A stretch of 64,000 bases of DNA, taken from contig NZ_BSTS01000011.1 of the NCBI RefSeq assembly GCF_030269665.1, positions 62,001 to 126,000 of the forward strand. The letters run 5' to 3'. Positions within the stretch are counted from its first letter, which is position 1, and each line of letters begins with the position of its first letter. The notes below the pieces were generated by a model, which was not told where the DNA came from, searched no databases, and was given only the letters and a program-made list of their open reading frames with translations. A program made the translations under genes and the position numbers. Shown one piece after another: positions 1 through 64,000 of the stretch. The DNA comes from Actinomycetospora sp. NBRC 106375 (GTDB lineage Bacteria > Actinomycetota > Actinomycetes > Mycobacteriales > Pseudonocardiaceae).

Positions 1-401
1 CCGAGTTCCGCCGCCAGTACGACGAGATCGTCGAGCAGGCCAAGCACTTCGGGCGCTCGGACGACCCGGTGGCCCGCCAGAAGCTGACCGCGTGCCTGGT
101 CGAGCTGGAGTGCCTGCGCTACCACGCGATGCACATCCTCACCCAGGTCGAGCAGGGCCGTGACCTCGGCTCCGAGTCGTCGATGACGAAGCTGCAGTGG
201 TCGGAGACCTTCCAGGACCTCTGGGAGGCGTTCGACGACGTCCTCGGCCCGGAGGCCTCGCTCGCCGCGCCCCGGCCCGACGTCGACCTCACGCCGTACC
301 AGGCGCAGGCCATGTGGTCGCGGTCGGTGACCATCTGGGGCGGCTCGTCCCAGGTCCAGCGCAACATCGTCGCCGAGCGCGTGCTCGGCCTGCCGCGGTA
401 G
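1..401 (+). CDS. acyl-CoA dehydrogenase, C-terminal part (5' end outside window)
   Basis: The frame is open from base 3 to the TAG at 399-401, so the gene begins before the window. The visible 132 residues are the C-terminal helical domain of a flavin-dependent acyl-CoA dehydrogenase, which introduces the alpha-beta double bond in acyl-CoA thioesters. The closing segment WGGSSQVQRNIVAERVLGLP is the family's typical FAD and subunit-contact tail. A second dehydrogenase starts 23 nt downstream, so the two are probably co-transcribed. Paired actinobacterial genes of this type often form alpha2beta2 heterotetramers for sterol or branched acyl-CoA; that role is inference here. Confidence 0.9.
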   Translation, partial: EFRRQYDEIVEQAKHFGRSDDPVARQKLTACLVELECLRYHAMHILTQVEQGRDLGSESSMTKLQWSETFQDLWEAFDDVLGPEASLAAPRPDVDLTPYQAQAMWSRSVTIWGGSSQVQRNIVAERVLGLPR

Positions 402-424
402 ACACCGCAGAGGAGCCCCGAGAA

Positions 425-1555
425 GTGTTCTTCGCGCTGACCGACGAACAGCAGGCGTTCGCGGAGACGGTCCGCGACTTCGTCGCCGACCGCTTCGACC
501 TCGACGCCGTGCGGGCGGTGGTCGAGGACCCCGACGGCGACGGGCACCCGGTGACGCTGTGGAAGGGCCTCGCCGACCAGGGCGCCCTCGCCGTCCTCGT
601 GCCCGAGGAGCACGACGGGCTGGGCCTGGGGCTGCTCGACGCCCAGGTGATCGCCCGCGAGCTCGGGCGTGCCGTGGCGCCCGGCCCGTGGACCACGTCC
701 GTGCTCGCCGCCGAGGCCCTGCGGCTGGCCGGCTCGCCGGAGCAGCAGGCCGCCTGGCTGCCCGGGCTGGCCGCCGGCGAGACCGTCGGCACCGTCGCGC
801 TGCGCGGCGAGGCCGGGTCGTGGGACGGCCGGGGGATCACCGTCGACGCGTCCGGTGAGCGCCTCTCGGGCACGGCCTCGCCGGTCGACTACCCCGCGGT
901 CGCCGGGCTGGTCGTCGTCGCGGCGACCGACGCCCAGGGTGTCCCCGGGCTCTACCTCGTCGAGGCCGGCGCCGAGGGCCTGGCGGTCCGCGACCAGCGC
1001 ACCTACGACGGCACGGCCCGGGTCGGTGCCGTCGAGCTCGCCGACACCCCGGCCGAAGCCCTCACCGGCGGCACGCTGTCCGGCGCGGCGGCCGTCGGCG
1101 CCCTGATGGCCCGCGGCGCGGTGCTCACCGCGGCCGACCTCGTGGGCGTCGCGCGCGAGGCGCTGACCCGCACCATCGACTACGACCGCGACCGCAAGCA
1201 GTTCGGCGTCCCCGTCGGGTCGTTCCAGGCGATCAAGCACACGATGGCCGACCTGCACGTCGGGGTGACGATGGCCGAGCACGCGGTGCTCTTCGCCGCG
1301 CACGCCCTGGACACGAGCGAGCCGGGCGACCCCGGCGCCGACGTCGCGGTGGCCGTGGCCAAGGCGAAGGCCGCGGGCGCCGCGTGGGACGCGACCGGCG
1401 CGATGATCCAGTTCTTCGGCGGCATCGGCTTCACCTGGGAGCACGAGGCGCACTTCTTCTACAAGCGTGCCCGCCGCCGGGCGCCGCTGTTCGGCTCGGC
1501 GGCCGAGCACCGCGAGCGACTCGCGGTGCTGACCATGGACCAGCCCTTGTCGTGA
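425..1555 (+). CDS. acyl-CoA dehydrogenase family protein
   Basis: 376 residues, the usual length for an acyl-CoA dehydrogenase, opening with FALTDEQQAFAETVRDF as the N-terminal helical domain. The C-terminal half has the family segments DRKQFGVPVGSFQAIKH and FFGGIGFTWEHEAHFF. The GTG at 425 is chosen because it opens the conserved N-terminus and follows GAGGAGC by a few bases; an open frame upstream gives only low-complexity residues. It sits 23 nt after another acyl-CoA dehydrogenase, which suggests one operon and possibly one heteromeric enzyme. The substrate cannot be read from the sequence. Confidence 0.9.
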   Translation: MFFALTDEQQAFAETVRDFVADRFDLDAVRAVVEDPDGDGHPVTLWKGLADQGALAVLVPEEHDGLGLGLLDAQVIARELGRAVAPGPWTTSVLAAEALRLAGSPEQQAAWLPGLAAGETVGTVALRGEAGSWDGRGITVDASGERLSGTASPVDYPAVAGLVVVAATDAQGVPGLYLVEAGAEGLAVRDQRTYDGTARVGAVELADTPAEALTGGTLSGAAAVGALMARGAVLTAADLVGVAREALTRTIDYDRDRKQFGVPVGSFQAIKHTMADLHVGVTMAEHAVLFAAHALDTSEPGDPGADVAVAVAKAKAAGAAWDATGAMIQFFGGIGFTWEHEAHFFYKRARRRAPLFGSAAEHRERLAVLTMDQPLS

Positions 1556-1630
1556 TCTCGGTCACTCCGGTGAACTGACGGTGTCGGCGCGATGGCGCGC
1601 CGACACCGAGCCGCAGCCGGGGTGGTCCAG

Positions 1631-3808
1631 ATGAGCGGAACGAAGGCGGGCGACGGCGCCCGGAGAGCACGCAACGGGCGATCGGGGGGTTCGGGGGGCG
1701 ATCCCGCGCCCGACGACCCGGCCGCCCTGCGCTCGGTCGCGATCGTCGGGCCGATGGCCTCGGGCAAGACGACGCTGATCGAGGAGCTGCTCGCGGCGAC
1801 GGGCACGATCCCGCGCGCGGGCTCGGTGACCGCGGGGACCACGGTCACCGACCACAACCCGGACGCCCGCCGCCAGCAGCGTTCGGTCGCCCCGTCGGTG
1901 GCGTCGTTGACCCACCGCGACATCAAGGTGAACCTCGTCGACACCCCGGGGTGCCCCGACTTCCTGGGCGAGGTCCGCGCGGGCCTGCGCGCCGCGGACG
2001 CGGTGCTCTTCGTCGTCGGCACCGCCGACGCCGCGGACGGCGTGGCCGCGCCGACCTCGGCGCTGCTCGCCGAGTGCCGGCGCGCGGGGCTGCCCGCGAT
2101 GCTGGTGCTCTCCCGCCTCGACCACGCGCGCGCCGACGAGGCCGCCGCGCTGGCCACGTGCCGCGAGGTCGCCGCCGGGTCGGGGGAGGTCCTCGTCCCG
2201 GTGACACGCACCGAGCGGGGTGCCGACGGCTCCGTGACCGGGGTCCGCCCGCTGCTCGACCCCGACGGGCCCGACCCGACGGCCGAGGACGACGACGAGC
2301 TCGATCCGTCCGGCCTGCGGCGCGAGCTCGTCGAGGCGCTCATCGAGCAGAGCGAGGACGAGGCGCTGCTCGAGAACTGGATCTCCGGGGAGCCGGTGTC
2401 GCTCGCCGCGCTGCGCGACGACCTCGCGACCGCCGTCGCGCGGCGCTCCCTCGTCCCCGTGGCCGGCGTGAGCGCGCCGGCCGGCGCCGGGCTGGACACG
2501 CTGCTCGACCTCGTCGTCGACGCGGTCCCGCCCCCCACGGCGCACCGGCCGCTGCCCGCCCACGGCCCGGACGGTGCCGGCCACGACCCGGTGCTGCCGG
2601 ACCCGGACGGGCCCGTCGTGGCCGAGGTGCTGCACACCGGCACCGACGCCCAGGGCAGCCGCGTCTCGCTGGTGCGCGTGTTCTCGGGGCGGTTGCGGCC
2701 GGACAGCACGCTGACCGTGTGCGGCGACCCGCTGCGCGTCCCCGCGCCGCGCGACGGGACGGACCCGACGGGCGAGGCGGAAGCGGCCACCGGCGCGTCC
2801 CGCGAGACCATCCGCGTCTCCCGCGTGTACGCCCCGCTGGGGGCGACCCTGCGCGAGGTGCCGTGGTGCGTCGCGGGCGACGTGTGCGCCCTGACCCGCC
2901 TCGGGGCGGCCGGCACCGGCGACACCCTGTGCGGCGCCGAGGACCCCGTGGGCCTCGACGGCTGGGAGCTGCCCGAGGCGCTGCTGCCCGTCGCCGTCAC
3001 CGCGGCCGACCGGTCGGCCCAGGACGCGATGGCCCGGGGGCTGGCGCGCCTGGCCGCCACCGAGACCACGCTGCGCGTCGAGCGCAACGAGGACACCCAC
3101 CAGATCGTGCTGTGGTGCACCGGCGAGGCCCACGCCGACGTCGTGCTCGCCCGCCTCCGGGCGGCCGGGGCGACGGTCGAGGTCACGGACGTGGCGGTGC
3201 CCGGCCGGGAGACGGTCGCGGGCCCCGCGTCCGGGCTCGGGCGGCACGTCAAGCAGTCCGGCGGGCACGGGCAGTTCGCCGTCTGCCGCATCGAGATCGA
3301 GCCGCTGCCGCGGGGCTCCGGCGTGGAGTTCGTCGACAAGATCGTCGGCGGGGTGATCCCGCGGGCCTACATCCCCGGGGTCGAGAAGGGCGTGCGCGCC
3401 CAGCTCGACGCGGGCGTCACGCCCGGCCGGCCCGTCGTCGACGTGCGCGTCACGCTGGTGGACGGCAAGGCGCACAGCGTCGACTCGTCGGACCAGGCGT
3501 TCCAGACCGCGGGCTCGATGGCGATCAAGGAGGCCGTCGCCGCGGCGGGCACCGTCGTCATGGAGCGGCTCTACGAGGTCGAGGTGACCGTCGAGGACGC
3601 CCAGCTCGGGGCGGTGCTCGGGGACCTCGCGTCCCGGCACGGCCGGGTGGTCGGCACCGAGCCCGGCGAGCCCGGCTCGACCCGGGTGCGCGCGGAGGTG
3701 CCCGAGCAGGCGCTGCTGCGCTACCCGGTGGACCTGCGGGCGCTGACGTCGGGCACGGCGAGCTTCACCCGGCGCTTCAGCCGCTACGAGCCCGTCGCGG
3801 GCGGTTGA
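1631..3808 (+). CDS. elongation factor G-like GTPase (EF-G2 type)
   Basis: 725 residues with the five-domain EF-G layout. The P-loop GPMASGKT is at about residues 40-47, the switch II DTPG lies in NLVDTPGCPDF, and domain IV contains GRHVKQSGGHGQF. The guanine-specificity NKxD motif reads SRLD (in LVLSRLDHARAD), so Asn and Lys are both missing. From memory, mycobacterial FusA2 is also degenerate there and is not the housekeeping translocase. ATG 1631 is preferred because GGGG lies nine bases upstream; ATG 1592 would add 13 residues. It stands alone, without the rpsL/rpsG/tuf neighbours of true fusA. A ribosome-linked accessory role is inference. Confidence 0.88.
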   Translation: MSGTKAGDGARRARNGRSGGSGGDPAPDDPAALRSVAIVGPMASGKTTLIEELLAATGTIPRAGSVTAGTTVTDHNPDARRQQRSVAPSVASLTHRDIKVNLVDTPGCPDFLGEVRAGLRAADAVLFVVGTADAADGVAAPTSALLAECRRAGLPAMLVLSRLDHARADEAAALATCREVAAGSGEVLVPVTRTERGADGSVTGVRPLLDPDGPDPTAEDDDELDPSGLRRELVEALIEQSEDEALLENWISGEPVSLAALRDDLATAVARRSLVPVAGVSAPAGAGLDTLLDLVVDAVPPPTAHRPLPAHGPDGAGHDPVLPDPDGPVVAEVLHTGTDAQGSRVSLVRVFSGRLRPDSTLTVCGDPLRVPAPRDGTDPTGEAEAATGASRETIRVSRVYAPLGATLREVPWCVAGDVCALTRLGAAGTGDTLCGAEDPVGLDGWELPEALLPVAVTAADRSAQDAMARGLARLAATETTLRVERNEDTHQIVLWCTGEAHADVVLARLRAAGATVEVTDVAVPGRETVAGPASGLGRHVKQSGGHGQFAVCRIEIEPLPRGSGVEFVDKIVGGVIPRAYIPGVEKGVRAQLDAGVTPGRPVVDVRVTLVDGKAHSVDSSDQAFQTAGSMAIKEAVAAAGTVVMERLYEVEVTVEDAQLGAVLGDLASRHGRVVGTEPGEPGSTRVRAEVPEQALLRYPVDLRALTSGTASFTRRFSRYEPVAGG

Positions 3809-3872
3809 TCCCTTCCGGGTGGTCGGTGCGTCTGGCTACGGTCCGCGCACCGACCACCGCAGGGAGTCCGCG

Positions 3873-5207
3873 ATGACGCAGAGCCCGTCGAGCACCACCG
3901 GCAGCACCGCCGAGCCGTCACCGGCGGAGGTGCGCCGGGTCGCCCTCGCGAGCCTCGTGGGCACCACCATCGAGTGGTACGACTTCTTCATCTACGCCGC
4001 CGCGGCGGGGCTGGTGTTCTCCCAGCTGTTCTTCACCGCGCTCGACCCGAGCACCGCGCTGCTCGCGTCCTTCGCGACCATCGGCGTCAGCTTCGTCGCC
4101 CGCCCGGTGGGCGGGATCCTCGCGGGCCACCTCGGCGACCGGGTCGGGCGCAAGAAGATGCTCGTCGCCACCCTCCTGGTCATGGGCCTGTCGACGACCG
4201 GCGTCGGCCTGCTGCCCACCTACGCGTCCATCGGCGTGGCGGCGCCGATCCTGCTGCTCGCGCTCCGCCTGCTGCAGGGCCTGTCGGCGGGCGGCGAGTG
4301 GGGCGGGGCCGCGCTCATGGCGGTGGAGCACGCGCCGCCCGGACGCCGCGGCTTCTTCGGCACCTACCCGCAGATCGGGGTGCCGCTCGGGCTGATCCTC
4401 GCCAACGTCGTCTTCCTCGTGGCGTCGTCGGCGACGAGTCGCGAGCAGTTCCTCGCCTGGGGCTGGCGCGTCCCGTTCCTGCTCTCGATCCTGCTGGTCG
4501 GGGTGGGGCTGTTCGTCCGGGCCCGGGTCAGCGAGAGCCCGGTGTTCACCCGGCTGCGCGAGCAGCGGGCCCGCCGCTCGGCGCCGATGCTCACGGTGCT
4601 GCGCGACCAGCCCCGCGCCCTGCTGATCGCGATCGGGCTCTTCATCGCCAACAACATGATCGGCTACCTGCTCATCGCCTTCATCACCTCGTACGGCACC
4701 CGCACGCTGAAGCTCTCCAGCACGACGATGCTCGCCGTCGGGATCGTGGGCGCTGTCGTGTGGGGTGTCGTGATCGTGTGGGGCGGCGCGTGGTCCGACC
4801 GCGTCGGCCGCAAGCGCGTCTACCTGATCGGGACGATCGCCCTGCTCGTCTGGTGCTTCCCGTTCTTCCTGCTGCTCGACACGGCGTCGCTGCCGCTCAT
4901 GCTGCTCGCCGTGGCCGGGCTCGGCGTCGGGCTCGGGCTCACGTACGGCCCGCAGGCCGCCGCGTACGCCGAGCTCTTCCCCGCCGACGTGCGCTACAGC
5001 GGCGCCTCGTTCGCCTACGCGCTCGGCGCGATCATCGGCGGCGGCTTCGCCCCGCTGGCCGCCCAGGCACTCATCGGGGCGACGGGCACCTCGCTGTCGG
5101 TGTCGGTGTACATGGTGGTCGTCTGCCTGATCACCCTCGCCGCCGTGCTCGCGCTGCGCGAGGGGACGCCGGCCGAGCGCGAGGCGTTCGTGCTGGGCGA
5201 GACCTGA
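3873..5207 (+). CDS. MFS transporter, metabolite:H+ symporter family
   Basis: 444 residues with about twelve membrane segments. The N-terminal signature GTTIEWYDFFIY and the loop DRVGRKK after helix 2 are typical of the metabolite:H+ symporter family (ProP, KgtP, ShiA and CitA relatives), which import organic acids, betaine or shikimate with protons. DRVGRKR repeats the loop motif in the second half. ATG 3873 has AGGGAG six bases upstream. The gene is monocistronic by spacing and converges with the reductase that follows. The substrate cannot be deduced. Confidence 0.9.
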   Translation: MTQSPSSTTGSTAEPSPAEVRRVALASLVGTTIEWYDFFIYAAAAGLVFSQLFFTALDPSTALLASFATIGVSFVARPVGGILAGHLGDRVGRKKMLVATLLVMGLSTTGVGLLPTYASIGVAAPILLLALRLLQGLSAGGEWGGAALMAVEHAPPGRRGFFGTYPQIGVPLGLILANVVFLVASSATSREQFLAWGWRVPFLLSILLVGVGLFVRARVSESPVFTRLREQRARRSAPMLTVLRDQPRALLIAIGLFIANNMIGYLLIAFITSYGTRTLKLSSTTMLAVGIVGAVVWGVVIVWGGAWSDRVGRKRVYLIGTIALLVWCFPFFLLLDTASLPLMLLAVAGLGVGLGLTYGPQAAAYAELFPADVRYSGASFAYALGAIIGGGFAPLAAQALIGATGTSLSVSVYMVVVCLITLAAVLALREGTPAEREAFVLGET

Positions 5208-5210
5208 CCC

Positions 5211-6065
5211 CTACGCCGCGGCCGTGAACGCCGCGGCGTGGTCGCGGGCGAAGGCGAGCACGTCGGTCGCCGGCCGGCCGGTGATCCGCTCGACGGCCGG
5301 GTCGACGGTCGCGGCCTCGCCCCGGGCGTAGTGGGCGTAGTCCTCGACCAGGCCCTCGAGCTGCCACGGCGGCAGCGCGCCCGCGAGTGCCGCGGCGAAG
5401 GCGGCCGGCGGGACGTCGTCGAAGGCCACGGGGCGGCCGGTGGCGGCGGCCAGGGCCTCGGCGATCTCCGGGTGGGTCACCGGGCGCGGCCCGGTCAGCG
5501 TGTACGTCGCCTCGGCGTGGCCGGGCTCGACGAGCGCCGCGGCGGCGACGGCACCGATGTCGCGGACGTCGACGGCGCTCACGGCCGCCCCGCCGATCGG
5601 GGCGCCGAAGCGCCCGCGGTGCGCGATCGGGCCGGCGAAGGCCAGCAGCCCCTGGAAGAACAGGTTGGGCCGCAGCACCACGCGCTCGATCGGCAGCGTG
5701 GCGAGGTGGGCCTCGACCGCGGCGTGCCAGCGCAGGAAGCGCACCGGGGAGTCCGGGGCGGCGGCGTACTGGGACAGCACGACCAGCCGCCGCACGCCGG
5801 CGGCGACGGCCGCGTCGGCGAACCGGACCTGGTGCTCGGCGGCCTGCTCGGAGGACGAGGTGACGAGGTAGGCGGCGTCGACGCCGTCGAGGGCGTCCCG
5901 CACCGCGCCGGTGTCGTCGAGGTCGGCGACGGCCGTCGCCCGCCCGGGGAACCGCCGCGCCTGCTCCGGCGTGCGGATCATGAGGCGCGGCGTGACGTCG
6001 GTGCCCAGCGCGGCGAGGGTCGCGGCGCCGGTGGCGCCCGTGGCGCCGGTGATCAGGACCTCCAT
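5211..6065 (-). CDS. NmrA-like NAD(P)H-binding oxidoreductase
   Basis: 284 residues with an atypical short-chain-dehydrogenase fold. The N-terminus MEVLITGATGATG is the glycine-rich dinucleotide motif, and later segments (VLRPNLFFQ, TYTLTGP, PVTHPEIAEAL) match the NmrA/NAD(P)H azoreductase-like group. Such proteins are NADP(H) sensors or quinone and azo reductases. ATG 6065 is chosen because a strong GGAGGAGA lies just upstream and the Rossmann motif starts at once. Two near-identical palindromes lie in the upstream region (6098-6112 and 6148-6160), so the gene is probably repressor-controlled; no regulator gene is adjacent. Confidence 0.85.
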   Translation of the reverse strand: MEVLITGATGATGAATLAALGTDVTPRLMIRTPEQARRFPGRATAVADLDDTGAVRDALDGVDAAYLVTSSSEQAAEHQVRFADAAVAAGVRRLVVLSQYAAAPDSPVRFLRWHAAVEAHLATLPIERVVLRPNLFFQGLLAFAGPIAHRGRFGAPIGGAAVSAVDVRDIGAVAAAALVEPGHAEATYTLTGPRPVTHPEIAEALAAATGRPVAFDDVPPAAFAAALAGALPPWQLEGLVEDYAHYARGEAATVDPAVERITGRPATDVLAFARDHAAAFTAAA

Positions 6066-6097
6066 GACGGTCTCCTCCGAGATCGGTGCTCCGTTGC

Positions 6098-6112
6098 GAG
6101 AGCAATGCTCTC
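6098..6112. promoter_or_regulatory. palindromic operator candidate, copy 1
   Basis: GAGAGCAATGCTCTC is a perfect inverted repeat with 7-bp arms around one central base. It lies 33 bp upstream of the NmrA-like start codon. A second copy with the same core lies 49 bp away, centre to centre. The AGAGCANTGCTCT form resembles TetR- or MarR-type operators. Confidence 0.6.
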
Positions 6113-6147
6113 CGAATTGAGGATGCATGCGCCGGCCCGCCAGCGCA

Positions 6148-6160
6148 AGAGCACTGCTCT
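6148..6160. promoter_or_regulatory. palindromic operator candidate, copy 2
   Basis: AGAGCACTGCTCT repeats the core of the palindrome at 6098-6112 with only the central base changed. It lies between the divergent NmrA-like gene and prfB, 57 bp before the prfB start. Two sites suggest cooperative binding by a dimeric repressor. Confidence 0.55.
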
Positions 6161-6204
6161 CGGTTCGCGCCTCCCGTGTCGGCGGTGCCGCCGCACCGGG
6201 CGAT

Positions 6205-6210
6205 TACGCT
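6205..6210 (+). promoter_or_regulatory. -10 box of a probable leaderless prfB transcript
   Basis: TACGCT fits TANNNT and ends six bases before the prfB GTG. Transcription would therefore start at or next to the start codon. Confidence 0.6.
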
Positions 6211-6216
6211 GGGGGA

Positions 6217-7332
<1,116 letters not shown>

Positions 7333-7379
7333 CGACCCTGACCGCCCCGACCCCGGCCGGGGAGATCACGGGCCGTCAG

Positions 7380-7385
7380 TAGCAT
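7380..7385 (+). promoter_or_regulatory. -10 box of a probable leaderless ftsE transcript
   Basis: TAGCAT fits TANNNT and ends eight bases before the ftsE GTG at 7394. There is no purine-rich ribosome site in that gap. Confidence 0.55.
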
Positions 7386-7393
7386 CACGGACC

Positions 7394-8083
<690 letters not shown>

Positions 8084-8980
8084 ATGCTGTTCGTCTGGCG
8101 CGAGGCGCTCGTCGGGCTGCGGCGCAACCTGACGATGACGATCGCGATGATCATCACGACGGCGATCTCGCTGGGGCTGCTCGGGGCCGGCCTGCTCGCG
8201 GTGCGCACGATCGACCGCACCGAGGACCTCTACTACTCGCTGATCGCCGTACAGGTGGCGCTCGACGAGCCGACGAGCGCCGACGACCCGGACTGCTCGA
8301 CGCCCGTGTGCACCGACCTGCGGCGCGACCTCGAGGCGAACCCGCTGGTGGCGTCGGTGGAGTACGAGAGCCGGGACGCGGCGTTCGCGCGCTTCCAGCG
8401 CATCTACGCGGGCCAGTCGATCCTGCAGCTCGTGCGCCCGCAGAGCCTGCCCGCGACCCTGCGCGTGACGATGAACGACCCCCTGCGCGGCGCCGAGATC
8501 GTCGCTCAGTTCACGGGGAAGCCCGGGGTCCGCAACGTCGTCGACCAGCGCAGCACGGTCGCGGACCTGTTCTCGTTCCTCGGCAGCGTGCGCAACGTGA
8601 CCTTCGGGCTCGCGGTGGTGCAGGCCGTCGCCGCGCTGCTGCTGATCTCGAACACCATCCAGCTCTCGGCGTTCACGCGGCGCACCGAGGTCGGGATCAT
8701 GCGCCTCGTCGGCGCCACACGCTGGTACACGCAGGTCCCGTTCCTCATCGAGGCGATCGTCACCGGCGTCGTCGGGGCCGTCCTCGCGACGGGCGGGCTC
8801 GTGGCCGGGAAGGTGTTCTTCCTCGACCGGCTGCTGTCGGGACGCCTGCTCGCCAACACGATCCCGCCGATCGGGATGACCGACGTGCTCGGTTACGTTG
8901 GTCCTGTTCTGGTGGTGGTCGGCGCGGTGATCGCCACGGCCACGGGGTACGTGACCCTGAGGTTGTACGTCCGCACGTAG
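8084..8980 (+). CDS. ftsX: cell division permease FtsX
   Basis: 298 residues with one N-terminal membrane helix (about 21-43), an extracellular domain of roughly 120 residues and three C-terminal helices, the standard FtsX topology. The extracellular domain binds wall hydrolase partners and the C-terminal part belongs to the FtsX/MacB permease family. There is no gap from ftsE, and smpB starts 11 bp downstream behind AGGAGG, giving the ftsE-ftsX-smpB order seen in mycobacteria. Confidence 0.95.
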
Positions 8981-8991
8981 AGGAGGTTGTC

Positions 8992-9498
8992 GTGGCCAAG
9001 ACACTGCCGAACAAGGCCAGCAGCAACCGCCCGGACGAGCGCCGCAAGGTCGTCGCGACGAACCGCAAGGCGAAGTACGACTACCAGATCCTCGACGTGT
9101 ACGAGGCGGGGATCGCCCTGCAGGGCACCGAGGTCAAGAGCCTGCGCGCCGGGCACGTGTCGCTGAACGACGCGTTCGCCACCGTCAACGACGGCGAGGT
9201 GTGGCTGCGCGGCCTGCACATCCAGGAGTACGACTTCGGCTCCTGGACCAACCACGAGCCGCGGCGCGTGCGCAAGCTGCTGCTCCACAAGTCCGAGATC
9301 GCGCGCCTGGTCGGCAAGACGCGCGAGACCGGGCACACCCTCGTCCCGCTCTCGATCTACTTCAGCGGCGGCAAGTGCAAGGTCGAGCTCGCGCTCGCCC
9401 GCGGCAAGGCGAAGCACGACAAGCGCGAGGCGATGGCCGAGCGTGACGCCAAGCGCGAGGCCGAGCGGATCGTCGGTCGGCGGATCAAGGGGTGGTGA
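8992..9498 (+). CDS. smpB: SsrA-binding protein SmpB
   Basis: 168 residues, the normal length. SmpB binds the tRNA-like domain of tmRNA and carries it into stalled ribosomes. Conserved parts are [30 protein letters not shown] and the basic tail [15 protein letters not shown]...RRIKGW, which folds in the mRNA channel. GTG 8992 follows AGGAGG by five bases. The tmRNA gene lies 1.04 kb downstream with one amidohydrolase between them. Confidence 0.97.
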
Positions 9499-9510
9499 GC
9501 CCGCGCCGGG

Positions 9511-9550
9511 ACGCGGAGCAATGGGAGGAGCACGCCGATAGGGGGAGCCG
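9511..9550 (+). repeat. short dispersed repeat, copy upstream of the amidohydrolase
   Basis: This 40-bp stretch contains GAGCACGCCGATAGGGGGAG and is closely similar to 14603-14642 inside the photolyase gene (ten identical bases AGCACGCCGA plus matching flanks). Its 3' end supplies the ribosome site of the amidohydrolase. Confidence 0.5.
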
Positions 9551-9556
9551 GACCTC

Positions 9557-10489
9557 ATGAATCGGGACCCGCTGGGGTCGCCGCCGATCGACGACGCGGA
9601 CATCCCCGCCTGGGTCGCGTCGACCGGGGTCGACGGACTGGTCGACCTGCACGTGCACTTCCTGCCCGACCGGATGCTGCAGAAGGTCTGGGCGTTCTTC
9701 GACCGGGCCGAGGACCATTACGGCCGGCCGTGGCCGATCCACTACCGCGAGCCCGAGCAGACCCGCATCGACCTGCTCCGCGGGTTCGGGGTACGGACGT
9801 TCGCGCCGCTGGTGTACCCCCACAAGCCCGGCATGGGCGAGTGGCTGACGTCGTGGGCCCTGGAGTGGGCGGCCGAGGTGCCCGAGGCGGTGCCGACCGC
9901 GACGATCTACCCCGAGGAGTCGGTGACGACCTACCTCGGCCAGGCCCTCGAGGCCGGGGCGCGGGCGGTGAAGGTGCACGTCCAGGTCGGCGACTTCGAC
10001 CCCCGCGACCCGCGGCTCGACCGCGCCTGGGGGCTGATCGCGGAGGCCGGCGTGCCCGCGGTCGTCCACTGCGGCGACGGGCCGCGGCAGGGCACGTACA
10101 CGGGGATGGACGTGTTCACCGAGGTGCTCGAGCGCCACCCGCGGCTGACGGCGGTGATCGCCCACGCGGGGCTGCCGGAGTACCACCGGACGCTGGAGCT
10201 GGTCGACCGCTTCGAGAACGTCCACCTCGACACGACGATGGTCGGGACGCCCTACACCGAGGAGTTCGCCCCGGTGCCCGGCGACTGGCCCGCGCGGCTC
10301 GCCGACGTCGCCGACCGTGTGGTGCTGGGCACCGACTTCCCGAACATCCCGTACGGCTACTGGGAGCAGCTGGCGGCGATCGCAGGCTGGGCAGCGGCCG
10401 ACGACCGGCTCGGCGCGTCGTTCCTGCGCTCGGTGCTGCACGACACTCCCGCCCGCCTGCTCTCCGGCGGCCCGACCCCGGTGGGATGA
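9557..10489 (+). CDS. amidohydrolase family protein (metal-dependent TIM barrel)
   Basis: 310 residues of the amidohydrolase 2 group. Metal-ligand positions are visible: LVDLHVHF near residue 33, a lysine in AVKVHVQ, histidines in VVHCGD and IAHAGLPEY, and the terminal aspartate in LGTDFPNIPYG. These enzymes hydrolyse or decarboxylate cyclic and carboxylated substrates. The substrate is not evident. ATG 9557 has GGGGGAG nine bases upstream. It separates smpB from ssrA. Confidence 0.85.
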   Translation: MNRDPLGSPPIDDADIPAWVASTGVDGLVDLHVHFLPDRMLQKVWAFFDRAEDHYGRPWPIHYREPEQTRIDLLRGFGVRTFAPLVYPHKPGMGEWLTSWALEWAAEVPEAVPTATIYPEESVTTYLGQALEAGARAVKVHVQVGDFDPRDPRLDRAWGLIAEAGVPAVVHCGDGPRQGTYTGMDVFTEVLERHPRLTAVIAHAGLPEYHRTLELVDRFENVHLDTTMVGTPYTEEFAPVPGDWPARLADVADRVVLGTDFPNIPYGYWEQLAAIAGWAAADDRLGASFLRSVLHDTPARLLSGGPTPVG

Positions 10490-10508
10490 ACCGGGCGCCG
10501 GTCGGCGT

Positions 10509-10514
10509 TATGAT
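10509..10514 (+). promoter_or_regulatory. -10 box of ssrA
   Basis: TATGAT matches the -10 consensus at five of six positions and lies 26 bp before the mature tmRNA 5' end, leaving a short leader for RNase P removal. No clear -35 box is visible at the usual distance. Confidence 0.6.
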
Positions 10515-10540
10515 CGTGGGCCCGCACCGCGCGGGACCGA

Positions 10541-10917
10541 GGGGGTGACTGGTTTCGACTCCGAGTGGTTCATCAGGAGAAGCGTGCCGAGGAAGGCGAC
10601 GATGATCTCGTTAACCATGCGTCGCAAAGAAATAAGCGCCGAGAGTTCTCAGCGCGACTTCCAGCTCGCTGCCTGAGTAGCGGGTAGGGAAGTCTGTCGG
10701 CCCGGGTTCGTCACCGGCCCGGTCGCCGGCATCAGCTAGGTGACTCCACCGTCGGACCCGGTCGCGGGGTCCGGCGGGACACCTCACAGCGACTGGGATC
10801 GTCACACCGGCCCGTCCGCAGGCCCGGTGGATCCGAGGAGAGACGAGGCGGACTGCGCACGGAGAAGTCCTGATTGCTGATCGGAGGACCCGGGTTCGAT
10901 TCCCGGCACCTCCACCA
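10541..10917 (+). ncRNA. ssrA: transfer-messenger RNA
   Basis: About 377 nt. The 5' GGGGGUG pairs with CACCUCC near the 3' end to form the alanyl acceptor arm. The T-loop GGTTCGATTCC precedes it and CCA is encoded at 10915-10917. The tag reading frame resumes at GCC 10638 and encodes AESSQRDFQLAA before TGA at 10674-10676. The core QRDF and the degron ending LAA are typical of actinobacteria; Gln replaces the usual Ala before LAA. tmRNA with SmpB rescues stalled ribosomes and marks the nascent chain for ClpXP. Confidence 0.95.
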
Positions 10918-10926
10918 CGTGGGGCC

Positions 10927-10958
10927 AGGGGCCCGGGAGCGGCAGCTCCCGGGCCCCT
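10927..10958 (+). terminator. terminator hairpin after ssrA
   Basis: A perfect 14-bp stem (AGGGGCCCGGGAGC and its complement) closes a GGCA loop ten bases after the tmRNA 3' end. No U-tract follows, as is common in GC-rich actinobacteria. Confidence 0.85.
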
Positions 10959-11040
10959 CGACTTTCGGAGGATGGATCTCGTCCTTTCGGCTGGTCGGCT
11001 GTCTCCGATAGGCCGGTCGACTGAGCGTGACTTCAGGCGC

Positions 11041-11046
11041 TACCGT
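11041..11046 (+). promoter_or_regulatory. -10 box upstream of the pseudokinase gene
   Basis: TACCGT lies eight bases before an in-frame GTG at 11055, which could be a leaderless start adding 15 residues. A GTG at 11100 has a good Shine-Dalgarno, so both starts are possible. Confidence 0.45.
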
Positions 11047-11099
11047 GATCCCCCGTGCTCACTCGTCCGGTGGAGCACGACCAGGTGAGGGGGTGCGAC

Positions 11100-12590
11100 G
11101 TGGCGACGGAGCCCGACGCGGCGTCCCCGGACACCCCCGCCACTGGCGTCCCGACGGGCGACGCTGCCGCCACGGTCGGCCCAGGACCGGGGACGCAGAG
11201 TGAGACCCCGGGCGCCGTCGACGCCGCCACCCGTGGCCTGGACGCGGTCCTCGGCCGCGAGGTCGCGATGGTCACCCTGCCGCCCGTCCGGGGCGAGGAC
11301 CTCGTGGTGCGCACCGAGCAGGTCCGCCGTCTCGCCGGGCTGCACCACGCCCACCTCGTCGAGGTGTTCGACGTCGACGGGCTCGCCGAGGGCGCCGAGA
11401 GCACGCTGGTGCTCCAGAGCGTCGCCGGGCGACCGCTCGACCCCGCGGCCGACCGCGCCGGCTGGTCGCCGCTCGCGCTGGCCGAGATCGGCGCCCAGCT
11501 CGCCTCCGCGCTCGCCCACGCCCACGCCCGCGGCGTCGTGCACGGCGGGATCGGGCCCGCGAGCGTCGTGGTGGGCGGCACGCCGGGCGCGCCGTACGCC
11601 TGGCTCACCGGCTTCACCGCGGCCCTGCGCCCCGTCCCGCCGACCGACCCCGCGGTGCCGGACGCCCGCCCGCCGCACCCCGGCGACGACGTGGCCGACC
11701 TCGGTCGCGCCCTGCTCACGCTCCTCGACCACCGCGTGCCCGGCGCGCCGGCGCTGGACCAGGAGCTCGCTGACATGGCGGCCGGCCGGGTCGCGGCGCG
11801 CACCGCCGCCGAGTCGCTCGCCCACGTCGCGGAGGCGCTGCGCCACGTCGACGAGGACCAGACCGGCATCGTCCCGCTCGTCGTGCCCGGGGGTGGCGCG
11901 GAGGCCGCCTCCGACGCCGTGACGACCGACGCCGCCGGCCCGGCCGTGTCGCCGCCCGTCCCCGTGTCGCCGCCCGTCCCCGCGCCCCGCGCCGCGCCGG
12001 GCGCCCCGGCCGCGGGGACGGCGGGCGCCGCCGGGACTGCCGGGACCGCTGGCACCGCTGGCACCGCGGTCGGCGACGGGGGCGGTCGCCGGTCGCGGCG
12101 GGCGCGCCGCGCCGGGCGCAGCGTGCAGTTCGCCGCCCTGGGCGGCGCCGCGATCGCGCTCGCGGCCGCCTCGGGGTTCGTGCTCTGGGCCACCGAGGGG
12201 CCGGGCACGCCCCAGGAGGTCGGCGTCTCCGGCCTCACCACCCCGGAGCGTCCCGCCGGTCCGCCGGTGGCGGTCGCCCCGCCCGCCGGGTCGTCGAGCT
12301 CGACCGGGTCCTCCGACGACACCGCGTCGTCGTCGGACGACGAGGGCGACGACACCCCCGTCCGCGACACCACGACCCGCAGCCCGATCACGAGCGACGT
12401 CACCACGCGCCCGGTCCCGACCGTCGCGCCCGTGCCGTCGACCGTCCCGCCCACGGTGCCCACCACCGCACCGACCACGGCGCCCACGCAGCCCACGACC
12501 GGCCCGACCACGGACCCCACCACCGGGCCGACGACGACCACCACGCCTCGCGGCGCCGCCCGCAACGGCGCCACGCTCGCCGCGCCCTGA
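11100..12590 (+). CDS. membrane-anchored protein-kinase-like protein, probable pseudokinase
   Basis: 496 residues. The first ~250 align by eye with a PknB-type kinase fold (REVAMV, GLHHAHLVEVFDVDG, ARGVVHGGIGPASVVV, AWLTGF), but the catalytic residues are gone: the VAVK lysine is Val, the HRDxKPxN loop reads HGGIGPAS, and DFG reads TGF. An Ala/Pro/Gly linker leads to a basic stretch and one membrane helix at about 342-364. A Ser/Asp and Pro/Thr-rich tail follows, probably outside the cell. GTG 11100 has GAGGGGG six bases upstream. Catalysis is unlikely; a scaffold or ligand-binding role, by analogy with MviN/FhaA-type pseudokinases, is inference. Confidence 0.75.
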   Translation: MATEPDAASPDTPATGVPTGDAAATVGPGPGTQSETPGAVDAATRGLDAVLGREVAMVTLPPVRGEDLVVRTEQVRRLAGLHHAHLVEVFDVDGLAEGAESTLVLQSVAGRPLDPAADRAGWSPLALAEIGAQLASALAHAHARGVVHGGIGPASVVVGGTPGAPYAWLTGFTAALRPVPPTDPAVPDARPPHPGDDVADLGRALLTLLDHRVPGAPALDQELADMAAGRVAARTAAESLAHVAEALRHVDEDQTGIVPLVVPGGGAEAASDAVTTDAAGPAVSPPVPVSPPVPAPRAAPGAPAAGTAGAAGTAGTAGTAGTAVGDGGGRRSRRARRAGRSVQFAALGGAAIALAAASGFVLWATEGPGTPQEVGVSGLTTPERPAGPPVAVAPPAGSSSSTGSSDDTASSSDDEGDDTPVRDTTTRSPITSDVTTRPVPTVAPVPSTVPPTVPTTAPTTAPTQPTTGPTTDPTTGPTTTTTPRGAARNGATLAAP

Positions 12591-12617
12591 TCTTCCGGCG
12601 CGCGTCGAGCCGGCTCC

Positions 12618-12749
12618 CGAGGGAGCGAGGGTCACCTTCGCTGCGTGGGACGCAGTCAGGGCGTCCCTCGCTCCGCAGACCGGGGCGCGCCGCGAGGGAG
12701 CGAGGGTCACCTTCGCTGCGCAGGACGCAGCCAGGGCGTCCCTCGCTCC
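12618..12749. repeat. two tandem 57-bp hairpin repeats
   Basis: Copies at 12618-12674 and 12693-12749 differ at three of 57 positions and start 75 bp apart. Each can fold with an outer 10-bp stem GGAGCGAGGG / CCCTCGCTCC and an inner CTGCG / CGCAG stem. They fill much of the 265-bp gap between the pseudokinase and the MFS gene. The stems could terminate transcription; I see no gene in the gap. Confidence 0.85.
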
Positions 12750-12855
12750 ACCCGGACCCGCCGTCCCCGGAACCCGCACCGGCGCGCACCCTCGCGGAGG
12801 GGCAGACTGCGAGGTGGCCCCCGGACCCCGAGCGCGAGGAGCCTGACGAACCCCC

Positions 12856-14139
12856 ATGGGTGCCGCACCGCAGCGGGACCACGCGTCCGGCGACCCCTCC
12901 TGCGGCCCGGAGGGTGAGGCGCCGGCCCCCGCGACCATGCCGTGGGAGGTCTGGGCGCTGCTCGCGGGCAGCTTCCTCGTCGCCGCGGGCTACGGGATCG
13001 TCGCGCCGGCGCTGCCGGTGTTCGCGCGCAGCTTCGGGGTCGGTGTCACGGCCGCGTCGGCGGTGGTCAGCGCGCTGCCGGTGATGCGGCTGCTGTTCGC
13101 GCCCGTGAGCGGGCGGCTCGTCGCGCGCACCGGCGAGCGCACGATGTACCTCGCCGGGCTGCTCGTGGTCGCCGCGTCCACCGGCGCCTGCGCGCTCGCG
13201 ACGAGCTACACCCAGCTGCTGGTCTTCCGCGGGCTCGGCGGGATCGGGTCGACGATGTTCACCGTCTCCGCGTTCTCGCTGATGTTCCGACTCGCCCCGG
13301 AGGGACGCCGCGGCCAGGCGAGCGGGCTGTTCACCGGCGCGTTCCTCCTCGGCGGGGTCACCGGCCCGGCGTTCGGCGGCGCCCTCGTGACCGTCGACCT
13401 GCGCGCGCCGTTCGTGGTCTACGCGCTCGCGCTGGTGCTCGCGACGCTCGTCGTCGGGGCGCTGCTGGCGCGCTCCCGGCAGGTGGGCGTGCAGCCCCCG
13501 GACCCGGGGACGACACCGCTGACGATCGGCGCCGCGCTGCGCCTGCCGACCTACCGGTCCGCGCTGGTCTCGAGCCTCGCCACGGGGTGGGCGGTGCAGG
13601 GGGTGCGCGTCGCCCTGGTGCCGCTGTTCGTCGCCGTGGCGCTGGGCCGCCCGCCGATCTGGGCGGGCATCGCGCTCACCGTCTTCGCCGTCGGCGACGG
13701 CCTGGTCCTGCTCGCCACGAGTGGCCTGTCCGACCGGCGCGGCCGTCGGCCCGTCGTGATCGCGGGCCTCGCGCTCGTCGTCGTCGGCACGGCCTCGCTG
13801 GCCGTCGCGGGGATCGGCGGCACGGCGGGTCTCGTCATCCTGCTCGTGGCCTCCGCGATCGCCGGGGCGGGCGCCGGGCTCCTCCAGCCCGCGCAGGGGG
13901 CGGCCGTCGCCGACCTCGTCGGCTCCCGGCGCAGCGGGGGACCGGCGCTGTCGGGCTTCCAGATGGCCGCGGACGTCGGGGCGATCATCGGCCCGATCGC
14001 GGCGGGGGCCCTCGCCGAGAGCGCGTCGTTCCCGGTCGCGTTCGCGCTCAGCGCGGGCGTCGCCCTCGTCGCCCTGATCGCGTGGGCGCGCCGTGGCAGC
14101 GGTTCGCCCGTGGGGGAGGCGGGCACCCGCCGCGCATGA
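12856..14139 (+). CDS. MFS transporter, drug:H+ antiporter-1 type
   Basis: 427 residues with about twelve membrane helices. A hydrophilic N-terminus of some 27 residues precedes the first helix, so ATG 12937 is an alternative start. The loop SGRLVARTGERTMY after helix 2 and the loop SDRRGRRPVV in the second half match the MFS loop motif, and GGIGSTMFTVSAFSLMF resembles TetA/Bmr-type exporters. The stop overlaps the ATG of the photolyase gene, so the two are translationally coupled. The substrate is unknown. Confidence 0.85.
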   Translation: MGAAPQRDHASGDPSCGPEGEAPAPATMPWEVWALLAGSFLVAAGYGIVAPALPVFARSFGVGVTAASAVVSALPVMRLLFAPVSGRLVARTGERTMYLAGLLVVAASTGACALATSYTQLLVFRGLGGIGSTMFTVSAFSLMFRLAPEGRRGQASGLFTGAFLLGGVTGPAFGGALVTVDLRAPFVVYALALVLATLVVGALLARSRQVGVQPPDPGTTPLTIGAALRLPTYRSALVSSLATGWAVQGVRVALVPLFVAVALGRPPIWAGIALTVFAVGDGLVLLATSGLSDRRGRRPVVIAGLALVVVGTASLAVAGIGGTAGLVILLVASAIAGAGAGLLQPAQGAAVADLVGSRRSGGPALSGFQMAADVGAIIGPIAAGALAESASFPVAFALSAGVALVALIAWARRGSGSPVGEAGTRRA

Positions 14140-15755
14140 GCAGCAGCGTTCCCGCCGGTGTCGAGGACACCTACACCGAGGCCGTGGACGCCGCGCTGGA
14201 GGAGGCGGGCGCCGCGCCCGACGCGCCGCTGTGGGTGTTCGGCGACCAGCTCGGGCCCGCGGTGCACGCGCTGCCCCAGCACGCCGAGCGGGAGGTCGTG
14301 CTCGTCGAGTCCGCGGCCGTGCTGCGCCGGCGTCGCTACCACCGCCAGAAGCTGCACCTCGTGCTCTCCGGCATGCGCCACCTCGCCGACGAGCTGGGCG
14401 ACCGCGCCACGTACCACCGCACCGAGACCTACCGCGAGGCGCTGGAGAAGGTCGGCCGCCCGGTCGTCGTGCACCAGCCCACCTCGCACACGGCCGTCGA
14501 GTTCGTCGACCGCCTGCGCAAGGACGGGCTGGTGGCCGCGGTGCTGCCGCCGACCACGTTCGCGCGCCCACGAGCGGAGTTCGAGGCCTGGGCCGGAGGC
14601 GGCACGGAGCATCGGAGGGAGCACGCCGAGAGGGGAGCTGCCGCGCCGAAGGCCGGACACAGCGACTCGTTCACGATGGAGACCTTCTACCGCAACCAGC
14701 GGCGCCGCTTCGACGTGCTGATGGACGGCGAGCAGCCGGTCGGCGGGAAGTGGAACCTCGACCACGACAACCGGGAGTCGCCGCCCAAGGACGCCGGGAC
14801 GCTGGGCGTGCCGGACCCCTGGTGGCCGACCGAGGACGAGATCGACGCGCAGGTGCGCCGCGACCTCGACGACATGGACCTGCCGACCGTCGGCGAGGAC
14901 GGGCCGCGGCTGTTCGCCGTGACGCCCACCGAGGCGCGGAAGGCCCTGCGGCGGTTCATCGACCACCGCCTCGACCCGTTCGGGCCCTACGAGGACGCGA
15001 TCCTCGCCGGCGACCCGTGGATGGCGCACTCGCTGCTCTCGGTGCCGCAGAACCTCGGCGTGCTGCACCCGCTCGAGGCGGTGCACGCCGCGGAGCAGGC
15101 GTACCACGACGGCACGGCGCGGCTGAACTCCGTCGAGGGCTTCGTGCGCCAGATCCTCGGCTGGCGCGAGTACATCTGGCACCTCTACTGGCACTTCGGG
15201 AAGGGCTACTCGCGGCGCAACGAGATGGACCACCGCACGAAGCTCCCGTCGTGGTGGACCGAGCTCGACGGCGACGGCGTCACGGCCGCCTGCCTGTCGG
15301 AGACCCTCAACGGGGTGCGCGACCGCGGCTGGGTGCACCACATCCCGCGCCTGATGGTGCTCGGCAACCACGCGCTGCAGCGCGAGTACCGCCCGAGCGC
15401 GCTGTCGGAGTGGTTCACGACGTCGTTCGTCGACGGCTTCGCCTGGGTGATGCCGCCCAACGTCGTCGGCATGAGCCAGCACGCCGACGGCGGGCAGCTC
15501 GCGACGAAGCCGTACGCCTCGGGCGGGGCCTACATCAACAAGATGTCCGACCACTGCGGCGACTGCGCCTTCGACCCCAAGGTGCGGGTGGGGGAGAAGG
15601 CGTGCCCGTTCACCGCGGGCTACTGGCAGTTCGTGCACCGTCACCAGGACCGCCTGCGCGGCAACCAGCGGACCGCCCGGGCCGTCGCGACGATGGATCG
15701 GCTGAAGGATCTCGACGCGGTCCTGGAGCAGGAGCACGGGCGCCGGGACTTCTGA
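14136..15755 (+). CDS. cryptochrome/photolyase family protein, iron-sulfur type
   Basis: 539 residues resembling FeS bacterial photolyases (PhrB type), which use FAD and a [4Fe-4S] cluster to repair (6-4) photoproducts. The Rossmann start is LWVFGDQLGP. The FAD domain has GWREYIWHLYW, GWVHHIPRLMVLGN and WVMPPNVVGMSQ. Cluster cysteines are visible in AACLSETLN and DHCGDCAF...KACPF, four in all. An odd insertion of about 22 residues (after EAWAGG, up to FTMETFYRNQRRR) corresponds to a dispersed repeat. ATG 14136 overlaps the preceding TGA. Repair function is likely if the insertion loop is tolerated. Confidence 0.88.
   Translation: MSSSVPAGVEDTYTEAVDAALEEAGAAPDAPLWVFGDQLGPAVHALPQHAEREVVLVESAAVLRRRRYHRQKLHLVLSGMRHLADELGDRATYHRTETYREALEKVGRPVVVHQPTSHTAVEFVDRLRKDGLVAAVLPPTTFARPRAEFEAWAGGGTEHRREHAERGAAAPKAGHSDSFTMETFYRNQRRRFDVLMDGEQPVGGKWNLDHDNRESPPKDAGTLGVPDPWWPTEDEIDAQVRRDLDDMDLPTVGEDGPRLFAVTPTEARKALRRFIDHRLDPFGPYEDAILAGDPWMAHSLLSVPQNLGVLHPLEAVHAAEQAYHDGTARLNSVEGFVRQILGWREYIWHLYWHFGKGYSRRNEMDHRTKLPSWWTELDGDGVTAACLSETLNGVRDRGWVHHIPRLMVLGNHALQREYRPSALSEWFTTSFVDGFAWVMPPNVVGMSQHADGGQLATKPYASGGAYINKMSDHCGDCAFDPKVRVGEKACPFTAGYWQFVHRHQDRLRGNQRTARAVATMDRLKDLDAVLEQEHGRRDF
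14603..14642 (+). repeat. dispersed repeat inserted in frame in the photolyase gene
   Basis: Closely similar to 9511-9550. Its translation (EHRREHAERGAAAPK region) falls where PhrB-type photolyases run directly from a WA(D/R)GR-like end into the MET/MEY-FYR helix, so it appears to be an in-frame insertion. Confidence 0.5.
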
Positions 15756-15811
15756 CCCCGTACGCGAGCGAACTCCGGTGCTATCGCCCGGAAGTTCGCT
15801 CACGTACGGGG
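15756..15811. terminator. long hairpin after the photolyase gene
   Basis: The arms CCCCGTACGCGAGCGAACT-CCGG and their near-complement at 15788-15811 form a stem of about 23 bp with one mismatch and one bulge around a nine-base loop. It starts directly after the stop codon. There is no U-tract. It probably ends the MFS-photolyase transcript. Confidence 0.75.
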
Positions 15812-15865
15812 GCCGCACCCCCCGCCTCGGACAGCGGCCACCGGCGTGTAACGTTGCTTCGCGTT

Positions 15866-15941
15866 GGGGCTGTGGCGCAGCTGGTAGCGCATCACACTGG
15901 CAGTGTGAGGGTCAGGGGTTCGAGTCCCCTCAGCTCCACCA
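15866..15941 (+). tRNA. tRNA-Ala (anticodon GGC)
   Basis: A complete cloverleaf: acceptor GGGGCTG / CAGCTCC with the alanine identity pair G3:U70, D-arm GCGC/GCGC, anticodon loop CTGGCAG (GGC, reads GCC), T-loop TTCGAGT. CCA is encoded. TAACGT at 15849-15854 is a likely -10 box. Confidence 0.95.
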
Positions 15942-15950
15942 GGTCTTCTC

Positions 15951-17792
15951 TCAGACCAGGTCGAGGACCGGATCGTGCTGGTCCAGCCAGATCTGGAAGT
16001 CGAGCAGTCGCTCGATCGCCATCCGCGAGCCCGGGTCGATCTCGTCGGCCGGGCGCGTCGCCACCGATCCGGCCAAGCCGCGGTGGATCAGCTCACCGAG
16101 CCGGGGGTCGCCGGTGTCGAGGGCCTCGCGCACCTGGTCCTGCACCTTCAGGACGTAGCCCCGGTCCTGGCTGCGCGGGTAGGGGCTCTTGGTGCGGGCC
16201 GTGATCGACGCCGGGAGGTAGCGGCCGACGGCGGCGCGCAGCACGCTCTTCTCCCGGCCGTCCGCCGTGTGCAGGGCGCGGGGGATGTCGTAGGCGAGCT
16301 GGGCGAGCCGGTGGTCGCAGAACGGCACGCGGACCTCCAGCCCCACCGCCATGCTCATCCGGTCCTTGCGGTCGAGCAGCGACGTCATGTTGTAGGTCAT
16401 GTGCAGGTGCGGCTGCTGGCGCCAGCGCCGGTCGACCTCGGTGTCGTCGGGGTGCACGGGCGCCGCGGCGACCGCGTCGTGGAACGTCTGCTCGGCGAAG
16501 CCGGGGATGTCGAGGGCGGCGACCAGGTCCGGCGGGCCGTACGGGCGTTCCTGGCGGGCCTGGCCCATCGTGGCGTGCAGCCAGGGGAACGCCGGCGCCG
16601 CGGTGATCGCGTCGTCGTGGAACCACCAGTAGCCGCCGAACAGCTCGTCGGCGCCCTCACCGGACAGCGCCACCGTCGAGCGCTCGCGGACCGCGGAGAA
16701 GAGCAGGTAGAGCGACATGTCCATGTCCCCCATGCCCACCGGCATGTCGCGGGCACGGACCGCGGCCCGGCGCACGGCGGGGTCCGAGAGCGCGCTGGGG
16801 TCGAGCACCACGTCGCGGTGGTCGGTGCGCATGTGGGCCGCGGCGTCGGCGACGAACGGCGCGTCGGCGCTCGTGTTGTGGCGGTCGGCGCGGAAGTTCT
16901 CGGTGTGGCCCAGGAAGTCGACGGCGAAGCTGCGCACGTCCTCGCCGTGTGCCCGTCCGCGCTCGGCGGCGATCCCGGTGATCGCGCTGGAGTCCAGCCC
17001 GCCGGAGAGCAGCGTGCACAGCGGGACGTCGGACACCAGCTGCTCGTCGACGATCTCCTCGAGCAGCGCGGTGGTGCGGGCGACCGTCGCGGGCCCGTCG
17101 AGCTCGTGCCGGTGCGCCTCGAGGGCTCAGTACTCGCGCGTCCGCAGCCCGGCGCGGTCCAGGCGCAGCGCGTGCCCCGGGCGCAGCTCCCTCATGCCCT
17201 CGAAGACCGCGACGCCGGGCCGCTTGATGCCCGAGTAGATCTCCCGCATACCGTCCAGGCCGACCACCGCGACGGTGTCCGGGTGGGCCAGGATCGCCTT
17301 GGGCTCGGAGCCGAAGACGATCCCGTCGGCGGTGGGGTAGTAGTACAGCGGCTTGACGCCGAGGCGGTCGCGCACCAGGAGCAGGGTCTCGGTGCGGGCA
17401 TCCCAGACGGCGAACGCGTACATGCCCACGAGCCGGTCGACGATGGCCTCGCCCCACTCGAGGTAGCCGCGCAGCACCACCTCGGTGTCGCTGCGCGTGG
17501 TGAACCGGTGCCCGCGCCCGGCCAGCTCGGTGCGCAGGGCGGCGAAGTTGTAGGCCTCGCCGCTGTAGGTCAGCGCGACGTCGCCGTCGGGGGTGGGGGC
17601 CACCATGGGCTGGGCGCCGCCGGCGACGTCGATGACGGCGAGCCGGCGGTGGCCGAGCGCGGCGTGGGCGTCCGCCCAGGAGGCGCCCGCGTCGGGGCCG
17701 CGCTCGCGCAGCCGGGAGGTCATGTCCTCGACGACGCCCGGTCGGCAGCGCACGTCGGTGTGGAAGGACACCCATCCGGTGATGCCGCACAT
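15951..17792 (-). pseudogene. asparagine synthase (glutamine-hydrolysing)-like gene with an in-frame TGA
   Basis: One frame runs from ATG 17792 to the stop at 15951 (613 codons of product if read through), broken only by TGA at 17127-17129, codon 222. The N-terminal glutaminase domain starts MCGITGW with nucleophile Cys2. After the break, LLSGGLDSSAITG is the ATP PP-loop and VALSGEGADELFGGYWWFHD belongs to the synthetase domain. The sequence around the break reads REY-stop-ALEAH; relatives I recall have Tyr-Trp there, so TGG to TGA is the simplest change. Everything else looks intact, with a good promoter and GAGGGGAA ribosome site. It is a recent pseudogene, a sequencing error or a split gene. 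An adjacent decayed ATP-grasp gene supports real decay. Confidence 0.8.
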
Positions 17793-17807
17793 GCTCGTTC
17801 CCCTCGC

Positions 17808-17826
17808 CGAACGTGACTAGCGTTCG
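17808..17826. promoter_or_regulatory. inverted repeat at the start of the asnB-like transcript
   Basis: CGAACG and CGTTCG arms are separated by seven bases, just downstream of the -10 box at 17829-17834. The position over the expected transcription start suits a repressor site. Confidence 0.4.
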
Positions 17827-17828
17827 CG

Positions 17829-17857
17829 AAGTTATCGGGTGTAACTAAAGCTATCAA
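17829..17857 (-). promoter_or_regulatory. sigma70-type promoter of the asnB-like gene
   Basis: On the minus strand TTGATA (17852-17857) and TAACTT (17829-17834) are separated by exactly 17 bp in an unusually AT-rich stretch. This is the best -35/-10 pair I noticed in the window. The -10 box overlaps the stop codon of the upstream ATP-grasp remnant. Confidence 0.75.
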
Positions 17858-18199
17858 GCATCGCGATGGCGCCGCAGTCCGGGCTCAGGCCCTCCAGCAC
17901 GGCGGGCCGCCCGATGTGCCGGCCGAGGCCGAGCAGCCCGTCGACCAGCCCGGCGGGGTCCTCGGTGCCGCTGGTCGGCCAGGTCAGGCGGCCGGTGAGG
18001 TGGCGGGACACCGCGACGGGAGTGCGGGGCCTTCGGTGACCGCGTGGACCGCGACGCCCGCGCGCCCGAGGCTGCGGACCACGCCCAGGCCCCCGTGGTG
18101 CAACGGACAGCGCCCGACCTTGAGCAGGAGCGCCGGCACGTCGCGATCGAGATCCACCCGCCCGGGTTCCGCCGCCCGGGCGACGGGTGACACGGCCAT
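17832..18199 (-). pseudogene. remnant of an ATP-grasp ligase gene (frameshifted and truncated)
   Basis: From ATG 18199 (GAGGAG upstream) the frame gives VPALLLKVGRCPLHHGGLGV and a Rossmann-like start ending AVHAVTEGP. The sequence then continues one frame over as TPVAVSRHLTGRLTWP and stops at 17832 after about 110 residues. The two parts join smoothly if one base is restored near 18018-18030. ATP-grasp carboxylate-amine ligases of this kind are normally near 400 residues, so most of the gene is gone. It lies upstream of the broken asnB-like gene, so both probably belonged to one lost pathway making an amide or peptide. The family assignment rests on recalled relatives. Confidence 0.6.
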
Positions 18200-18496
18200 G
18201 CGGCTCCTCGTGATCGGGTGTGCGCGGAGTGTCCCCCATGTCCGTCTCAGCTCCGCCGTCAGGGTCCGGACGGGTCACCCGGACGGAGCACGGCGCGGCG
18301 GCGGTGTGACGCAGGGCTCGTCCGACGGTGCGCGCGGGTCTCCCCGGGCGCCGCCGCGCCGGGCCTACGACCGATCGTCGTTTGAGGCCTCACCCGGCGA
18401 GCCCCGGGCCCGCGCGGCGGTTACGATCCCTGCGTCCGCAGAAGCGGCCCGACGGCCGCCGAGGTGGAGGAGACGCACCGTGAGCAGGAGGCCTTC
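18200..18496 (+). promoter_or_regulatory. 297-bp leader region of ctaD
   Basis: There is no gene here. TACGAT at 18422-18427 is a plausible -10 box, giving an untranslated leader of about 60 bases. GTCCGG / CCGGAC arms near 18269-18289 form a weak inverted repeat. The ctaD ribosome site CAGGAGG is at 18485-18491. Confidence 0.45.
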
Positions 18497-21573
<3,077 letters not shown>

Positions 21574-21583
21574 CGGTGCCGCG

Positions 21584-22351
21584 GTGACGTCGCTGGTGCC
21601 CGAGCTGAGCGCGCTCGTCCCGCTGGCGGCGCGGGTGTGCCCGTGGCTGGTGGACGCTCCCGCGCCGGAAGCCGACGAGCCGGAGGACGGCGTCGTGCGT
21701 GCCATGACGCTCGTCCTGCGCCTCGAGCGCGACGCGCCCACCCGCACCGCGGTCCTCGAGGCGGCCGCCGCGGCGTCGCTCGCGCTGTGCCTCGACGAGC
21801 GCGCGGCGCCCGAGGGCCCCTGGTACGACGCCGTGGCGACGTGGGCGGGCGCGGGGCGCATCCGCAAGCTCACCCGGCGGGCGCGCACGGCGCACTGGCG
21901 CGCCGTGCAGGAGTTCGACGGCGTGACGGCCGGCGAGCTGGTGCGCGCGCTGGTGCCGGGTCCGGTCGACGACGTGCCCCACGAGGTCCGCCGGCTCCAG
22001 ATCGGCGGCACCGACCTCCCGCCCGACGAGCCGGGCCCGCCGCCGGCCGGCGTCCCGGTGATCTGGCTGAGCCCGGAGGTCGAGCAGACCGTGGGCAAGG
22101 CGGCCGCCCAGGTCGGACACGCGAGCATGATCCTCGCGACCGTCCTCGCCGCCGAGGGCGGCGACCCGGCGCCGGCCCTCGACGCGGCGGTGCGCCCGGC
22201 GGCCCGCGACGACTGGGCGCGGTGGACTGGCGCGCTCGCCGCCGACCCCAGCGGCCGGAGGGCCTGGGAGTCCGACGGGATCGTGCCGGTGCGCGACGCC
22301 GGGTTCACCGAGGTGGCGCCGGGGACGGTCACGTGCGTGGCGAGCCGATGA
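21584..22351 (+). CDS. peptidyl-tRNA hydrolase II (PTH2) domain protein
   Basis: 255 residues. The segment VIWLSPEVEQTVGKAAAQVGHASMILATVL at about 151-180 carries the PTH2 pattern (GK.AAQ.GHA), with the usual catalytic lysine and histidine region. The family releases peptides from tRNA in archaea and eukaryotes; bacterial versions are little studied. The ~150-residue N-terminal part is not recognised. It starts ten bases after serB and its stop overlaps the next ATG, so it lies in the ctaD-serB operon. Confidence 0.75.
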   Translation: MTSLVPELSALVPLAARVCPWLVDAPAPEADEPEDGVVRAMTLVLRLERDAPTRTAVLEAAAAASLALCLDERAAPEGPWYDAVATWAGAGRIRKLTRRARTAHWRAVQEFDGVTAGELVRALVPGPVDDVPHEVRRLQIGGTDLPPDEPGPPPAGVPVIWLSPEVEQTVGKAAAQVGHASMILATVLAAEGGDPAPALDAAVRPAARDDWARWTGALAADPSGRRAWESDGIVPVRDAGFTEVAPGTVTCVASR

Positions 22352-23190
22352 GCCGGGTCCTGGTCGCCGGCTCCCGTGTGCGCAGCGAGCGCTCCGACGC
22401 CGAGACCCGCCCGCTGATCGCGGCGCTCGCCGAGCGTGGCGTCGACGCCGACGACGCTCCGTGGGACGACGACACCGTCGACTGGGCCGGCGCCGACCTC
22501 GTGGCCGTGCGCACCACCTGGGACTACACCGAGCGCCGCGACGCCTTCCTGTCCTGGGCGGGGCAGGTCGACGCCGCCACCCGCCTCGTGAACCCCCGCG
22601 CCGTCCTGGAGTGGAACAGCCACAAGCGGTACCTGGTGGAGCTCGCGGAGGCGGGCGTCCCGACGGTGCCGACGACGCTGCTCGCCGCGGGCTCGCCGGT
22701 GCCCGACGACCTCGGCCGCGGCACCGTCGTCGTCAAGCCGGCGGTCTCGGCCGGCGGGCGGGGCACGCACCTCGGCCGCCCGGACGACCTGCGCGAGACC
22801 GTCGCCGACCTCCTCACCGTCGGCGACGTCCTCGTCCAGCCGGCCGTGGAGAGCATCGGGCGCGACGGCGAGGTGTCCCTGATCCGCCTCGGCGACGCCT
22901 GGTCGCACGCGGTGCGCAAGCTCCCGGCCGCGGGCGGCTTCCTCGTGCACGAGAAGTACGGCGGCGAGCTCGCCGACCACACCCCGACGACCCGGGAGGT
23001 CGAGGTCGCCGAGGCGGCCCTGGCCCGCGCTCCCGCCGCGGATCTCGTCGCGGCGCGCGTCGACCTCGTGCGCCTCGACGGCGAGCCCGTGGTCATGGAG
23101 CTCGAACTGATCGAGCCCGAGCTCTTCCTCCGCCGCGCCCCCGACGCCCCCACCCGCCTCGCCGACGCCCTCCTCGCGCGCCTGCGGTAG
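22348..23190 (+). CDS. ATP-grasp domain protein, glutathione-synthase-like
   Basis: 280 residues with an ATP-grasp outline: an N-terminal part with DLVAVRTTWDYTERRDAFL, the ATP-binding VVVKPAVSAGGRGTHL, and a C-terminal VMELELIEPELFL with the metal-binding acidic residues. This group ligates a carboxylate to an amine using ATP and resembles prokaryotic glutathione-synthase-like proteins of unknown substrate. ATG 22348 overlaps the preceding stop (ATGA). It ends the ctaD operon, and a hairpin repeat starts three bases after the stop. Confidence 0.8.
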   Translation: MSRVLVAGSRVRSERSDAETRPLIAALAERGVDADDAPWDDDTVDWAGADLVAVRTTWDYTERRDAFLSWAGQVDAATRLVNPRAVLEWNSHKRYLVELAEAGVPTVPTTLLAAGSPVPDDLGRGTVVVKPAVSAGGRGTHLGRPDDLRETVADLLTVGDVLVQPAVESIGRDGEVSLIRLGDAWSHAVRKLPAAGGFLVHEKYGGELADHTPTTREVEVAEAALARAPAADLVAARVDLVRLDGEPVVMELELIEPELFLRRAPDAPTRLADALLARLR

Positions 23191-23192
23191 TT

Positions 23193-23258
23193 CGAGCAAT
23201 GCGGCTTTCCTGGCGTGTGACGCCAGGATCGCCACACGCTCGCCACGACGACACGCCG
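23193..23258 (+). repeat. mirror repeat, left copy
   Basis: Reads GAGCAATGCGGCTTTCCTGG and continues into a hairpin CCTGGCGT-GTG-ACGCCAGG. Apart from a few substitutions it is the reverse complement of 23466-23531. Confidence 0.8.
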
Positions 23259-23294
23259 GTTCCTTCCCGGGCTCGCGCGGCTCGGGTGGTGCCA

Positions 23295-23344
23295 GCCTGG
23301 CGTCCACGCTGACGCCGGACGTCAGGAGACCCACCACGATCACC
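23295..23344 (-). repeat. 50-bp dispersed element, copy A
   Basis: On the minus strand it matches 27555-27604 at 45 of 50 positions. It can fold through CCTGGCGTCC and GGACGTCAGG. Both copies lie between the 3' ends of convergent genes. Confidence 0.85.
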
Positions 23345-23465
23345 CCGCGTCGGGCCGAGGGGGCGGGCTCTCGGATCCGCGAGCCCGCCGCGGCGCGGCC
23401 GGGTCAGGACGATCTCGATGGCAGTGGGTCCCGGCCACCCGGCGTCTCGACGTCCGATGGCGGCT

Positions 23466-23531
23466 CGGCGTGTCGGGCCGGCGAGGCTGTGGCGATCCTG
23501 GCATGAGACGCCAGGAAAGCCGCATCGCTCG
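23466..23531 (-). repeat. mirror repeat, right copy
   Basis: Reverse complement of the unit at 23193-23258 with about five changes in the first 43 bases. Its hairpin reads CCTGGCGTCTCATGCCAGG on the minus strand. Confidence 0.8.
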
Positions 23532-23605
23532 TACATCCCATGATCAGCGGGCCGGGACGCGCGGTGGCGCACCGAGATCGGCCGGCCGGTGTTCCCACGG
23601 GCTGA

Positions 23606-25648
23606 TCAGGCGTCCCGCAGCCGCTCCAGCGCCCCGCGGACGACCGCCGGGTCCTGCGTCGACCAGAACGGCGGCAGGGAGCCGCGCAGGAACCCGCCGT
23701 ACTGCTTGGTGGCCACGCGGGAGTCCAGCAGGGCGACGACGCCGCGGTCGCCCGTCCCGCGCAGCAGCCGTCCCGCGCCCTGGGCGAGCAGCAGCGCGGC
23801 GTGGGTCGCCGACACCGTGAGGAACCCGTTGCCGCCCCGCGCGTCGACGGCGCGCTGACGTGCCGAGACCAGGGGGTCGTCGGGTCGCGGGAACGGGATG
23901 CGGTCGATCATGACGAGCGACAGCGACTCGCCCGGCACGTCGACGCCCTGCCACAGCGACAGCGTCCCGAACAGCACGCTCTCCACGTCGGCGGCGAACT
24001 TCGTCACCAGCGTCCCGGTGCTGTCGTCCCCCTGGCAGAGCACCGTGCCGTCCCACCGGCCCCGCAGGTCCTCGGCGGCCTGCTTCGCCGCGCGCATCGA
24101 CGAGAACAGCCCCAGCGCCCGTCCGCCCGCGGCGCGCACCAGGCCCTCGATCTCGTCGAGCATCGCGGGGGAGAGCCCGTCGCGCCCCGGCGGCGGCAGG
24201 TGGCGGGCGACGTAGAGGATGCCGGCCTTGCCGTGCGCGAACGGCGAACCGACGTCGAGCCCGTGCCAGACGAGGTTGGTCGCGGGGTCGTTGCCGTGGC
24301 CGGAACCGTCGTCGGGAGGAGCCGGCTCGGTGCCCCCGGCGGGCAGCCCCCACTGCCGGGCGAGGGCGTCGAACGACCCCCCGAGCGCGAGCGTCGCCGA
24401 CGTCAGCACCACCGTCGAGCGCCCGAAGAGCCGCGACGCCAGCAGCCCGGCCACCGAGAGCGGGGCGACCGCCAGCGTGCGGGTCGTCGTCGAGTTCCGC
24501 TCGGTCACCGCCAGCCACACGACGTCCGGACGCGTCGCCGGGTCCTCGCGGTCGAACGCGGTGAGCAGGCGCCCGGCGACGTCGTGGACCTCCTCGACCA
24601 GCGCCAGCGCGAACTTGCGGTTCGTCGCCTCGTCGTCACGGCCCTTTTCGCGATCGGGACCCAGCGCCTGGCGGCACGACCAGGACGCGTCGCGGATCGC
24701 GCTCAGCATCCGCCCGACGCCCTCGGGCATCCGCTCCCAACGGCCGGGGACGGCGTCCTCGAGCACCGTGTCGAGGCCCTCGCCGGCGTCGAGCAGGGCG
24801 TCGGACAGCGCCTGGTCGACCAGCTTGCCGCACCGCCGTGCCGCCGCGGTGACCGTCGCGGCCGTCAGCTCGCCGGTGGCCACCGACGTCACCCGGTCGA
24901 CGAGGTTGTGGGCCTCGTCGACGACCACCACGTCGTGGTCCGGGAGCACCGCGCGGCCCTCGATGGCGTCGATGGCGAGCATGGCGTGGTTGGTGACGAC
25001 GATGTCCGCGGCGCCGGCGGCGTGGCGGGCGTGCTCGGAGAAGCAGTCCTCGGCGACAGGGCAGCGCGCGGCCCCCAGGCACTCGCGGGCGCTGACCGAC
25101 ACCTGCCGCCACGCGCGGTCGGTGACGCCGGGGACGAGCTCGTCGCGGTCGCCGGTGGTCGTCTGCTCGGCCCACTCGTGCAGCCGCGTCACCTGGCGGC
25201 CGAGCGCCGAGACCTGGAACGGGTCGAACAGCTGCTCGTCGACGGGGTCCTCGGCCTGCGCGCTCGACTCGATCTTGTGGCGACAGAGGTAGTTGGCGCG
25301 GCCCTTGAGGATCGCGAACGTCGGCGCGCGGCCCAGCACCGGCTCGAGGGCCTTCGCCAGCCGCGGGAGGTCGCGGTCGACGAGCTGGGTCTGCAGCGCG
25401 ATCGTGGCCGTCGCGACGATCACCGCCTGCTCGCCGGAGAGCGCGTGCCGCACCGCCGGGACGAGGTAGGCCAGCGACTTGCCCGTGCCGGTGCCCGCCT
25501 GGACCGCGAGGTGCTCGCCGGTGCGGAGGGCACGTTCGACCGCGGCGGCCATGTCCTGCTGTCCCTCGCGCTCGCTGCCGCCCAGCGCGGAGACCGCCGC
25601 CGCGAGCAGTTCCGCCACCGGGGGCGGCCCGGTGATCGTGTCTCCCAC
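23606..25648 (-). CDS. ATP-dependent DNA helicase, DinG/XPD-like with FeS cysteines
   Basis: 680 residues of superfamily 2. Walker A GTGTGKS is at 52-58, DEAH at 244-247, and motif VI QGAGRLLRGTGDRG near the end. Cys122, Cys190, Cys196 and Cys202 are spaced as the four ligands of the XPD/DinG [4Fe-4S] cluster, so it should be a 5'-3' helicase acting on forks, R-loops or D-loops. GTG 25648 lies eight bases after TAGTCT, a leaderless layout. It converges with the ctaD operon across the repeat region. Confidence 0.9.
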   Translation of the reverse strand: MGDTITGPPPVAELLAAAVSALGGSEREGQQDMAAAVERALRTGEHLAVQAGTGTGKSLAYLVPAVRHALSGEQAVIVATATIALQTQLVDRDLPRLAKALEPVLGRAPTFAILKGRANYLCRHKIESSAQAEDPVDEQLFDPFQVSALGRQVTRLHEWAEQTTTGDRDELVPGVTDRAWRQVSVSARECLGAARCPVAEDCFSEHARHAAGAADIVVTNHAMLAIDAIEGRAVLPDHDVVVVDEAHNLVDRVTSVATGELTAATVTAAARRCGKLVDQALSDALLDAGEGLDTVLEDAVPGRWERMPEGVGRMLSAIRDASWSCRQALGPDREKGRDDEATNRKFALALVEEVHDVAGRLLTAFDREDPATRPDVVWLAVTERNSTTTRTLAVAPLSVAGLLASRLFGRSTVVLTSATLALGGSFDALARQWGLPAGGTEPAPPDDGSGHGNDPATNLVWHGLDVGSPFAHGKAGILYVARHLPPPGRDGLSPAMLDEIEGLVRAAGGRALGLFSSMRAAKQAAEDLRGRWDGTVLCQGDDSTGTLVTKFAADVESVLFGTLSLWQGVDVPGESLSLVMIDRIPFPRPDDPLVSARQRAVDARGGNGFLTVSATHAALLLAQGAGRLLRGTGDRGVVALLDSRVATKQYGGFLRGSLPPFWSTQDPAVVRGALERLRDA

Positions 25649-25656
25649 GACAGTTC

Positions 25657-25662
25657 AGACTA
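25657..25662 (-). promoter_or_regulatory. -10 box of the helicase gene (leaderless layout)
   Basis: TAGTCT on the minus strand ends eight bases before the GTG at 25648. Confidence 0.5.
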
Positions 25663-25697
25663 CGGAGAAGCCCCCACGGTTCCCTCGCCGACGCGAC

Positions 25698-26267
25698 TCA
25701 GCGCGGCGACCCGGTCAGCGTGACGCCGGCGCCGGCCATCTCCTGCTGCGCGCGGGCGGTGGTCTCGGGCAGGACGCCGGCGGTCAGGTCGAGGAGCACG
25801 GTGGTCGCGAAGCCCTCGCGCGCCCCGTCGAGCGCGGTGGCGCGCACGCAGTGGTCGGTGGCGATCCCGACGACCTCGACGGCGTCGACACCCCGGGTCC
25901 GCAACCACGGGGCCAGCAGGTGACCGTCGGTGGCCCGGCCCTCGAACGCCGAGTAGGCGGCCTCGAACCGGCCCTTGGTGAACACCTCCTCGAGGTGCTT
26001 CACGTCGAGGTCGGGGTGGAACGCCGCGCCCGGGTGTCCGAGACGGCAGTGCGGCGGCCAGGTGTCGACGAAGTCGGGCGTCGAGGAGAAGTGGTCGCCC
26101 GGGTCCTCGTGGTAGTCGCGACTCGCGACGACGTGGGCGTACCGGCCGGCTGACGTCCCGAGGTACGCGCTGATCGCCGACGCGGTCGCCGCCCCGCCGT
26201 CGACGCCCATCGAGCCGCCCTCGCAGAAGTCGAGCTGCACGTCCACCACGATCAGCGCGGTCGTCAT
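25698..26267 (-). CDS. pncA: nicotinamidase/pyrazinamidase
   Basis: 189 residues of the isochorismatase fold. The catalytic triad is Asp9 (IVVDVQLDF), Lys98 (FTKGRF) and Cys140 (GIATDHCV). Metal ligands lie in RDYHEDPGDHF (Asp51, His53, His59). It converts nicotinamide to nicotinate for NAD salvage; the mycobacterial form activates pyrazinamide. ATG 26267 lies six bases after TAGGCT, so the mRNA is probably leaderless. pncB, the next step of the pathway, is 1.4 kb away. Confidence 0.95.
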   Translation of the reverse strand: MTTALIVVDVQLDFCEGGSMGVDGGAATASAISAYLGTSAGRYAHVVASRDYHEDPGDHFSSTPDFVDTWPPHCRLGHPGAAFHPDLDVKHLEEVFTKGRFEAAYSAFEGRATDGHLLAPWLRTRGVDAVEVVGIATDHCVRATALDGAREGFATTVLLDLTAGVLPETTARAQQEMAGAGVTLTGSPR

Positions 26268-26273
26268 GGCCCG

Positions 26274-26279
26274 AGCCTA
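26274..26279 (-). promoter_or_regulatory. -10 box of pncA (leaderless layout)
   Basis: TAGGCT on the minus strand ends six bases before the ATG at 26267. Confidence 0.55.
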
Positions 26280-26379
26280 CGAGCGGGCCGGATTCACCCC
26301 ACTCGCACGGGTGGCCTGCCTGGACCCGTGTGGGGGAGCTCCCGATGCTGGACCGGCGACGGGCCGGAGGGGGGTCGGC

Positions 26380-27537
26380 ATGAGCGAGACCCGCTGGCGT
26401 CCGTTGCCGGGCGACTACGCCCGTCCGCCGGCGGACCTCGATCTCGCCGATCCGCCCCTCAGCGAGGGTCGTCGCACCGCGCTGCTCGTGACGAGCGTGC
26501 TCGCGGTGCTCCTGCCGGCCCTCGTCGTGGCGCTCGTCCTCGGTCCCGAGCCGGAGCCGCGCCCGTCACCCGCGGTCCTGCCGCCGGTCCCCGTCGACGT
26601 CGGCGTCCTCGGCGCCACCGGGGTCCTTCCCGGCGCGTGGGTCCCGCCGGCGGTCGGTCCCGTCGACGCCACCGGCGTCCCGGTCCGCGTGCTCCAGGCC
26701 TACCGGGGTGCCCAGGGCGCGCTGGCCTCCTCCGTGCCGGGGTGCCACCTGCCGTGGTCGCTCGTGGCCGCGATCGGGCGCGTCGAGTCCGACCACGCCG
26801 GCGGGGCGGTCGCCGAGGACGGCCGGACGCTCGCGCCGATCCGGGGACCGCGCCTCGACGGCACCGGCGGGCACCCGTTCCTCACCGACACCGACGGCGG
26901 GCGCCTCGACGGCGACCCGCTCGTCGACCTCGCCGTCGGGCCCCTGCAGTTCCTGCCGTCGAGCTGGGTGACCTACGGCGCGGACGGCGACGCCGACGGC
27001 GCCACCGACCCGGACGACGTCGACGACGCCGCCGTCGCGAGCGGGCGTCACCTGTGCGCCGGCGGCGCGGACCTCGCCGACCCGGCGCAACGCTCCGCGG
27101 CCGTCTTCGCCTACAACCACTCCGACGCCTACGTGGCCCAGGTCCTCGCGATCGAGGCCGCCTACGCCGCGGGCGCCCCGGCGCCCGAGCTCCCGCCGTC
27201 GGTCGCGTCGTCCCCGGACGCGCTGCCGGCCCCGGACGTGCCGGCGGCGCCGGCCCTCCCGCCCGCCGTGCCGGGCGTGACACCTGCGCCGGGTGTGCCA
27301 CCCGTGCCGTCCGTGCCGATCGCCCCGACCGTGGGCCCGGGCCCGACGCCGGTGCCCGAGGCGCCCGCCGACACGACGCCGGCGTCACCACCGCAGGCCT
27401 CACCACCGGTCGCGGCGACGCCGGCCGAGCCCACGACCGCGAGCCCCGACCCCGACCCCGAGCCGTCCACGGGCATCTCGGCGACCCCCGAGCCCGCCGC
27501 CGAGGACACGCCGGCGCCGCTGTTCGGCGGCCCGTGA
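26380..27537 (+). CDS. membrane-anchored lytic transglycosylase-like protein
   Basis: 385 residues. One membrane helix at about 31-50 (TALLVTSVLAVLLPALVVALVLG) is followed by an extracytoplasmic domain. WSLVAAIGRVESDHAG carries the catalytic Glu of the SLT/MltB fold, and AVGPLQFLPSSWVTYGADGDADG is the matching substrate region. The last ~130 residues are Pro/Ala/Thr-rich, probably spanning the wall. The enzyme would cleave peptidoglycan glycan strands. ATG 26380 follows GGAGGGGGG; an upstream open frame lacks conserved residues. Confidence 0.85.
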   Translation: MSETRWRPLPGDYARPPADLDLADPPLSEGRRTALLVTSVLAVLLPALVVALVLGPEPEPRPSPAVLPPVPVDVGVLGATGVLPGAWVPPAVGPVDATGVPVRVLQAYRGAQGALASSVPGCHLPWSLVAAIGRVESDHAGGAVAEDGRTLAPIRGPRLDGTGGHPFLTDTDGGRLDGDPLVDLAVGPLQFLPSSWVTYGADGDADGATDPDDVDDAAVASGRHLCAGGADLADPAQRSAAVFAYNHSDAYVAQVLAIEAAYAAGAPAPELPPSVASSPDALPAPDVPAAPALPPAVPGVTPAPGVPPVPSVPIAPTVGPGPTPVPEAPADTTPASPPQASPPVAATPAEPTTASPDPDPEPSTGISATPEPAAEDTPAPLFGGP

Positions 27538-27554
27538 CTCCGGACCTCGGCCCC

Positions 27555-27604
27555 GGTGATCGTGGTGGATCTCCTGATATCCGACGTCAGCGTGGACGCC
27601 GGGC
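27555..27604 (+). repeat. 50-bp dispersed element, copy B
   Basis: Matches 23295-23344 on the opposite strand with five differences. It lies between the convergent stops of the transglycosylase (27537) and pncB (27624). GACGTC-AGCGTG-GACGCC forms a short imperfect hairpin. Confidence 0.85.
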
Positions 27605-27623
27605 TGACCGACCCGGCGCGCCT

Positions 27624-28916
27624 CTACAGGGCGAAGGTCGTCGGGATGGCGGGTTCGCCGCGGGAGAGCTTGAGGCCCTCCCAGGGGACGGCGACGAGGC
27701 CGCGGCGCAGGTGCTCGCGGGCCTCGTCGAGCGACGGCAGGTCGCCCACCGGCTCGCCCTTGACCACGAGGGGCACGGGGACGACGCGGTCGTACTCGCC
27801 GGGGGCGACGGGGGCGTCGAGGCGGTGCACGACCTCCTCGACCGCCGTGCCGGTGGGCTTGTGCCTGCGCAGCGCGGACTTCGCGCCGCCGCGCGACTCC
27901 TTCGACGAGCTGCGCTTGGCCACCGGGCGGCCCTCGACGTCGACGAGCTTGTAGACCATGCCCGCGGTCGGGGCCCCGGAGCCGGTGACGACCGAGGTGC
28001 CCACGCCGTAGGCGTCGACGGGCTCGGCGCGCAGCGAGGCGATCGAGTGCTCGTCGAGGTCGCCGGAGATCACGACGCGCGTCCCGGTGGCCCCCAACGA
28101 GTCGAGCTGGGCGCGGGCGCGCTGGGCCATGACCCCGAGGTCGCCGGAGTCGATGCGGACCGCGCCGAGCCCGGGACCCGCGACCTCGACCGCGGTCGCG
28201 ATGCCCTGGGTGATGTCGTAGGTGTCCACCAGGAGCGTGGTGCCGGCGCCGAGCGCGTCGATCTGCGCCCGGAAGGCGTCGGCCTCGCTGTCGTGCAGCA
28301 GTGTGAACGCGTGCGCGCTGGTGCCCGTGGTGGGGACGCCGAAGCGGCGGTGGGCCTCGAGGTTCGACGTCGCGGCGAAGCCGGCGAGGTACGCGGCGCG
28401 GGCCGAGGCCACCGCCGCCTCCTCGTGCGTGCGCCGCGAGCCCATCTCGATCAGCGGGCGCCCGTTGGCGGCGGTGGTCATGCGCGCGGCGGCCGAGGCG
28501 ACCGCGCAGTCGTGGTTGAGGATCGAGAGCACGAGGGTCTCGAGCAGCACGCACTCGGCGAACGTCCCGGTCACCGACAGCACCGGCGAGCCGGGGAAGT
28601 AGAGCTCTCCCTCCGGGTAGCCGGCGATCTCCCCGCCGAAGCGGTGGTCGGCGAGGAACTCCGCGGCGTGGTCGCTCACGGCGCCGGCGTCGCGCAGCAC
28701 GGCGACGCTGTCGGCGTCGAACGTGAACCGCGTGAGGGCCTCGAGGAGCCGCGGCACCCCGGCCACGACGCCGTAGCGCCGGCCGTGCGGGAGGCTGCGG
28801 GCGAAGACCTCGAAGGTGCAGCGGCGGTCGGCCGTGCCGTCCGCGAGAGCCGCGTCGAGCATCGTGAGCTCGTACTGGTCGGTCAGGAGCGCGGTGCTGT
28901 GCCCCGGAAGCATCAC
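27624..28916 (-). CDS. pncB: nicotinate phosphoribosyltransferase
   Basis: 430 residues. It makes nicotinate mononucleotide from nicotinate and PRPP. Typical parts are [18 protein letters not shown] at the N-terminus, [45 protein letters not shown] and RIDSGDLG. The start is GTG 28916 or the adjacent ATG 28913; TAGGCT ends six bases before the GTG, a leaderless layout. It is divergent from clpS over only 41 bp, the same order as in M. tuberculosis (Rv1330c-Rv1331). Confidence 0.95.
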
Positions 28917-28922
28917 CGGCCC

Positions 28923-28928
28923 AGCCTA
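28923..28928 (-). promoter_or_regulatory. -10 box of pncB (leaderless layout)
   Basis: TAGGCT on the minus strand ends six bases before GTG 28916, inside the 41-bp gap shared with clpS. Confidence 0.55.
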
Positions 28929-28957
28929 GGCGGCTCGGCCCGTGTCACGATGGTGAC

Positions 28958-29317
28958 ATGTATCCGGCCTCCGGCGCGGCAGCTCCGCTGCGCTCCGTGC
29001 CGCAGGAGGTGCGTCTGTCCGCTCCGGCCGAGCCGGACGTCGACGAGCGGACCGAGGAGGCCGTCGACGAGGCGACCCTCGCGGACACGCCGTGGCAGAC
29101 CATCGTCTGGAACGACCCGGTCAACCTCATGTCCTACGTGACCTACGTGTTCCAGAAGCTCTTCGGCTACGACAAGGCCAAGGCCACCGCGCTCATGCTC
29201 GACGTGCACCACAAGGGCCGCGCCACGGTGTCGTCGGGGAGCCGCGAGAAGGTCGAGGGCGACGTCTCGCGCCTGCACGCGGCGGGCCTCTGGGCGACGA
29301 TGCAGCGGGCCAGTTGA
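28958..29317 (+). CDS. clpS: ATP-dependent Clp protease adaptor ClpS
   Basis: 119 residues. ClpS delivers N-degron substrates to ClpC/ClpA. The core [20 protein letters not shown]...[18 protein letters not shown] is intact, including the Asn-Asp degron pocket and the HxxG loop. The first ~40 residues are a non-conserved extension carrying an 18-bp sequence also found at the start of rdgB. ATG 28958 lies six bases after CACGAT, with no ribosome site. The stop overlaps the TTG of the next gene. Confidence 0.93.
28981..28998 (+). repeat. 18-bp sequence shared with rdgB (copy in clpS)
   Basis: AGCTCCGCTGCGCTCCGT occurs here and at 36607-36624, in both cases in the same frame (APLRSV) within the variable N-terminal extension. 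Confidence 0.7.
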
Positions 29318-29871
29318 AGGCCTGGAAACGGCAGGGGCGCGGTGACCGCGTCCGGTACGTCGCGGTGCTCGAGCGGCCGGAGGCGTCGGTGCTGCGCGGG
29401 CTCATGGGCCAGGTCGAGCAGATGCTCACCGGCCGCAACGCCGCCGCCCCCGAGGACGAGCTCGCCGCGCTCACCGGCATCCGCACCGGCCCGTCGACCC
29501 CGCCCGACGACCCGGTGCTCGCGCGCTTGCTGCCCGACTTCGCGTCGTCGGGCGAGGACGACGCGGGGGAGCTGTCCGCGGCGATGCGCTCGGTGAACGA
29601 GCCCGAGCTCATCGAGGCGAAGCTGGACGCGATCGCCACCGTGCTCGCCACCTGCCCCGCGGGCGGGGGACGGGTCGAGCTCGCGCCGTCGCAGGCCGAG
29701 GAGTGGCTGGCCGCGGTCAACGACGTGCGCCTGGCGCTCGGGGTCGCGCTCGAGGTGAGCGAGGACATGCCGGAGCAGGTGCCCGCCGACGACCCCCGCG
29801 CCGACCACCTGCCCGTCTACCACTGGTTGACGTGGTTGCAGGACTCGTTGGTGACGACGCTGACGGGCTGA
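29314..29871 (+). CDS. DUF2017 family protein
   Basis: 185 residues corresponding to the gene between clpS and mec in mycobacteria (Rv1332). It opens [33 protein letters not shown] from TTG 29314, which overlaps the clpS stop (TTGA), so it is translationally coupled to clpS. The rest is helical and acidic, ending [19 protein letters not shown]. No enzymatic motif is seen. Constant linkage to clpS suggests a role in Clp-dependent proteolysis, but that is inference. Confidence 0.8.
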
Positions 29872-29887
29872 GCCGCCGCGCGTTCCG

Positions 29888-29893
29888 TATCCT
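29888..29893 (+). promoter_or_regulatory. -10 box of mec (leaderless layout)
   Basis: TATCCT ends seven bases before the GTG at 29901. Confidence 0.5.
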
Positions 29894-29900
29894 GGACGCT

Positions 29901-30407
29901 GTGCTGGTGATCCGGGCCGACCTCGTCGACGAGATGGTCGCGCACGCCCGCCGGGACCACCCGCTGGAGGCGTGCGGGCAGCTCACCGGCCCCGAGGGAT
30001 CGGACCGCGCGGAGCGCTACATCCCGATGACGAACACCGACGCCGTCTCCAGCGACTACGCCTTCGACTCCCGCGAGCAGCTGCGCGTGCACCGCGAGAG
30101 CGAGGAGCGCGGCGAGGAGCCGGTCGTCGTCTTCCACTCGCACACGCGGGCGCCGCGACGCCCCCTCACCGACACGGGCCTGCCCGAGGCGTACCCCTCG
30201 GAGAAGGACATCCAGTACATGGGCCTGCAGCCCGGGGTGCACTTCGTGATCGTCGCGCTGACGGGACCGGACTCGGGGACCGACCTGCGCTCGTTCCTGC
30301 TGGACGAGGCCGGCGGCGTCGTCGAGGACGAGGTCGCGGTCGTCGAGAACTACATGTTCGCCCACACCGGCAGCGACGACGTCCCGGATCCCGGCGCCCG
30401 GTCCTGA
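29901..30407 (+). CDS. mec: JAMM metalloprotease, CysO-cysteine peptidase (Mec)
   Basis: 168 residues. Mec releases cysteine from the CysO-Cys adduct formed by CysM. The start VLVIRADLVDEMVAHARRDHP and EACGQLTGPEGSDR match the mycobacterial enzyme. The JAMM zinc motif is altered: HSHT is followed by RAPRRPLTDTGLP before EAYPSEKD, so H-x-H and the S-x2-D part are 17 residues apart instead of 7. All ligand residues (Glu, two His, Ser, Asp) remain. GTG 29901 lies seven bases after TATCCT. cysO and cysM follow. Confidence 0.92.
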   Translation: MLVIRADLVDEMVAHARRDHPLEACGQLTGPEGSDRAERYIPMTNTDAVSSDYAFDSREQLRVHRESEERGEEPVVVFHSHTRAPRRPLTDTGLPEAYPSEKDIQYMGLQPGVHFVIVALTGPDSGTDLRSFLLDEAGGVVEDEVAVVENYMFAHTGSDDVPDPGARS

Positions 30408-30416
30408 CGCGCCCGG

Positions 30417-30432
30417 CCTGCGTCATCGCAGG
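30417..30432. terminator. short hairpin between mec and cysO
   Basis: CCTGCG-TCAT-CGCAGG is a perfect six-bp stem with a tetraloop, nine bases after the mec stop. Weaker TGACGCG / CGCGTCA arms enclose it. It may partly terminate the mec transcript. Confidence 0.4.
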
Positions 30433-30504
30433 ATCACGGAATGTCGCGTCACCGTGCGACGCTGTCCACCAGAAGACCCGTCCACCACGAACCGGAGGGA
30501 ATCC

Positions 30505-31741
<1,237 letters not shown>

Positions 31742-31744
31742 TGT

Positions 31745-31763
31745 CCAGGGGTCGCCACCCTGG
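31745..31763 (+). terminator. hairpin after cysM
   Basis: CCAGGG and CCCTGG arms enclose a seven-base loop three bases after the cysM stop. The stem is modest and has no U-tract. Confidence 0.4.
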
Positions 31764-31807
31764 TGAAGCTCCGGGTCGACCCCACACCGATCCCGCGCGG
31801 CCGGTCG

Positions 31808-31813
31808 TAGTGT
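31808..31813 (+). promoter_or_regulatory. -10 box of the rhomboid gene (leaderless layout)
   Basis: TAGTGT ends seven bases before the GTG at 31821. Confidence 0.5.
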
Positions 31814-31820
31814 CGAGGCC

Positions 31821-32465
31821 GTGACGAGCCCGGCGCGCCCCACGCCCCGCATCTGGCCCACGCACCCGCTGCGGGCCGCGATCCTCATGGTCGGGATCGT
31901 CGCGGTGCTGTGGCTCATCGAGCTGGCCGACCGGACGGTCTTCGTCTCGCTCGACCCGCCGCAGGGCCTCGACGACGACGGCATCGTCCCGCGCACGGTC
32001 GACGGTCTCGGCGGCATCCTCTGGGCGCCGCTGCTGCACGGCGGCTTCGAGCACCTGGCGAGCAACACGATCCCGCTGCTGGTGTTCGGGTTCCTCGTGC
32101 TCGCCGGCGGGCTCGGGCAGTTCATCGCCGTCACCGCGGTCATCTGGCTGGTCAGCGGCGTCGGTGTCTGGCTCATCGGCAGCCCCGGCTCGACGATCGG
32201 CGCCTCCGGGATCATCTTCGGCTGGTTCGCGTTCCTGCTGGTCCGCGGGTTCTTCGCGCGCTCGTTCGGGCAGCTCGCCGTGGCCGTGATCCTGTTCCTG
32301 ATCTACGGGGGGCTCCTGTTCGGCGTGCTGCCCAGCACCCCCGGGATCTCCTGGCAGGCCCACCTCTGCGGGGCGATCGGCGGCGTCCTGGCCGCCTGGC
32401 TCACCGTCGCCGCCGATCGCCGCCGGGCCGGGCGCCGTGCACCGGGCGCACCGGCCGTCTCCTGA
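31821..32465 (+). CDS. rhomboid family intramembrane serine protease
   Basis: 214 residues with about six membrane helices. The first loop has HGGFEHLASNTIPLLVFG with the conserved His/Asn, the nucleophile Ser is in TIGASGIIFGW (GxSG), and the catalytic His is in WQAHLCGAIGG. It cleaves single-pass membrane proteins. It is the equivalent of mycobacterial Rv1337, which also follows cysM. GTG 31821 lies seven bases after TAGTGT. Confidence 0.9.
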   Translation: MTSPARPTPRIWPTHPLRAAILMVGIVAVLWLIELADRTVFVSLDPPQGLDDDGIVPRTVDGLGGILWAPLLHGGFEHLASNTIPLLVFGFLVLAGGLGQFIAVTAVIWLVSGVGVWLIGSPGSTIGASGIIFGWFAFLLVRGFFARSFGQLAVAVILFLIYGGLLFGVLPSTPGISWQAHLCGAIGGVLAAWLTVAADRRRAGRRAPGAPAVS

Positions 32466-32543
32466 GCGACATGCTGCGGTCCGTGCCCGATCCGTGACCG
32501 GAGTGGTCCTCGTGGGCCTGTGCGTTCGGGCAGGTCGGGCCCG

Positions 32544-32549
32544 TAGGGT
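32544..32549 (+). promoter_or_regulatory. -10 box of the MBL-fold gene (leaderless layout)
   Basis: TAGGGT ends six bases before the GTG at 32556. Confidence 0.5.
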
Positions 32550-32555
32550 GCGCCC

Positions 32556-33314
32556 GTGGAACTGATCGTCCTGGGGTGCTCCGGCAGCGGCGCCGGCCCG
32601 CACTCCCCGGCCTCGAGCTACCTCGTGCGGGCGGGCGACACGTCCGTGGTGCTCGATCTCGGCAACGGTGCGTTCGGCGCCCTCCAGCGGCACATGGACC
32701 CGTTCGACATCGACGCCCTCGTGCTGTCCCACCTCCACCCCGACCACTGCGCCGACGTGTCCGGGCTGATCGTCCACCGCCGCTACCACCCCGACGGCCC
32801 GGGGAAGGTCGTACCGCTGCACGGGCCGACCGAGACCGAGGTGCGCCTCGCCGTGGCGTACGCCCCGTCGTCCGACGAGCGTGTCGCCACCGACCTCACC
32901 GACGTGTTCACCTACCGCCCGTTCGCGCAGGGCCCGGCGGCGGTCGGCCCGATCGCGCTGACCAGCGCGCCCGTCGACCACCCCTGCGAGGCCTACGGCA
33001 TCCGCCTCGAGTACGAGGGCCGCTCGCTGGTCTTCTCCGGCGACACCGGGCCGTGCCGCGAGCTGAGCGAGCTCGCGCGCGACGCCGACGTCCTGCTCTG
33101 CGAGTCCACCTGGAGCGACGGGCCGGAGCGCCCGCCGGGCGTGCACCTCTCCGGCCGGCAGGCCGGGCGCACGGCCCGCGAGGCCGGCGTCGCCCGCCTG
33201 CTGCTCACCCACGTCCCGGCGTGGGCCGACGGGCCGGCGCTGCTCGCCGAGGCGCGCGAGGAGTTCCGCGGCCCCACGGAGCTCGTCGTCCCCGACGGGC
33301 ACTACACCATCTGA
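32556..33314 (+). CDS. metallo-beta-lactamase fold hydrolase (Rv1339-like phosphodiesterase)
   Basis: 252 residues. The zinc motif is LSHLHPDHCAD near residue 60; further ligands lie in PVDHPCEAYG, FSGDTGPC and the terminal PDGHYTI. The RNase Z-like outline and position match mycobacterial Rv1339, reported as an atypical cyclic-nucleotide phosphodiesterase. In mycobacteria murI separates it from the rhomboid gene; here the gap is only 90 bp and murI is absent. GTG 32556 lies six bases after TAGGGT. Confidence 0.85.
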   Translation: MELIVLGCSGSGAGPHSPASSYLVRAGDTSVVLDLGNGAFGALQRHMDPFDIDALVLSHLHPDHCADVSGLIVHRRYHPDGPGKVVPLHGPTETEVRLAVAYAPSSDERVATDLTDVFTYRPFAQGPAAVGPIALTSAPVDHPCEAYGIRLEYEGRSLVFSGDTGPCRELSELARDADVLLCESTWSDGPERPPGVHLSGRQAGRTAREAGVARLLLTHVPAWADGPALLAEAREEFRGPTELVVPDGHYTI

Positions 33315-33383
33315 CGCCGACCACCGACTTTCGTCGGAGCGGCTCGATCCCGCGGACCGAGGACGGACGCCCGGTCGCGGCCC

Positions 33384-33389
33384 TAACGT
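33384..33389 (+). promoter_or_regulatory. -10 box of the polytopic membrane protein gene (leaderless layout)
   Basis: TAACGT ends seven bases before the ATG at 33397. Confidence 0.5.
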
Positions 33390-33396
33390 CGCTGTC

Positions 33397-34395
33397 ATGA
33401 TCACCGAGACCGTCGGACCGAACCGGCTCGCGGCCTGGACGCTGGTGGTGCTCACGCCGGTCGTCGCCGAGCTGGCCTGGGGCAGCACCCCGATGAGCAT
33501 GGCCTGGCTGACGCTGGTGTGGATGCCGGTCTACGGCGCGGGCGTGCTGCTGATCCGCGAGGCGTGGGTCCGCTCCCGGCGGCCGTGGCTCGCGCTGGTG
33601 CCGCTCGGCGTGGCCTACGAGCTGGTCGAGGACGGCATCGGGCTGCAGGCGCTGACGAGCCCGTCGCTGTACCGCGCGGGCGAGTGGGGCGTCCGGGTGC
33701 TGGGGTTCAACGTCACGTACTGGGAGGCCAACGCGGTCTACCACGCCCTGTTCTCGGTGCTCGTCCCGATCGTGCTGACCCACCTCGCGTTCCCGTCGCA
33801 CCGCGGTCGCCCCTACCTGCGCACGCCGGGTCTGGTGGTGACCGGCGTCGTCGCCGTGCTCGGCGTGGCCCTGCTGCGCGTGGCGGTGCCGCCGTTCCAG
33901 GACCCCGGCTACCTCGCGCCGCTCGCCGCGCCGGTGGCGAGCGCGGTCGTCGCGGGCCTGCTCGCCGTGGTGGCGCTGCGCGTGCTGCCGCCCCGCGGCT
34001 CGTCCGCGCCGCGGCCCGGTCCCGTCCCCGCGCCGTGGGCGCTCGGCGTCGCGTCGCTGCTCGTGACCGGCGTCGTCCTGTGGCTGATGTGGCCGCCGCA
34101 CTCGCAGGGCCAGCCGGCCGGCACCCACGGGCTCTGGGTGCTCGCGCCGATGCTGGCGGGCCTGGTGCTCGTGGTGGTGTCCGGGCTCGCCGTCGTCCGG
34201 TGGTCGGCGCGGGCGGCGTGGAGCGAGCGGCACGCGCTGCTGCTGGTCGGGGGCATGCTCGTCGCGCACACGCTGGTCGGGATCGGGTTCTGGGCACGGT
34301 CGGCCGTGGACGTCGCCGGCCTCGTCGTGATCGCCCTCGTCACGGTCGGGCTGGCCGCGCTCCTGGACCGCCGCCGCGAGCCCGTGCCGGCCTGA
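33397..34395 (+). CDS. polytopic membrane protein of unknown function
   Basis: 332 residues with roughly ten hydrophobic segments from residue 14 to 325. I do not recognise the family. Conserved-looking polar features inside the membrane region are VVAELAWGS, LLIREAWVR, YELVEDGIG and NVTYWEANAVYHALFS, which could form a transport or binding path. It is inserted, with the MFS gene that follows, between the MBL gene and rph, which are close neighbours in mycobacteria. ATG 33397 is behind a -10-like TAACGT. Confidence 0.7.
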   Translation: MITETVGPNRLAAWTLVVLTPVVAELAWGSTPMSMAWLTLVWMPVYGAGVLLIREAWVRSRRPWLALVPLGVAYELVEDGIGLQALTSPSLYRAGEWGVRVLGFNVTYWEANAVYHALFSVLVPIVLTHLAFPSHRGRPYLRTPGLVVTGVVAVLGVALLRVAVPPFQDPGYLAPLAAPVASAVVAGLLAVVALRVLPPRGSSAPRPGPVPAPWALGVASLLVTGVVLWLMWPPHSQGQPAGTHGLWVLAPMLAGLVLVVVSGLAVVRWSARAAWSERHALLLVGGMLVAHTLVGIGFWARSAVDVAGLVVIALVTVGLAALLDRRREPVPA

Positions 34396-34401
34396 CGGGT
34401 C

Positions 34402-35820
34402 TCAGACCCGGGCCGGCTCCGGAGCCGCCGCCGACCGCGGCGCCGGGACGAGCAGGGCCACCAGCGCCGAGGCCGCGACCACGATCGCCGCGACCGCGAA
34501 GGCCCGCGTCGTGCCGGCCGTCTGCGCCACCGGCGCGGCGGCACCGGCCGTGGTGAGCGCGGCCGCGTGGGAGGCTGCGAGCGTCGAGAGCACCGACAGA
34601 CCGATCGCGCCCCCGATCTGCCGCGACGTCGTCACCAGGCCGCTGACCAGGCCGGCGAGACCCGGCCCCACGCCCGTCGTGGCCGCGGTCGTCACCGCCG
34701 GGAAGACGATCCCCATCCCCAGCGACACCGCGATGCCGGGCCCGAGGATGCCCGCCGCCCAGCTGGTCGTGGGCGTGAGGAACGCGAACCACGCGAAGCC
34801 GGCGGCGGTGAGCGTGGCCCCGCCGACGAGCAGGACCCGGGCGCCGACGCGGGGCAGCAGGCGCGAGGACACCTGCGAGCCGACCACCACCGACGCCGAC
34901 TGCGGCAGGAACGCGAGGCCCGCGGTGAGCGCGTCGAACCCGAGCACGCCCTGCATGTGCAGTGAGACGAAGAACCACATCGAGAACATGGCCGACGAGA
35001 TCAGCAGGATGACGACGTTGGCGGTGCTCACCGACCGGATGCGGAACACCGACAGCGGCACGAGCGGATGCCGGCTGCGGCGCTGGACCAGCACGAACGC
35101 GGTGAGCAGCACGGCCGCGGCGACGAGCCCGCCGAGCACGCGCGGAGACGTCCACGTCGCGGACTCCAGGGAGACCACCCCGTACACGAGGGCGACCAGT
35201 CCTCCGGTCACGAGCACGGCCCCGGACACGTCGAGCCCCGGCCGCTCCTCGGCGCGCGTCTCGCGGACGACGGCGAGCGCGAGCACGGCGGTGAGGATCA
35301 CGACCGGCACGTTGACCAGGAAGATCCAGCGCCAGCTCAGCAGCCCGACGAGCACGCCGCCGGCGAGGCCGCCGGTCGCGCCGCCGATCCCGCCCATCGC
35401 CGACCACCAGCCGAACGCCCGGGCGCGCGCCGCCCCCTCGGCGTACGTGGTCTGGAGGATCACCAGCGAGGCGGGGGAGAGCACGGCCCCGCCGAGGCCC
35501 TGGACGGCGCGGGCGGCCAGCAGCAGCGACGGGTCGTTCGCGAGCCCGCCGATGAGGCTCGCCAGGCCGAAGAGCCCGAGGCCCACGAGGAACACGCGCC
35601 GCCGCCCGAAGAGATCCGCCGCGCGCCCGCCGAGCAGCAGGAAGCCCGCGAAGGCGAGCGTGTAGGCGTTCACCACCCACGCCAGGCCCTCGGCGTCGAA
35701 CCCGAGCGCGGTGCGGATCGACGGGATCGCGACGTTCACGATCGAGACGTCGAGGACGACCATGACCTGGGCGAGGCAGCTCGCGAGCAGCACGAGCCCG
35801 GTCCGGCCGACGGTGGTCAC
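34402..35820 (-). CDS. MFS transporter, drug:H+ antiporter-2 (14-helix) type
   Basis: 472 residues with fourteen membrane helices. [18 protein letters not shown] is the helix-1 motif D1 of the EmrB/QacA group, [14 protein letters not shown] the loop motif A, and [20 protein letters not shown] the region typical of 14-helix exporters. Likely a multidrug or antiseptic exporter. GTG 35820 is chosen because TAGGCT lies eight bases upstream and the hydrophobic region starts at once; its promoter overlaps that of rph. Confidence 0.9.
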
Positions 35821-35828
35821 GTGGCGCC

Positions 35829-35838
35829 AGCCTAGGGT
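35829..35838. promoter_or_regulatory. overlapping divergent -10 boxes of the MFS gene and rph
   Basis: TAGGCT on the minus strand (35829-35834) and TAGGGT on the plus strand (35833-35838) share the two bases at 35833-35834. Each ends eight bases before a GTG start (35820 and 35847). The intergenic gap is only 26 bp, so both mRNAs would be leaderless and the two polymerases could not bind together. Confidence 0.6.
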
Positions 35839-35846
35839 GGTCGCCC

Positions 35847-36590
35847 GTGGCACGCAGCGACGGCAGGGCGGACGACGAGCTCCGCGAGGTCAGCATCACC
35901 CGCGGGTTCCAGCAGCACCCGGCGGGGTCGGTGCTGGTCTCGTTCGGGCAGACGACGGTGCTGTGCGCGGCCAGCGTCACCGAGGGCGTCCCGCGCTGGC
36001 GCCAGGGCAGCGGGCTCGGCTGGCTCACCGCGGAGTACGCGATGCTGCCGTCGGCGACGCACACGCGCAGCGACCGCGAGTCGGTCAAGGGCCGCGTCGG
36101 CGGCCGCACCCACGAGATCAGCCGGCTGGTCGGACGCTCCCTGCGCGCGGCGATCGACCTGCGCGCGCTCGGCGAGAACACCATCCAGCTCGACTGCGAC
36201 GTCCTGCAGGCCGACGGCGGCACGCGGACCGCGGCGATCACCGGCGCCTACGTCGCGCTCGCCGACGCCGTGACCTGGCTGCGCGCGCACAAGCGCCTCG
36301 CCGACCCGCAGCCGCTGTCGTGCTCGATCGCCGCGGTGTCGGTGGGTGTCGTCGACGGCCGCGTCCGGCTCGACCTGCCCTACGACGAGGACTCGCGCGC
36401 CGAGGTCGACATGAACGTCGTCGCCACCGACACCGGCACGCTCGTCGAGGTCCAGGGCACCGGCGAGGGCGCCACCTACACGCGCGCGACGCTCGACGCG
36501 ATGCTGGACTCGGCGCTGGCCGGGTGCGCGGAGCTCACCGAGCTCCAGACCGCCGCGCTCGCCGAGCCGTACCCGGGGGAGCTGCCGTGA
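35847..36590 (+). CDS. rph: ribonuclease PH
   Basis: 247 residues. RNase PH trims tRNA 3' ends using phosphate. Conserved parts are [18 protein letters not shown], the [24 protein letters not shown] phosphate and tRNA-binding arginines, [24 protein letters not shown], and [12 protein letters not shown] with catalytic acidic residues. GTG 35847 lies eight bases after TAGGGT. Its stop overlaps the GTG of rdgB, the conserved rph-rdgB pair. Confidence 0.96.
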
Positions 36591-37240
36591 CAGAGTCGAT
36601 GGGTCGAGCTCCGCTGCGCTCCGTCTCCCGGCTCCTGCTCGCCACGCGGAACGACGCCAAGCTCGCCGAGCTGCGCCGGCTGACCGAGGGGCTGGAGGTC
36701 GTCGGCCTCGACGACGTCCCCGAGTTCCCGGAGGCGCCCGAGACCGGCGCGACGTTCGAGGAGAACGCCCTGGCCAAGGCCCGCGACGCCGCCGCGGCGA
36801 CCGGGCTCGTGGCCGTCGCCGACGACTCCGGCCTCGCCGTCGACGCGCTGAACGGCATGCCCGGGGTGCTGTCCGCCCGCTGGTCGGGACGGGGCCCCAT
36901 CGGATCCGGAGCGGGGTCCCGCGTCGAGCGCGACCACGCCAACCTCGCCCTCGTGCTCGACCAGATGGCCGACGTCCCCGAGGACCGCCGCGGCGCCGCG
37001 TTCGTGTGTGCCGCGGCGGCCGCGCACCCGGACGGGCGCGAGATCGTTGTTGTCGAGCGGTGGCCGGGCAGCCTCATCCGCCTCCCCCGCGGCACGAACG
37101 GCTTCGGCTACGACCCGGCCTTCGTCCCCGAGGGCGAGTCCCGCACGTCGGCGGAGATGGACCCGTCGGAGAAGGACGCGGTGTCGCACCGCTCGAAGGC
37201 CCTGCGGGCGCTGATCCCGAGGCTCTCCGAGGTGTCGTGA
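36587..37240 (+). CDS. rdgB: XTP/dITP diphosphatase (RdgB/HAM1)
   Basis: 217 residues. It removes non-canonical purine triphosphates from the pool. [17 protein letters not shown] is the substrate loop, [14 protein letters not shown] and [11 protein letters not shown] hold the metal and catalytic residues, and [15 protein letters not shown] is the nucleotide specificity segment. GTG 36587 overlaps the rph stop and has GGGGGAG upstream. The first ~13 residues are an extension with an 18-bp sequence shared with clpS; RLLLAT could instead be near the ancestral start. Confidence 0.95.
36607..36624 (+). repeat. 18-bp sequence shared with clpS (copy in rdgB)
   Basis: AGCTCCGCTGCGCTCCGT is identical to 28981-28998 and is read in the same frame in both N-terminal extensions. 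Confidence 0.7.
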
Positions 37241-37839
37241 CCGACCAGTACTTCTCGGAGCAGCCGACCTCGGCGTCCGACCCGGTCTCGTTCCGGCTCG
37301 AGGTCGGCGACGTCGCGCTGGACCTGACCACGGACTCCGGCGTCTTCTCCCGGGGGCGGCTCGACAAGGGCACGCGGGTGCTGCTCGCCAACGCTCCCGA
37401 GCCCGCCGGGACCGGCGACCTGCTCGACCTGGGCTGCGGCTACGGCCCGATCGCCCTGTGGCTCGCGGTGCGACGCCCGTCGTCGACGGTGTGGGCGGTC
37501 GACGTCAACGACCGCGCGCTCGACCTCGTGCGGGCCAACGCCGCGGCCGCGAAGGTGACCAACGTGCGCGCCTGCCGGCCCGACGAGATCCCGGCGGACC
37601 ACCGCTTCGCCGAGATGTGGTCGAACCCGCCGATCCGCTCGGGCAAGGCCGCGCTGCACGAGCTGCTGCTGCGCTGGCTGCCGCGCGTCGACGGGTCGTC
37701 CTACCTGGTCGTCAGCAAGAACCTCGGCTCGGACTCGCTCGCGCGCTGGCTCGGCGAGCAGGGCCACCCGGCCACCCGACTGTCGTCGCATGCCGGTTTC
37801 CGGGTGCTTGCCGTGAAGAGATCGGAGTCAGCGGCGTGA
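37237..37839 (+). CDS. class I SAM-dependent methyltransferase, RsmC-like
   Basis: 200 residues. The SAM site is LLDLGCGYGPIALWLA near residue 68, and EMWSNPPIRSGKAALHELL carries the NPPxR motif of N2-guanine or adenine RNA methyltransferases such as RsmC. The short single-domain form is common in actinobacteria. GTG 37237 overlaps the rdgB stop and the gene's own stop overlaps the next GTG, so rph, rdgB, this gene and the hydrolase form one tightly coupled operon. Confidence 0.85.
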   Translation: MTDQYFSEQPTSASDPVSFRLEVGDVALDLTTDSGVFSRGRLDKGTRVLLANAPEPAGTGDLLDLGCGYGPIALWLAVRRPSSTVWAVDVNDRALDLVRANAAAAKVTNVRACRPDEIPADHRFAEMWSNPPIRSGKAALHELLLRWLPRVDGSSYLVVSKNLGSDSLARWLGEQGHPATRLSSHAGFRVLAVKRSESAA

Positions 37840-38675
37840 TCTCCTACGCGCACGAGGGCAACGGCGTCCCGGTGATCTGCCTGCACGGCTGGCCCGGCGC
37901 CGCGTCCGACTACCGCGCCCTGCTCCCGCTGCTCGAACGCGACGCCCAGGTCGTGGTGCCCGATCTGCTCGGCTTCGGGGCCTCGTTCCGGGCCGACGAC
38001 GTCGATCGGCCGCCGTTCGACTTCGGCCGCGACGCCCAGGGCGCCGCGGTCCTCGAGCTGATGGACCAACTGGGCTTCGACGACGCGATCCTCGTCGGCT
38101 ACGACGTCGGGTCGACGACGGCGTCGCACCTCGCGCGGACGTCCCCCGAGCGTGTGCGGGCGCTCGTGCTCGGCAACGCGATCCACCCCGGCTCGGCGCG
38201 GGCCGCGCTCGACGACGACCACCGCGCCGAGTTCTGGTACCAGGACTTCCACCAGCTCGCGCTCGCGGCGAACCTCGTCGACGGGTCGGCCGACGCGGTG
38301 CGGACGTACCTGGAGCACTTCTGGGCGCACTGGGGGCACCGGGCCATCGCCACGCAGGACGGCGTGACCGACGACCTCGTCGCGGCCTACGCCCGGCCGG
38401 GCGCCTTCACCACGTCCCTGAACTGGTACCGCTCCGGCTCCGCGACCGTGGCGATCGCGCTCGCCGCCCGCGGCCAGGACCCGGCGCCTCCCGTCACCGT
38501 CCCGGCCTCGGTGCTCTGGGGCGACCGCGACCCGCTCTTCCCGCCCCGGCTCGCCGAGGGCCTGGAGGAGGCGTTCATCGACCTGCGCGGGGTGGCGCAC
38601 CTCGAGGACGTCGGGCACTTCGTGCCCCTGGAAGCGGCGAACGAGGTCGCGGCGGCGGTCCGGGCGTTCCTGTAG
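37836..38675 (+). CDS. alpha/beta hydrolase, epoxide-hydrolase-like
   Basis: 279 residues. VICLHGWPGAASDYR is the HGxP oxyanion segment. The nucleophile position reads LVGYDVGS, an Asp rather than Ser, as in epoxide hydrolases and haloalkane dehalogenases. The acid is in LWGDRDPLFP and the base His in EDVGHFVPLEA. The cap segment EFWYQDFHQL has a Tyr where epoxide hydrolases hold the ring oxygen. GTG 37836 overlaps the preceding stop. The substrate is unknown. Confidence 0.85.
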   Translation: MISYAHEGNGVPVICLHGWPGAASDYRALLPLLERDAQVVVPDLLGFGASFRADDVDRPPFDFGRDAQGAAVLELMDQLGFDDAILVGYDVGSTTASHLARTSPERVRALVLGNAIHPGSARAALDDDHRAEFWYQDFHQLALAANLVDGSADAVRTYLEHFWAHWGHRAIATQDGVTDDLVAAYARPGAFTTSLNWYRSGSATVAIALAARGQDPAPPVTVPASVLWGDRDPLFPPRLAEGLEEAFIDLRGVAHLEDVGHFVPLEAANEVAAAVRAFL

Positions 38676-38685
38676 AGCAAGATCG

Positions 38686-38736
38686 CTCCAGGTGCTCCGG
38701 GAACCCTGTCACATCGGGTCCGAGGAGCACCTGGAG
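38686..38736. terminator. strong hairpin after the rph operon
   Basis: CTCCAGGTGCTCC (38686-38698) pairs perfectly with GGAGCACCTGGAG (38724-38736). The 25-base loop can fold further through GGAACCC and GGGTCC. It begins ten bases after the last stop of the operon. Confidence 0.75.
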
Positions 38737-38820
38737 GGATCATGGTGCCCTGGTCGCGCGATCCGCAGGCGCCCTCGTATCGTCAGACTCGCCGATGCGA
38801 CGCACTAGTCCAATCGGCGG

Positions 38821-38894
38821 GCCGGCGTACTCCAATCGGCAGAGAGGGCGATTTTAGGGGTCGCACAGTGCGGGTTCGAATCCCGTCGCCGGCA
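38821..38894 (+). tRNA. tRNA-like gene with anticodon UAG and a class I body
   Basis: GCCGGCG pairs with CGCCGGC (perfect acceptor), discriminator A at 38894, T-arm GCGGG-TTCGAAT-CCCGT, and anticodon stem GCGAT/GTCGC around TTTAGGG, giving UAG (reads CUA). The variable loop is only five bases (ACAGT), whereas leucine tRNAs have a long variable arm. The D-stem has only three good pairs (CTC/GAG). No CCA is encoded. A partial echo of the D-arm (TCCAATCGGC) lies just upstream at 38809-38818. It could be a pseudo-tRNA or an unusual functional one. Confidence 0.7.
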
Positions 38895-38899
38895 CTCCT

Positions 38900-39373
38900 T
38901 CAGAGCTTCAGATCGCGCAGGAGCCGGCCCACGTGGCCGGTGGCCTTGACCCCGTACTGCGCCTCCTCGATCTTCCCGTCGGCGTCGACGAGGAAGGTCG
39001 AGCGGATGACCCCGGTCGTGGTCTTGCCGTACATCGTCTTCTCGCCCCAGGCGCCCCACGCCTGCATGACCGACTTGTCCGGGTCGGAGAGCAGCGGGAA
39101 GGTCAGGCCCTCCTTCTCGCGGAACTTCGCGAGCTTCTCCGGCTTGTCCGGCGAGATCCCCAGCACGGTGACGTCGGCGTCGTCGAAGGTCGCCAGGTTG
39201 TCCCGGAAGTCGCACGCCTCCTTGGTGCAGCCCGGGGTCATGGCGGCGGGGTAGAAGTAGACGAGGACGCGGTGCCCACGCAGGTCCGCGAGCGACACCG
39301 TCTCGCCCCGATCGGAGGTCAACGAGAAGTCGGGCGCGGGTTGACCGGGGGCCAGGCGGGTATCGGCGGTCAC
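38900..39373 (-). CDS. bcp: thioredoxin-dependent thiol peroxidase (Bcp/PrxQ)
   Basis: 157 residues of the peroxiredoxin Q group, which reduces organic hydroperoxides. The peroxidatic Cys is in YFYPAAMTPGCTKEACDFRD, with the resolving Cys five residues later (GCTKEAC). RSTFLVDADGKI is the closing beta segment. GTG 39373 is chosen because it opens the conserved N-terminus and lies eight bases after TATCCT. The gene converges with the tRNA-like gene, leaving only a few bases between them. Confidence 0.93.
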   Translation of the reverse strand: MTADTRLAPGQPAPDFSLTSDRGETVSLADLRGHRVLVYFYPAAMTPGCTKEACDFRDNLATFDDADVTVLGISPDKPEKLAKFREKEGLTFPLLSDPDKSVMQAWGAWGEKTMYGKTTTGVIRSTFLVDADGKIEEAQYGVKATGHVGRLLRDLKL

Positions 39374-39381
39374 GGGCGGGC

Positions 39382-39387
39382 AGGATA
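39382..39387 (-). promoter_or_regulatory. -10 box of bcp (leaderless layout)
   Basis: TATCCT on the minus strand ends eight bases before the GTG at 39373. Confidence 0.5.
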
Positions 39388-39458
39388 GCCGCCGACCACA
39401 CGCCGGTCGCCTCCGCAGTGAGGGACCGTCCGGGCGACCGACGGGAAGGGGAGGTGCC

Positions 39459-39680
39459 GTGGCACGCGACACGGACGCCATCGAGAAGGAGATCACGCAG
39501 GCGCGCGAGGCGTTGGCCGGCGCCCTCGACGAGCTGTCGGAGCGGGCGAACCCGCAGCGGCTCTCCGAGCAGGGCAAGGAGATGGCCGCGCAGAAGTGGG
39601 CCGACCCGAAGATCAAGTACGCCGTCTACGCCGCCGGCGCGCTCGTGGGGCTCCTCATCCTGCGCAAGCTGATCAAGTAG
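39459..39680 (+). CDS. DUF3618 family small membrane protein
   Basis: 73 residues. An amphipathic N-terminal helix (AIEKEITQAREALAGALDELSERANP) is followed by one membrane helix near 54-69 (YAVYAAGALVGLLILRKL). This is the DUF3618 layout, common in actinobacteria and of unknown function. GTG 39459 has AAGGGGAGG upstream. A long hairpin starts 13 bases after its stop. Confidence 0.8.
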   Translation: MARDTDAIEKEITQAREALAGALDELSERANPQRLSEQGKEMAAQKWADPKIKYAVYAAGALVGLLILRKLIK

Positions 39681-39693
39681 CGGGGCGCTTCGT

Positions 39694-39751
39694 CTCCCTG
39701 ACGCCGTGGCCGAGGTGGTAGAACCGCCTCGGCCATCGGCGTCTCAGGGAG
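39694..39751. terminator. long hairpin overlapping the acyl-CoA synthetase ribosome site
   Basis: CTCCCTGACGCCG-TGGCCGAGG (39694-39715) pairs with the complement at 39727-39751, with a small bulge on the right arm, giving about 22 pairs. The right arm ends in TCAGGGAG, part of the GGGAGGGA ribosome site of the downstream gene. It may terminate the DUF3618 transcript or hide that ribosome site. Confidence 0.65.
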
Positions 39752-39762
39752 GGATCCTCTTC

Positions 39763-41487
39763 GTGTCCGAGCTCAGCAAGGCGGCGACCGAGTTCCGCCG
39801 GGCGCGCGATCTGCTGCTGGAGCGGCGCGAGGACCTCGACGCCGCCCTCCGCGACTTCACGTGGCCGCGGCTCGACGAGTTCAACTGGGCCCTCGAGCAC
39901 TTCGACGCCATCGGCACCGACCCCGGCACGGCCCAGCGCCCGGCGCTGTGGATCGTCGAGGAGGACGGCACCGAGGCGAAGTTCTCGTTCGCCGACATGC
40001 GCGAGCGGTCCAACCGCGTCGCCAACTGGCTGCGCGCCCAGGGCGTGCGGCGCGGCGACCGGATCATCCTCATGCTCGCCAACCAGGTCGAGCTGTGGGA
40101 GACGATCCTCGCCGCGATGAAGCTCGGCGCGATCCTCATCCCGTCGACGCCGATGCTCGGGCCCGCCGACCTGCGCGACCGCATCGACCGCGGCAACGCG
40201 AAGCACGTCGTCGTCCGCGACGCCGACGTCGACAAGTTCGACGACGTGCCCGGTGACTACACGAAGATCGCCGTCGGGGACCGCATCACCGAGCCCTGGC
40301 TGGACTTCGCCGCCGCCTACGACGCGCCCGCGGAGTTCACCCCAGACGGGCCGACCCGCGGCGACGAGACGCTGCTGCTCTACTTCACCAGCGGCACGAC
40401 GTCCAAGCCGAAGCTCGTCGAGCACACGCACACGAGCTACCCCGTCGGGCACCTCTCGACGATGTACTGGATCGGCCTGCAGCCCGGCGACGTGCACCTC
40501 AACGTCGCCTCGCCCGGCTGGGCGAAGCACGCGTGGTCGAACGTCTTCGCGCCGTGGGTCGCCGAGGCGACGATCTTCATCTACAACTACACGAAGTTCG
40601 ACGCCGACAAGCTGCTCGACGTCATCGTCGAGAAGGGCGTGAGCACCTTCTGCGCGCCGCCGACCGTGTGGCGGATGCTCATCCAGGCCGACCTCACCCG
40701 CGTGCAGGTGCCGGTGCGCGAGCTCGTCGGGGCCGGCGAGCCGCTGAACCCCGAGGTCATCGAGCAGGTCCGGGCGGCGTGGGGCATGACGATCCGCGAC
40801 GGCTTCGGGCAGACCGAGTCGACGCTGCAGATCGGCAACCCGCCCGGGCAGCCGGTCAAGGACGGCTCCATGGGCCGGCCGCTGCCGGGCTACCCGATCG
40901 TGCTGGTCGACCCGGTGACCGGCGAGCGGGCCGACGAGGGCGAGATCTGCATCGACCTCGCGGACCGACCCGTCGGTCTGATGGTCGGCTACAAGGACGA
41001 CGACGAGCGCAACGACGAGGTCTTCGCCGGCGGCGTCTACCACACCGGTGACGTGGGATCCCGCGACGCGGACGGCTACATCACCTACGTCGGCCGCTCC
41101 GACGACGTGTTCAAGGCGTCGGACTACCGGATCAGCCCGTTCGAGCTGGAGAGCGTGCTCATCGAGCACGACGCCGTCGCGGAGGCCGCGGTCGTCCCGT
41201 CGCCCGACCCGCTGCGCCTGGCCGTGCCCAAGGCCTACGTCGTGCTCTCGGCCCGGTACGAGGCCAACCGGGACACGGCGCTGGCGATCCTGCGGCACGC
41301 CCGCGAGAACCTGCCGGCCTACAAGCGGGTGCGGCGCCTCGAGTTCTACGAGCTCCCGAAGACGATCTCCGGGAAGATCCGGCGGGTCGAGCTGCGCGGC
41401 CGCGAGACCGAGCTGCGACCGAACGCGGACACCCAGCCCGAGGGCGAGTTCCGGGACGAGGACTTCCCGGAGCTGCGGCAGTCGTGA
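39763..41487 (+). CDS. AMP-forming acyl-CoA synthetase
   Basis: 574 residues of the ANL family. The phosphate loop is LLLYFTSGTTSKPKLVEHTH, the adenine motif DGFGQTESTLQIG, the hinge region GDVGSRDADGYITYVGRSDDVFK, and the catalytic lysine KTISGKIRR near the end. The pattern (NYTKFDADKLLD, ASDYRISPFELESVL) suits medium-chain or aromatic acid activation. GTG 39763 has GGGAGGGA eight bases upstream; a GTG at 39706 lies inside the hairpin stem and is unlikely. Its stop overlaps the thioesterase start, so the pair could make and hydrolyse the same acyl-CoA. Confidence 0.9.
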   Translation: MSELSKAATEFRRARDLLLERREDLDAALRDFTWPRLDEFNWALEHFDAIGTDPGTAQRPALWIVEEDGTEAKFSFADMRERSNRVANWLRAQGVRRGDRIILMLANQVELWETILAAMKLGAILIPSTPMLGPADLRDRIDRGNAKHVVVRDADVDKFDDVPGDYTKIAVGDRITEPWLDFAAAYDAPAEFTPDGPTRGDETLLLYFTSGTTSKPKLVEHTHTSYPVGHLSTMYWIGLQPGDVHLNVASPGWAKHAWSNVFAPWVAEATIFIYNYTKFDADKLLDVIVEKGVSTFCAPPTVWRMLIQADLTRVQVPVRELVGAGEPLNPEVIEQVRAAWGMTIRDGFGQTESTLQIGNPPGQPVKDGSMGRPLPGYPIVLVDPVTGERADEGEICIDLADRPVGLMVGYKDDDERNDEVFAGGVYHTGDVGSRDADGYITYVGRSDDVFKASDYRISPFELESVLIEHDAVAEAAVVPSPDPLRLAVPKAYVVLSARYEANRDTALAILRHARENLPAYKRVRRLEFYELPKTISGKIRRVELRGRETELRPNADTQPEGEFRDEDFPELRQS

Positions 41488-41897
41488 CGTACAGCTTTCC
41501 CGTCGTCCCGCGCTACGCGGAGATCGACCAGCAGGGTGTCGTGTTCAACGGGCACTACCTGACGTGGTTCGACGAGGCCTTCACCGGTTTCCTCGAGCAC
41601 GTCGGGCTGGCCTATCCGGACCTCATCGCGTCCGGTGTCGACGTCATGGTCGTGCACTCGGAGCTCGACTACCGCGGGTCGGTGCGCTGGCGTGACGACG
41701 CGCGGGTCGAGGTGTCGTGCGAGCGGCAGGGCACGACGAGCTTCACGCTCGCGTTCGCGGTCTACCGCTCCGCCGACGAGGTCGCCGTGACGGGGCGCAA
41801 CGTCTACGTCGTCGTGGTCCAGGACCCGGAGACGAAGGCATGGTCGAAGGCGCCGGGGATCCCGGAGAAGCTGGCCGCGGCCTTGTCCGCGTCGTAG
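41484..41897 (+). CDS. hotdog-fold acyl-CoA thioesterase (4HBT type)
   Basis: 137 residues. The motif YAEIDQQGVVFNGHYLTWFDEA is the 4-hydroxybenzoyl-CoA thioesterase signature with the catalytic Asp near residue 13. The rest forms one hotdog domain. GTG 41484 overlaps the synthetase stop, so expression is coupled. It may remove stalled acyl-CoA formed by its partner; the acyl group is unknown. Confidence 0.88.
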   Translation: MTYSFPVVPRYAEIDQQGVVFNGHYLTWFDEAFTGFLEHVGLAYPDLIASGVDVMVVHSELDYRGSVRWRDDARVEVSCERQGTTSFTLAFAVYRSADEVAVTGRNVYVVVVQDPETKAWSKAPGIPEKLAAALSAS

Positions 41898-41907
41898 GAC
41901 CTCGCGC

Positions 41908-41925
41908 GGAGCGCGGGGGCGCTCC
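41908..41925. terminator. terminator hairpin between convergent operons
   Basis: GGAGCGC-GGGG-GCGCTCC is a perfect seven-bp stem ten bases after the thioesterase stop. It separates this operon from the convergent polyamine operon. Confidence 0.6.
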
Positions 41926-41959
41926 TCTGCACGGGAAGGTCCGCGCCGCGGGATGCGGA

Positions 41960-43213
41960 TCAGCCGGCGCGCAGGGCGTGCGGGAGCACGGCGCCGCGGC
42001 GCAGGGCCTCGGCGTCGATCGACGTCAGTTCCGGGAAGCGGTCGAGGCGCGCGATCGCGAGGGACACGGGGTCGTCGACGGGGTCGGGGCGGCCCGTGAG
42101 GTAGGCCCACTCGTGCTCGTCGGAGCAGTACGGCAGCACGGTCGCGAAGACGTCGTCGAAGCGGCGGGTCATCCGCGCGAGCGTGTCGTGGCGCCAGAGC
42201 GTCGGACAGCCGGCCTGGGAGCAGACGGCGCCGCCGGGCGCGAGGACCTCCGCGCACCGGCGCAGGAACTCCGCGCCGTAGAGGCGGGCGTGCTGGGCGG
42301 GGTCGGTGATCTCGACGGGCTCGTCGGGCAGGTCGACGATCACGACGTCCCAGCGGTCGCCGCGCGCCGCGGCGTCGGCGAGGAACTGCCAGCCGTCCCC
42401 GTAGTGCATCCGCACCGGGCCGTCGCCGCGCTCCGCCGCGGCCAGCTCCTCGGGGGTGTAGCCGTAGGGCAGCAGCTCGGCGCAGCGCCGGACGCACTCG
42501 GTGTCGATGTCAACGTGGTCGATCCGGCTTGCGCCGGCCGCGACCGCGAGCTGGGAGACCACACCCTCGGACGACCCGACGACGAGCACGGAGCGCAGCT
42601 CGTCGGCCAGCAGCATCGGGGGCACGGCCAGCGCCTCGTGGTAGACGAGCTGGCTGTCCTCGGTGGACTGGCGCTCGCCGTCGCAGAAGAGCGAGACGCC
42701 CTGGGCGGTGCGCGCCACCATCATGTCCTGCCAGTCGGTGCGGCCCCGCCAGATCACCTCGTCGAGCCGCCAGCGGCGACGCATCCCCGCGGCGAGGGGT
42801 TCGTCGACCTCGCGACCACCCGCCCCGGGCGCGAGGCCCGCGCCGCGCGCCACCACCTGCGCGCGCACCTCCGTCGCGCCCAGCTCGCGGCCCAGGGCGT
42901 CGACGACGAGGTCGGGGTCGGCCTGGTCGCCGCAGGTGAACACGTCCACGAACGCCGCGGCCGCCTCGGGATAGGCGTGCACCGAGGCGTGCGACTCCGC
43001 CAGCAGCGCCATCACGGTCGTGCCCTGCGGCTCGAAGCGGTGGGCGACGACGTCGAGCACGGTCGCGCCGCCGGCGTCGAGCGCGCGGCGCAGGGCGTCC
43101 GTGACGCGCTGCTCGTCGCCGAGGGTCGCGGCGTCGACGCCACGCAGCTCCGCGAGCACGTGGCGGCCGGCGAACGTCGCGGGATCGGTCGTGGACGGGG
43201 CGCTGAGGGTCAA
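41960..43213 (-). CDS. S-adenosylmethionine decarboxylase-spermidine synthase fusion
   Basis: 417 residues. The first ~120 are a bacterial SpeD/SpeH domain: LLAESHASVHAYPEAAAAFVDVFTCG holds the self-cleavage site whose Ser becomes the pyruvoyl cofactor. The rest is a spermidine synthase: LVYHEALAVPPMLL, VLVVGSSEGVVSQLAV, HVDIDTECVRRCAELLP and VVIVDLPDEP. One chain could thus make decarboxylated SAM and transfer its aminopropyl group to putrescine. TTG 43213 overlaps the stop of the decarboxylase (TTGA), behind GGAAGGTGGGAG. Confidence 0.88.
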   Translation of the reverse strand: MTLSAPSTTDPATFAGRHVLAELRGVDAATLGDEQRVTDALRRALDAGGATVLDVVAHRFEPQGTTVMALLAESHASVHAYPEAAAAFVDVFTCGDQADPDLVVDALGRELGATEVRAQVVARGAGLAPGAGGREVDEPLAAGMRRRWRLDEVIWRGRTDWQDMMVARTAQGVSLFCDGERQSTEDSQLVYHEALAVPPMLLADELRSVLVVGSSEGVVSQLAVAAGASRIDHVDIDTECVRRCAELLPYGYTPEELAAAERGDGPVRMHYGDGWQFLADAAARGDRWDVVIVDLPDEPVEITDPAQHARLYGAEFLRRCAEVLAPGGAVCSQAGCPTLWRHDTLARMTRRFDDVFATVLPYCSDEHEWAYLTGRPDPVDDPVSLAIARLDRFPELTSIDAEALRRGAVLPHALRAG

Positions 43214-44373
43214 CTCCCACCTTCCTCCGGGGTGTCGTGGACGTACGTGGGCAGGGGCGGCAGGCCGTTGAAGCCCACCGAGGCGTAGCTCGAGGTGTAG
43301 GCGCCGGCGCCGAGGAACTCGACGACGTCGCCCGGGGCGAGGTCGAGCGGCAGGCGGACGTCCGCGTGGCGGTACAGGACGTCGTCGCCGTCGCACGTCG
43401 GCCCGGCCAGGACGACCGGGCCTGTCGCCCCGGGGTTCCCGGGTGTGCGGAGCCGGTACACGATCATCTCGGCCTCGGTCTCCGCGAGGCCCTGGTAGCG
43501 GCCGACGTCGAGGTACACCCAGCGTCGTCCGCCGCGCTCGGCGACGAGCACGACCTCGGCGCGCAGGACGCCGGCGTCGGCGACGAGCGCGCGTCCGGGT
43601 TCGGCCACGAGGCGGGGACGCCACCGCGGGGCGTGCCGGGCGAGGGCCGTGCGGATCGCCGCGCCGCAGGCCTCGAGGTCGGGTGCGGGGCCGTCGGCGT
43701 GGGTGGTGGGGAAGCCGCCGCCGAGGTTGAGCTCGGTCGGGGCGTGCTCGCCGAGCCGGGTGGCGACGCGGGCGGCGGCGTCGATCGCCCGGGCCCAGGC
43801 GGCGGGGTCGCGTTGCTGGGAGCCGACGTGGAAGCCGATGCCGGCCGCGGTCAGCCCGCCGGTGCGGGCACGGTGCAGCAGCGCCGCGGCCTCGTCCTCT
43901 CCTGCCCCGAACTTGCCCGCGAACGGTGTCGCGGCGCCGTCGTCGCCGACCGCGAGCCGCACACCGATCCGGGCGCCGGGGGCCTCGCGGGCGAGGAGGT
44001 CGACGTCGGCCGGCGCGTCCGTGGTGAAGCGGCTGACGCCGGCCGACCGGGCAGCGCGCACGTCGGCGGCCTTCTTGACCGGGTTGCCCCACGACAGCGC
44101 GCCCGGCGCCGCCCCGGCGAGCAGACAGAGGTCGAGCTCACCGACGCTGGCGAGGTCGAACGAGGCGCCCTCGGCGGCGAGCAGGGCGAGCACCGCGGGG
44201 TGCGGGTTGGCCTTCACCGCGTAGCAGAGCTCGACGCCGGGCAGGGCGGTGCGCATCGCGCGATAGGCGTCGCGCACACGGGCCAGATCCAGATCGAGGT
44301 GAGGCGTCGCCCGGTCGCCGGTCGAGGGGTGCGCGACAGCACGCAGCCCGGGCTCCACACCCACGTCCTCCAT
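43210..44373 (-). CDS. type III PLP decarboxylase (ornithine/diaminopimelate decarboxylase family)
   Basis: 387 residues of the alanine-racemase fold. PLP lysine is in VELCYAVKANPHPAVL, followed by FDLASVGEL, GIGFHVGSQ, LNLGGGFPTTH, EPGRALVADAG and the dimer-contact Cys in GPTCDGDD. The length and pattern match ornithine decarboxylase of polyamine synthesis rather than LysA. Its partner is the SpeD-SpeE fusion, giving ornithine to putrescine to spermidine in two genes. ATG 44373 lacks a well-spaced ribosome site: GAAGGGGGGA is about 17 bases away. Confidence 0.85.
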   Translation of the reverse strand: MEDVGVEPGLRAVAHPSTGDRATPHLDLDLARVRDAYRAMRTALPGVELCYAVKANPHPAVLALLAAEGASFDLASVGELDLCLLAGAAPGALSWGNPVKKAADVRAARSAGVSRFTTDAPADVDLLAREAPGARIGVRLAVGDDGAATPFAGKFGAGEDEAAALLHRARTGGLTAAGIGFHVGSQQRDPAAWARAIDAAARVATRLGEHAPTELNLGGGFPTTHADGPAPDLEACGAAIRTALARHAPRWRPRLVAEPGRALVADAGVLRAEVVLVAERGGRRWVYLDVGRYQGLAETEAEMIVYRLRTPGNPGATGPVVLAGPTCDGDDVLYRHADVRLPLDLAPGDVVEFLGAGAYTSSYASVGFNGLPPLPTYVHDTPEEGGS

Positions 44374-44506
44374 GGTGCCCGCGGAAATCCCCCCTTCAAC
44401 CTCGAAACGGCTGACCGGGGACACACCGGCGGCGTACCGTCGTGGATCTCCGCGGCCGAGGGGGCCGGGGCCGCTGTCGGGGGCGGGCTGGTTCGAAGGG
44501 GGTTGA

Positions 44507-46480
44507 ATGCCGTCCACCTCGTCCCGAGGCTGGAATCCGGCACCGCGTCCGCGACCGTGGCCGTTCCGCACGCCGCGCAACATCGTGATCACCGGCCTGT
44601 TCACCGTGGCGCTCGTCGCCGCGATGGTCGGCGTCGGCAGCGCGGTCGTGCCGGGACCTCGTGACGACGCCACGGGCCTCACGGGCTCGACCACCGACGC
44701 GCCGACCACCTCGGCCGACGTCGACGGTTCCTCCGACGGCGAGTTCGGCTCCGGCGAGAGGTCCGGCGAGACCTCCGCCCCCTCCACCGATGTCCCCGGC
44801 ACCGCCCAGGCACTCCCCGACGGGTCCCTCCCCGACGACGTGGCCCCGCCGCTGACGCCCATCCCGCTGCCCGGCTCCCGTCCGCTCGGCACCCCGCAGG
44901 CCGCGCCGGGCGAGCCGTCGTACCCGGGCGCCGAACAGCCGGTGACCCCGCCGCCGGGGTTCGACCAGCTGACCCCCGACCTCCTCCCGGTGCCCCTGCC
45001 CGGCGCCGGCAGTTCACCCGGCCCCACCGCGGCGCCCGACACCGGCGGCGCGGGGCCCGCGCAGCCGGCGCAGACGGGCCCGCGGGCCACGCGGGACGAC
45101 CCCGGCCCCGTCCTGGACCTGCCGCTGCTGCCCGACCCCACGCGCGACGAGCCCACCGGCTCCCGCGAGGGTCGCGGCGGCGGGAACGGCGAGAACGGCG
45201 GCGGGAACGGTGGTGGCGGCGGCCGCGACGGGGACGGCGGGCGTGGCGACGGCGGTGGTGGCGGCGACGGCGACCGCGGTGGGGGCCTCCTCCCGGACCT
45301 CGCCGACGCGCTGCCCGGGAACGGTGGCGGCGGCGGGGATCGCGGCGGCGGGAACGATCGCCGCGGCGAGCCGTCCCCCGCGGACACCCCCGCGCGCACC
45401 CCGGCGGACACCGCGGCGGACACCCCGGCGCAGCGCCGCCCCGGCGGCGGCACGCCGGCAGGTGGGGCGACGACCACGGGTGCACCGACGCTGGAGCTGC
45501 CCACCGGGTCCGCGGGACCGGCGTCGACGCCCGAGGGCTGGCCGACGTACGGCGAGCCCGGTCAGGGCGGCGGGACCGGGAGCGGCTCGGCCGAGCGCTC
45601 GGTGCCCGTCTCCACGCCGGAGGGCTGGCCCCTGCCGAGCGACGCCACGGGTGTCCCCGGCCGCGGCGGCGAGGACGGCGGCGCGGCGGGGCGGACCGGT
45701 GGGGCGGACGACGAGCCCGCCCAGGGCCCGGTCACGACCACCGACCCGTCCACGGGCGTCACGACCACCCGCGACCCGGCCAGTGGCACCACCACGACGG
45801 TCGACCCGACCACCGGGGCATCGCTGACCACGCGGTCCGAGCCGGAGGCCCGCAGCCGCACCGGGTCACCGGGCACGACGGCGTCCGGGTCGGACGACGG
45901 TGACACCGGGTCGGCGGACCCGACCACGACGGCCGGCCGCGGCGGTTCCGAGGAATCCGGAGACACCGGGGGCTCCGCAGACTCCGGGGACGCCGCGTCG
46001 ACGTCGGCCCGCGCCGGGTCGGCCTCCGCCTCGGCGGGCAACGGGTCGGCCACCGCGTCGGCGGGAGGCGCCACGGCGACGGCCGGGGGCGACCGGACCG
46101 GCATCTCCGGCCGCTCGCGCACCACGTCCGAGTCGTCCTCCGAGTCGTCCTCCGACTCGTCGTCGGACCCGAGCGTCCGCCCGACGGCGAGCAGCGACGA
46201 CGCGAGCAGCAGCGACGACGCGAGCAGCGACGGCGCGAGCAGCAGCGGCTCGACCAGTGACGACTCGTCCTCCGGCGGGCCGACGTCGCGGCGCACCGTC
46301 GCCACCGGCGAGAGCGACGCGGGCAGCAGCAGTGACACCAGCGACAGCAGCGAGGACTCCGGCGACGCGACCAGCGCCGCCCGGGTCGAGCCGCAGATGG
46401 TGATCCCGACGACGTCGCCGATGGACCCGCGGTTCTGGGCCTGGCTCACCGACACGGTCACGCGCACGCCGACCGGGTGA
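44507..46480 (+). CDS. membrane-anchored low-complexity Ser/Thr/Pro/Gly-rich protein
   Basis: 657 residues. A basic N-terminus is followed by one membrane helix at about 26-48 (IVITGLFTVALVAAMVGVGSAVV). Everything after is low complexity: Pro-rich to ~190, Gly/Asp-rich to ~290, then Thr/Ser/Asp-rich. STPEGWP occurs twice (near 343 and 368). The C-terminal VEPQMVIPTTSPMDPRFWAWLTDTV looks structured. No known domain is seen. It is probably an exported, wall-spanning or glycosylated surface protein. ATG 44507 follows GAAGGGGG. It is divergent from the polyamine operon across 133 bp in which I see nothing else. Confidence 0.7.
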   Translation: MPSTSSRGWNPAPRPRPWPFRTPRNIVITGLFTVALVAAMVGVGSAVVPGPRDDATGLTGSTTDAPTTSADVDGSSDGEFGSGERSGETSAPSTDVPGTAQALPDGSLPDDVAPPLTPIPLPGSRPLGTPQAAPGEPSYPGAEQPVTPPPGFDQLTPDLLPVPLPGAGSSPGPTAAPDTGGAGPAQPAQTGPRATRDDPGPVLDLPLLPDPTRDEPTGSREGRGGGNGENGGGNGGGGGRDGDGGRGDGGGGGDGDRGGGLLPDLADALPGNGGGGGDRGGGNDRRGEPSPADTPARTPADTAADTPAQRRPGGGTPAGGATTTGAPTLELPTGSAGPASTPEGWPTYGEPGQGGGTGSGSAERSVPVSTPEGWPLPSDATGVPGRGGEDGGAAGRTGGADDEPAQGPVTTTDPSTGVTTTRDPASGTTTTVDPTTGASLTTRSEPEARSRTGSPGTTASGSDDGDTGSADPTTTAGRGGSEESGDTGGSADSGDAASTSARAGSASASAGNGSATASAGGATATAGGDRTGISGRSRTTSESSSESSSDSSSDPSVRPTASSDDASSSDDASSDGASSSGSTSDDSSSGGPTSRRTVATGESDAGSSSDTSDSSEDSGDATSAARVEPQMVIPTTSPMDPRFWAWLTDTVTRTPTG

Positions 46481-46514
46481 TCGGGCCCGGCGCCCCGGAC
46501 GGCACCATCGGGCG

Positions 46515-46943
46515 GTGCCCACGACGCCGACCGTCACCCCTGCCGACCTGCGCGCGCGGGGCGAGGAGTTCGCGCAGTTCTGGACCGAGCGCCACCTCTG
46601 CACGATCACCACGCTGCGCCGCGACGGGTCGCCGCACCTGGTGCCCGTGAACGCCGTGCTCGATCTCGACACGGCGATCGTCCGCGTCCTCACCTCGGGC
46701 CACAGTGCGAAGGCGCGCCACGTGCGGGCCGCGGGGGAGGGCGGCGCGCGGGTGGCGGTGAACCAGGTCGAGCGCCGGCGCTGGTCGACCCTCGAGGGTC
46801 TGGCCGTGGTGCGCGACGACCCGGCGGTGGTGGCCGACGCCGAGGAGCGCTACGCCCGCCGCTACCAAGCCCCGCGCGTGAACCCCGCCCGCGTCATCCT
46901 GGAGATCGCGGTCACACGCGTGCTCGGGAGCCGCGGACTCTAG
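46515..46943 (+). CDS. PPOX-class F420-dependent protein
   Basis: 142 residues of the split-barrel flavin/deazaflavin fold. FWTERHLCTITTLRRDGSPHLVPVNAVLD is the N-terminal signature, followed by SGHSAKARHVRA and the conserved RRWSTLEGLAVV. These proteins use F420H2 or bind flavins or heme; the substrate is unknown. The start is GTG 46515 with CACCAT six bases upstream. Its TAG overlaps the TAG of the convergent LLM gene at the CTAG palindrome 46940-46943. Confidence 0.82.
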   Translation: MPTTPTVTPADLRARGEEFAQFWTERHLCTITTLRRDGSPHLVPVNAVLDLDTAIVRVLTSGHSAKARHVRAAGEGGARVAVNQVERRRWSTLEGLAVVRDDPAVVADAEERYARRYQAPRVNPARVILEIAVTRVLGSRGL

Positions 46944-47857
46944 GTCTCGAGCGGGACCAGGTGCTCGGCGACCTCGTCGAGGAACCCGGGCCAGGACGCC
47001 GGCGCGACGGCGGGGCGCACCACGAACTTGGTGATGCCCTCGTCGACGAAGCGCTGGACCTGCCGGCGCGCGTGCTCCCACCCGTCCGCGAGGAGATCCG
47101 CGGGGTCGAGCTCGGGACGGCGGTGGGCCGACGACGCCCGCGCCCGGTCGACGTCCTCCGGCGAGCTGCCGGGCGGCACGACGAGCAGGTTGGTGCCGTA
47201 GTGGTCCTCCTCGACGTCCCGGTCGGCGCGGGCGGCCGCCGAAGCGATGGCGGCGCGGGCCGCGCCGGCCTCGGCCGGGGTGACGAACGAGGCGAGCCAC
47301 CCGTCGCCGAGACGCCCGACCCGGTCCAGGGCGGCGGGCACGAGGCCCCCGAGCCACAGGTCGAGCGGGCGGGCGGGGCGCGGCTCCACGACGGCGTCGT
47401 CGAGGGTGAGGAACTCGCCGTGGAATGTCACCGACTCCTCGGTGAGCAGGCGCCGGACGACGGTCAGGGCCTCCTCGAACACCGCGGCGCGCGGGCCGGG
47501 TACGGGGTACGCGGTGCGCTCGGACGCCGTCGCCGGGCGCAGCCCGAACACCGGGAGGATCCGGCGGGGGGCGAGCGCGGCGAGCGAGGACAGCTGGGCG
47601 GCGACGACGGCGGGGTTGCGGCCGGGCAGGACGATGACGCCGCTGCCGACCTTGAGCGCGCTCGTGCGACCCACGGCCCAGCCCATCGCCACGAGCGGCT
47701 CGACGGCCGGGGCGGCCATGCGGTCGGGGAACCACACGGAGTCGATACCGCGCCGCTCGCAGCCGTCGACCAGCTCGAGGGTCGCGGCGGCGGGGTCGTG
47801 GCGCGAGGGCCCGGCGCCGATCCCGATGCGAACCTTCATCTCCGGCGGAGCCGTCAT
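46940..47857 (-). CDS. LLM-class F420-dependent oxidoreductase
   Basis: 305 residues of the luciferase-like TIM barrel. RIGIGAGPSRHDPAAATLELV, the VGSGVIVLPGRNPAVVAAQLSSL strand-helix, and RPLDLWLGGLVPAALDRVGRLGDGWL are typical of F420-dependent enzymes. The substrate is unknown. ATG 47857 overlaps the stop of the upstream amidotransferase, so the two are coupled. A convergent PPOX protein suggests an F420-linked neighbourhood. Confidence 0.85.
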   Translation of the reverse strand: MTAPPEMKVRIGIGAGPSRHDPAAATLELVDGCERRGIDSVWFPDRMAAPAVEPLVAMGWAVGRTSALKVGSGVIVLPGRNPAVVAAQLSSLAALAPRRILPVFGLRPATASERTAYPVPGPRAAVFEEALTVVRRLLTEESVTFHGEFLTLDDAVVEPRPARPLDLWLGGLVPAALDRVGRLGDGWLASFVTPAEAGAARAAIASAAARADRDVEEDHYGTNLLVVPPGSSPEDVDRARASSAHRRPELDPADLLADGWEHARRQVQRFVDEGITKFVVRPAVAPASWPGFLDEVAEHLVPLET

Positions 47858-48579
47858 CACCGCACCATGACATCGCGGGCGAGGCCCGCCCGCTCGGCGA
47901 ACGCGTCGAACAGCACCCAGCTGGCCGCCCGGGACTCCTCGGCCCGCGCGGCGGTCTCCTCGCGCAGCGCGTCCTGGTCGACGCCCAGCTCGGGGAGCCG
48001 CGCCTCGAGCGGCGTGCCGGCCCAGCGCGCCATCCACGTCCCGAGCTCGGCCGGGGTGATCTCGGGGTGGAACTGCACGCCGAGGTGCGGGCCCGTCCGG
48101 AACGCCTGGGTGCACCGCTCCGAGACCGCCAGCACCTCGGCTTCCGGCGGTGCGGTGAAGGTGTCGAAGTGGAACTCCATCCACGGGCCGGGGGCCACGA
48201 CGTCCGGGGCGTGGGTCGTGATCTGTCGCCAGCCGTTCTCGTGCCGGCCGTCCGCGGGATGGGCGGTGCCGCCGAGCACGCGGGCCAGCAGCTGGCCGCC
48301 GAAGCAGATGCCGAGCACCGGGACGCCGCCGGCGATCGCGGTCCGCAGGTAGGCGATCTCGTCGGCGAGCCACGGCACCGCGTCGTCCCAGGCCCCCTGC
48401 ACCGACCCCAGCACCGCGATCGCGTCGATCGTCGCGGGATCGGGCAGCGGCTCGCCGGCCACGCCCGGGACGACCTCGATCCCGCGCTCGGCGGCCCAGC
48501 CCGGCAGCGTGCCCGCGGCGACGACCACGCTCTCGGTGGGGGGTTCGTGACCGATCACCAGCATCCTCGGCGCTCCCAT
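47857..48579 (-). CDS. class I glutamine amidotransferase-like protein
   Basis: 240 residues. The nucleophile elbow is VLGICFGGQLLARVLGG (Cys near 97), and the His-Glu pair is in LGVQFHPEITPAE, so the triad is complete. This stand-alone form resembles GMP-synthase-like amidotransferases used in small-molecule detoxification or transfer of ammonia. ATG 48579 is assumed; ATG 48564, behind GGGAG, would shorten it by five residues. The 65-bp gap to the divergent HIT gene holds a palindrome. Confidence 0.82.
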   Translation of the reverse strand: MGAPRMLVIGHEPPTESVVVAAGTLPGWAAERGIEVVPGVAGEPLPDPATIDAIAVLGSVQGAWDDAVPWLADEIAYLRTAIAGGVPVLGICFGGQLLARVLGGTAHPADGRHENGWRQITTHAPDVVAPGPWMEFHFDTFTAPPEAEVLAVSERCTQAFRTGPHLGVQFHPEITPAELGTWMARWAGTPLEARLPELGVDQDALREETAARAEESRAASWVLFDAFAERAGLARDVMVR

Positions 48580-48581
48580 GA

Positions 48582-48598
48582 TCCGTGCAACGCACGGA
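48582..48598. promoter_or_regulatory. palindrome between the amidotransferase and HIT genes
   Basis: TCCGTGCAACGCACGGA has seven-bp arms around three bases. It abuts the amidotransferase start and could be an operator for the divergent pair. Confidence 0.45.
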
Positions 48599-48643
48599 CC
48601 GGGCCGATGCGTCCCGGTCGGTGGCACCTGCCACGCTCCGCCC

Positions 48644-49090
48644 ATGAGTCCGCGGCCGAGCAAGCCCTGCGCGTTCTGCGCGATCATCGCCGGCGAGGCG
48701 CCGGCGGACGTCGTGCACAGCGACGAGTCCACGGTGGCGTTCCTCGACAAGACCCCGGTGTTCCACGGGCACGTGCTCCTGGTCCCGCGCACGCACGTCC
48801 AGACCTTCGCCGACCTGCCGGCGGACCAGCTGCCGGGCTACACGGCGCTGGCGCAGCGCCTCGAGCGCGCGGTCGAGTCCGCGATGGACGCCACGGGGTC
48901 GCTGGTCCTCGTCAACAACGTCGTCAGCCAGTCCGTGCCCCACCTGCACCTGCACGTGATCCCGCGGCGCCCCAAGGACGGACTGCGATTCTTCCTCGGG
49001 CCCCGCCACCCGTACGGCTCCTCGGACGAGTCGGCGGCCGTCGCTCGGAGTGTCGCGCAGGCGCTGGACGACGACCGGTCAGCTGGTTGA
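48644..49090 (+). CDS. HIT family nucleotide-binding protein
   Basis: 148 residues. The histidine triad is VPHLHLHVIPRR near residue 105, with CAFCAIIAGEAPADVV at the N-terminus. HIT proteins hydrolyse AMP-linked or dinucleoside phosphates. The N-terminal CxxC-type cysteines may bind zinc. ATG 48644 lies six bases after CACGCT and has no ribosome site. Confidence 0.9.
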   Translation: MSPRPSKPCAFCAIIAGEAPADVVHSDESTVAFLDKTPVFHGHVLLVPRTHVQTFADLPADQLPGYTALAQRLERAVESAMDATGSLVLVNNVVSQSVPHLHLHVIPRRPKDGLRFFLGPRHPYGSSDESAAVARSVAQALDDDRSAG

Positions 49091-49173
49091 GCGCAGCGGT
49101 CGACAGCGCGACGAAAGGTCTCCTTCGGTCGATGAACGGACGGTGCCGCCCGTGAACGGTCCGTGACGGACGT

Positions 49174-49192
49174 CCGACGGTCGAACCGTCGG
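49174..49192. promoter_or_regulatory. palindrome in the gap after the HIT gene
   Basis: CCGACGGT and ACCGTCGG form eight-bp arms around CGA. It lies in the 226-bp gap before the small membrane protein and could be a terminator stem or an operator. I see no gene in this gap. Confidence 0.45.
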
Positions 49193-49316
49193 CATCCGAT
49201 CGAGTGAGTCCCTACCCGTCGGTCGGCTCGGGATGTCATCCTCAGCGAGAACGCACGCGGTGGCCCGTCGAGCACGCTGGGTCACCTCGCTTCCCCGTCG
49301 ACGTTCGGAGGTGCTC

Positions 49317-49610
49317 GTGCCGGTCCTCATGTGGGTCGCCGTCCTGGTGGTCGGCTGGTGCGTCGTCTCCGTCGGCACCGCGCTGGCGCTGGGCACGTGG
49401 CTGCGCCGCCGCGCCGAGGCGACCGACCCCGAGGGCGCGCTGCGACCGCTCGACACCGGCCCGCTGCGTCTCTGGCTCGGCGACCTGCCCGAGGTTCCGG
49501 CCACCCCCGACGAGATGGGCCGCCGCGGCGGCTGGGACGGGCTCGTCGCCGGGCTGCCCGCCCCGCGGCCGCACACGGAGAGTGCCGACCGCACGACGGC
49601 GATCGGCTGA
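49317..49610 (+). CDS. small membrane protein of unknown function
   Basis: 97 residues. One membrane helix covers about residues 3-28 (VLMWVAVLVVGWCVVSVGTALALGTWL), then a basic stop-transfer RRR and a short acidic, Pro-rich cytoplasmic tail. No family is recognised. GTG 49317 has GGAGG five bases upstream; an upstream ATG at 49233 gives an Arg-rich extension that looks non-coding. It converges with trpS. Confidence 0.6.
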   Translation: MPVLMWVAVLVVGWCVVSVGTALALGTWLRRRAEATDPEGALRPLDTGPLRLWLGDLPEVPATPDEMGRRGGWDGLVAGLPAPRPHTESADRTTAIG

Positions 49611-49619
49611 CGGGCTCCG

Positions 49620-50648
49620 CTACGCCTCGACCCCGACCGCGCGGCGCACCCCGCGCAGCGTGCGGGACGCCTGCTCGCGGGCGATCTCTCCGCCGCGGGC
49701 GAGGATCGCGTCGAGCTCGCTGCCCGGGGCCACGAGCTCGGCATAGCGCTCCCGCAGGGGGCCCAGCGTCTGCTCGAGCACCTCGGCGAGCTGGTTCTTC
49801 AGGTCGCCCCAGCCCACGCCGCCGGCCCCGAGGCGCTTGCGGGTGTCGGCGAGGACGTCGGGCTCGGCGAACTGCGCGAGGATCTGGAACACCGCCGACG
49901 AGTCCGGGTCCTTGGGCGCCTCGACCGGGGTGGAGTCGGTCGGGATGCGCCGGACCAGCTTCCCCAGCTGCGGCGCGGGCAGGAAGAGCGGGATGTAGTT
50001 GTCGTACGACTTGCTCATCTTGCGGCCGTCGAGCCCGGGCAGCGTGTGGCCCGTCGTCTCGGGGGGCACGACCGCCTCGGGGACGCGCAGGCGGAAGCCC
50101 TCGCCGTAGCGGTGGTTGAAGCTGCCCGCGACGTCGGCGGCGATCTCGACGTGCTGGAGCTGGTCGCGTCCCACCGGCACCAGGTCCGACTCCATGATCA
50201 GGATGTCGGCCGCCATGAGCACGGGGTACTCGTAGAGGCCCATGTTGATCCCGGCGTCCGGGTCGTCCCCGGCCTCGACGTTGCGGTCGCGGGCCGCCTT
50301 GTAGGCGTGCGCCCGGTTCATCAGCCCCTTGCCGGTGACACAGGAGAGGATCCACGTCAGCTCGAACGTCTCCGGGACGTCGGACTGCTTGTAGAACACC
50401 GTGCGCTCGGGGTCGAGACCCGCGGCGATCCAGGTCGCGGCGACCGAGCGGGTCCACGCGGCGATGTCGCCGGCGGCGGGTGTCCCCGTCAGGGCGTGGT
50501 GGTCGGCGATGAAGTACCGGGAGTCGAAGTCCGCGGTGCGCGCGAGCTCGAGGGCCGGCCGGATCGCGCCGACGTAGTTGCCCAGATGCGGCTCCCCGCT
50601 GGGCTTGATCCCGGTCAGGGCGATCTTGCGCCGTTCCGTCTCCGCCAC
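49620..50648 (-). CDS. trpS: tryptophanyl-tRNA synthetase
   Basis: 342 residues, a class I synthetase. The HIGH-equivalent is GIKPSGEPHLGNYVGAI, KMSKS is intact in LDGRKMSKSYDNYI, and DLVPVGRDQLQHVEIAAD is the tryptophan-site segment. GTG 50648 lies six bases after TAGGCT, a leaderless layout. It is divergent from the S9 peptidase across 70 bp. Confidence 0.95.
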   Translation of the reverse strand: MAETERRKIALTGIKPSGEPHLGNYVGAIRPALELARTADFDSRYFIADHHALTGTPAAGDIAAWTRSVAATWIAAGLDPERTVFYKQSDVPETFELTWILSCVTGKGLMNRAHAYKAARDRNVEAGDDPDAGINMGLYEYPVLMAADILIMESDLVPVGRDQLQHVEIAADVAGSFNHRYGEGFRLRVPEAVVPPETTGHTLPGLDGRKMSKSYDNYIPLFLPAPQLGKLVRRIPTDSTPVEAPKDPDSSAVFQILAQFAEPDVLADTRKRLGAGGVGWGDLKNQLAEVLEQTLGPLRERYAELVAPGSELDAILARGGEIAREQASRTLRGVRRAVGVEA

Positions 50649-50654
50649 GCCGCG

Positions 50655-50660
50655 AGCCTA
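50655..50660 (-). promoter_or_regulatory. -10 box of trpS (leaderless layout)
   Basis: TAGGCT on the minus strand ends six bases before the GTG at 50648. Confidence 0.55.
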
Positions 50661-50718
50661 TCGGGCGCCGGCCACCGGGTTCGGGCCTCGGCACGCTCCG
50701 GAGGGCAGACTGCGGGCC

Positions 50719-52821
50719 GTGCCCGTCGACCCCACCGCCAGCTTCCCGCGCCGCCAGGCCGCGACGCGCCGGTTCACGCTCGGGGCGCCCCGCCGGCCCA
50801 CGGTCTCGCCGGACGGCGGGCGGGTGGTGCTGCTGCGCAGTCGGGCCGGCGACGACCCGGTGACCTGCCTGTGGCTGCTCGACGTCGCGAGCGGTGCGGA
50901 GCACCTGCTCGTCGACCCCCGCGAGCTCGACGTCCCCGGCGAGGAGGATCTCCCGCCCGAGGAGCGGGCCCGCCGCGAGCGGGTGCGGGAGCAGTCGGGC
51001 GGGGTCGTGGAGTACGCCCTCGACGCCGCCGCGCGCCTCGCCGTCTTCGTGCTCTCGGGCCGGGCGTTCACCGTCGAGCTCGCGCCCGGGGCACGCCCCG
51101 AGCCGCTCCCCGTCGACGGGCCGGTGGTCGACCCGCGCCCCGATCCGACCGGCGCCCGCGTCGCCTTCGTCCGCGGCGGCGCGCTGCACGTCCACGAGCG
51201 CTCCACCGGCACCACCCACGTCCTCGTCGCGCCGGAGGAGGGGGACGCCCCGGGCGTCACGTGGGGGCTCGCGGAGTTCGTCGCCGCCGAGGAGATGAAC
51301 CGCTACCGCGGGTTCTGGTGGTCGCCCGACGGGTCGCAGCTGGCCGTCGCCCGCGTCGACGACCTGCCCGTGACGCGCTGGTGGATCGCCGACCCCGCGC
51401 ACCCCGAGCGCCGCCCGACCGAGATGCCCTACCCGGCCGCGGGGACGCCCAACGCCGCGGTGACGCTGCACCTGGTCGACCTCGACGGCACCCGCACGCC
51501 GGTCGAGCTGCCGGCGGGCACCGAGTACCTCGCCGACGTCACCTGGGACACCCACGACCTGCTCGCCACCGTGTCCACCCGCGACCAGCGGCGCATCGAC
51601 CTGCTGAGCGTCGACCCCGACACCGGGGCCGTCGACCCCGTCGCCGGCGAGGTCGACGACGCCTGGGTCGACCTGGTCCCCGGGGTGCCCGCGCACCTGC
51701 CCGACGGCGCGCTCGTGCGCTGCGCCGACCGGGACGACGCCCGCCGGCTCCTGGTCGACGGCGAGCCCGTCACCCCGCCGGGTCTGCAGGTGCGCGGCGT
51801 CGCGGACGTCGACGGCGCGACCGTCCTCTTCACCGCCTCGGAGCGGCCCGAGGACGTCACGCTGTGGACGTGGTCCCGCGAGGACGGTGCGCGGCGGATC
51901 GGGCCGCAGTACGGGGTCTGGTCGGGGCGCCGGGCGGGCGGGACCACCGTGCTCGCGGGCGGCGACCTCGACACGGACGGCACGCGCACCGAGATCCTCC
52001 GCGCCGACGGCGGCACGGTCGCGGTGGCGTCGTCCGCGCAGTCCCCGGACCTCGAGCCCGAGGTCCGCCGCGTCGCGACCGGGCCGGGCGGGCCGTCGGT
52101 GGCCGTGCTGCTGCCCCGGGGTCACGTCCCGGGCTCGCGGACACTGCCGGTGCTGCTCGACCCGTACGGCGGGCCGCACTCGCAGCGGGTCCTGGCGGCC
52201 CGGGGCGCCTTCCTGACCAGCCAGTGGTTCGCCGACCAGGGTTTCGCCGTCGTGGTCGCCGACGGGCGCGGGACACCCGGACGTGGTCCGGCCTACGAGC
52301 GGGCCGTGCGGGGCGACGTGGCCGGCCCGGTGCTCGACGACCAGGTCACGGCGCTGCACGTCGCCGCCGAGCAGGTCGGGGACCTGGACCTCGACCGCGT
52401 CGGCATCCGCGGCTGGTCGTTCGGCGGGTACCTCGCCGCCCTGGCGGTGCTGCGCAGACCCGACGTCTTCCACGCGGCGGTCGCCGGCGCCCCGGTGACC
52501 GACTGGCGCCTCTACGACACCCACTACACCGAGCGCTACCTCGGCCACCCCGACGAGGAGCCGGACGCCTACGCGCGGACCTCGCTGCTCGCCGACCCGG
52601 GGTCCGCCGCGCCCGTGCGCCCGTTGATGCTCATCCACGGGCTCGCGGACGACAACGTCGTCGCGGCGCACACGCTGCAGCTCTCGTCGTCGCTGCTCGC
52701 GGCCGGCTACCCCCACACCGTCCTGCCGCTCTCCGGCGTCACGCACATGACGCCGCAGGAGGTCGTGGCCGAGAACCTCCTCCTGCTCCAGGTCGAGTTC
52801 CTGCACGACGCCCTCGGCTAG
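50719..52821 (+). CDS. S9 family prolyl peptidase, DPP IV-like
   Basis: 700 residues. A beta-propeller N-terminal region (WSPDGSQLAVARVDD and similar blades) is followed by the alpha/beta hydrolase domain. The nucleophile is in GIRGWSFGGYLAAL, the acid in HGLADDNV and the base in SGVTHMTPQE. FVAAEEMNRYRGFWW carries the double Glu that anchors the substrate N-terminus in DPP IV, so it should remove Xaa-Pro dipeptides. There is no signal peptide. GTG 50719 lies seven bases after CAGACT. Confidence 0.9.
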   Translation: MPVDPTASFPRRQAATRRFTLGAPRRPTVSPDGGRVVLLRSRAGDDPVTCLWLLDVASGAEHLLVDPRELDVPGEEDLPPEERARRERVREQSGGVVEYALDAAARLAVFVLSGRAFTVELAPGARPEPLPVDGPVVDPRPDPTGARVAFVRGGALHVHERSTGTTHVLVAPEEGDAPGVTWGLAEFVAAEEMNRYRGFWWSPDGSQLAVARVDDLPVTRWWIADPAHPERRPTEMPYPAAGTPNAAVTLHLVDLDGTRTPVELPAGTEYLADVTWDTHDLLATVSTRDQRRIDLLSVDPDTGAVDPVAGEVDDAWVDLVPGVPAHLPDGALVRCADRDDARRLLVDGEPVTPPGLQVRGVADVDGATVLFTASERPEDVTLWTWSREDGARRIGPQYGVWSGRRAGGTTVLAGGDLDTDGTRTEILRADGGTVAVASSAQSPDLEPEVRRVATGPGGPSVAVLLPRGHVPGSRTLPVLLDPYGGPHSQRVLAARGAFLTSQWFADQGFAVVVADGRGTPGRGPAYERAVRGDVAGPVLDDQVTALHVAAEQVGDLDLDRVGIRGWSFGGYLAALAVLRRPDVFHAAVAGAPVTDWRLYDTHYTERYLGHPDEEPDAYARTSLLADPGSAAPVRPLMLIHGLADDNVVAAHTLQLSSSLLAAGYPHTVLPLSGVTHMTPQEVVAENLLLLQVEFLHDALG

Positions 52822-53020
52822 GTCCCACCGGAGCAGCGATCCGCTTTGCGATCGCGAACTCTTGTCCGGATTCCGCGAAACGGCACCCACGGCTCGCCGC
52901 TGTCGCCGACGCTGATCGGGCGAGGGCGAGCCGCGCCGTGCCCGATCGGGGCTGATCGGAACAGGCGCGGTCCCCGCCCCGCCCTGGCCCCCGGCCGGGC
53001 GCGCCGGCGGAGGGCGAGGA
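52822..53020 (+). promoter_or_regulatory. 199-bp upstream region of the trimodular secreted protein
   Basis: No gene is visible. TGATCGG occurs at two places and GATCG-type words recur, with GCGATC / GATCGC arms near 52837-52856. The ribosome site GGAGGGCGAGG ends about ten bases before ATG 53021. Confidence 0.4.
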
Positions 53021-56000
53021 ATGCGGCGGTCATCGTCCGGCGGCGACGCGTGGGCGGCGACGGATCGCCGGCGGTCCTCCGGCCCGGGCCGGCCCTGGGG
53101 CGCGCTCGCCGCGGGCGCCGCGCTGCTGACGTCCCTCGTGGTCGGTGCGGCCGGGGCGGTGAGCACGGGCGTGGTCACCCTCGCCGCCCCGACGGCGCCG
53201 GCGGAGTGCCGCGACGTCACCCTCTTCGCGGTCAACGGCGGTGGCGCGGCGGGCGGCGACACCCTCGCGGCGATCACCGACCCGCTGGTGCAGCGTGTCG
53301 GCCCGCGGCTCGCCGTGGTGGCGGTCCCGGGTCCCGAGCCCGGCGCGTCCTACGCCGCGAGCGAGCAGCAGGCCGTCACGGCGCTCGGCGACCAGGTCGC
53401 CGCGCAGGTCGCGGCGTGCCCGGACAGCCGGATCATGCTGTTCGGCTACTCCCAGGGCTCGCACGTCGCCGGTGACCTCGCCGGCCGGGTCGGCAACGGC
53501 CAGGAGACCCGGGTGCCCGCCGACCGCGTCGTCGCGGTCGGTCTCTTCGGTGACCCCGCCCGCGACGCGACCGCGGGCACCGTCCCCGACGGCGTGACGG
53601 GGCAGGGCGTGCTCCCGGCGCGGCCGGGTGGCTTCGGCACGCTGCGGGCGCGCACGATCGAGATCTGCGCGCCGCAGGACCCCGTGTGCGCCACGCCGGC
53701 CGGGTCGGCCGCGCCGCCGCTCGAGCAGGCCGTCGCGGCGCCCGCCCACATCGACTATCCGCAGCTCGAGCTGGCCCCGAGCACCCCGGCGACCCGCTGG
53801 GCGTCGGACTCGCTGGGCCGGCTCATCACCTCGCTCCCGGCCGCCGGCGCCGCCCAGCCGGGCGCCGCGGCAACGAGCACGCCACCCGGCGCCGGTCCGA
53901 CCGGAGCTCCCGGGGCGACGACGACCCCCGGCGCGGGTGCCCTGCCCGGCGCCGGCACCGTCGCGCCGGGCACGACGGCGTCGGGTACGACGGCACCGGA
54001 GGGCGGGGCGGCGGGCACGAGGACTCCCGGCCCGACGCCACCGGGTGGCGGGGCCGCGTCGGGCGGCGGCGGGGCCTACCCCGACGACCCGGGCACCACG
54101 GGCACGGGCACCACGGGTACGGGTACGGGCGGCGCGGGCACGGGAGGCGCCACGGCGACGACGTCGCCGGGCTCCGGCGGCGCCGACACGGGCGGGGCCG
54201 GGGGCGGTTACGACACGGGTTCGGGTGGCGCCGGTGACGGATCGGGTGGCACGACGGCGACGACGGCTACGGGCTCCGGCGGGGCGGCGACCCCCACGAC
54301 GGCGCCCGACGCCGGAGGGTCCACGGGTAGCACGGGGTCCACGGGGAGCACGGGGAGCACGGGGAGCACGGGGAGCACGGGGAGCACGGGCACCGAGTCG
54401 TCGCCGCGCCCGACCACACCGCCCGGCGAGGCGCCGGCCACCGGCCGCGGCGGCAGGGGCGGATCGGCCAGCGGCGGATCGGACAGCGGCGGATCGGACA
54501 GCGGCGGATCGGACAGCGGCGGCTCGGGCACGGGCGGTTCCGGCACCGGCGGATCCACCGGCAGCACCACCGGGAGCACCACCCGCAGCACCACCGGCTC
54601 GACGACGGCGCCCCGCACGACGCCTTCGGGCGGCGCCGACGCCTCCGGCCGGGCTGACGACCCCGGTCAGGGCGGGGGCTCGAGGCAGGACGATGGGTCG
54701 GGTGGCTCGGCGGACGGCGGCGGCTCCGGCGGTTCCGGCGGTTCGGGGAGCGCGGGTCAGGCCACCGACGCGTTGTGGTCGCTCACGTCCGGTCTCGCGG
54801 GCTTCCAGGACTCCAACGGAGGCAACGTCGAGGACGGCGGCCAGAACCCCGAGGAGGTCGAGAGCCCGAACGTGCCCGGCCGCCAGGTGGTCAAGCTCGA
54901 GGTGCCCCAGGGCGCCAAGCGCTCGGAGGTCCGCCCCGAGGAGGCCCAGGACATCCGCGCCGGTCAGCGCCGGTTCTTCGGCTACAGCGCGTTCCTGCCC
55001 CCCGACTTCCCCGTCGACACGAACTCCTGGCAGGTCGTCTGGCAGCTCCACGACGGCGGGACGAACACGTCGCCGCCCGTGGCGCTGGAGATCGTCGAGG
55101 GGCACCTGTGGCTGGCCAACGTCGGCGACCGCGTGCGCGACCTCGGACCGGTGCAGGCCGGCCGGAACCTCGCCGTGCAGCTCGACATCCGCTTCGAGGT
55201 CGGCGGCGGGTCCGTGTCGGTGTACCGCGAGGGCCAGCAGGTGCTGTCCGACTTCCGGCCGCCCCGCGGCACGATGATCGACGACTTCGACTACCTGAAG
55301 ACCGGCGTCTACCGCGACCCGGGCGGCGACGCCCGCCCCGCGAGCCTCTTCCTCAACGACCTCAAGATCGGCGAGACGCTGGCGTCCGTGTCCGGCCTCG
55401 CCGGGGCGAGCGGGACGGCCACCGAGGAGGGCGACGGGGCGAGCGCCGCCGGCCCGGGCGAGGGTTCCGGCAGCACCGCGGGGGGCGGCGGCACCGACGC
55501 GTCCAACACCGGCGCCGGCACGGGCACGAGCAGCCGCACCCGGACGCCGACCGGCGACACGGGCAGTACGGGCAGGACGGGCGCGGCGACGCCGGCGTCC
55601 GCGGGCGGCGGGTCCGGCGGGGACACCACGACCCCGACCGCGCGGACGTCGAGCGCCACCGCCCGCCCCGCGAGCACGACGAGCAGCACCGGAGACAGCA
55701 CCCGAGACAGCACCGGAGACAGCACCGCAGACAGCACCGGCGGCGGCGCCGCCGACACCACCGGCCCGGTCCAGGCCGTCGGCGGGCCGATCTGCGAGAA
55801 GTTCGGTTCGACCTCGGTCGCGGGCGGGCGGCTGCTCGTGCAGAACAACGAGTGGGGCGCCGACGACGGGCAGTGCATCCAGCCCAGCGGCGCGGGGTTC
55901 GGCATCTCGTCCGGCGACCACGACAGGCCCGACGGCCCGGCCGCGTACCCGTCGGTGATGGCCGGCTGCTGGATGCGGACCTGCACCGAGGGCACCACGC

Positions 56001-56467
56001 TCCCCGCGCGGATCGACGGGCTCGGCGCCATCACGTCGAGCATCGCGGCGACGACGACGCCGACCGGGCGCTACAACCTCGCCTACGACATCTGGGCCGA
56101 CCCGACACCGCGCCGCGACGGCCAGAACACCGGCACGGAGCTGATGATCTGGCTGAGGGAGAACGGCGGCATCGCCCCGATCGGGCAGCAGGAGGGCACG
56201 GCCACGATCGGGGGCGCGACCTGGGACGTCTGGCGCGGCGACAACGGCGGCGTCGACGTCATCTCGTACGTGCGCCAGGGCTACGTCGACGCGGCGCGGG
56301 ACCTGCCGATCACCGAGTTCGTGCAGGACGCCGTGCGGCAGGGCGCCGCGCGGCCGGACTGGTTCCTCACCACCATCCAGGCGGGCTTCGAGCCCTGGCA
56401 GGGCGGGCCGGGTCTCGCGATCCGTGAGTTCTCGGTCACCGAGCAGGGCGCCGGGCAGGCCCCCTGA
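53021..56467 (+). CDS. secreted trimodular protein: cutinase-like, polysaccharide-lyase-like and GH12 domains
   Basis: 1148 residues. A signal or anchor helix is at about 28-52. Residues 62-275 are cutinase-like: Cys63/Cys133, nucleophile Ser144 in FGYSQGSH, the CxxxDxxC acid Asp220 and His243. A Thr/Gly/Ser linker (281-580) has tandem repeats. Residues 581-790 resemble heparin-lyase I-type lyases: FFGYSAFLPPDFP, SWQVVWQLHDGG with His677, DDFDYLKTGVYRD. After a second linker, residues 917-1148 are a GH12 domain: CEKFGSTSVAGGRLLVQNNEWG, nucleophile Glu1040 in TELMIWL and acid/base Glu1124 in GFEPWQ. All three active sites look intact, so it could attack esters, uronic polysaccharide and glucan in plant matter. 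It is monocistronic. Confidence 0.82.
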   Translation: MRRSSSGGDAWAATDRRRSSGPGRPWGALAAGAALLTSLVVGAAGAVSTGVVTLAAPTAPAECRDVTLFAVNGGGAAGGDTLAAITDPLVQRVGPRLAVVAVPGPEPGASYAASEQQAVTALGDQVAAQVAACPDSRIMLFGYSQGSHVAGDLAGRVGNGQETRVPADRVVAVGLFGDPARDATAGTVPDGVTGQGVLPARPGGFGTLRARTIEICAPQDPVCATPAGSAAPPLEQAVAAPAHIDYPQLELAPSTPATRWASDSLGRLITSLPAAGAAQPGAAATSTPPGAGPTGAPGATTTPGAGALPGAGTVAPGTTASGTTAPEGGAAGTRTPGPTPPGGGAASGGGGAYPDDPGTTGTGTTGTGTGGAGTGGATATTSPGSGGADTGGAGGGYDTGSGGAGDGSGGTTATTATGSGGAATPTTAPDAGGSTGSTGSTGSTGSTGSTGSTGSTGTESSPRPTTPPGEAPATGRGGRGGSASGGSDSGGSDSGGSDSGGSGTGGSGTGGSTGSTTGSTTRSTTGSTTAPRTTPSGGADASGRADDPGQGGGSRQDDGSGGSADGGGSGGSGGSGSAGQATDALWSLTSGLAGFQDSNGGNVEDGGQNPEEVESPNVPGRQVVKLEVPQGAKRSEVRPEEAQDIRAGQRRFFGYSAFLPPDFPVDTNSWQVVWQLHDGGTNTSPPVALEIVEGHLWLANVGDRVRDLGPVQAGRNLAVQLDIRFEVGGGSVSVYREGQQVLSDFRPPRGTMIDDFDYLKTGVYRDPGGDARPASLFLNDLKIGETLASVSGLAGASGTATEEGDGASAAGPGEGSGSTAGGGGTDASNTGAGTGTSSRTRTPTGDTGSTGRTGAATPASAGGGSGGDTTTPTARTSSATARPASTTSSTGDSTRDSTGDSTADSTGGGAADTTGPVQAVGGPICEKFGSTSVAGGRLLVQNNEWGADDGQCIQPSGAGFGISSGDHDRPDGPAAYPSVMAGCWMRTCTEGTTLPARIDGLGAITSSIAATTTPTGRYNLAYDIWADPTPRRDGQNTGTELMIWLRENGGIAPIGQQEGTATIGGATWDVWRGDNGGVDVISYVRQGYVDAARDLPITEFVQDAVRQGAARPDWFLTTIQAGFEPWQGGPGLAIREFSVTEQGAGQAP
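54318..54400 (+). repeat. 9-bp tandem repeats in the first linker
   Basis: GGGAGCACG is repeated in register with minor variants and encodes repeated Gly-Ser-Thr. Slippage here could change linker length between strains. Confidence 0.8.
54464..54530 (+). repeat. 15-bp tandem repeats in the first linker
   Basis: Four copies of GGATCGGACAGCGGC or close variants encode Gly-Ser-Asp-Ser-Gly units. Confidence 0.8.
55690..55740 (+). repeat. 12-bp tandem repeats in the second linker
   Basis: GAGACAGCACCG and variants repeat four times and encode Asp-Ser-Thr-X units. Confidence 0.75.
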
Positions 56468-56549
56468 CCGAGGGTGTGTGCCGGACCCGCCACCTGGGCA
56501 TCAGACGGTGGTCCGACGTGCGCCGACCTCCGGGAGTGGGACCGAAAAC

Positions 56550-58211
56550 ATGAGGGCCAGCGACCTGTTCCTGCGTTGTCTCGAGGCCGAGGGCGTCGAG
56601 TACGTCTTCGGGGTCCCGGGCGAGGAGAACGCCGACCTCCTCATGTCGATGCGCGAGTCCTCGGTGCGGTTCGTGCCCACCCACCACGAGGCCGGCGCCG
56701 CGTTCATGGCCGATGTCTACGGGCGGCTCACCGGCCATCCCGGGGTGTGCCTGTCGACGCTCGGCCCGGGGGCGTCGAATCTCGTCACCGGCGTGGCCAA
56801 CGCGAACATGGACAACTCCCCAGTTGTGGCGATCACCGGGCAGGGCGCGACGACGCGGCTGCACAAGGAGTCGCACCAGGCGATGAACGTGGTCAACATG
56901 TTCTCGCCGATCACCAAGTGGACGACCTCGCTGCGTGACGAGATCACGATTCCCGAGGTCCTGCGCAAGGCGTTCAAGCTGGCGGGGGCGGAGAAGCCGG
57001 GCGCGACGCACGTCGAGCTGCCCGAGGACATCGCCAAGCACGAGGTCGACGCCGCGCCGATCGTGCCGCCCGAGAAGGTGCGCCGCCCGGTGCCCGACGA
57101 CAAGTCGATCGGCGCCGCGCTCGACCTCATCGCGCGTGCCGAGCGCCCGGTCCTGCTCGTCGGCCAGGGCTGCGTCCGCACCCGCGTCAGCCGCCAGCTG
57201 CAGCGGTTCGTCGAGTCGACCGGCATCTACGCGGGCATGACGTTCATGGGCAAGGGGGCGCTCTCCGACCGCCACGAGCGCAGCCTCTACGCCGTGGGCC
57301 TGGGCTCGCGCGACTACGTCACCGAGGTCTTCGAGGCCGCGGACCTCGTCATCGCCGTCGGGTACGACATGGTCGAGTGGCCGCCGGCGCGCTGGAACAT
57401 CGGGCGCACCAAGCGGCTCCTGCACATCGACTTCGACCCCGCCGAGGTCGACGACGCCTACCGCCCGACGGTGGAGATCGTCGGCGACGTCGCCGCGACG
57501 CTCTGGGCGATCAACGAGGGGCTCACCGAGGAGCACCGCTACCCCGACATCCACCTGCACCACCGGGTGCGCGAGTCGCTCACCGAGGAGATCACCGAGG
57601 CCGGGGCGGGCGCCGAGGCCGAGACCGGCGACTTCCCGATGAAGCCCCAGCGCATCCTGGCCGAGCTGCGCGCCGAGATGGACGACGAGGACATCCTGAT
57701 CTCGGACGTCGGCGCCCACAAGATGTGGGTCGCGCGGCACTACCCGACGTACTCGCCGAACTCCTGCATCATCTCCAACGGCTTCTGCTCGATGGGGATC
57801 GCGGTGCCGGGCGGGGTGTCGGCGGCCCTGGTGGAGCCCGAGCGCCGCGTGGTGGCGCTCTCCGGCGACGGCGGCTTCATGATGAACATGGCCGAGCTCG
57901 CCACGGCCACGCGCCTCGGCGTCGCGCCGGTCAACGTCGTCTGGGAGGACAACGACTACGGGCTGATCTCCTGGAAGCAGGAGGTGGAGTTCGGACACCA
58001 CTTCGGCACCGAGTTCACGACGCCCGACCTCGTCGCCGTGTCCCAGGGCCTCGGCTGCCACGCCCGGCGCATCGAGTCGGCCGACGAGTTCCGGCCCGCG
58101 CTGAAGGAGGCGTTCGACCGCCGCGACAAGCCCTCGGTGATCGTCGTGCCCGTCGACTACCGGGAGAACGTCAAGCTCACCAAGCGCCTCGGTCAGCTGA
58201 TCGCCCGGTGA
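56550..58211 (+). CDS. thiamine diphosphate enzyme, acetolactate synthase-like
   Basis: 553 residues with the three-domain ThDP fold. The catalytic Glu47 is in PTHHEAGAAFMADVYGRLTG. LSTLGPGASNLVTGVANAN and RRVVALSGDGGFMMNMAELATA (the GDG...N ThDP motif) are typical of AHAS/AlsS. It lacks an ilvN neighbour and the rest of an ilv operon, so a catabolic or carboligase role is as likely as branched-chain amino acid synthesis. ATG 56550 follows GGGAGTGGG. Confidence 0.85.
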   Translation: MRASDLFLRCLEAEGVEYVFGVPGEENADLLMSMRESSVRFVPTHHEAGAAFMADVYGRLTGHPGVCLSTLGPGASNLVTGVANANMDNSPVVAITGQGATTRLHKESHQAMNVVNMFSPITKWTTSLRDEITIPEVLRKAFKLAGAEKPGATHVELPEDIAKHEVDAAPIVPPEKVRRPVPDDKSIGAALDLIARAERPVLLVGQGCVRTRVSRQLQRFVESTGIYAGMTFMGKGALSDRHERSLYAVGLGSRDYVTEVFEAADLVIAVGYDMVEWPPARWNIGRTKRLLHIDFDPAEVDDAYRPTVEIVGDVAATLWAINEGLTEEHRYPDIHLHHRVRESLTEEITEAGAGAEAETGDFPMKPQRILAELRAEMDDEDILISDVGAHKMWVARHYPTYSPNSCIISNGFCSMGIAVPGGVSAALVEPERRVVALSGDGGFMMNMAELATATRLGVAPVNVVWEDNDYGLISWKQEVEFGHHFGTEFTTPDLVAVSQGLGCHARRIESADEFRPALKEAFDRRDKPSVIVVPVDYRENVKLTKRLGQLIAR

Positions 58212-58220
58212 CGTCGGTCG

Positions 58221-58261
58221 CGTGACGCCCACCTGGTCCACGCGGGCCTTGCGGCGTCACG
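58221..58261. terminator. hairpin after the ThDP enzyme gene
   Basis: CGTGACGCC pairs with GGCGTCACG over nine bp, and the loop has an inner GGTCC/GGGCC stem. It begins ten bases after the stop. Confidence 0.55.
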
Positions 58262-58313
58262 GATACTTTCCCGGCCGGTCCGTTCCCCCGCTCGCCCGTG
58301 AAGGTGTCCCACG

Positions 58314-59069
58314 ATGACCCTCGACCGCACGTCGGAGCCCGACGAGATCGACAGCGGTCTCGCCGACGCGTTCGTCGACCTGGCCGACGCGCTGTTCAAC
58401 TCCCCGCTCGAGGGTGGCGTCGTCGCCGTCGTGGAGCGGGTGATGGACGCGGCGCACCGGGTGGTCCCCGGGGCCGACATCGTCTCGGTGGTGCTGCGCG
58501 GTCCCGACGGCAGGCTCGACACGGTGGCGTCGAGCCACCCCGCCGCCCAGCAGGCCGACGCCCTGCAGGACGAGGTGGGCGAGGGCCCCAGCCACACGGC
58601 GATGCACAACACCGGTGTGGGCGCCTCGATGGATCACATGCTCGGCCCGGACGCCCCGTGGCCGGCGTTCGGGGTGCGGGCCGCCGAGGACCTGCAGCTC
58701 GGCGCCGTGCTCTCGACCGGCATGTTCCCGGGGGGCGCACCGCCGCGCTTCGGCGCACTGAACTTCTACTCGTGGACCGCCGACGGCCTCGACGCCGCCG
58801 ACCGCGACCACGCGCTCGTGCTCGCCGCGCACGCCGCCACCGCCATCGCCGCCGTCCAGGGCCGCACGGCGGCCGAGCTGCGCGAGTCCCAGCTGCGCGA
58901 GGCGCTGCAGAGCCGAGACGTCATCGGGCAGGCCAAGGGCGTGCTGATGGAACGCCGCGGGCTCACCTCCGACGAGGCCTTCGACGTGCTCCGTCGCACG
59001 TCACAGGACCTCAACGTCAAGCTCCGCGAGGTCGCCGAGACCCTGGTGACGCGCCGCGAGGAGCTCTAG
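58314..59069 (+). CDS. GAF-ANTAR domain RNA-binding regulator
   Basis: 251 residues. A GAF-like sensor domain covers about 15-185 and an ANTAR domain the last ~55: LQSRDVIGQAKGVLMERRGLTSDEAFDVLRRTSQDLN. ANTAR proteins bind paired RNA hairpins and prevent termination. The ligand of the GAF part is unknown. No ANTAR target hairpin pair was recognised nearby. ATG 58314 is preceded by GAAGGTG. It converges with the P450 gene. Confidence 0.88.
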   Translation: MTLDRTSEPDEIDSGLADAFVDLADALFNSPLEGGVVAVVERVMDAAHRVVPGADIVSVVLRGPDGRLDTVASSHPAAQQADALQDEVGEGPSHTAMHNTGVGASMDHMLGPDAPWPAFGVRAAEDLQLGAVLSTGMFPGGAPPRFGALNFYSWTADGLDAADRDHALVLAAHAATAIAAVQGRTAAELRESQLREALQSRDVIGQAKGVLMERRGLTSDEAFDVLRRTSQDLNVKLREVAETLVTRREEL

Positions 59070-59079
59070 ACGGGGGCGG

Positions 59080-60321
59080 TCAGCGCACCTGCACCGGCAG
59101 GCGGTCCAGGCCGCCGGTGAGGCGCTCGGTGTGCAGGGTGAGCGCCTCGGGGTCGACGGCCAGGCGCAGCCCGGGCAGGCGGGTGAACAGCGTCGTCAGG
59201 CCGACGCGCAGCTCGGTACGGGCGAGGCTCGCCCCGATGCAGAAGTGCGGCCCGTGCCCGAAGGACAGGTGCGGGTTGGGGGAGCGGTCCGGGTCGAAGG
59301 CGTCCGCGGACCCGAACGCCTCGGCGTCACGGTTGGCGGCGCTGGTGACGATCATGACCGCGTCGCCGCGCGGGATGGTCACCGCCTCGTCGCCCTCGCC
59401 GACGGTCACGTCCTCGTGGGCGTACCGCAGCAGCCCCATGCCGCCGGGCTCCGCGAGCCGCAGCACCTCCTCCACCACGGCGTCGACGGTGCCGGCGGGG
59501 TCGGCGACGAGCCGGTCGCGCACCTCGGGGTTCACGAGCAGCAGCACGACGCCGAGCGAGAGCCGGTTGACCGTCGTCTCGTGCCCGGCGAAGAGCAGGC
59601 CCGCGGAGAGCTCGGCGACACGGGTGTCGGTGAGGCGCGGGTCGTGCTCCTGGGCAGCGACGAGGTCGGAGATGACGTCCTCGCCCGGCTCGGCGCGCTT
59701 GGCCTCGGCGAGCCCGGCGGTGTAGCGCTCGAACTCGGCGCGGGCGACCCGCGGGTCGTCCCCGGTCAGGGTGGCCATGCGCTCGGAGAGCCCCTTGAAG
59801 TAGGCGCGGTCCTCCACCGGCACCCCGAGCAGCTCGCAGATGACGAAGATCGGCAGCGGGACGGAGAACCCGGCGTGCAGGTCGACGGCGCCGTCCTCGG
59901 CCTTCTGCAGGTCGTCCGCGAGTCCCTCGGCGAGCTCGGCGACGCGGTCGTGCAGCCGGCGCATCCGCTTCGCCGAGAACGCCGGCGTCAGCAGCTTGCG
60001 CATCGCGGAGTGGTCGGCGTCCTCGTGCTCGTGGTCCCCGCTCGGCCCGGCCATCACCCCGGCGTCGGAGACGCGAGCGGCCTGGTCGGGCTGCGGGTGC
60101 GAGCGGCCGAGGCGCCGGTCGGCGAACAGCGCCTTGGCCTCCTCGTAGCGCGTCGCCAGCCACGCCACGTCGCCGGCGGGCGTGCGCACGCGCGTGACCG
60201 GTCCGGCCTCGCGCAGCCGCGCGTAGAGCGGGGAGATCGTCAGGACGCCCTCGCGGGGGAACGGCAGCTGCGGCAGGTCCGGCGCGTCGTCGTGGGCGGT
60301 CGAGGTGGCGATGGTCGTCAC
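59080..60321 (-). CDS. cytochrome P450
   Basis: 413 residues, a soluble class I bacterial P450. The I-helix motif is AGHETT (245-250), ExxR is Glu285-Arg288, and the heme Cys361 is in FGHGPHFCIGASLAR. The HEHEDADHSAMRKLLTPAF segment is the C-helix. The ATG overlaps the PadR stop (ATGA), so regulator and P450 are one operon. The substrate is unknown; a xenobiotic or secondary metabolite induced through PadR is plausible. No ferredoxin gene is adjacent. Confidence 0.92.
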   Translation of the reverse strand: MTTIATSTAHDDAPDLPQLPFPREGVLTISPLYARLREAGPVTRVRTPAGDVAWLATRYEEAKALFADRRLGRSHPQPDQAARVSDAGVMAGPSGDHEHEDADHSAMRKLLTPAFSAKRMRRLHDRVAELAEGLADDLQKAEDGAVDLHAGFSVPLPIFVICELLGVPVEDRAYFKGLSERMATLTGDDPRVARAEFERYTAGLAEAKRAEPGEDVISDLVAAQEHDPRLTDTRVAELSAGLLFAGHETTVNRLSLGVVLLLVNPEVRDRLVADPAGTVDAVVEEVLRLAEPGGMGLLRYAHEDVTVGEGDEAVTIPRGDAVMIVTSAANRDAEAFGSADAFDPDRSPNPHLSFGHGPHFCIGASLARTELRVGLTTLFTRLPGLRLAVDPEALTLHTERLTGGLDRLPVQVR

Positions 60322-60881
60322 GGCTTCTCCTCGGTGGTGTCGGCGACGGTGGTGGGCTCGTCGGCCCGCAGCGCGAGACGGTCGAGCCAGGACTGCTCCT
60401 CGCGGATGCGGCGCAGGACCTCGTCGAGCACGAGCGCGGCCCAGGGGTCACCGGGCGCGTCGGGCCCGGCGGAGCCGGCGGCCTCGGAGAGTCCCGCGAG
60501 GCGGGCGCGGCGGTCGGCCAGCACGCGGCGCCGGGCGTCGAGGACGCCGCGGCGCTCGGCCGGGGTGAGCCGTCCGAACCCGGCGAGGCGGGCCAGGAAC
60601 TCGGCCTCGTCGCCCGCGAGATCCTCGGGCAGGTCGGCGAGCTGGTCGTGCAGCAGCTCCCGGCCCACGTCGGTCAGCGTGTAGACGTGCCGCGGGGGCC
60701 GGCCCTCCTGCGGCTCCAGCGTGCGCGTCACCGCCCCGGCCTCGCCGAAACGGCGCAGGGCGGGATAGAGCGAGTTGTTGTGCAGCTTGATCCCGGTGGC
60801 GGCCTCGACCCGACGGCGCAGCTCGTAGCCGTGCGACGGCCGGGCCGCGAGCTGGCTCAGCAACAGGACGTCCACCCACAC
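60318..60881 (-). CDS. PadR family transcriptional regulator
   Basis: 187 residues. The winged-helix domain VLLLSQLAARPSHGYELRRRVEAATG...NNSLYPALRRFGEAGAV is the PadR signature, and the Arg/Glu-rich second half forms the dimerisation helices. It precedes the P450 in one operon and is divergent from an SDR gene, with a palindrome at its own start, so autorepression and control of P450 and perhaps SDR are expected. GTG 60881 is taken; GTG 60875 is possible. Confidence 0.9.
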   Translation of the reverse strand: MWVDVLLLSQLAARPSHGYELRRRVEAATGIKLHNNSLYPALRRFGEAGAVTRTLEPQEGRPPRHVYTLTDVGRELLHDQLADLPEDLAGDEAEFLARLAGFGRLTPAERRGVLDARRRVLADRRARLAGLSEAAGSAGPDAPGDPWAALVLDEVLRRIREEQSWLDRLALRADEPTTVADTTEEKP

Positions 60882-60882
60882 A

Positions 60883-60910
60883 TAGGTCAGCGTGACCTAG
60901 GTCAGCGTGA
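60883..60910. promoter_or_regulatory. probable PadR operator
   Basis: TAGGTCA-GCG-TGACCTA is a perfect palindrome (60883-60899). AGGTCAGCGTGA, starting at 60884, is repeated 15 bp further at 60899, giving a second overlapping site. It abuts the padR start and lies in the padR/SDR gap. Confidence 0.65.
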
Positions 60911-61008
60911 TGCGCCACTCGACGTGAGCCTGTCGACACCACGGGTGACGGGTCGTGGCGCGGGTAGCCGTTCGTCGGTCAACGCTTCAACCACGCGAGG
61001 AGGTCCCC

Positions 61009-61782
61009 GTGGCCGAGGGCCGCAGCACCGGCAAGGTCGTCATCGTCACCGGTGGGGGGTCGGGCATCGGCGCCGCGACGGCGCACCGTTTCGGCGCCGA
61101 GGGCGCCACGGTCGTGATCGCCGGGCGGACGCAGGAGAAGCTCGACAAGGTCGTCGCCGACGCCCCGGCCGGCTCGACGGTCGTCGCGCGCGTGGCGGAC
61201 ACCTCGGACGAGCAGGCGGTCGGCCGGCTGGTCGCCGACGTCGTCGCCGAGCACGGGCGGCTGGACACGCTGGTCAACAACGCCGCCGTCGCCGAGCCCG
61301 GCACCGTGGACGACCTCGACGCCGACACCTGGCGCCGGGTGATGGCCACGGACGTCGACGGCGTCTTCTACGCGTCGCGCGCCGCGCTGCCCCACCTGCG
61401 CGAGGCCGGCGGCAGCATCGTCAACGTCGGCTCGGTGTCCGGGCTCGGCGGCGACTGGTCCATGGCCGCCTACAACGCCGCGAAGGGCGCCGTCACGAAC
61501 CTGACCAACGCCATGGCGCTCGACCACGGCGGGCAGGGCGTGCGTGTGAACGCCGTGCACCCGAGCCTGACGGTCACCGACATGTCCGCGGGCATCCGCT
61601 CGGACGGCGACACCATGGCCGCGTTCCGGGCGCGCATCCCGATGGGACGGCCCGCCGAGCCCGCCGAGGTCGCGGACGTCGTCGCGTTCCTCGCGAGCCA
61701 CGACGCCCGCTTCGTCAACGGCGCGCACATCCCGGTCGACGGCGGTCTCGGCGCCTCGAACGGGCAGCCGAACATGAGCTGA
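61009..61782 (+). CDS. short-chain dehydrogenase/reductase
   Basis: 257 residues, classical SDR. The cofactor motif is VTGGGSGIG, NNAAVAEPG follows, and the catalytic Ser...Tyr-x3-Lys is in VGSVSGLGG and MAAYNAAKGAVTN. The Arg in IAGRTQ suggests NADP. GTG 61009 follows GAGGAGG by five bases. It is divergent from padR-P450 and shares the operator region, so the SDR may act in the same pathway. Confidence 0.9.
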   Translation: MAEGRSTGKVVIVTGGGSGIGAATAHRFGAEGATVVIAGRTQEKLDKVVADAPAGSTVVARVADTSDEQAVGRLVADVVAEHGRLDTLVNNAAVAEPGTVDDLDADTWRRVMATDVDGVFYASRAALPHLREAGGSIVNVGSVSGLGGDWSMAAYNAAKGAVTNLTNAMALDHGGQGVRVNAVHPSLTVTDMSAGIRSDGDTMAAFRARIPMGRPAEPAEVADVVAFLASHDARFVNGAHIPVDGGLGASNGQPNMS

Positions 61783-61839
61783 TCAACGGGGACTTCCGGC
61801 GCATAGAAGCAGCGAGATACCCGTTCGCTGCAACAGGAT

Positions 61840-62250
61840 TCAGGCGCCGAGGAGCGTGCGCCAGACCCGGCCGGCGCGCCGGCCCTCGAGGACCGAGTGC
61901 ACGGTGACCGCGCCCGGGTTCTCGGCGCCCGCGCGGTCCGGGCCGCTGGCGTCGAGCAGGCGTGCCGGCGGCAGGCCGGCGCCGTGCGGGCGTCCGAGCG
62001 CGATGCGGTAGCGGTGCCCGCTGATCGTCACGCGCAGCCCGGCGGCGCCCTGGTACCAGGGGAACGCGAGCCGCTCCACCGCGCTCAGCGGGGCGTCGAA
62101 GACCACGCCCGCGCCGGTGACCAGTCGCAACCGGCCGGCGTAGAGGCTCAGGACACCGGGCTCGTTCGTCAGCCCCCGCATCAACCAGGCCGGCGTCGCG
62201 TACGACGGCGCGAGGTGGACGGGGCTGGCGGGCGTGAGATGCGTGCTCAC
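61840..62250 (-). CDS. hypothetical protein, possibly PH-like
   Basis: 136 residues, soluble, no signal. A beta-rich pattern is visible (GVLSLYAGRLRLVTGAGVVFDAPLSAVERLAFPW, LRVTISGHRYRIAL), which recalls bacterial PH-like domains. The tail GRRAGRVWRTLLGA is basic. I do not recognise the family. GTG 62250 has a weak GAGG site; an upstream extension is Ser/Arg-rich and looks non-coding. It is convergent with the SDR gene. Confidence 0.6.
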   Translation of the reverse strand: MSTHLTPASPVHLAPSYATPAWLMRGLTNEPGVLSLYAGRLRLVTGAGVVFDAPLSAVERLAFPWYQGAAGLRVTISGHRYRIALGRPHGAGLPPARLLDASGPDRAGAENPGAVTVHSVLEGRRAGRVWRTLLGA

Positions 62251-62333
62251 GGGCGACCTCGAGGAGCAGGAACGGGAATCCCTCACTGTAGGTCAAACGT
62301 GGTCCGCGTCACTGGTACGGACGGGTGAATGCG

Positions 62334-62777
62334 CTAGGGGACGACCGTGACCGGCCACTTGCCGGCGCGCACGAGGCGTGTCGCGAGCGATCCGACGATC
62401 CGGTGGCCGGCCTTCGCCGAGGCCCCGACGACGACACCGTCGACCCTGCGCTCGTCGGCGAGACGGACGATCTCGGTGTACGGGTCGCCCTGCACCCGGA
62501 TCAGCTCGCCGGTGAGCGCGAGCCGGTCGAGGTAGCGCTTGGCCTCGCCCTGCACCTCGGCCGCGAGCTGCTCGGCGGTGTCGCTGAGCACGGCGAGCGC
62601 CCCGGGCGCCATCGCCGCGAGCGACGACGTCGTCGCCACCGTCACCACGAGCAGGTGGGCGTGCTGGCGGCGCGCCAGGCCCGCGGCGTAGGCGCCCGCG
62701 CGCAGCGAGGTGATCGACCCGTCCACCGCGGTGAGGATGGTGCCGGGGCCGTCGGTCCCGAGCTCGAAGCCCGTCAT
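62334..62777 (-). CDS. universal stress protein family
   Basis: 147 residues, one Usp domain. ILTAVDGSITSLRAGAYAAGLA is the N-terminal strand-helix and DGVVVGASAKAGHRIVGSLATRLVRAGKWPVTVVP the C-terminal segment. The ATP-binding G-x2-G-x9-GS motif is imperfect (GASA then GHRIVGS). ATG 62777 lies seven bases after CAAGAT without a ribosome site. It follows the siderophore synthetase gene on the same strand. Confidence 0.85.
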   Translation of the reverse strand: MTGFELGTDGPGTILTAVDGSITSLRAGAYAAGLARRQHAHLLVVTVATTSSLAAMAPGALAVLSDTAEQLAAEVQGEAKRYLDRLALTGELIRVQGDPYTEIVRLADERRVDGVVVGASAKAGHRIVGSLATRLVRAGKWPVTVVP

Positions 62778-62795
62778 GACCCCGATCTTGCTCTC

Positions 62796-64000
62796 TCAGC
62801 TCCCGCCCCGCACCGCCCGGCGGGCGGCGGCGATCGGGTTGGGCAGGTCGAGGTAGATCGGGTCCTCGCCCCGGCCCACGGCCCAGCTGCGCAGGTGTGC
62901 CTTCGCGGGCAGCGTCGGGCTCGTCAGCAGGTCGGCGGCCCACGGCGCGGCGTCGGGGTCGTCGACCGCGGCGAGCGTCGCCGCGACCGTGTCCCAGAGC
63001 GCGTCCTCGCCCACCGTGCACCGGCCCAGCACCGCGACGAGCAGCGCGAGGTGGTTGACGACCGCGTGGTAGCGCAGCCGCTGCCACGCCTCCGCGGGCG
63101 GGTAGACCAGCGGCGAGTCGTCGGCCAGGCCCGGCGGCATCCGGTCGCGGCGCACGTGGGCGCCCTCGAGGTCGCGCACCCAGCACGCCGTCGGCCACCC
63201 GGACGCGTCGGTGACCACGAGCGTGTTCTGGGGGTGGGCCTCGAACCCGATGCCGGCCGCGCCGAAGAGCCGCAGCAGGGGCAGCAGCGAGACCGCGAGC
63301 CAGCGCCGCAGCCACGCGTGGACGTTGCCGGCCGCGCGCACGTCGGCCATCAGCGGCGGCTCCTCGCCGCCCGGCCCGTCCTCGAGCAGGGCCGCGAGCA
63401 CCCGGGGGCCGCCGGGTGGGAACGGCGCGCGGGTCATGACGGTCAGGTCGGCGGCCAGCCGCTCGCCGCCGACGGCCGGGTCGAGGGTCGCGAACCCGCG
63501 GTCGGCGATGACCCCGAAGCCCGCCGGCAGCGCGCCGAGCCCGTCGACCACGATCCCGGCGTCGACGGCGCGACGGGCCTGCTCGACCGGCGTCGTCCGG
63601 ACGAAGTGCGTCAGCCGTGCCCGCAGCGGCAGCTTCCACGCCGCGCCCGTGACCGTGTCGACCACCGTGCGCACCGACGAGGTCGGCCAGACCGGGTCGC
63701 CGAGCGGGCCGAGCCACCGTGCGCTGCCCTCGGCTTCGAGCAGCGCGAGCGTCGGGTCGCCGGCCAGCACGCGGGCCTGGAACGGGTGCACGGGCAGGGC
63801 GGTCCAGCCGTCGGGCAGGTGCGCGGCCACGGCAGGGGTCGGGGGCGCCGGGGCGCCGCCGGAGACGACCACGCGCGGGTCCAGGGCGAGGTGGTGCAGC
63901 ACGAACGACGCGCCCAGCTCGGGCGCCCAGGTCGCGAGGTCGTCGTCGCCCAGCCCCTCCGCGCTCTTCGGCGTCGGGTGGAACGGGTGCCCGAGGCGCA
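62796..64000 (-). CDS. IucA/IucC family siderophore synthetase (5' end outside window)
   Basis: 401 codons are visible and the frame is open to the window edge. It starts within the signature GHPFHPTPKSAEGL, which binds ATP in NRPS-independent siderophore synthetases. Later motifs are LPVHPFQARVL, WPTSSVRTVVD, KLPLRARLTHFVR and GIGFEAHPQNTLVV with WVRDLEGAHVRRDR. The enzyme condenses citrate or a dicarboxylate with an amine or alcohol. The remaining siderophore genes should lie beyond base 64000. Confidence 0.93.
   Translation of the reverse strand, partial: RLGHPFHPTPKSAEGLGDDDLATWAPELGASFVLHHLALDPRVVVSGGAPAPPTPAVAAHLPDGWTALPVHPFQARVLAGDPTLALLEAEGSARWLGPLGDPVWPTSSVRTVVDTVTGAAWKLPLRARLTHFVRTTPVEQARRAVDAGIVVDGLGALPAGFGVIADRGFATLDPAVGGERLAADLTVMTRAPFPPGGPRVLAALLEDGPGGEEPPLMADVRAAGNVHAWLRRWLAVSLLPLLRLFGAAGIGFEAHPQNTLVVTDASGWPTACWVRDLEGAHVRRDRMPPGLADDSPLVYPPAEAWQRLRYHAVVNHLALLVAVLGRCTVGEDALWDTVAATLAAVDDPDAAPWAADLLTSPTLPAKAHLRSWAVGRGEDPIYLDLPNPIAAARRAVRGGS

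What the first reader, a model, noticed from the sequence alone, without database searches (positions are those of the whole stretch)
53021..56467. One secreted polypeptide with cutinase-like, polysaccharide-lyase-like and GH12 domains
Seen: an N-terminal helix, a cutinase-type triad (Ser144, Asp220, His243 with two Cys pairs), a heparin-lyase-I-like domain (WQLHDGG) and a GH12 domain with both catalytic Glu (1040, 1124), joined by two repetitive linkers. Known: each domain is separately used on plant cutin, uronic polysaccharide or glucan. Inference: a self-contained cellulosome-like degradative enzyme that needs no scaffold. I know of no described protein with this trio.
Basis: partly seen in the sequence, partly recalled or inferred. 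Interest (0 to 1): 0.85.

Follow-up and report, generated by a model that had tools for sequence, protein, structure and literature searches.

The report
Three-enzyme surface protein of Actinomycetospora
One bacterial protein really does carry three different enzyme domains on one chain (an esterase, a sugar-polymer lyase and a cellulase-type domain), but it looks like a genus-specific, probably membrane-tethered glycan-processing protein rather than a plant-cutin-degrading mini-cellulosome.

The parts
53021..56467 (+). gene for the 1148-aa three-domain protein
53009..53014 (+). GGAGGG, ribosome-binding-like stretch before the ATG
   Evidence: read from the sequence
52878..52891 (+). AAACGGCACCCACG, upstream element; pattern AAACSGCACCCACG kept exactly at this locus in 11 of the genus genomes including own; 2 sites in the whole own genome
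53102..53191 (+). hydrophobic helix, residues about 28-57; signal peptide or membrane anchor
   Evidence: hydropathy; position after an extra N-terminal domain in relatives
53195..53845 (+). Rv3802c-like serine esterase domain (Pfam Cutinase), residues 59-275, Ser144/Asp220/His243
53846..54775 (+). linker 1, residues 276-585, Gly/Ser/Thr/Ala/Pro-rich
54776..55390 (+). PF14099 jelly-roll lyase domain, residues 586-790, glucuronan-lyase-like fold
55391..55780 (+). linker 2, residues 791-920
55781..56446 (+). GH12 domain, residues 921-1142, Glu1040 and Glu1124
50578..52821 (+). upstream neighbour, S9/DPP-IV-type peptidase (start as listed mechanically), conserved in position
56550..58211 (+). downstream neighbour, thiamine-pyrophosphate enzyme, conserved in position

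Best explanation
It is a genus-specific ecto-enzyme of Actinomycetospora. A hydrophobic helix (probably a membrane anchor) is followed by a membrane-proximal Rv3802c-like serine esterase, then on long flexible linkers a PF14099 lyase domain with a glucuronan-lyase-like fold, and in this strain a GH12 endo-beta-1,4-glucanase. SHOWN: the three domains on one chain, intact catalytic-type residues, conservation of the esterase-lyase pair and of the locus, and the nearest folds. INFERRED: the domains act on beta-1,4-linked glucan/glucuronan material of the bacterium's own envelope or exopolysaccharide. On this view the esterase removes acyl groups (O-acetyl or lipid acyl), the lyase cuts uronate runs by beta-elimination and GH12 cuts neutral glucose runs, with the linkers letting the outer domains reach through the wall. 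The esterase-lyase pair is the conserved core and GH12 the variable outer module.
Confidence: 0.45

Rival explanations
1. Secreted saprophytic enzyme for plant or lichen matter: esterase, lyase and glucanase together open plant polymer mixtures.
For: GH12 is nearest endo-1,4-glucanases (that these come from Streptomyces is recalled); fungal relatives of the lyase fold (glucuronan lyase, Cip1) come from a biomass degrader; the genome has 3 further GH12 matches; the own protein lacks the extra N-terminal domain, so secretion is possible.
Against: Esterase nearest an envelope lipase; an N-terminal domain before the helix in 9 of 12 relatives tested; no CBM reported by Pfam; GH12 missing at this locus in 9 of 10 genomes of the own clade.
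Confidence: 0.25
2. The PF14099 domain is a non-catalytic sugar-binding module that aims the esterase and, where present, GH12 (compatible with several of the other readings).
For: In 7 of 7 of the other clade the His of Q-x-H is Lys and the second Arg is Glu; three distant relatives also have Lys at the His site (L074-L076); Cip1 with a similar fold had no convincing lyase activity.
Against: The own clade keeps RSEVR and QLH in 10 of 10 and Y-L-K-T-G-[VI]-Y in 8 of 10 rows, Phe for the first Tyr in two; Tyr764 and Gln675 are kept in 17 of 17.
Confidence: 0.2
3. Envelope-lipid enzyme: the esterase is the working part, cutting acyl-lipid or lipoglycan anchors at the membrane, and the glycan domains only clear or bind the surrounding polysaccharide (overlaps the best explanation).
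For: Closest characterised relative Rv3802c is a phospholipase/thioesterase (abstract); the esterase sits next to the membrane helix and its triad is kept in 17 of 17.
Against: NCBIfam Culp6 score 57 bits against a cut-off of 570, so it is not Culp6; mycolic acids are not expected in this genus (recalled).
Confidence: 0.25

Closest known systems
Rv3802c (5W95; that it is Culp6 is recalled) and MSMEG_6394 (3AJA)
   Different: Far below the Culp6 equivalog cut-off; carries lyase and GH12 domains on the same chain; its neighbours here are an S9 peptidase and a TPP enzyme, not a mycolate cluster
Endo-beta-1,4-glucuronan lyase of Trichoderma reesei (2ZZJ; PL20)
   Different: Chain of 238 residues without esterase or GH12; own domain has a PL7/PL13-like Q-x-H motif (recalled); residue pairing around the Gln is not settled
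Heparinase I (PL13) and PL7 alginate lyases
   Different: About 12-16% identity; ranks below glucuronan lyase there, though Foldseek ranks PL7 first
GH12 endoglucanases 1OA4 and 1NLR
   Same: Same family over the whole domain (E 5e-61 and 7e-58), both catalytic Glu
   Different: Those solved chains (222 and 234 residues) carry no esterase or lyase domain
GH12-lyase paralogue of A. soli and A. termitidis (L066, L067)
   Same: GH12 and the same PF14099 subgroup on one chain, in reverse order
   Different: No esterase domain found; a hydrophobic helix at the C-terminus was seen in the termitidis copy (L040)
Engineered glucuronan lyase-chitinase fusion (PMC7601620)
   Same: A lyase joined to a hydrolase on one chain
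   Different: Man-made; seen only as a search listing with the start of its abstract

Membership tests
Cutinase family (Pfam PF01083) | profile score over the curated cut-off | tested here: met
   58.3 bits against 25.9
Cutinase family (Pfam PF01083) | Ser-Asp-His triad and four cysteines | tested here: met
   17 of 17 sequences; that the cysteines form disulfides is not tested
Culp6 (NCBIfam NF050160) | equivalog cut-off 570 bits | tested here: not met
   57.4 bits on the domain alone, 51.1 on the whole protein
Culp6 | fold | tested here: met
Plant-cutin cutinase | cutin hydrolysis | not testable with these tools
   needs an assay; nearest relatives are not the fungal cutinases
PF14099 Polysacc_lyase | profile score over the curated cut-off | tested here: met
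   57.7 bits against 29.9
PL20 glucuronan lyase | fold | tested here: met
PL20 glucuronan lyase | sequence membership and catalytic residues | tested here: inconclusive
   E 0.0037 only; Tyr764 pairs with a Tyr of 2ZZJ, but Gln675 is paired one residue off its Gln
PL20 glucuronan lyase | beta-elimination on glucuronan | not testable with these tools
   needs an assay
GH12 | profile score and both catalytic Glu | tested here: met
   128.2 bits against 27; Glu pair in 7 of 7
Cellulosome or cellulosomal enzyme | dockerin/cohesin modules | tested here: not met
   none reported by Pfam at E up to 1

The most novel reading that the evidence does not exclude
A dedicated membrane-tethered machine for one self-made polymer: an acylated beta-1,4-glucan/glucuronan chain (partly oxidised cellulose) at the Actinomycetospora surface. 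The esterase strips acyl groups that block the lyase, the lyase cuts uronate runs and GH12 cuts glucose runs. This would imply an undescribed mixed glucan-glucuronan exopolysaccharide in this genus and would explain why PF14099 genes are multiplied there.
Probability: 0.2. Interest if true: 0.75.

Novelty: new variant of a known kind. Interest (0 to 1): 0.47.

Why it matters
Modular enzymes with several catalytic domains are well known, but joining an Rv3802c-like lipid-type esterase to a lyase and a cellulase-type domain on one apparently anchored chain is unusual, and the listings of my searches showed no description of it. Because the core pair is conserved in a genus where the lyase family is multiplied, it gives a concrete handle on an uncharacterised actinobacterial surface polysaccharide. 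The natural series (core pair alone, with GH12, with an altered lyase site) is a ready-made comparison for testing how module gain and loss changes function.

Tried and rejected
Frameshift or assembly artefact: rejected, since the same frame is found in six other genomes. Recent transfer of GH12 from the other clade: disfavoured, because own GH12 is 60-67% identical to the eight fused GH12 rows of that clade's genomes and branches as sister to all eight (100/97). Whether GH12 was lost several times in the own clade or gained once is unsettled: the group joining own to its four nearest species has supports of 60, 65 and 61 in the three trees; the branches beside own have 50-66 (flanking genes) and 50-51 (esterase plus lyase), and the TPP-enzyme tree puts it elsewhere (with succinea and lutea, 82). 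Shared sorting domain: the ~77-aa N-terminal domain gave strong matches only at this locus in the 21 genomes searched (other matches E 0.001-0.01; 150 candidates per genome were scored, fewer than the first look found). Same architecture elsewhere: a pattern-limited scan of genome contigs gave 21 loci, 17 in Actinomycetospora and 4 (Catellatospora x2, Streptomyces, Kineosphaera) where BLAST with the own domains found the lyase domain only. In 279 other Pseudonocardiaceae genomes, 7 have a match at E 1e-12, all listed frames at most 706 aa, which I did not examine for other domains; at most 10 candidates per genome were scored. In 396 evenly drawn phylum genomes only own and one other match at E 1e-10 (at most 8 candidates scored per genome). 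Plasmid records: 205 match in part, none covers 80% of the protein. Chemistry from the fold alone: rejected, as the jelly-roll fold is shared widely. The polA tree was discarded because the script took wrong frames; searches stopped with script errors, and repeats the work with 15 of the 18 genomes (soli, G003 and G025 were dropped because my motif missed them).

Full report
OBSERVATION. The frame 53021-56467 (+) is open for 1148 codons, with ATG preceded by GGAGGG. Pfam places Cutinase at 63-227, PF14099 at 606-777 and GH12 at 937-1139, scoring 2.3, 1.9 and 4.7 times their cut-offs. The linkers are coding sequence by composition: second-position GC is 0.91 and 0.87 there against 0.44-0.60 in the domains, and third positions stay at 0.88-0.98 GC throughout.

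GENUS AND CONSERVATION. Named relatives found by the lyase domain belong to Actinomycetospora in 17 of 21 loci. In the 18 genomes held for the genus, a strong match to this lyase subgroup at the orthologous locus occurs in 17; in all 17 the cutinase domain is in the same frame. The exception, G025, is 59% complete. GH12 is in the same frame in 7 of 18: the window genome, G003, sp. NBRC 106378, A. termitidis, A. chiangmaiensis, A. soli and A. endophytica. Besides own, Pfam confirms the three families in five of these (G003 was not Pfam-scanned as a protein). Two clades are visible: clade A (own and nine others, 73-82% identity to own in the esterase, 79-89% in the lyase) and clade B (seven, about 55% and 43-48%). 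GH12 is present in 1 of 10 of clade A and 6 of 7 of clade B.

LOCUS. An S9/DPP-IV-type peptidase gene lies upstream in 15 of 16 relatives checked (MAG54's contig starts inside our gene), and a TPP-enzyme gene downstream in 15 of 16 (A. cinnamomea gave no hit) (families). So the proteins are orthologues in place, and GH12 is a C-terminal presence/absence. In the clade A relatives printed, the chain ends 19-77 residues after the lyase domain.

HISTORY OF GH12. In a tree of 51 GH12 rows (45 different) the own domain is sister to the eight fused GH12 rows of clade B genomes (set of nine 100/100; the eight 100/97), away from the free GH12s. Identity is 60-67%. This fits an old fused GH12, kept here and lost in the rest of clade A, but one old gain is not excluded. 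The own strain's place within clade A is weakly supported.

GH12. Nearest solved relatives are endo-1,4-glucanases 1OA4 and 1NLR. Both Glu are kept in 7 of 7. Entries named xyloglucan-specific rank far lower (best E 1.8e-8 against 5e-61).

ANCHOR. The hydrophobic stretch is at about 28-57. In 9 of the 12 genus relatives a ~77-aa domain precedes it; no Pfam family was reported there in the three of these nine proteins scanned (L068, L069, L073). It is absent in the own strain, A. straminea and A. lemnae, and G004's contig is cut there. Genomes G021-G024 were not in that search. A helix after a folded N-terminal domain is hard to read as a cleaved signal peptide, so I read the family as anchored; for the own protein this is inference.

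MECHANISM. Glucuronan is a beta-1,4-linked glucuronic acid polymer with O-acetyl groups at C2/C3, and T. reesei lyase is described as needing stretches without acetyl (passages of PMC10180729). GH12 acts on beta-1,4-glucan. So esterase, lyase and glucanase can be seen as acting on one family of beta-1,4-linked chains. The lyase family is multiplied in this genus: 4-12 matches per genome in 18 of 18 at E 0.001; at the stricter E 1e-12, 18 of 18 genus genomes against 7 of 279 other Pseudonocardiaceae genomes have a match. Three of five PF14099 copies in the own genome lie within about 55 kb on contig C15. In the three stretches I read there (60-80, 100-120 and 120-130 kb; 80-100 kb was not read) lie an AT3-SGNH acyltransferase, a UDP-glucose/GDP-mannose-type dehydrogenase, a Wzy-type ligase, a glycosyltransferase and a C-methyltransferase. 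Genes were picked by a composition script of my own and 9 were scanned; two had no family. That favours self-polysaccharide as substrate for the family, though our gene is elsewhere. Against the neat deacetylation story stands the esterase's nearest relative, a lipid esterase; the alternative is that it cuts acyl lipids at the membrane.

SELECTION. Within clades dN/dS is 0.05-0.20 (13 values from five species pairs), so each domain is under constraint. Own against seven clade A relatives: esterase 0.21-0.30, lyase 0.15-0.46. Own against clade B relatives: 0.51-1.17, where dS is probably compressed by the 96-98% GC third positions; I do not read this as positive selection. Three of the 16 relatives (MAGbin99, MAG54, G003) were left out of this count.

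LITERATURE. Searches listed no paper whose title or shown abstract describes the trio; I saw listings only. I read the abstract of PMC2625445 and passages of PMC3764139 and PMC10180729. An engineered glucuronan lyase-chitinase fusion is listed.

VERDICT. The protein is a new domain combination among known multi-domain carbohydrate enzymes, conserved in one genus. The plant-cutin and cellulosome reading should be dropped; a tethered enzyme for surface glycan is the better working model, unproven.

Noticed in passing
window 52878-52891: AAACGGCACCCACG upstream of the gene; the pattern AAACSGCACCCACG is kept exactly at this locus in 11 genomes of the genus including own (4 of clade A, 7 of clade B) and occurs only twice in the own genome. 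Within one mismatch the window has 1 site, 0.03 expected. Possibly a regulatory site.
   Followed up: partly
L057-L073 and G handles: PF14099 lyase genes are strongly multiplied in Actinomycetospora and rare in other Pseudonocardiaceae.
   Followed up: partly
L146-L148 (own genome contig C15): Three PF14099 genes in a region with exopolysaccharide-type genes (AT3-SGNH acyltransferase, UDP-glucose/GDP-mannose-type dehydrogenase, Wzy-type ligase, glycosyltransferase).
   Followed up: partly
L066, L067: A second fusion, GH12 then lyase, in A. soli and A. termitidis; the termitidis copy ends in a hydrophobic helix.
   Followed up: partly
L039, L060-L063, L065, L068, L069, L073 upstream of the esterase domain: A ~77-aa N-terminal domain ahead of the hydrophobic helix, with strong matches only at this locus in the 21 genomes.
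   Followed up: partly
L068-L073, lyase domain: Clade B (7 of 7, with G003) and three distant relatives (L074-L076) have Q-F-K in place of Q-L-H; either a binding-only or a differently built lyase site.
   Followed up: partly
L058 against L057: The TPP-enzyme gene beside the locus in A. lemnae is 89% identical to own where its near relative A. straminea has 97%, and its tree disagrees with the others, as if replaced by recombination.
   Followed up: no
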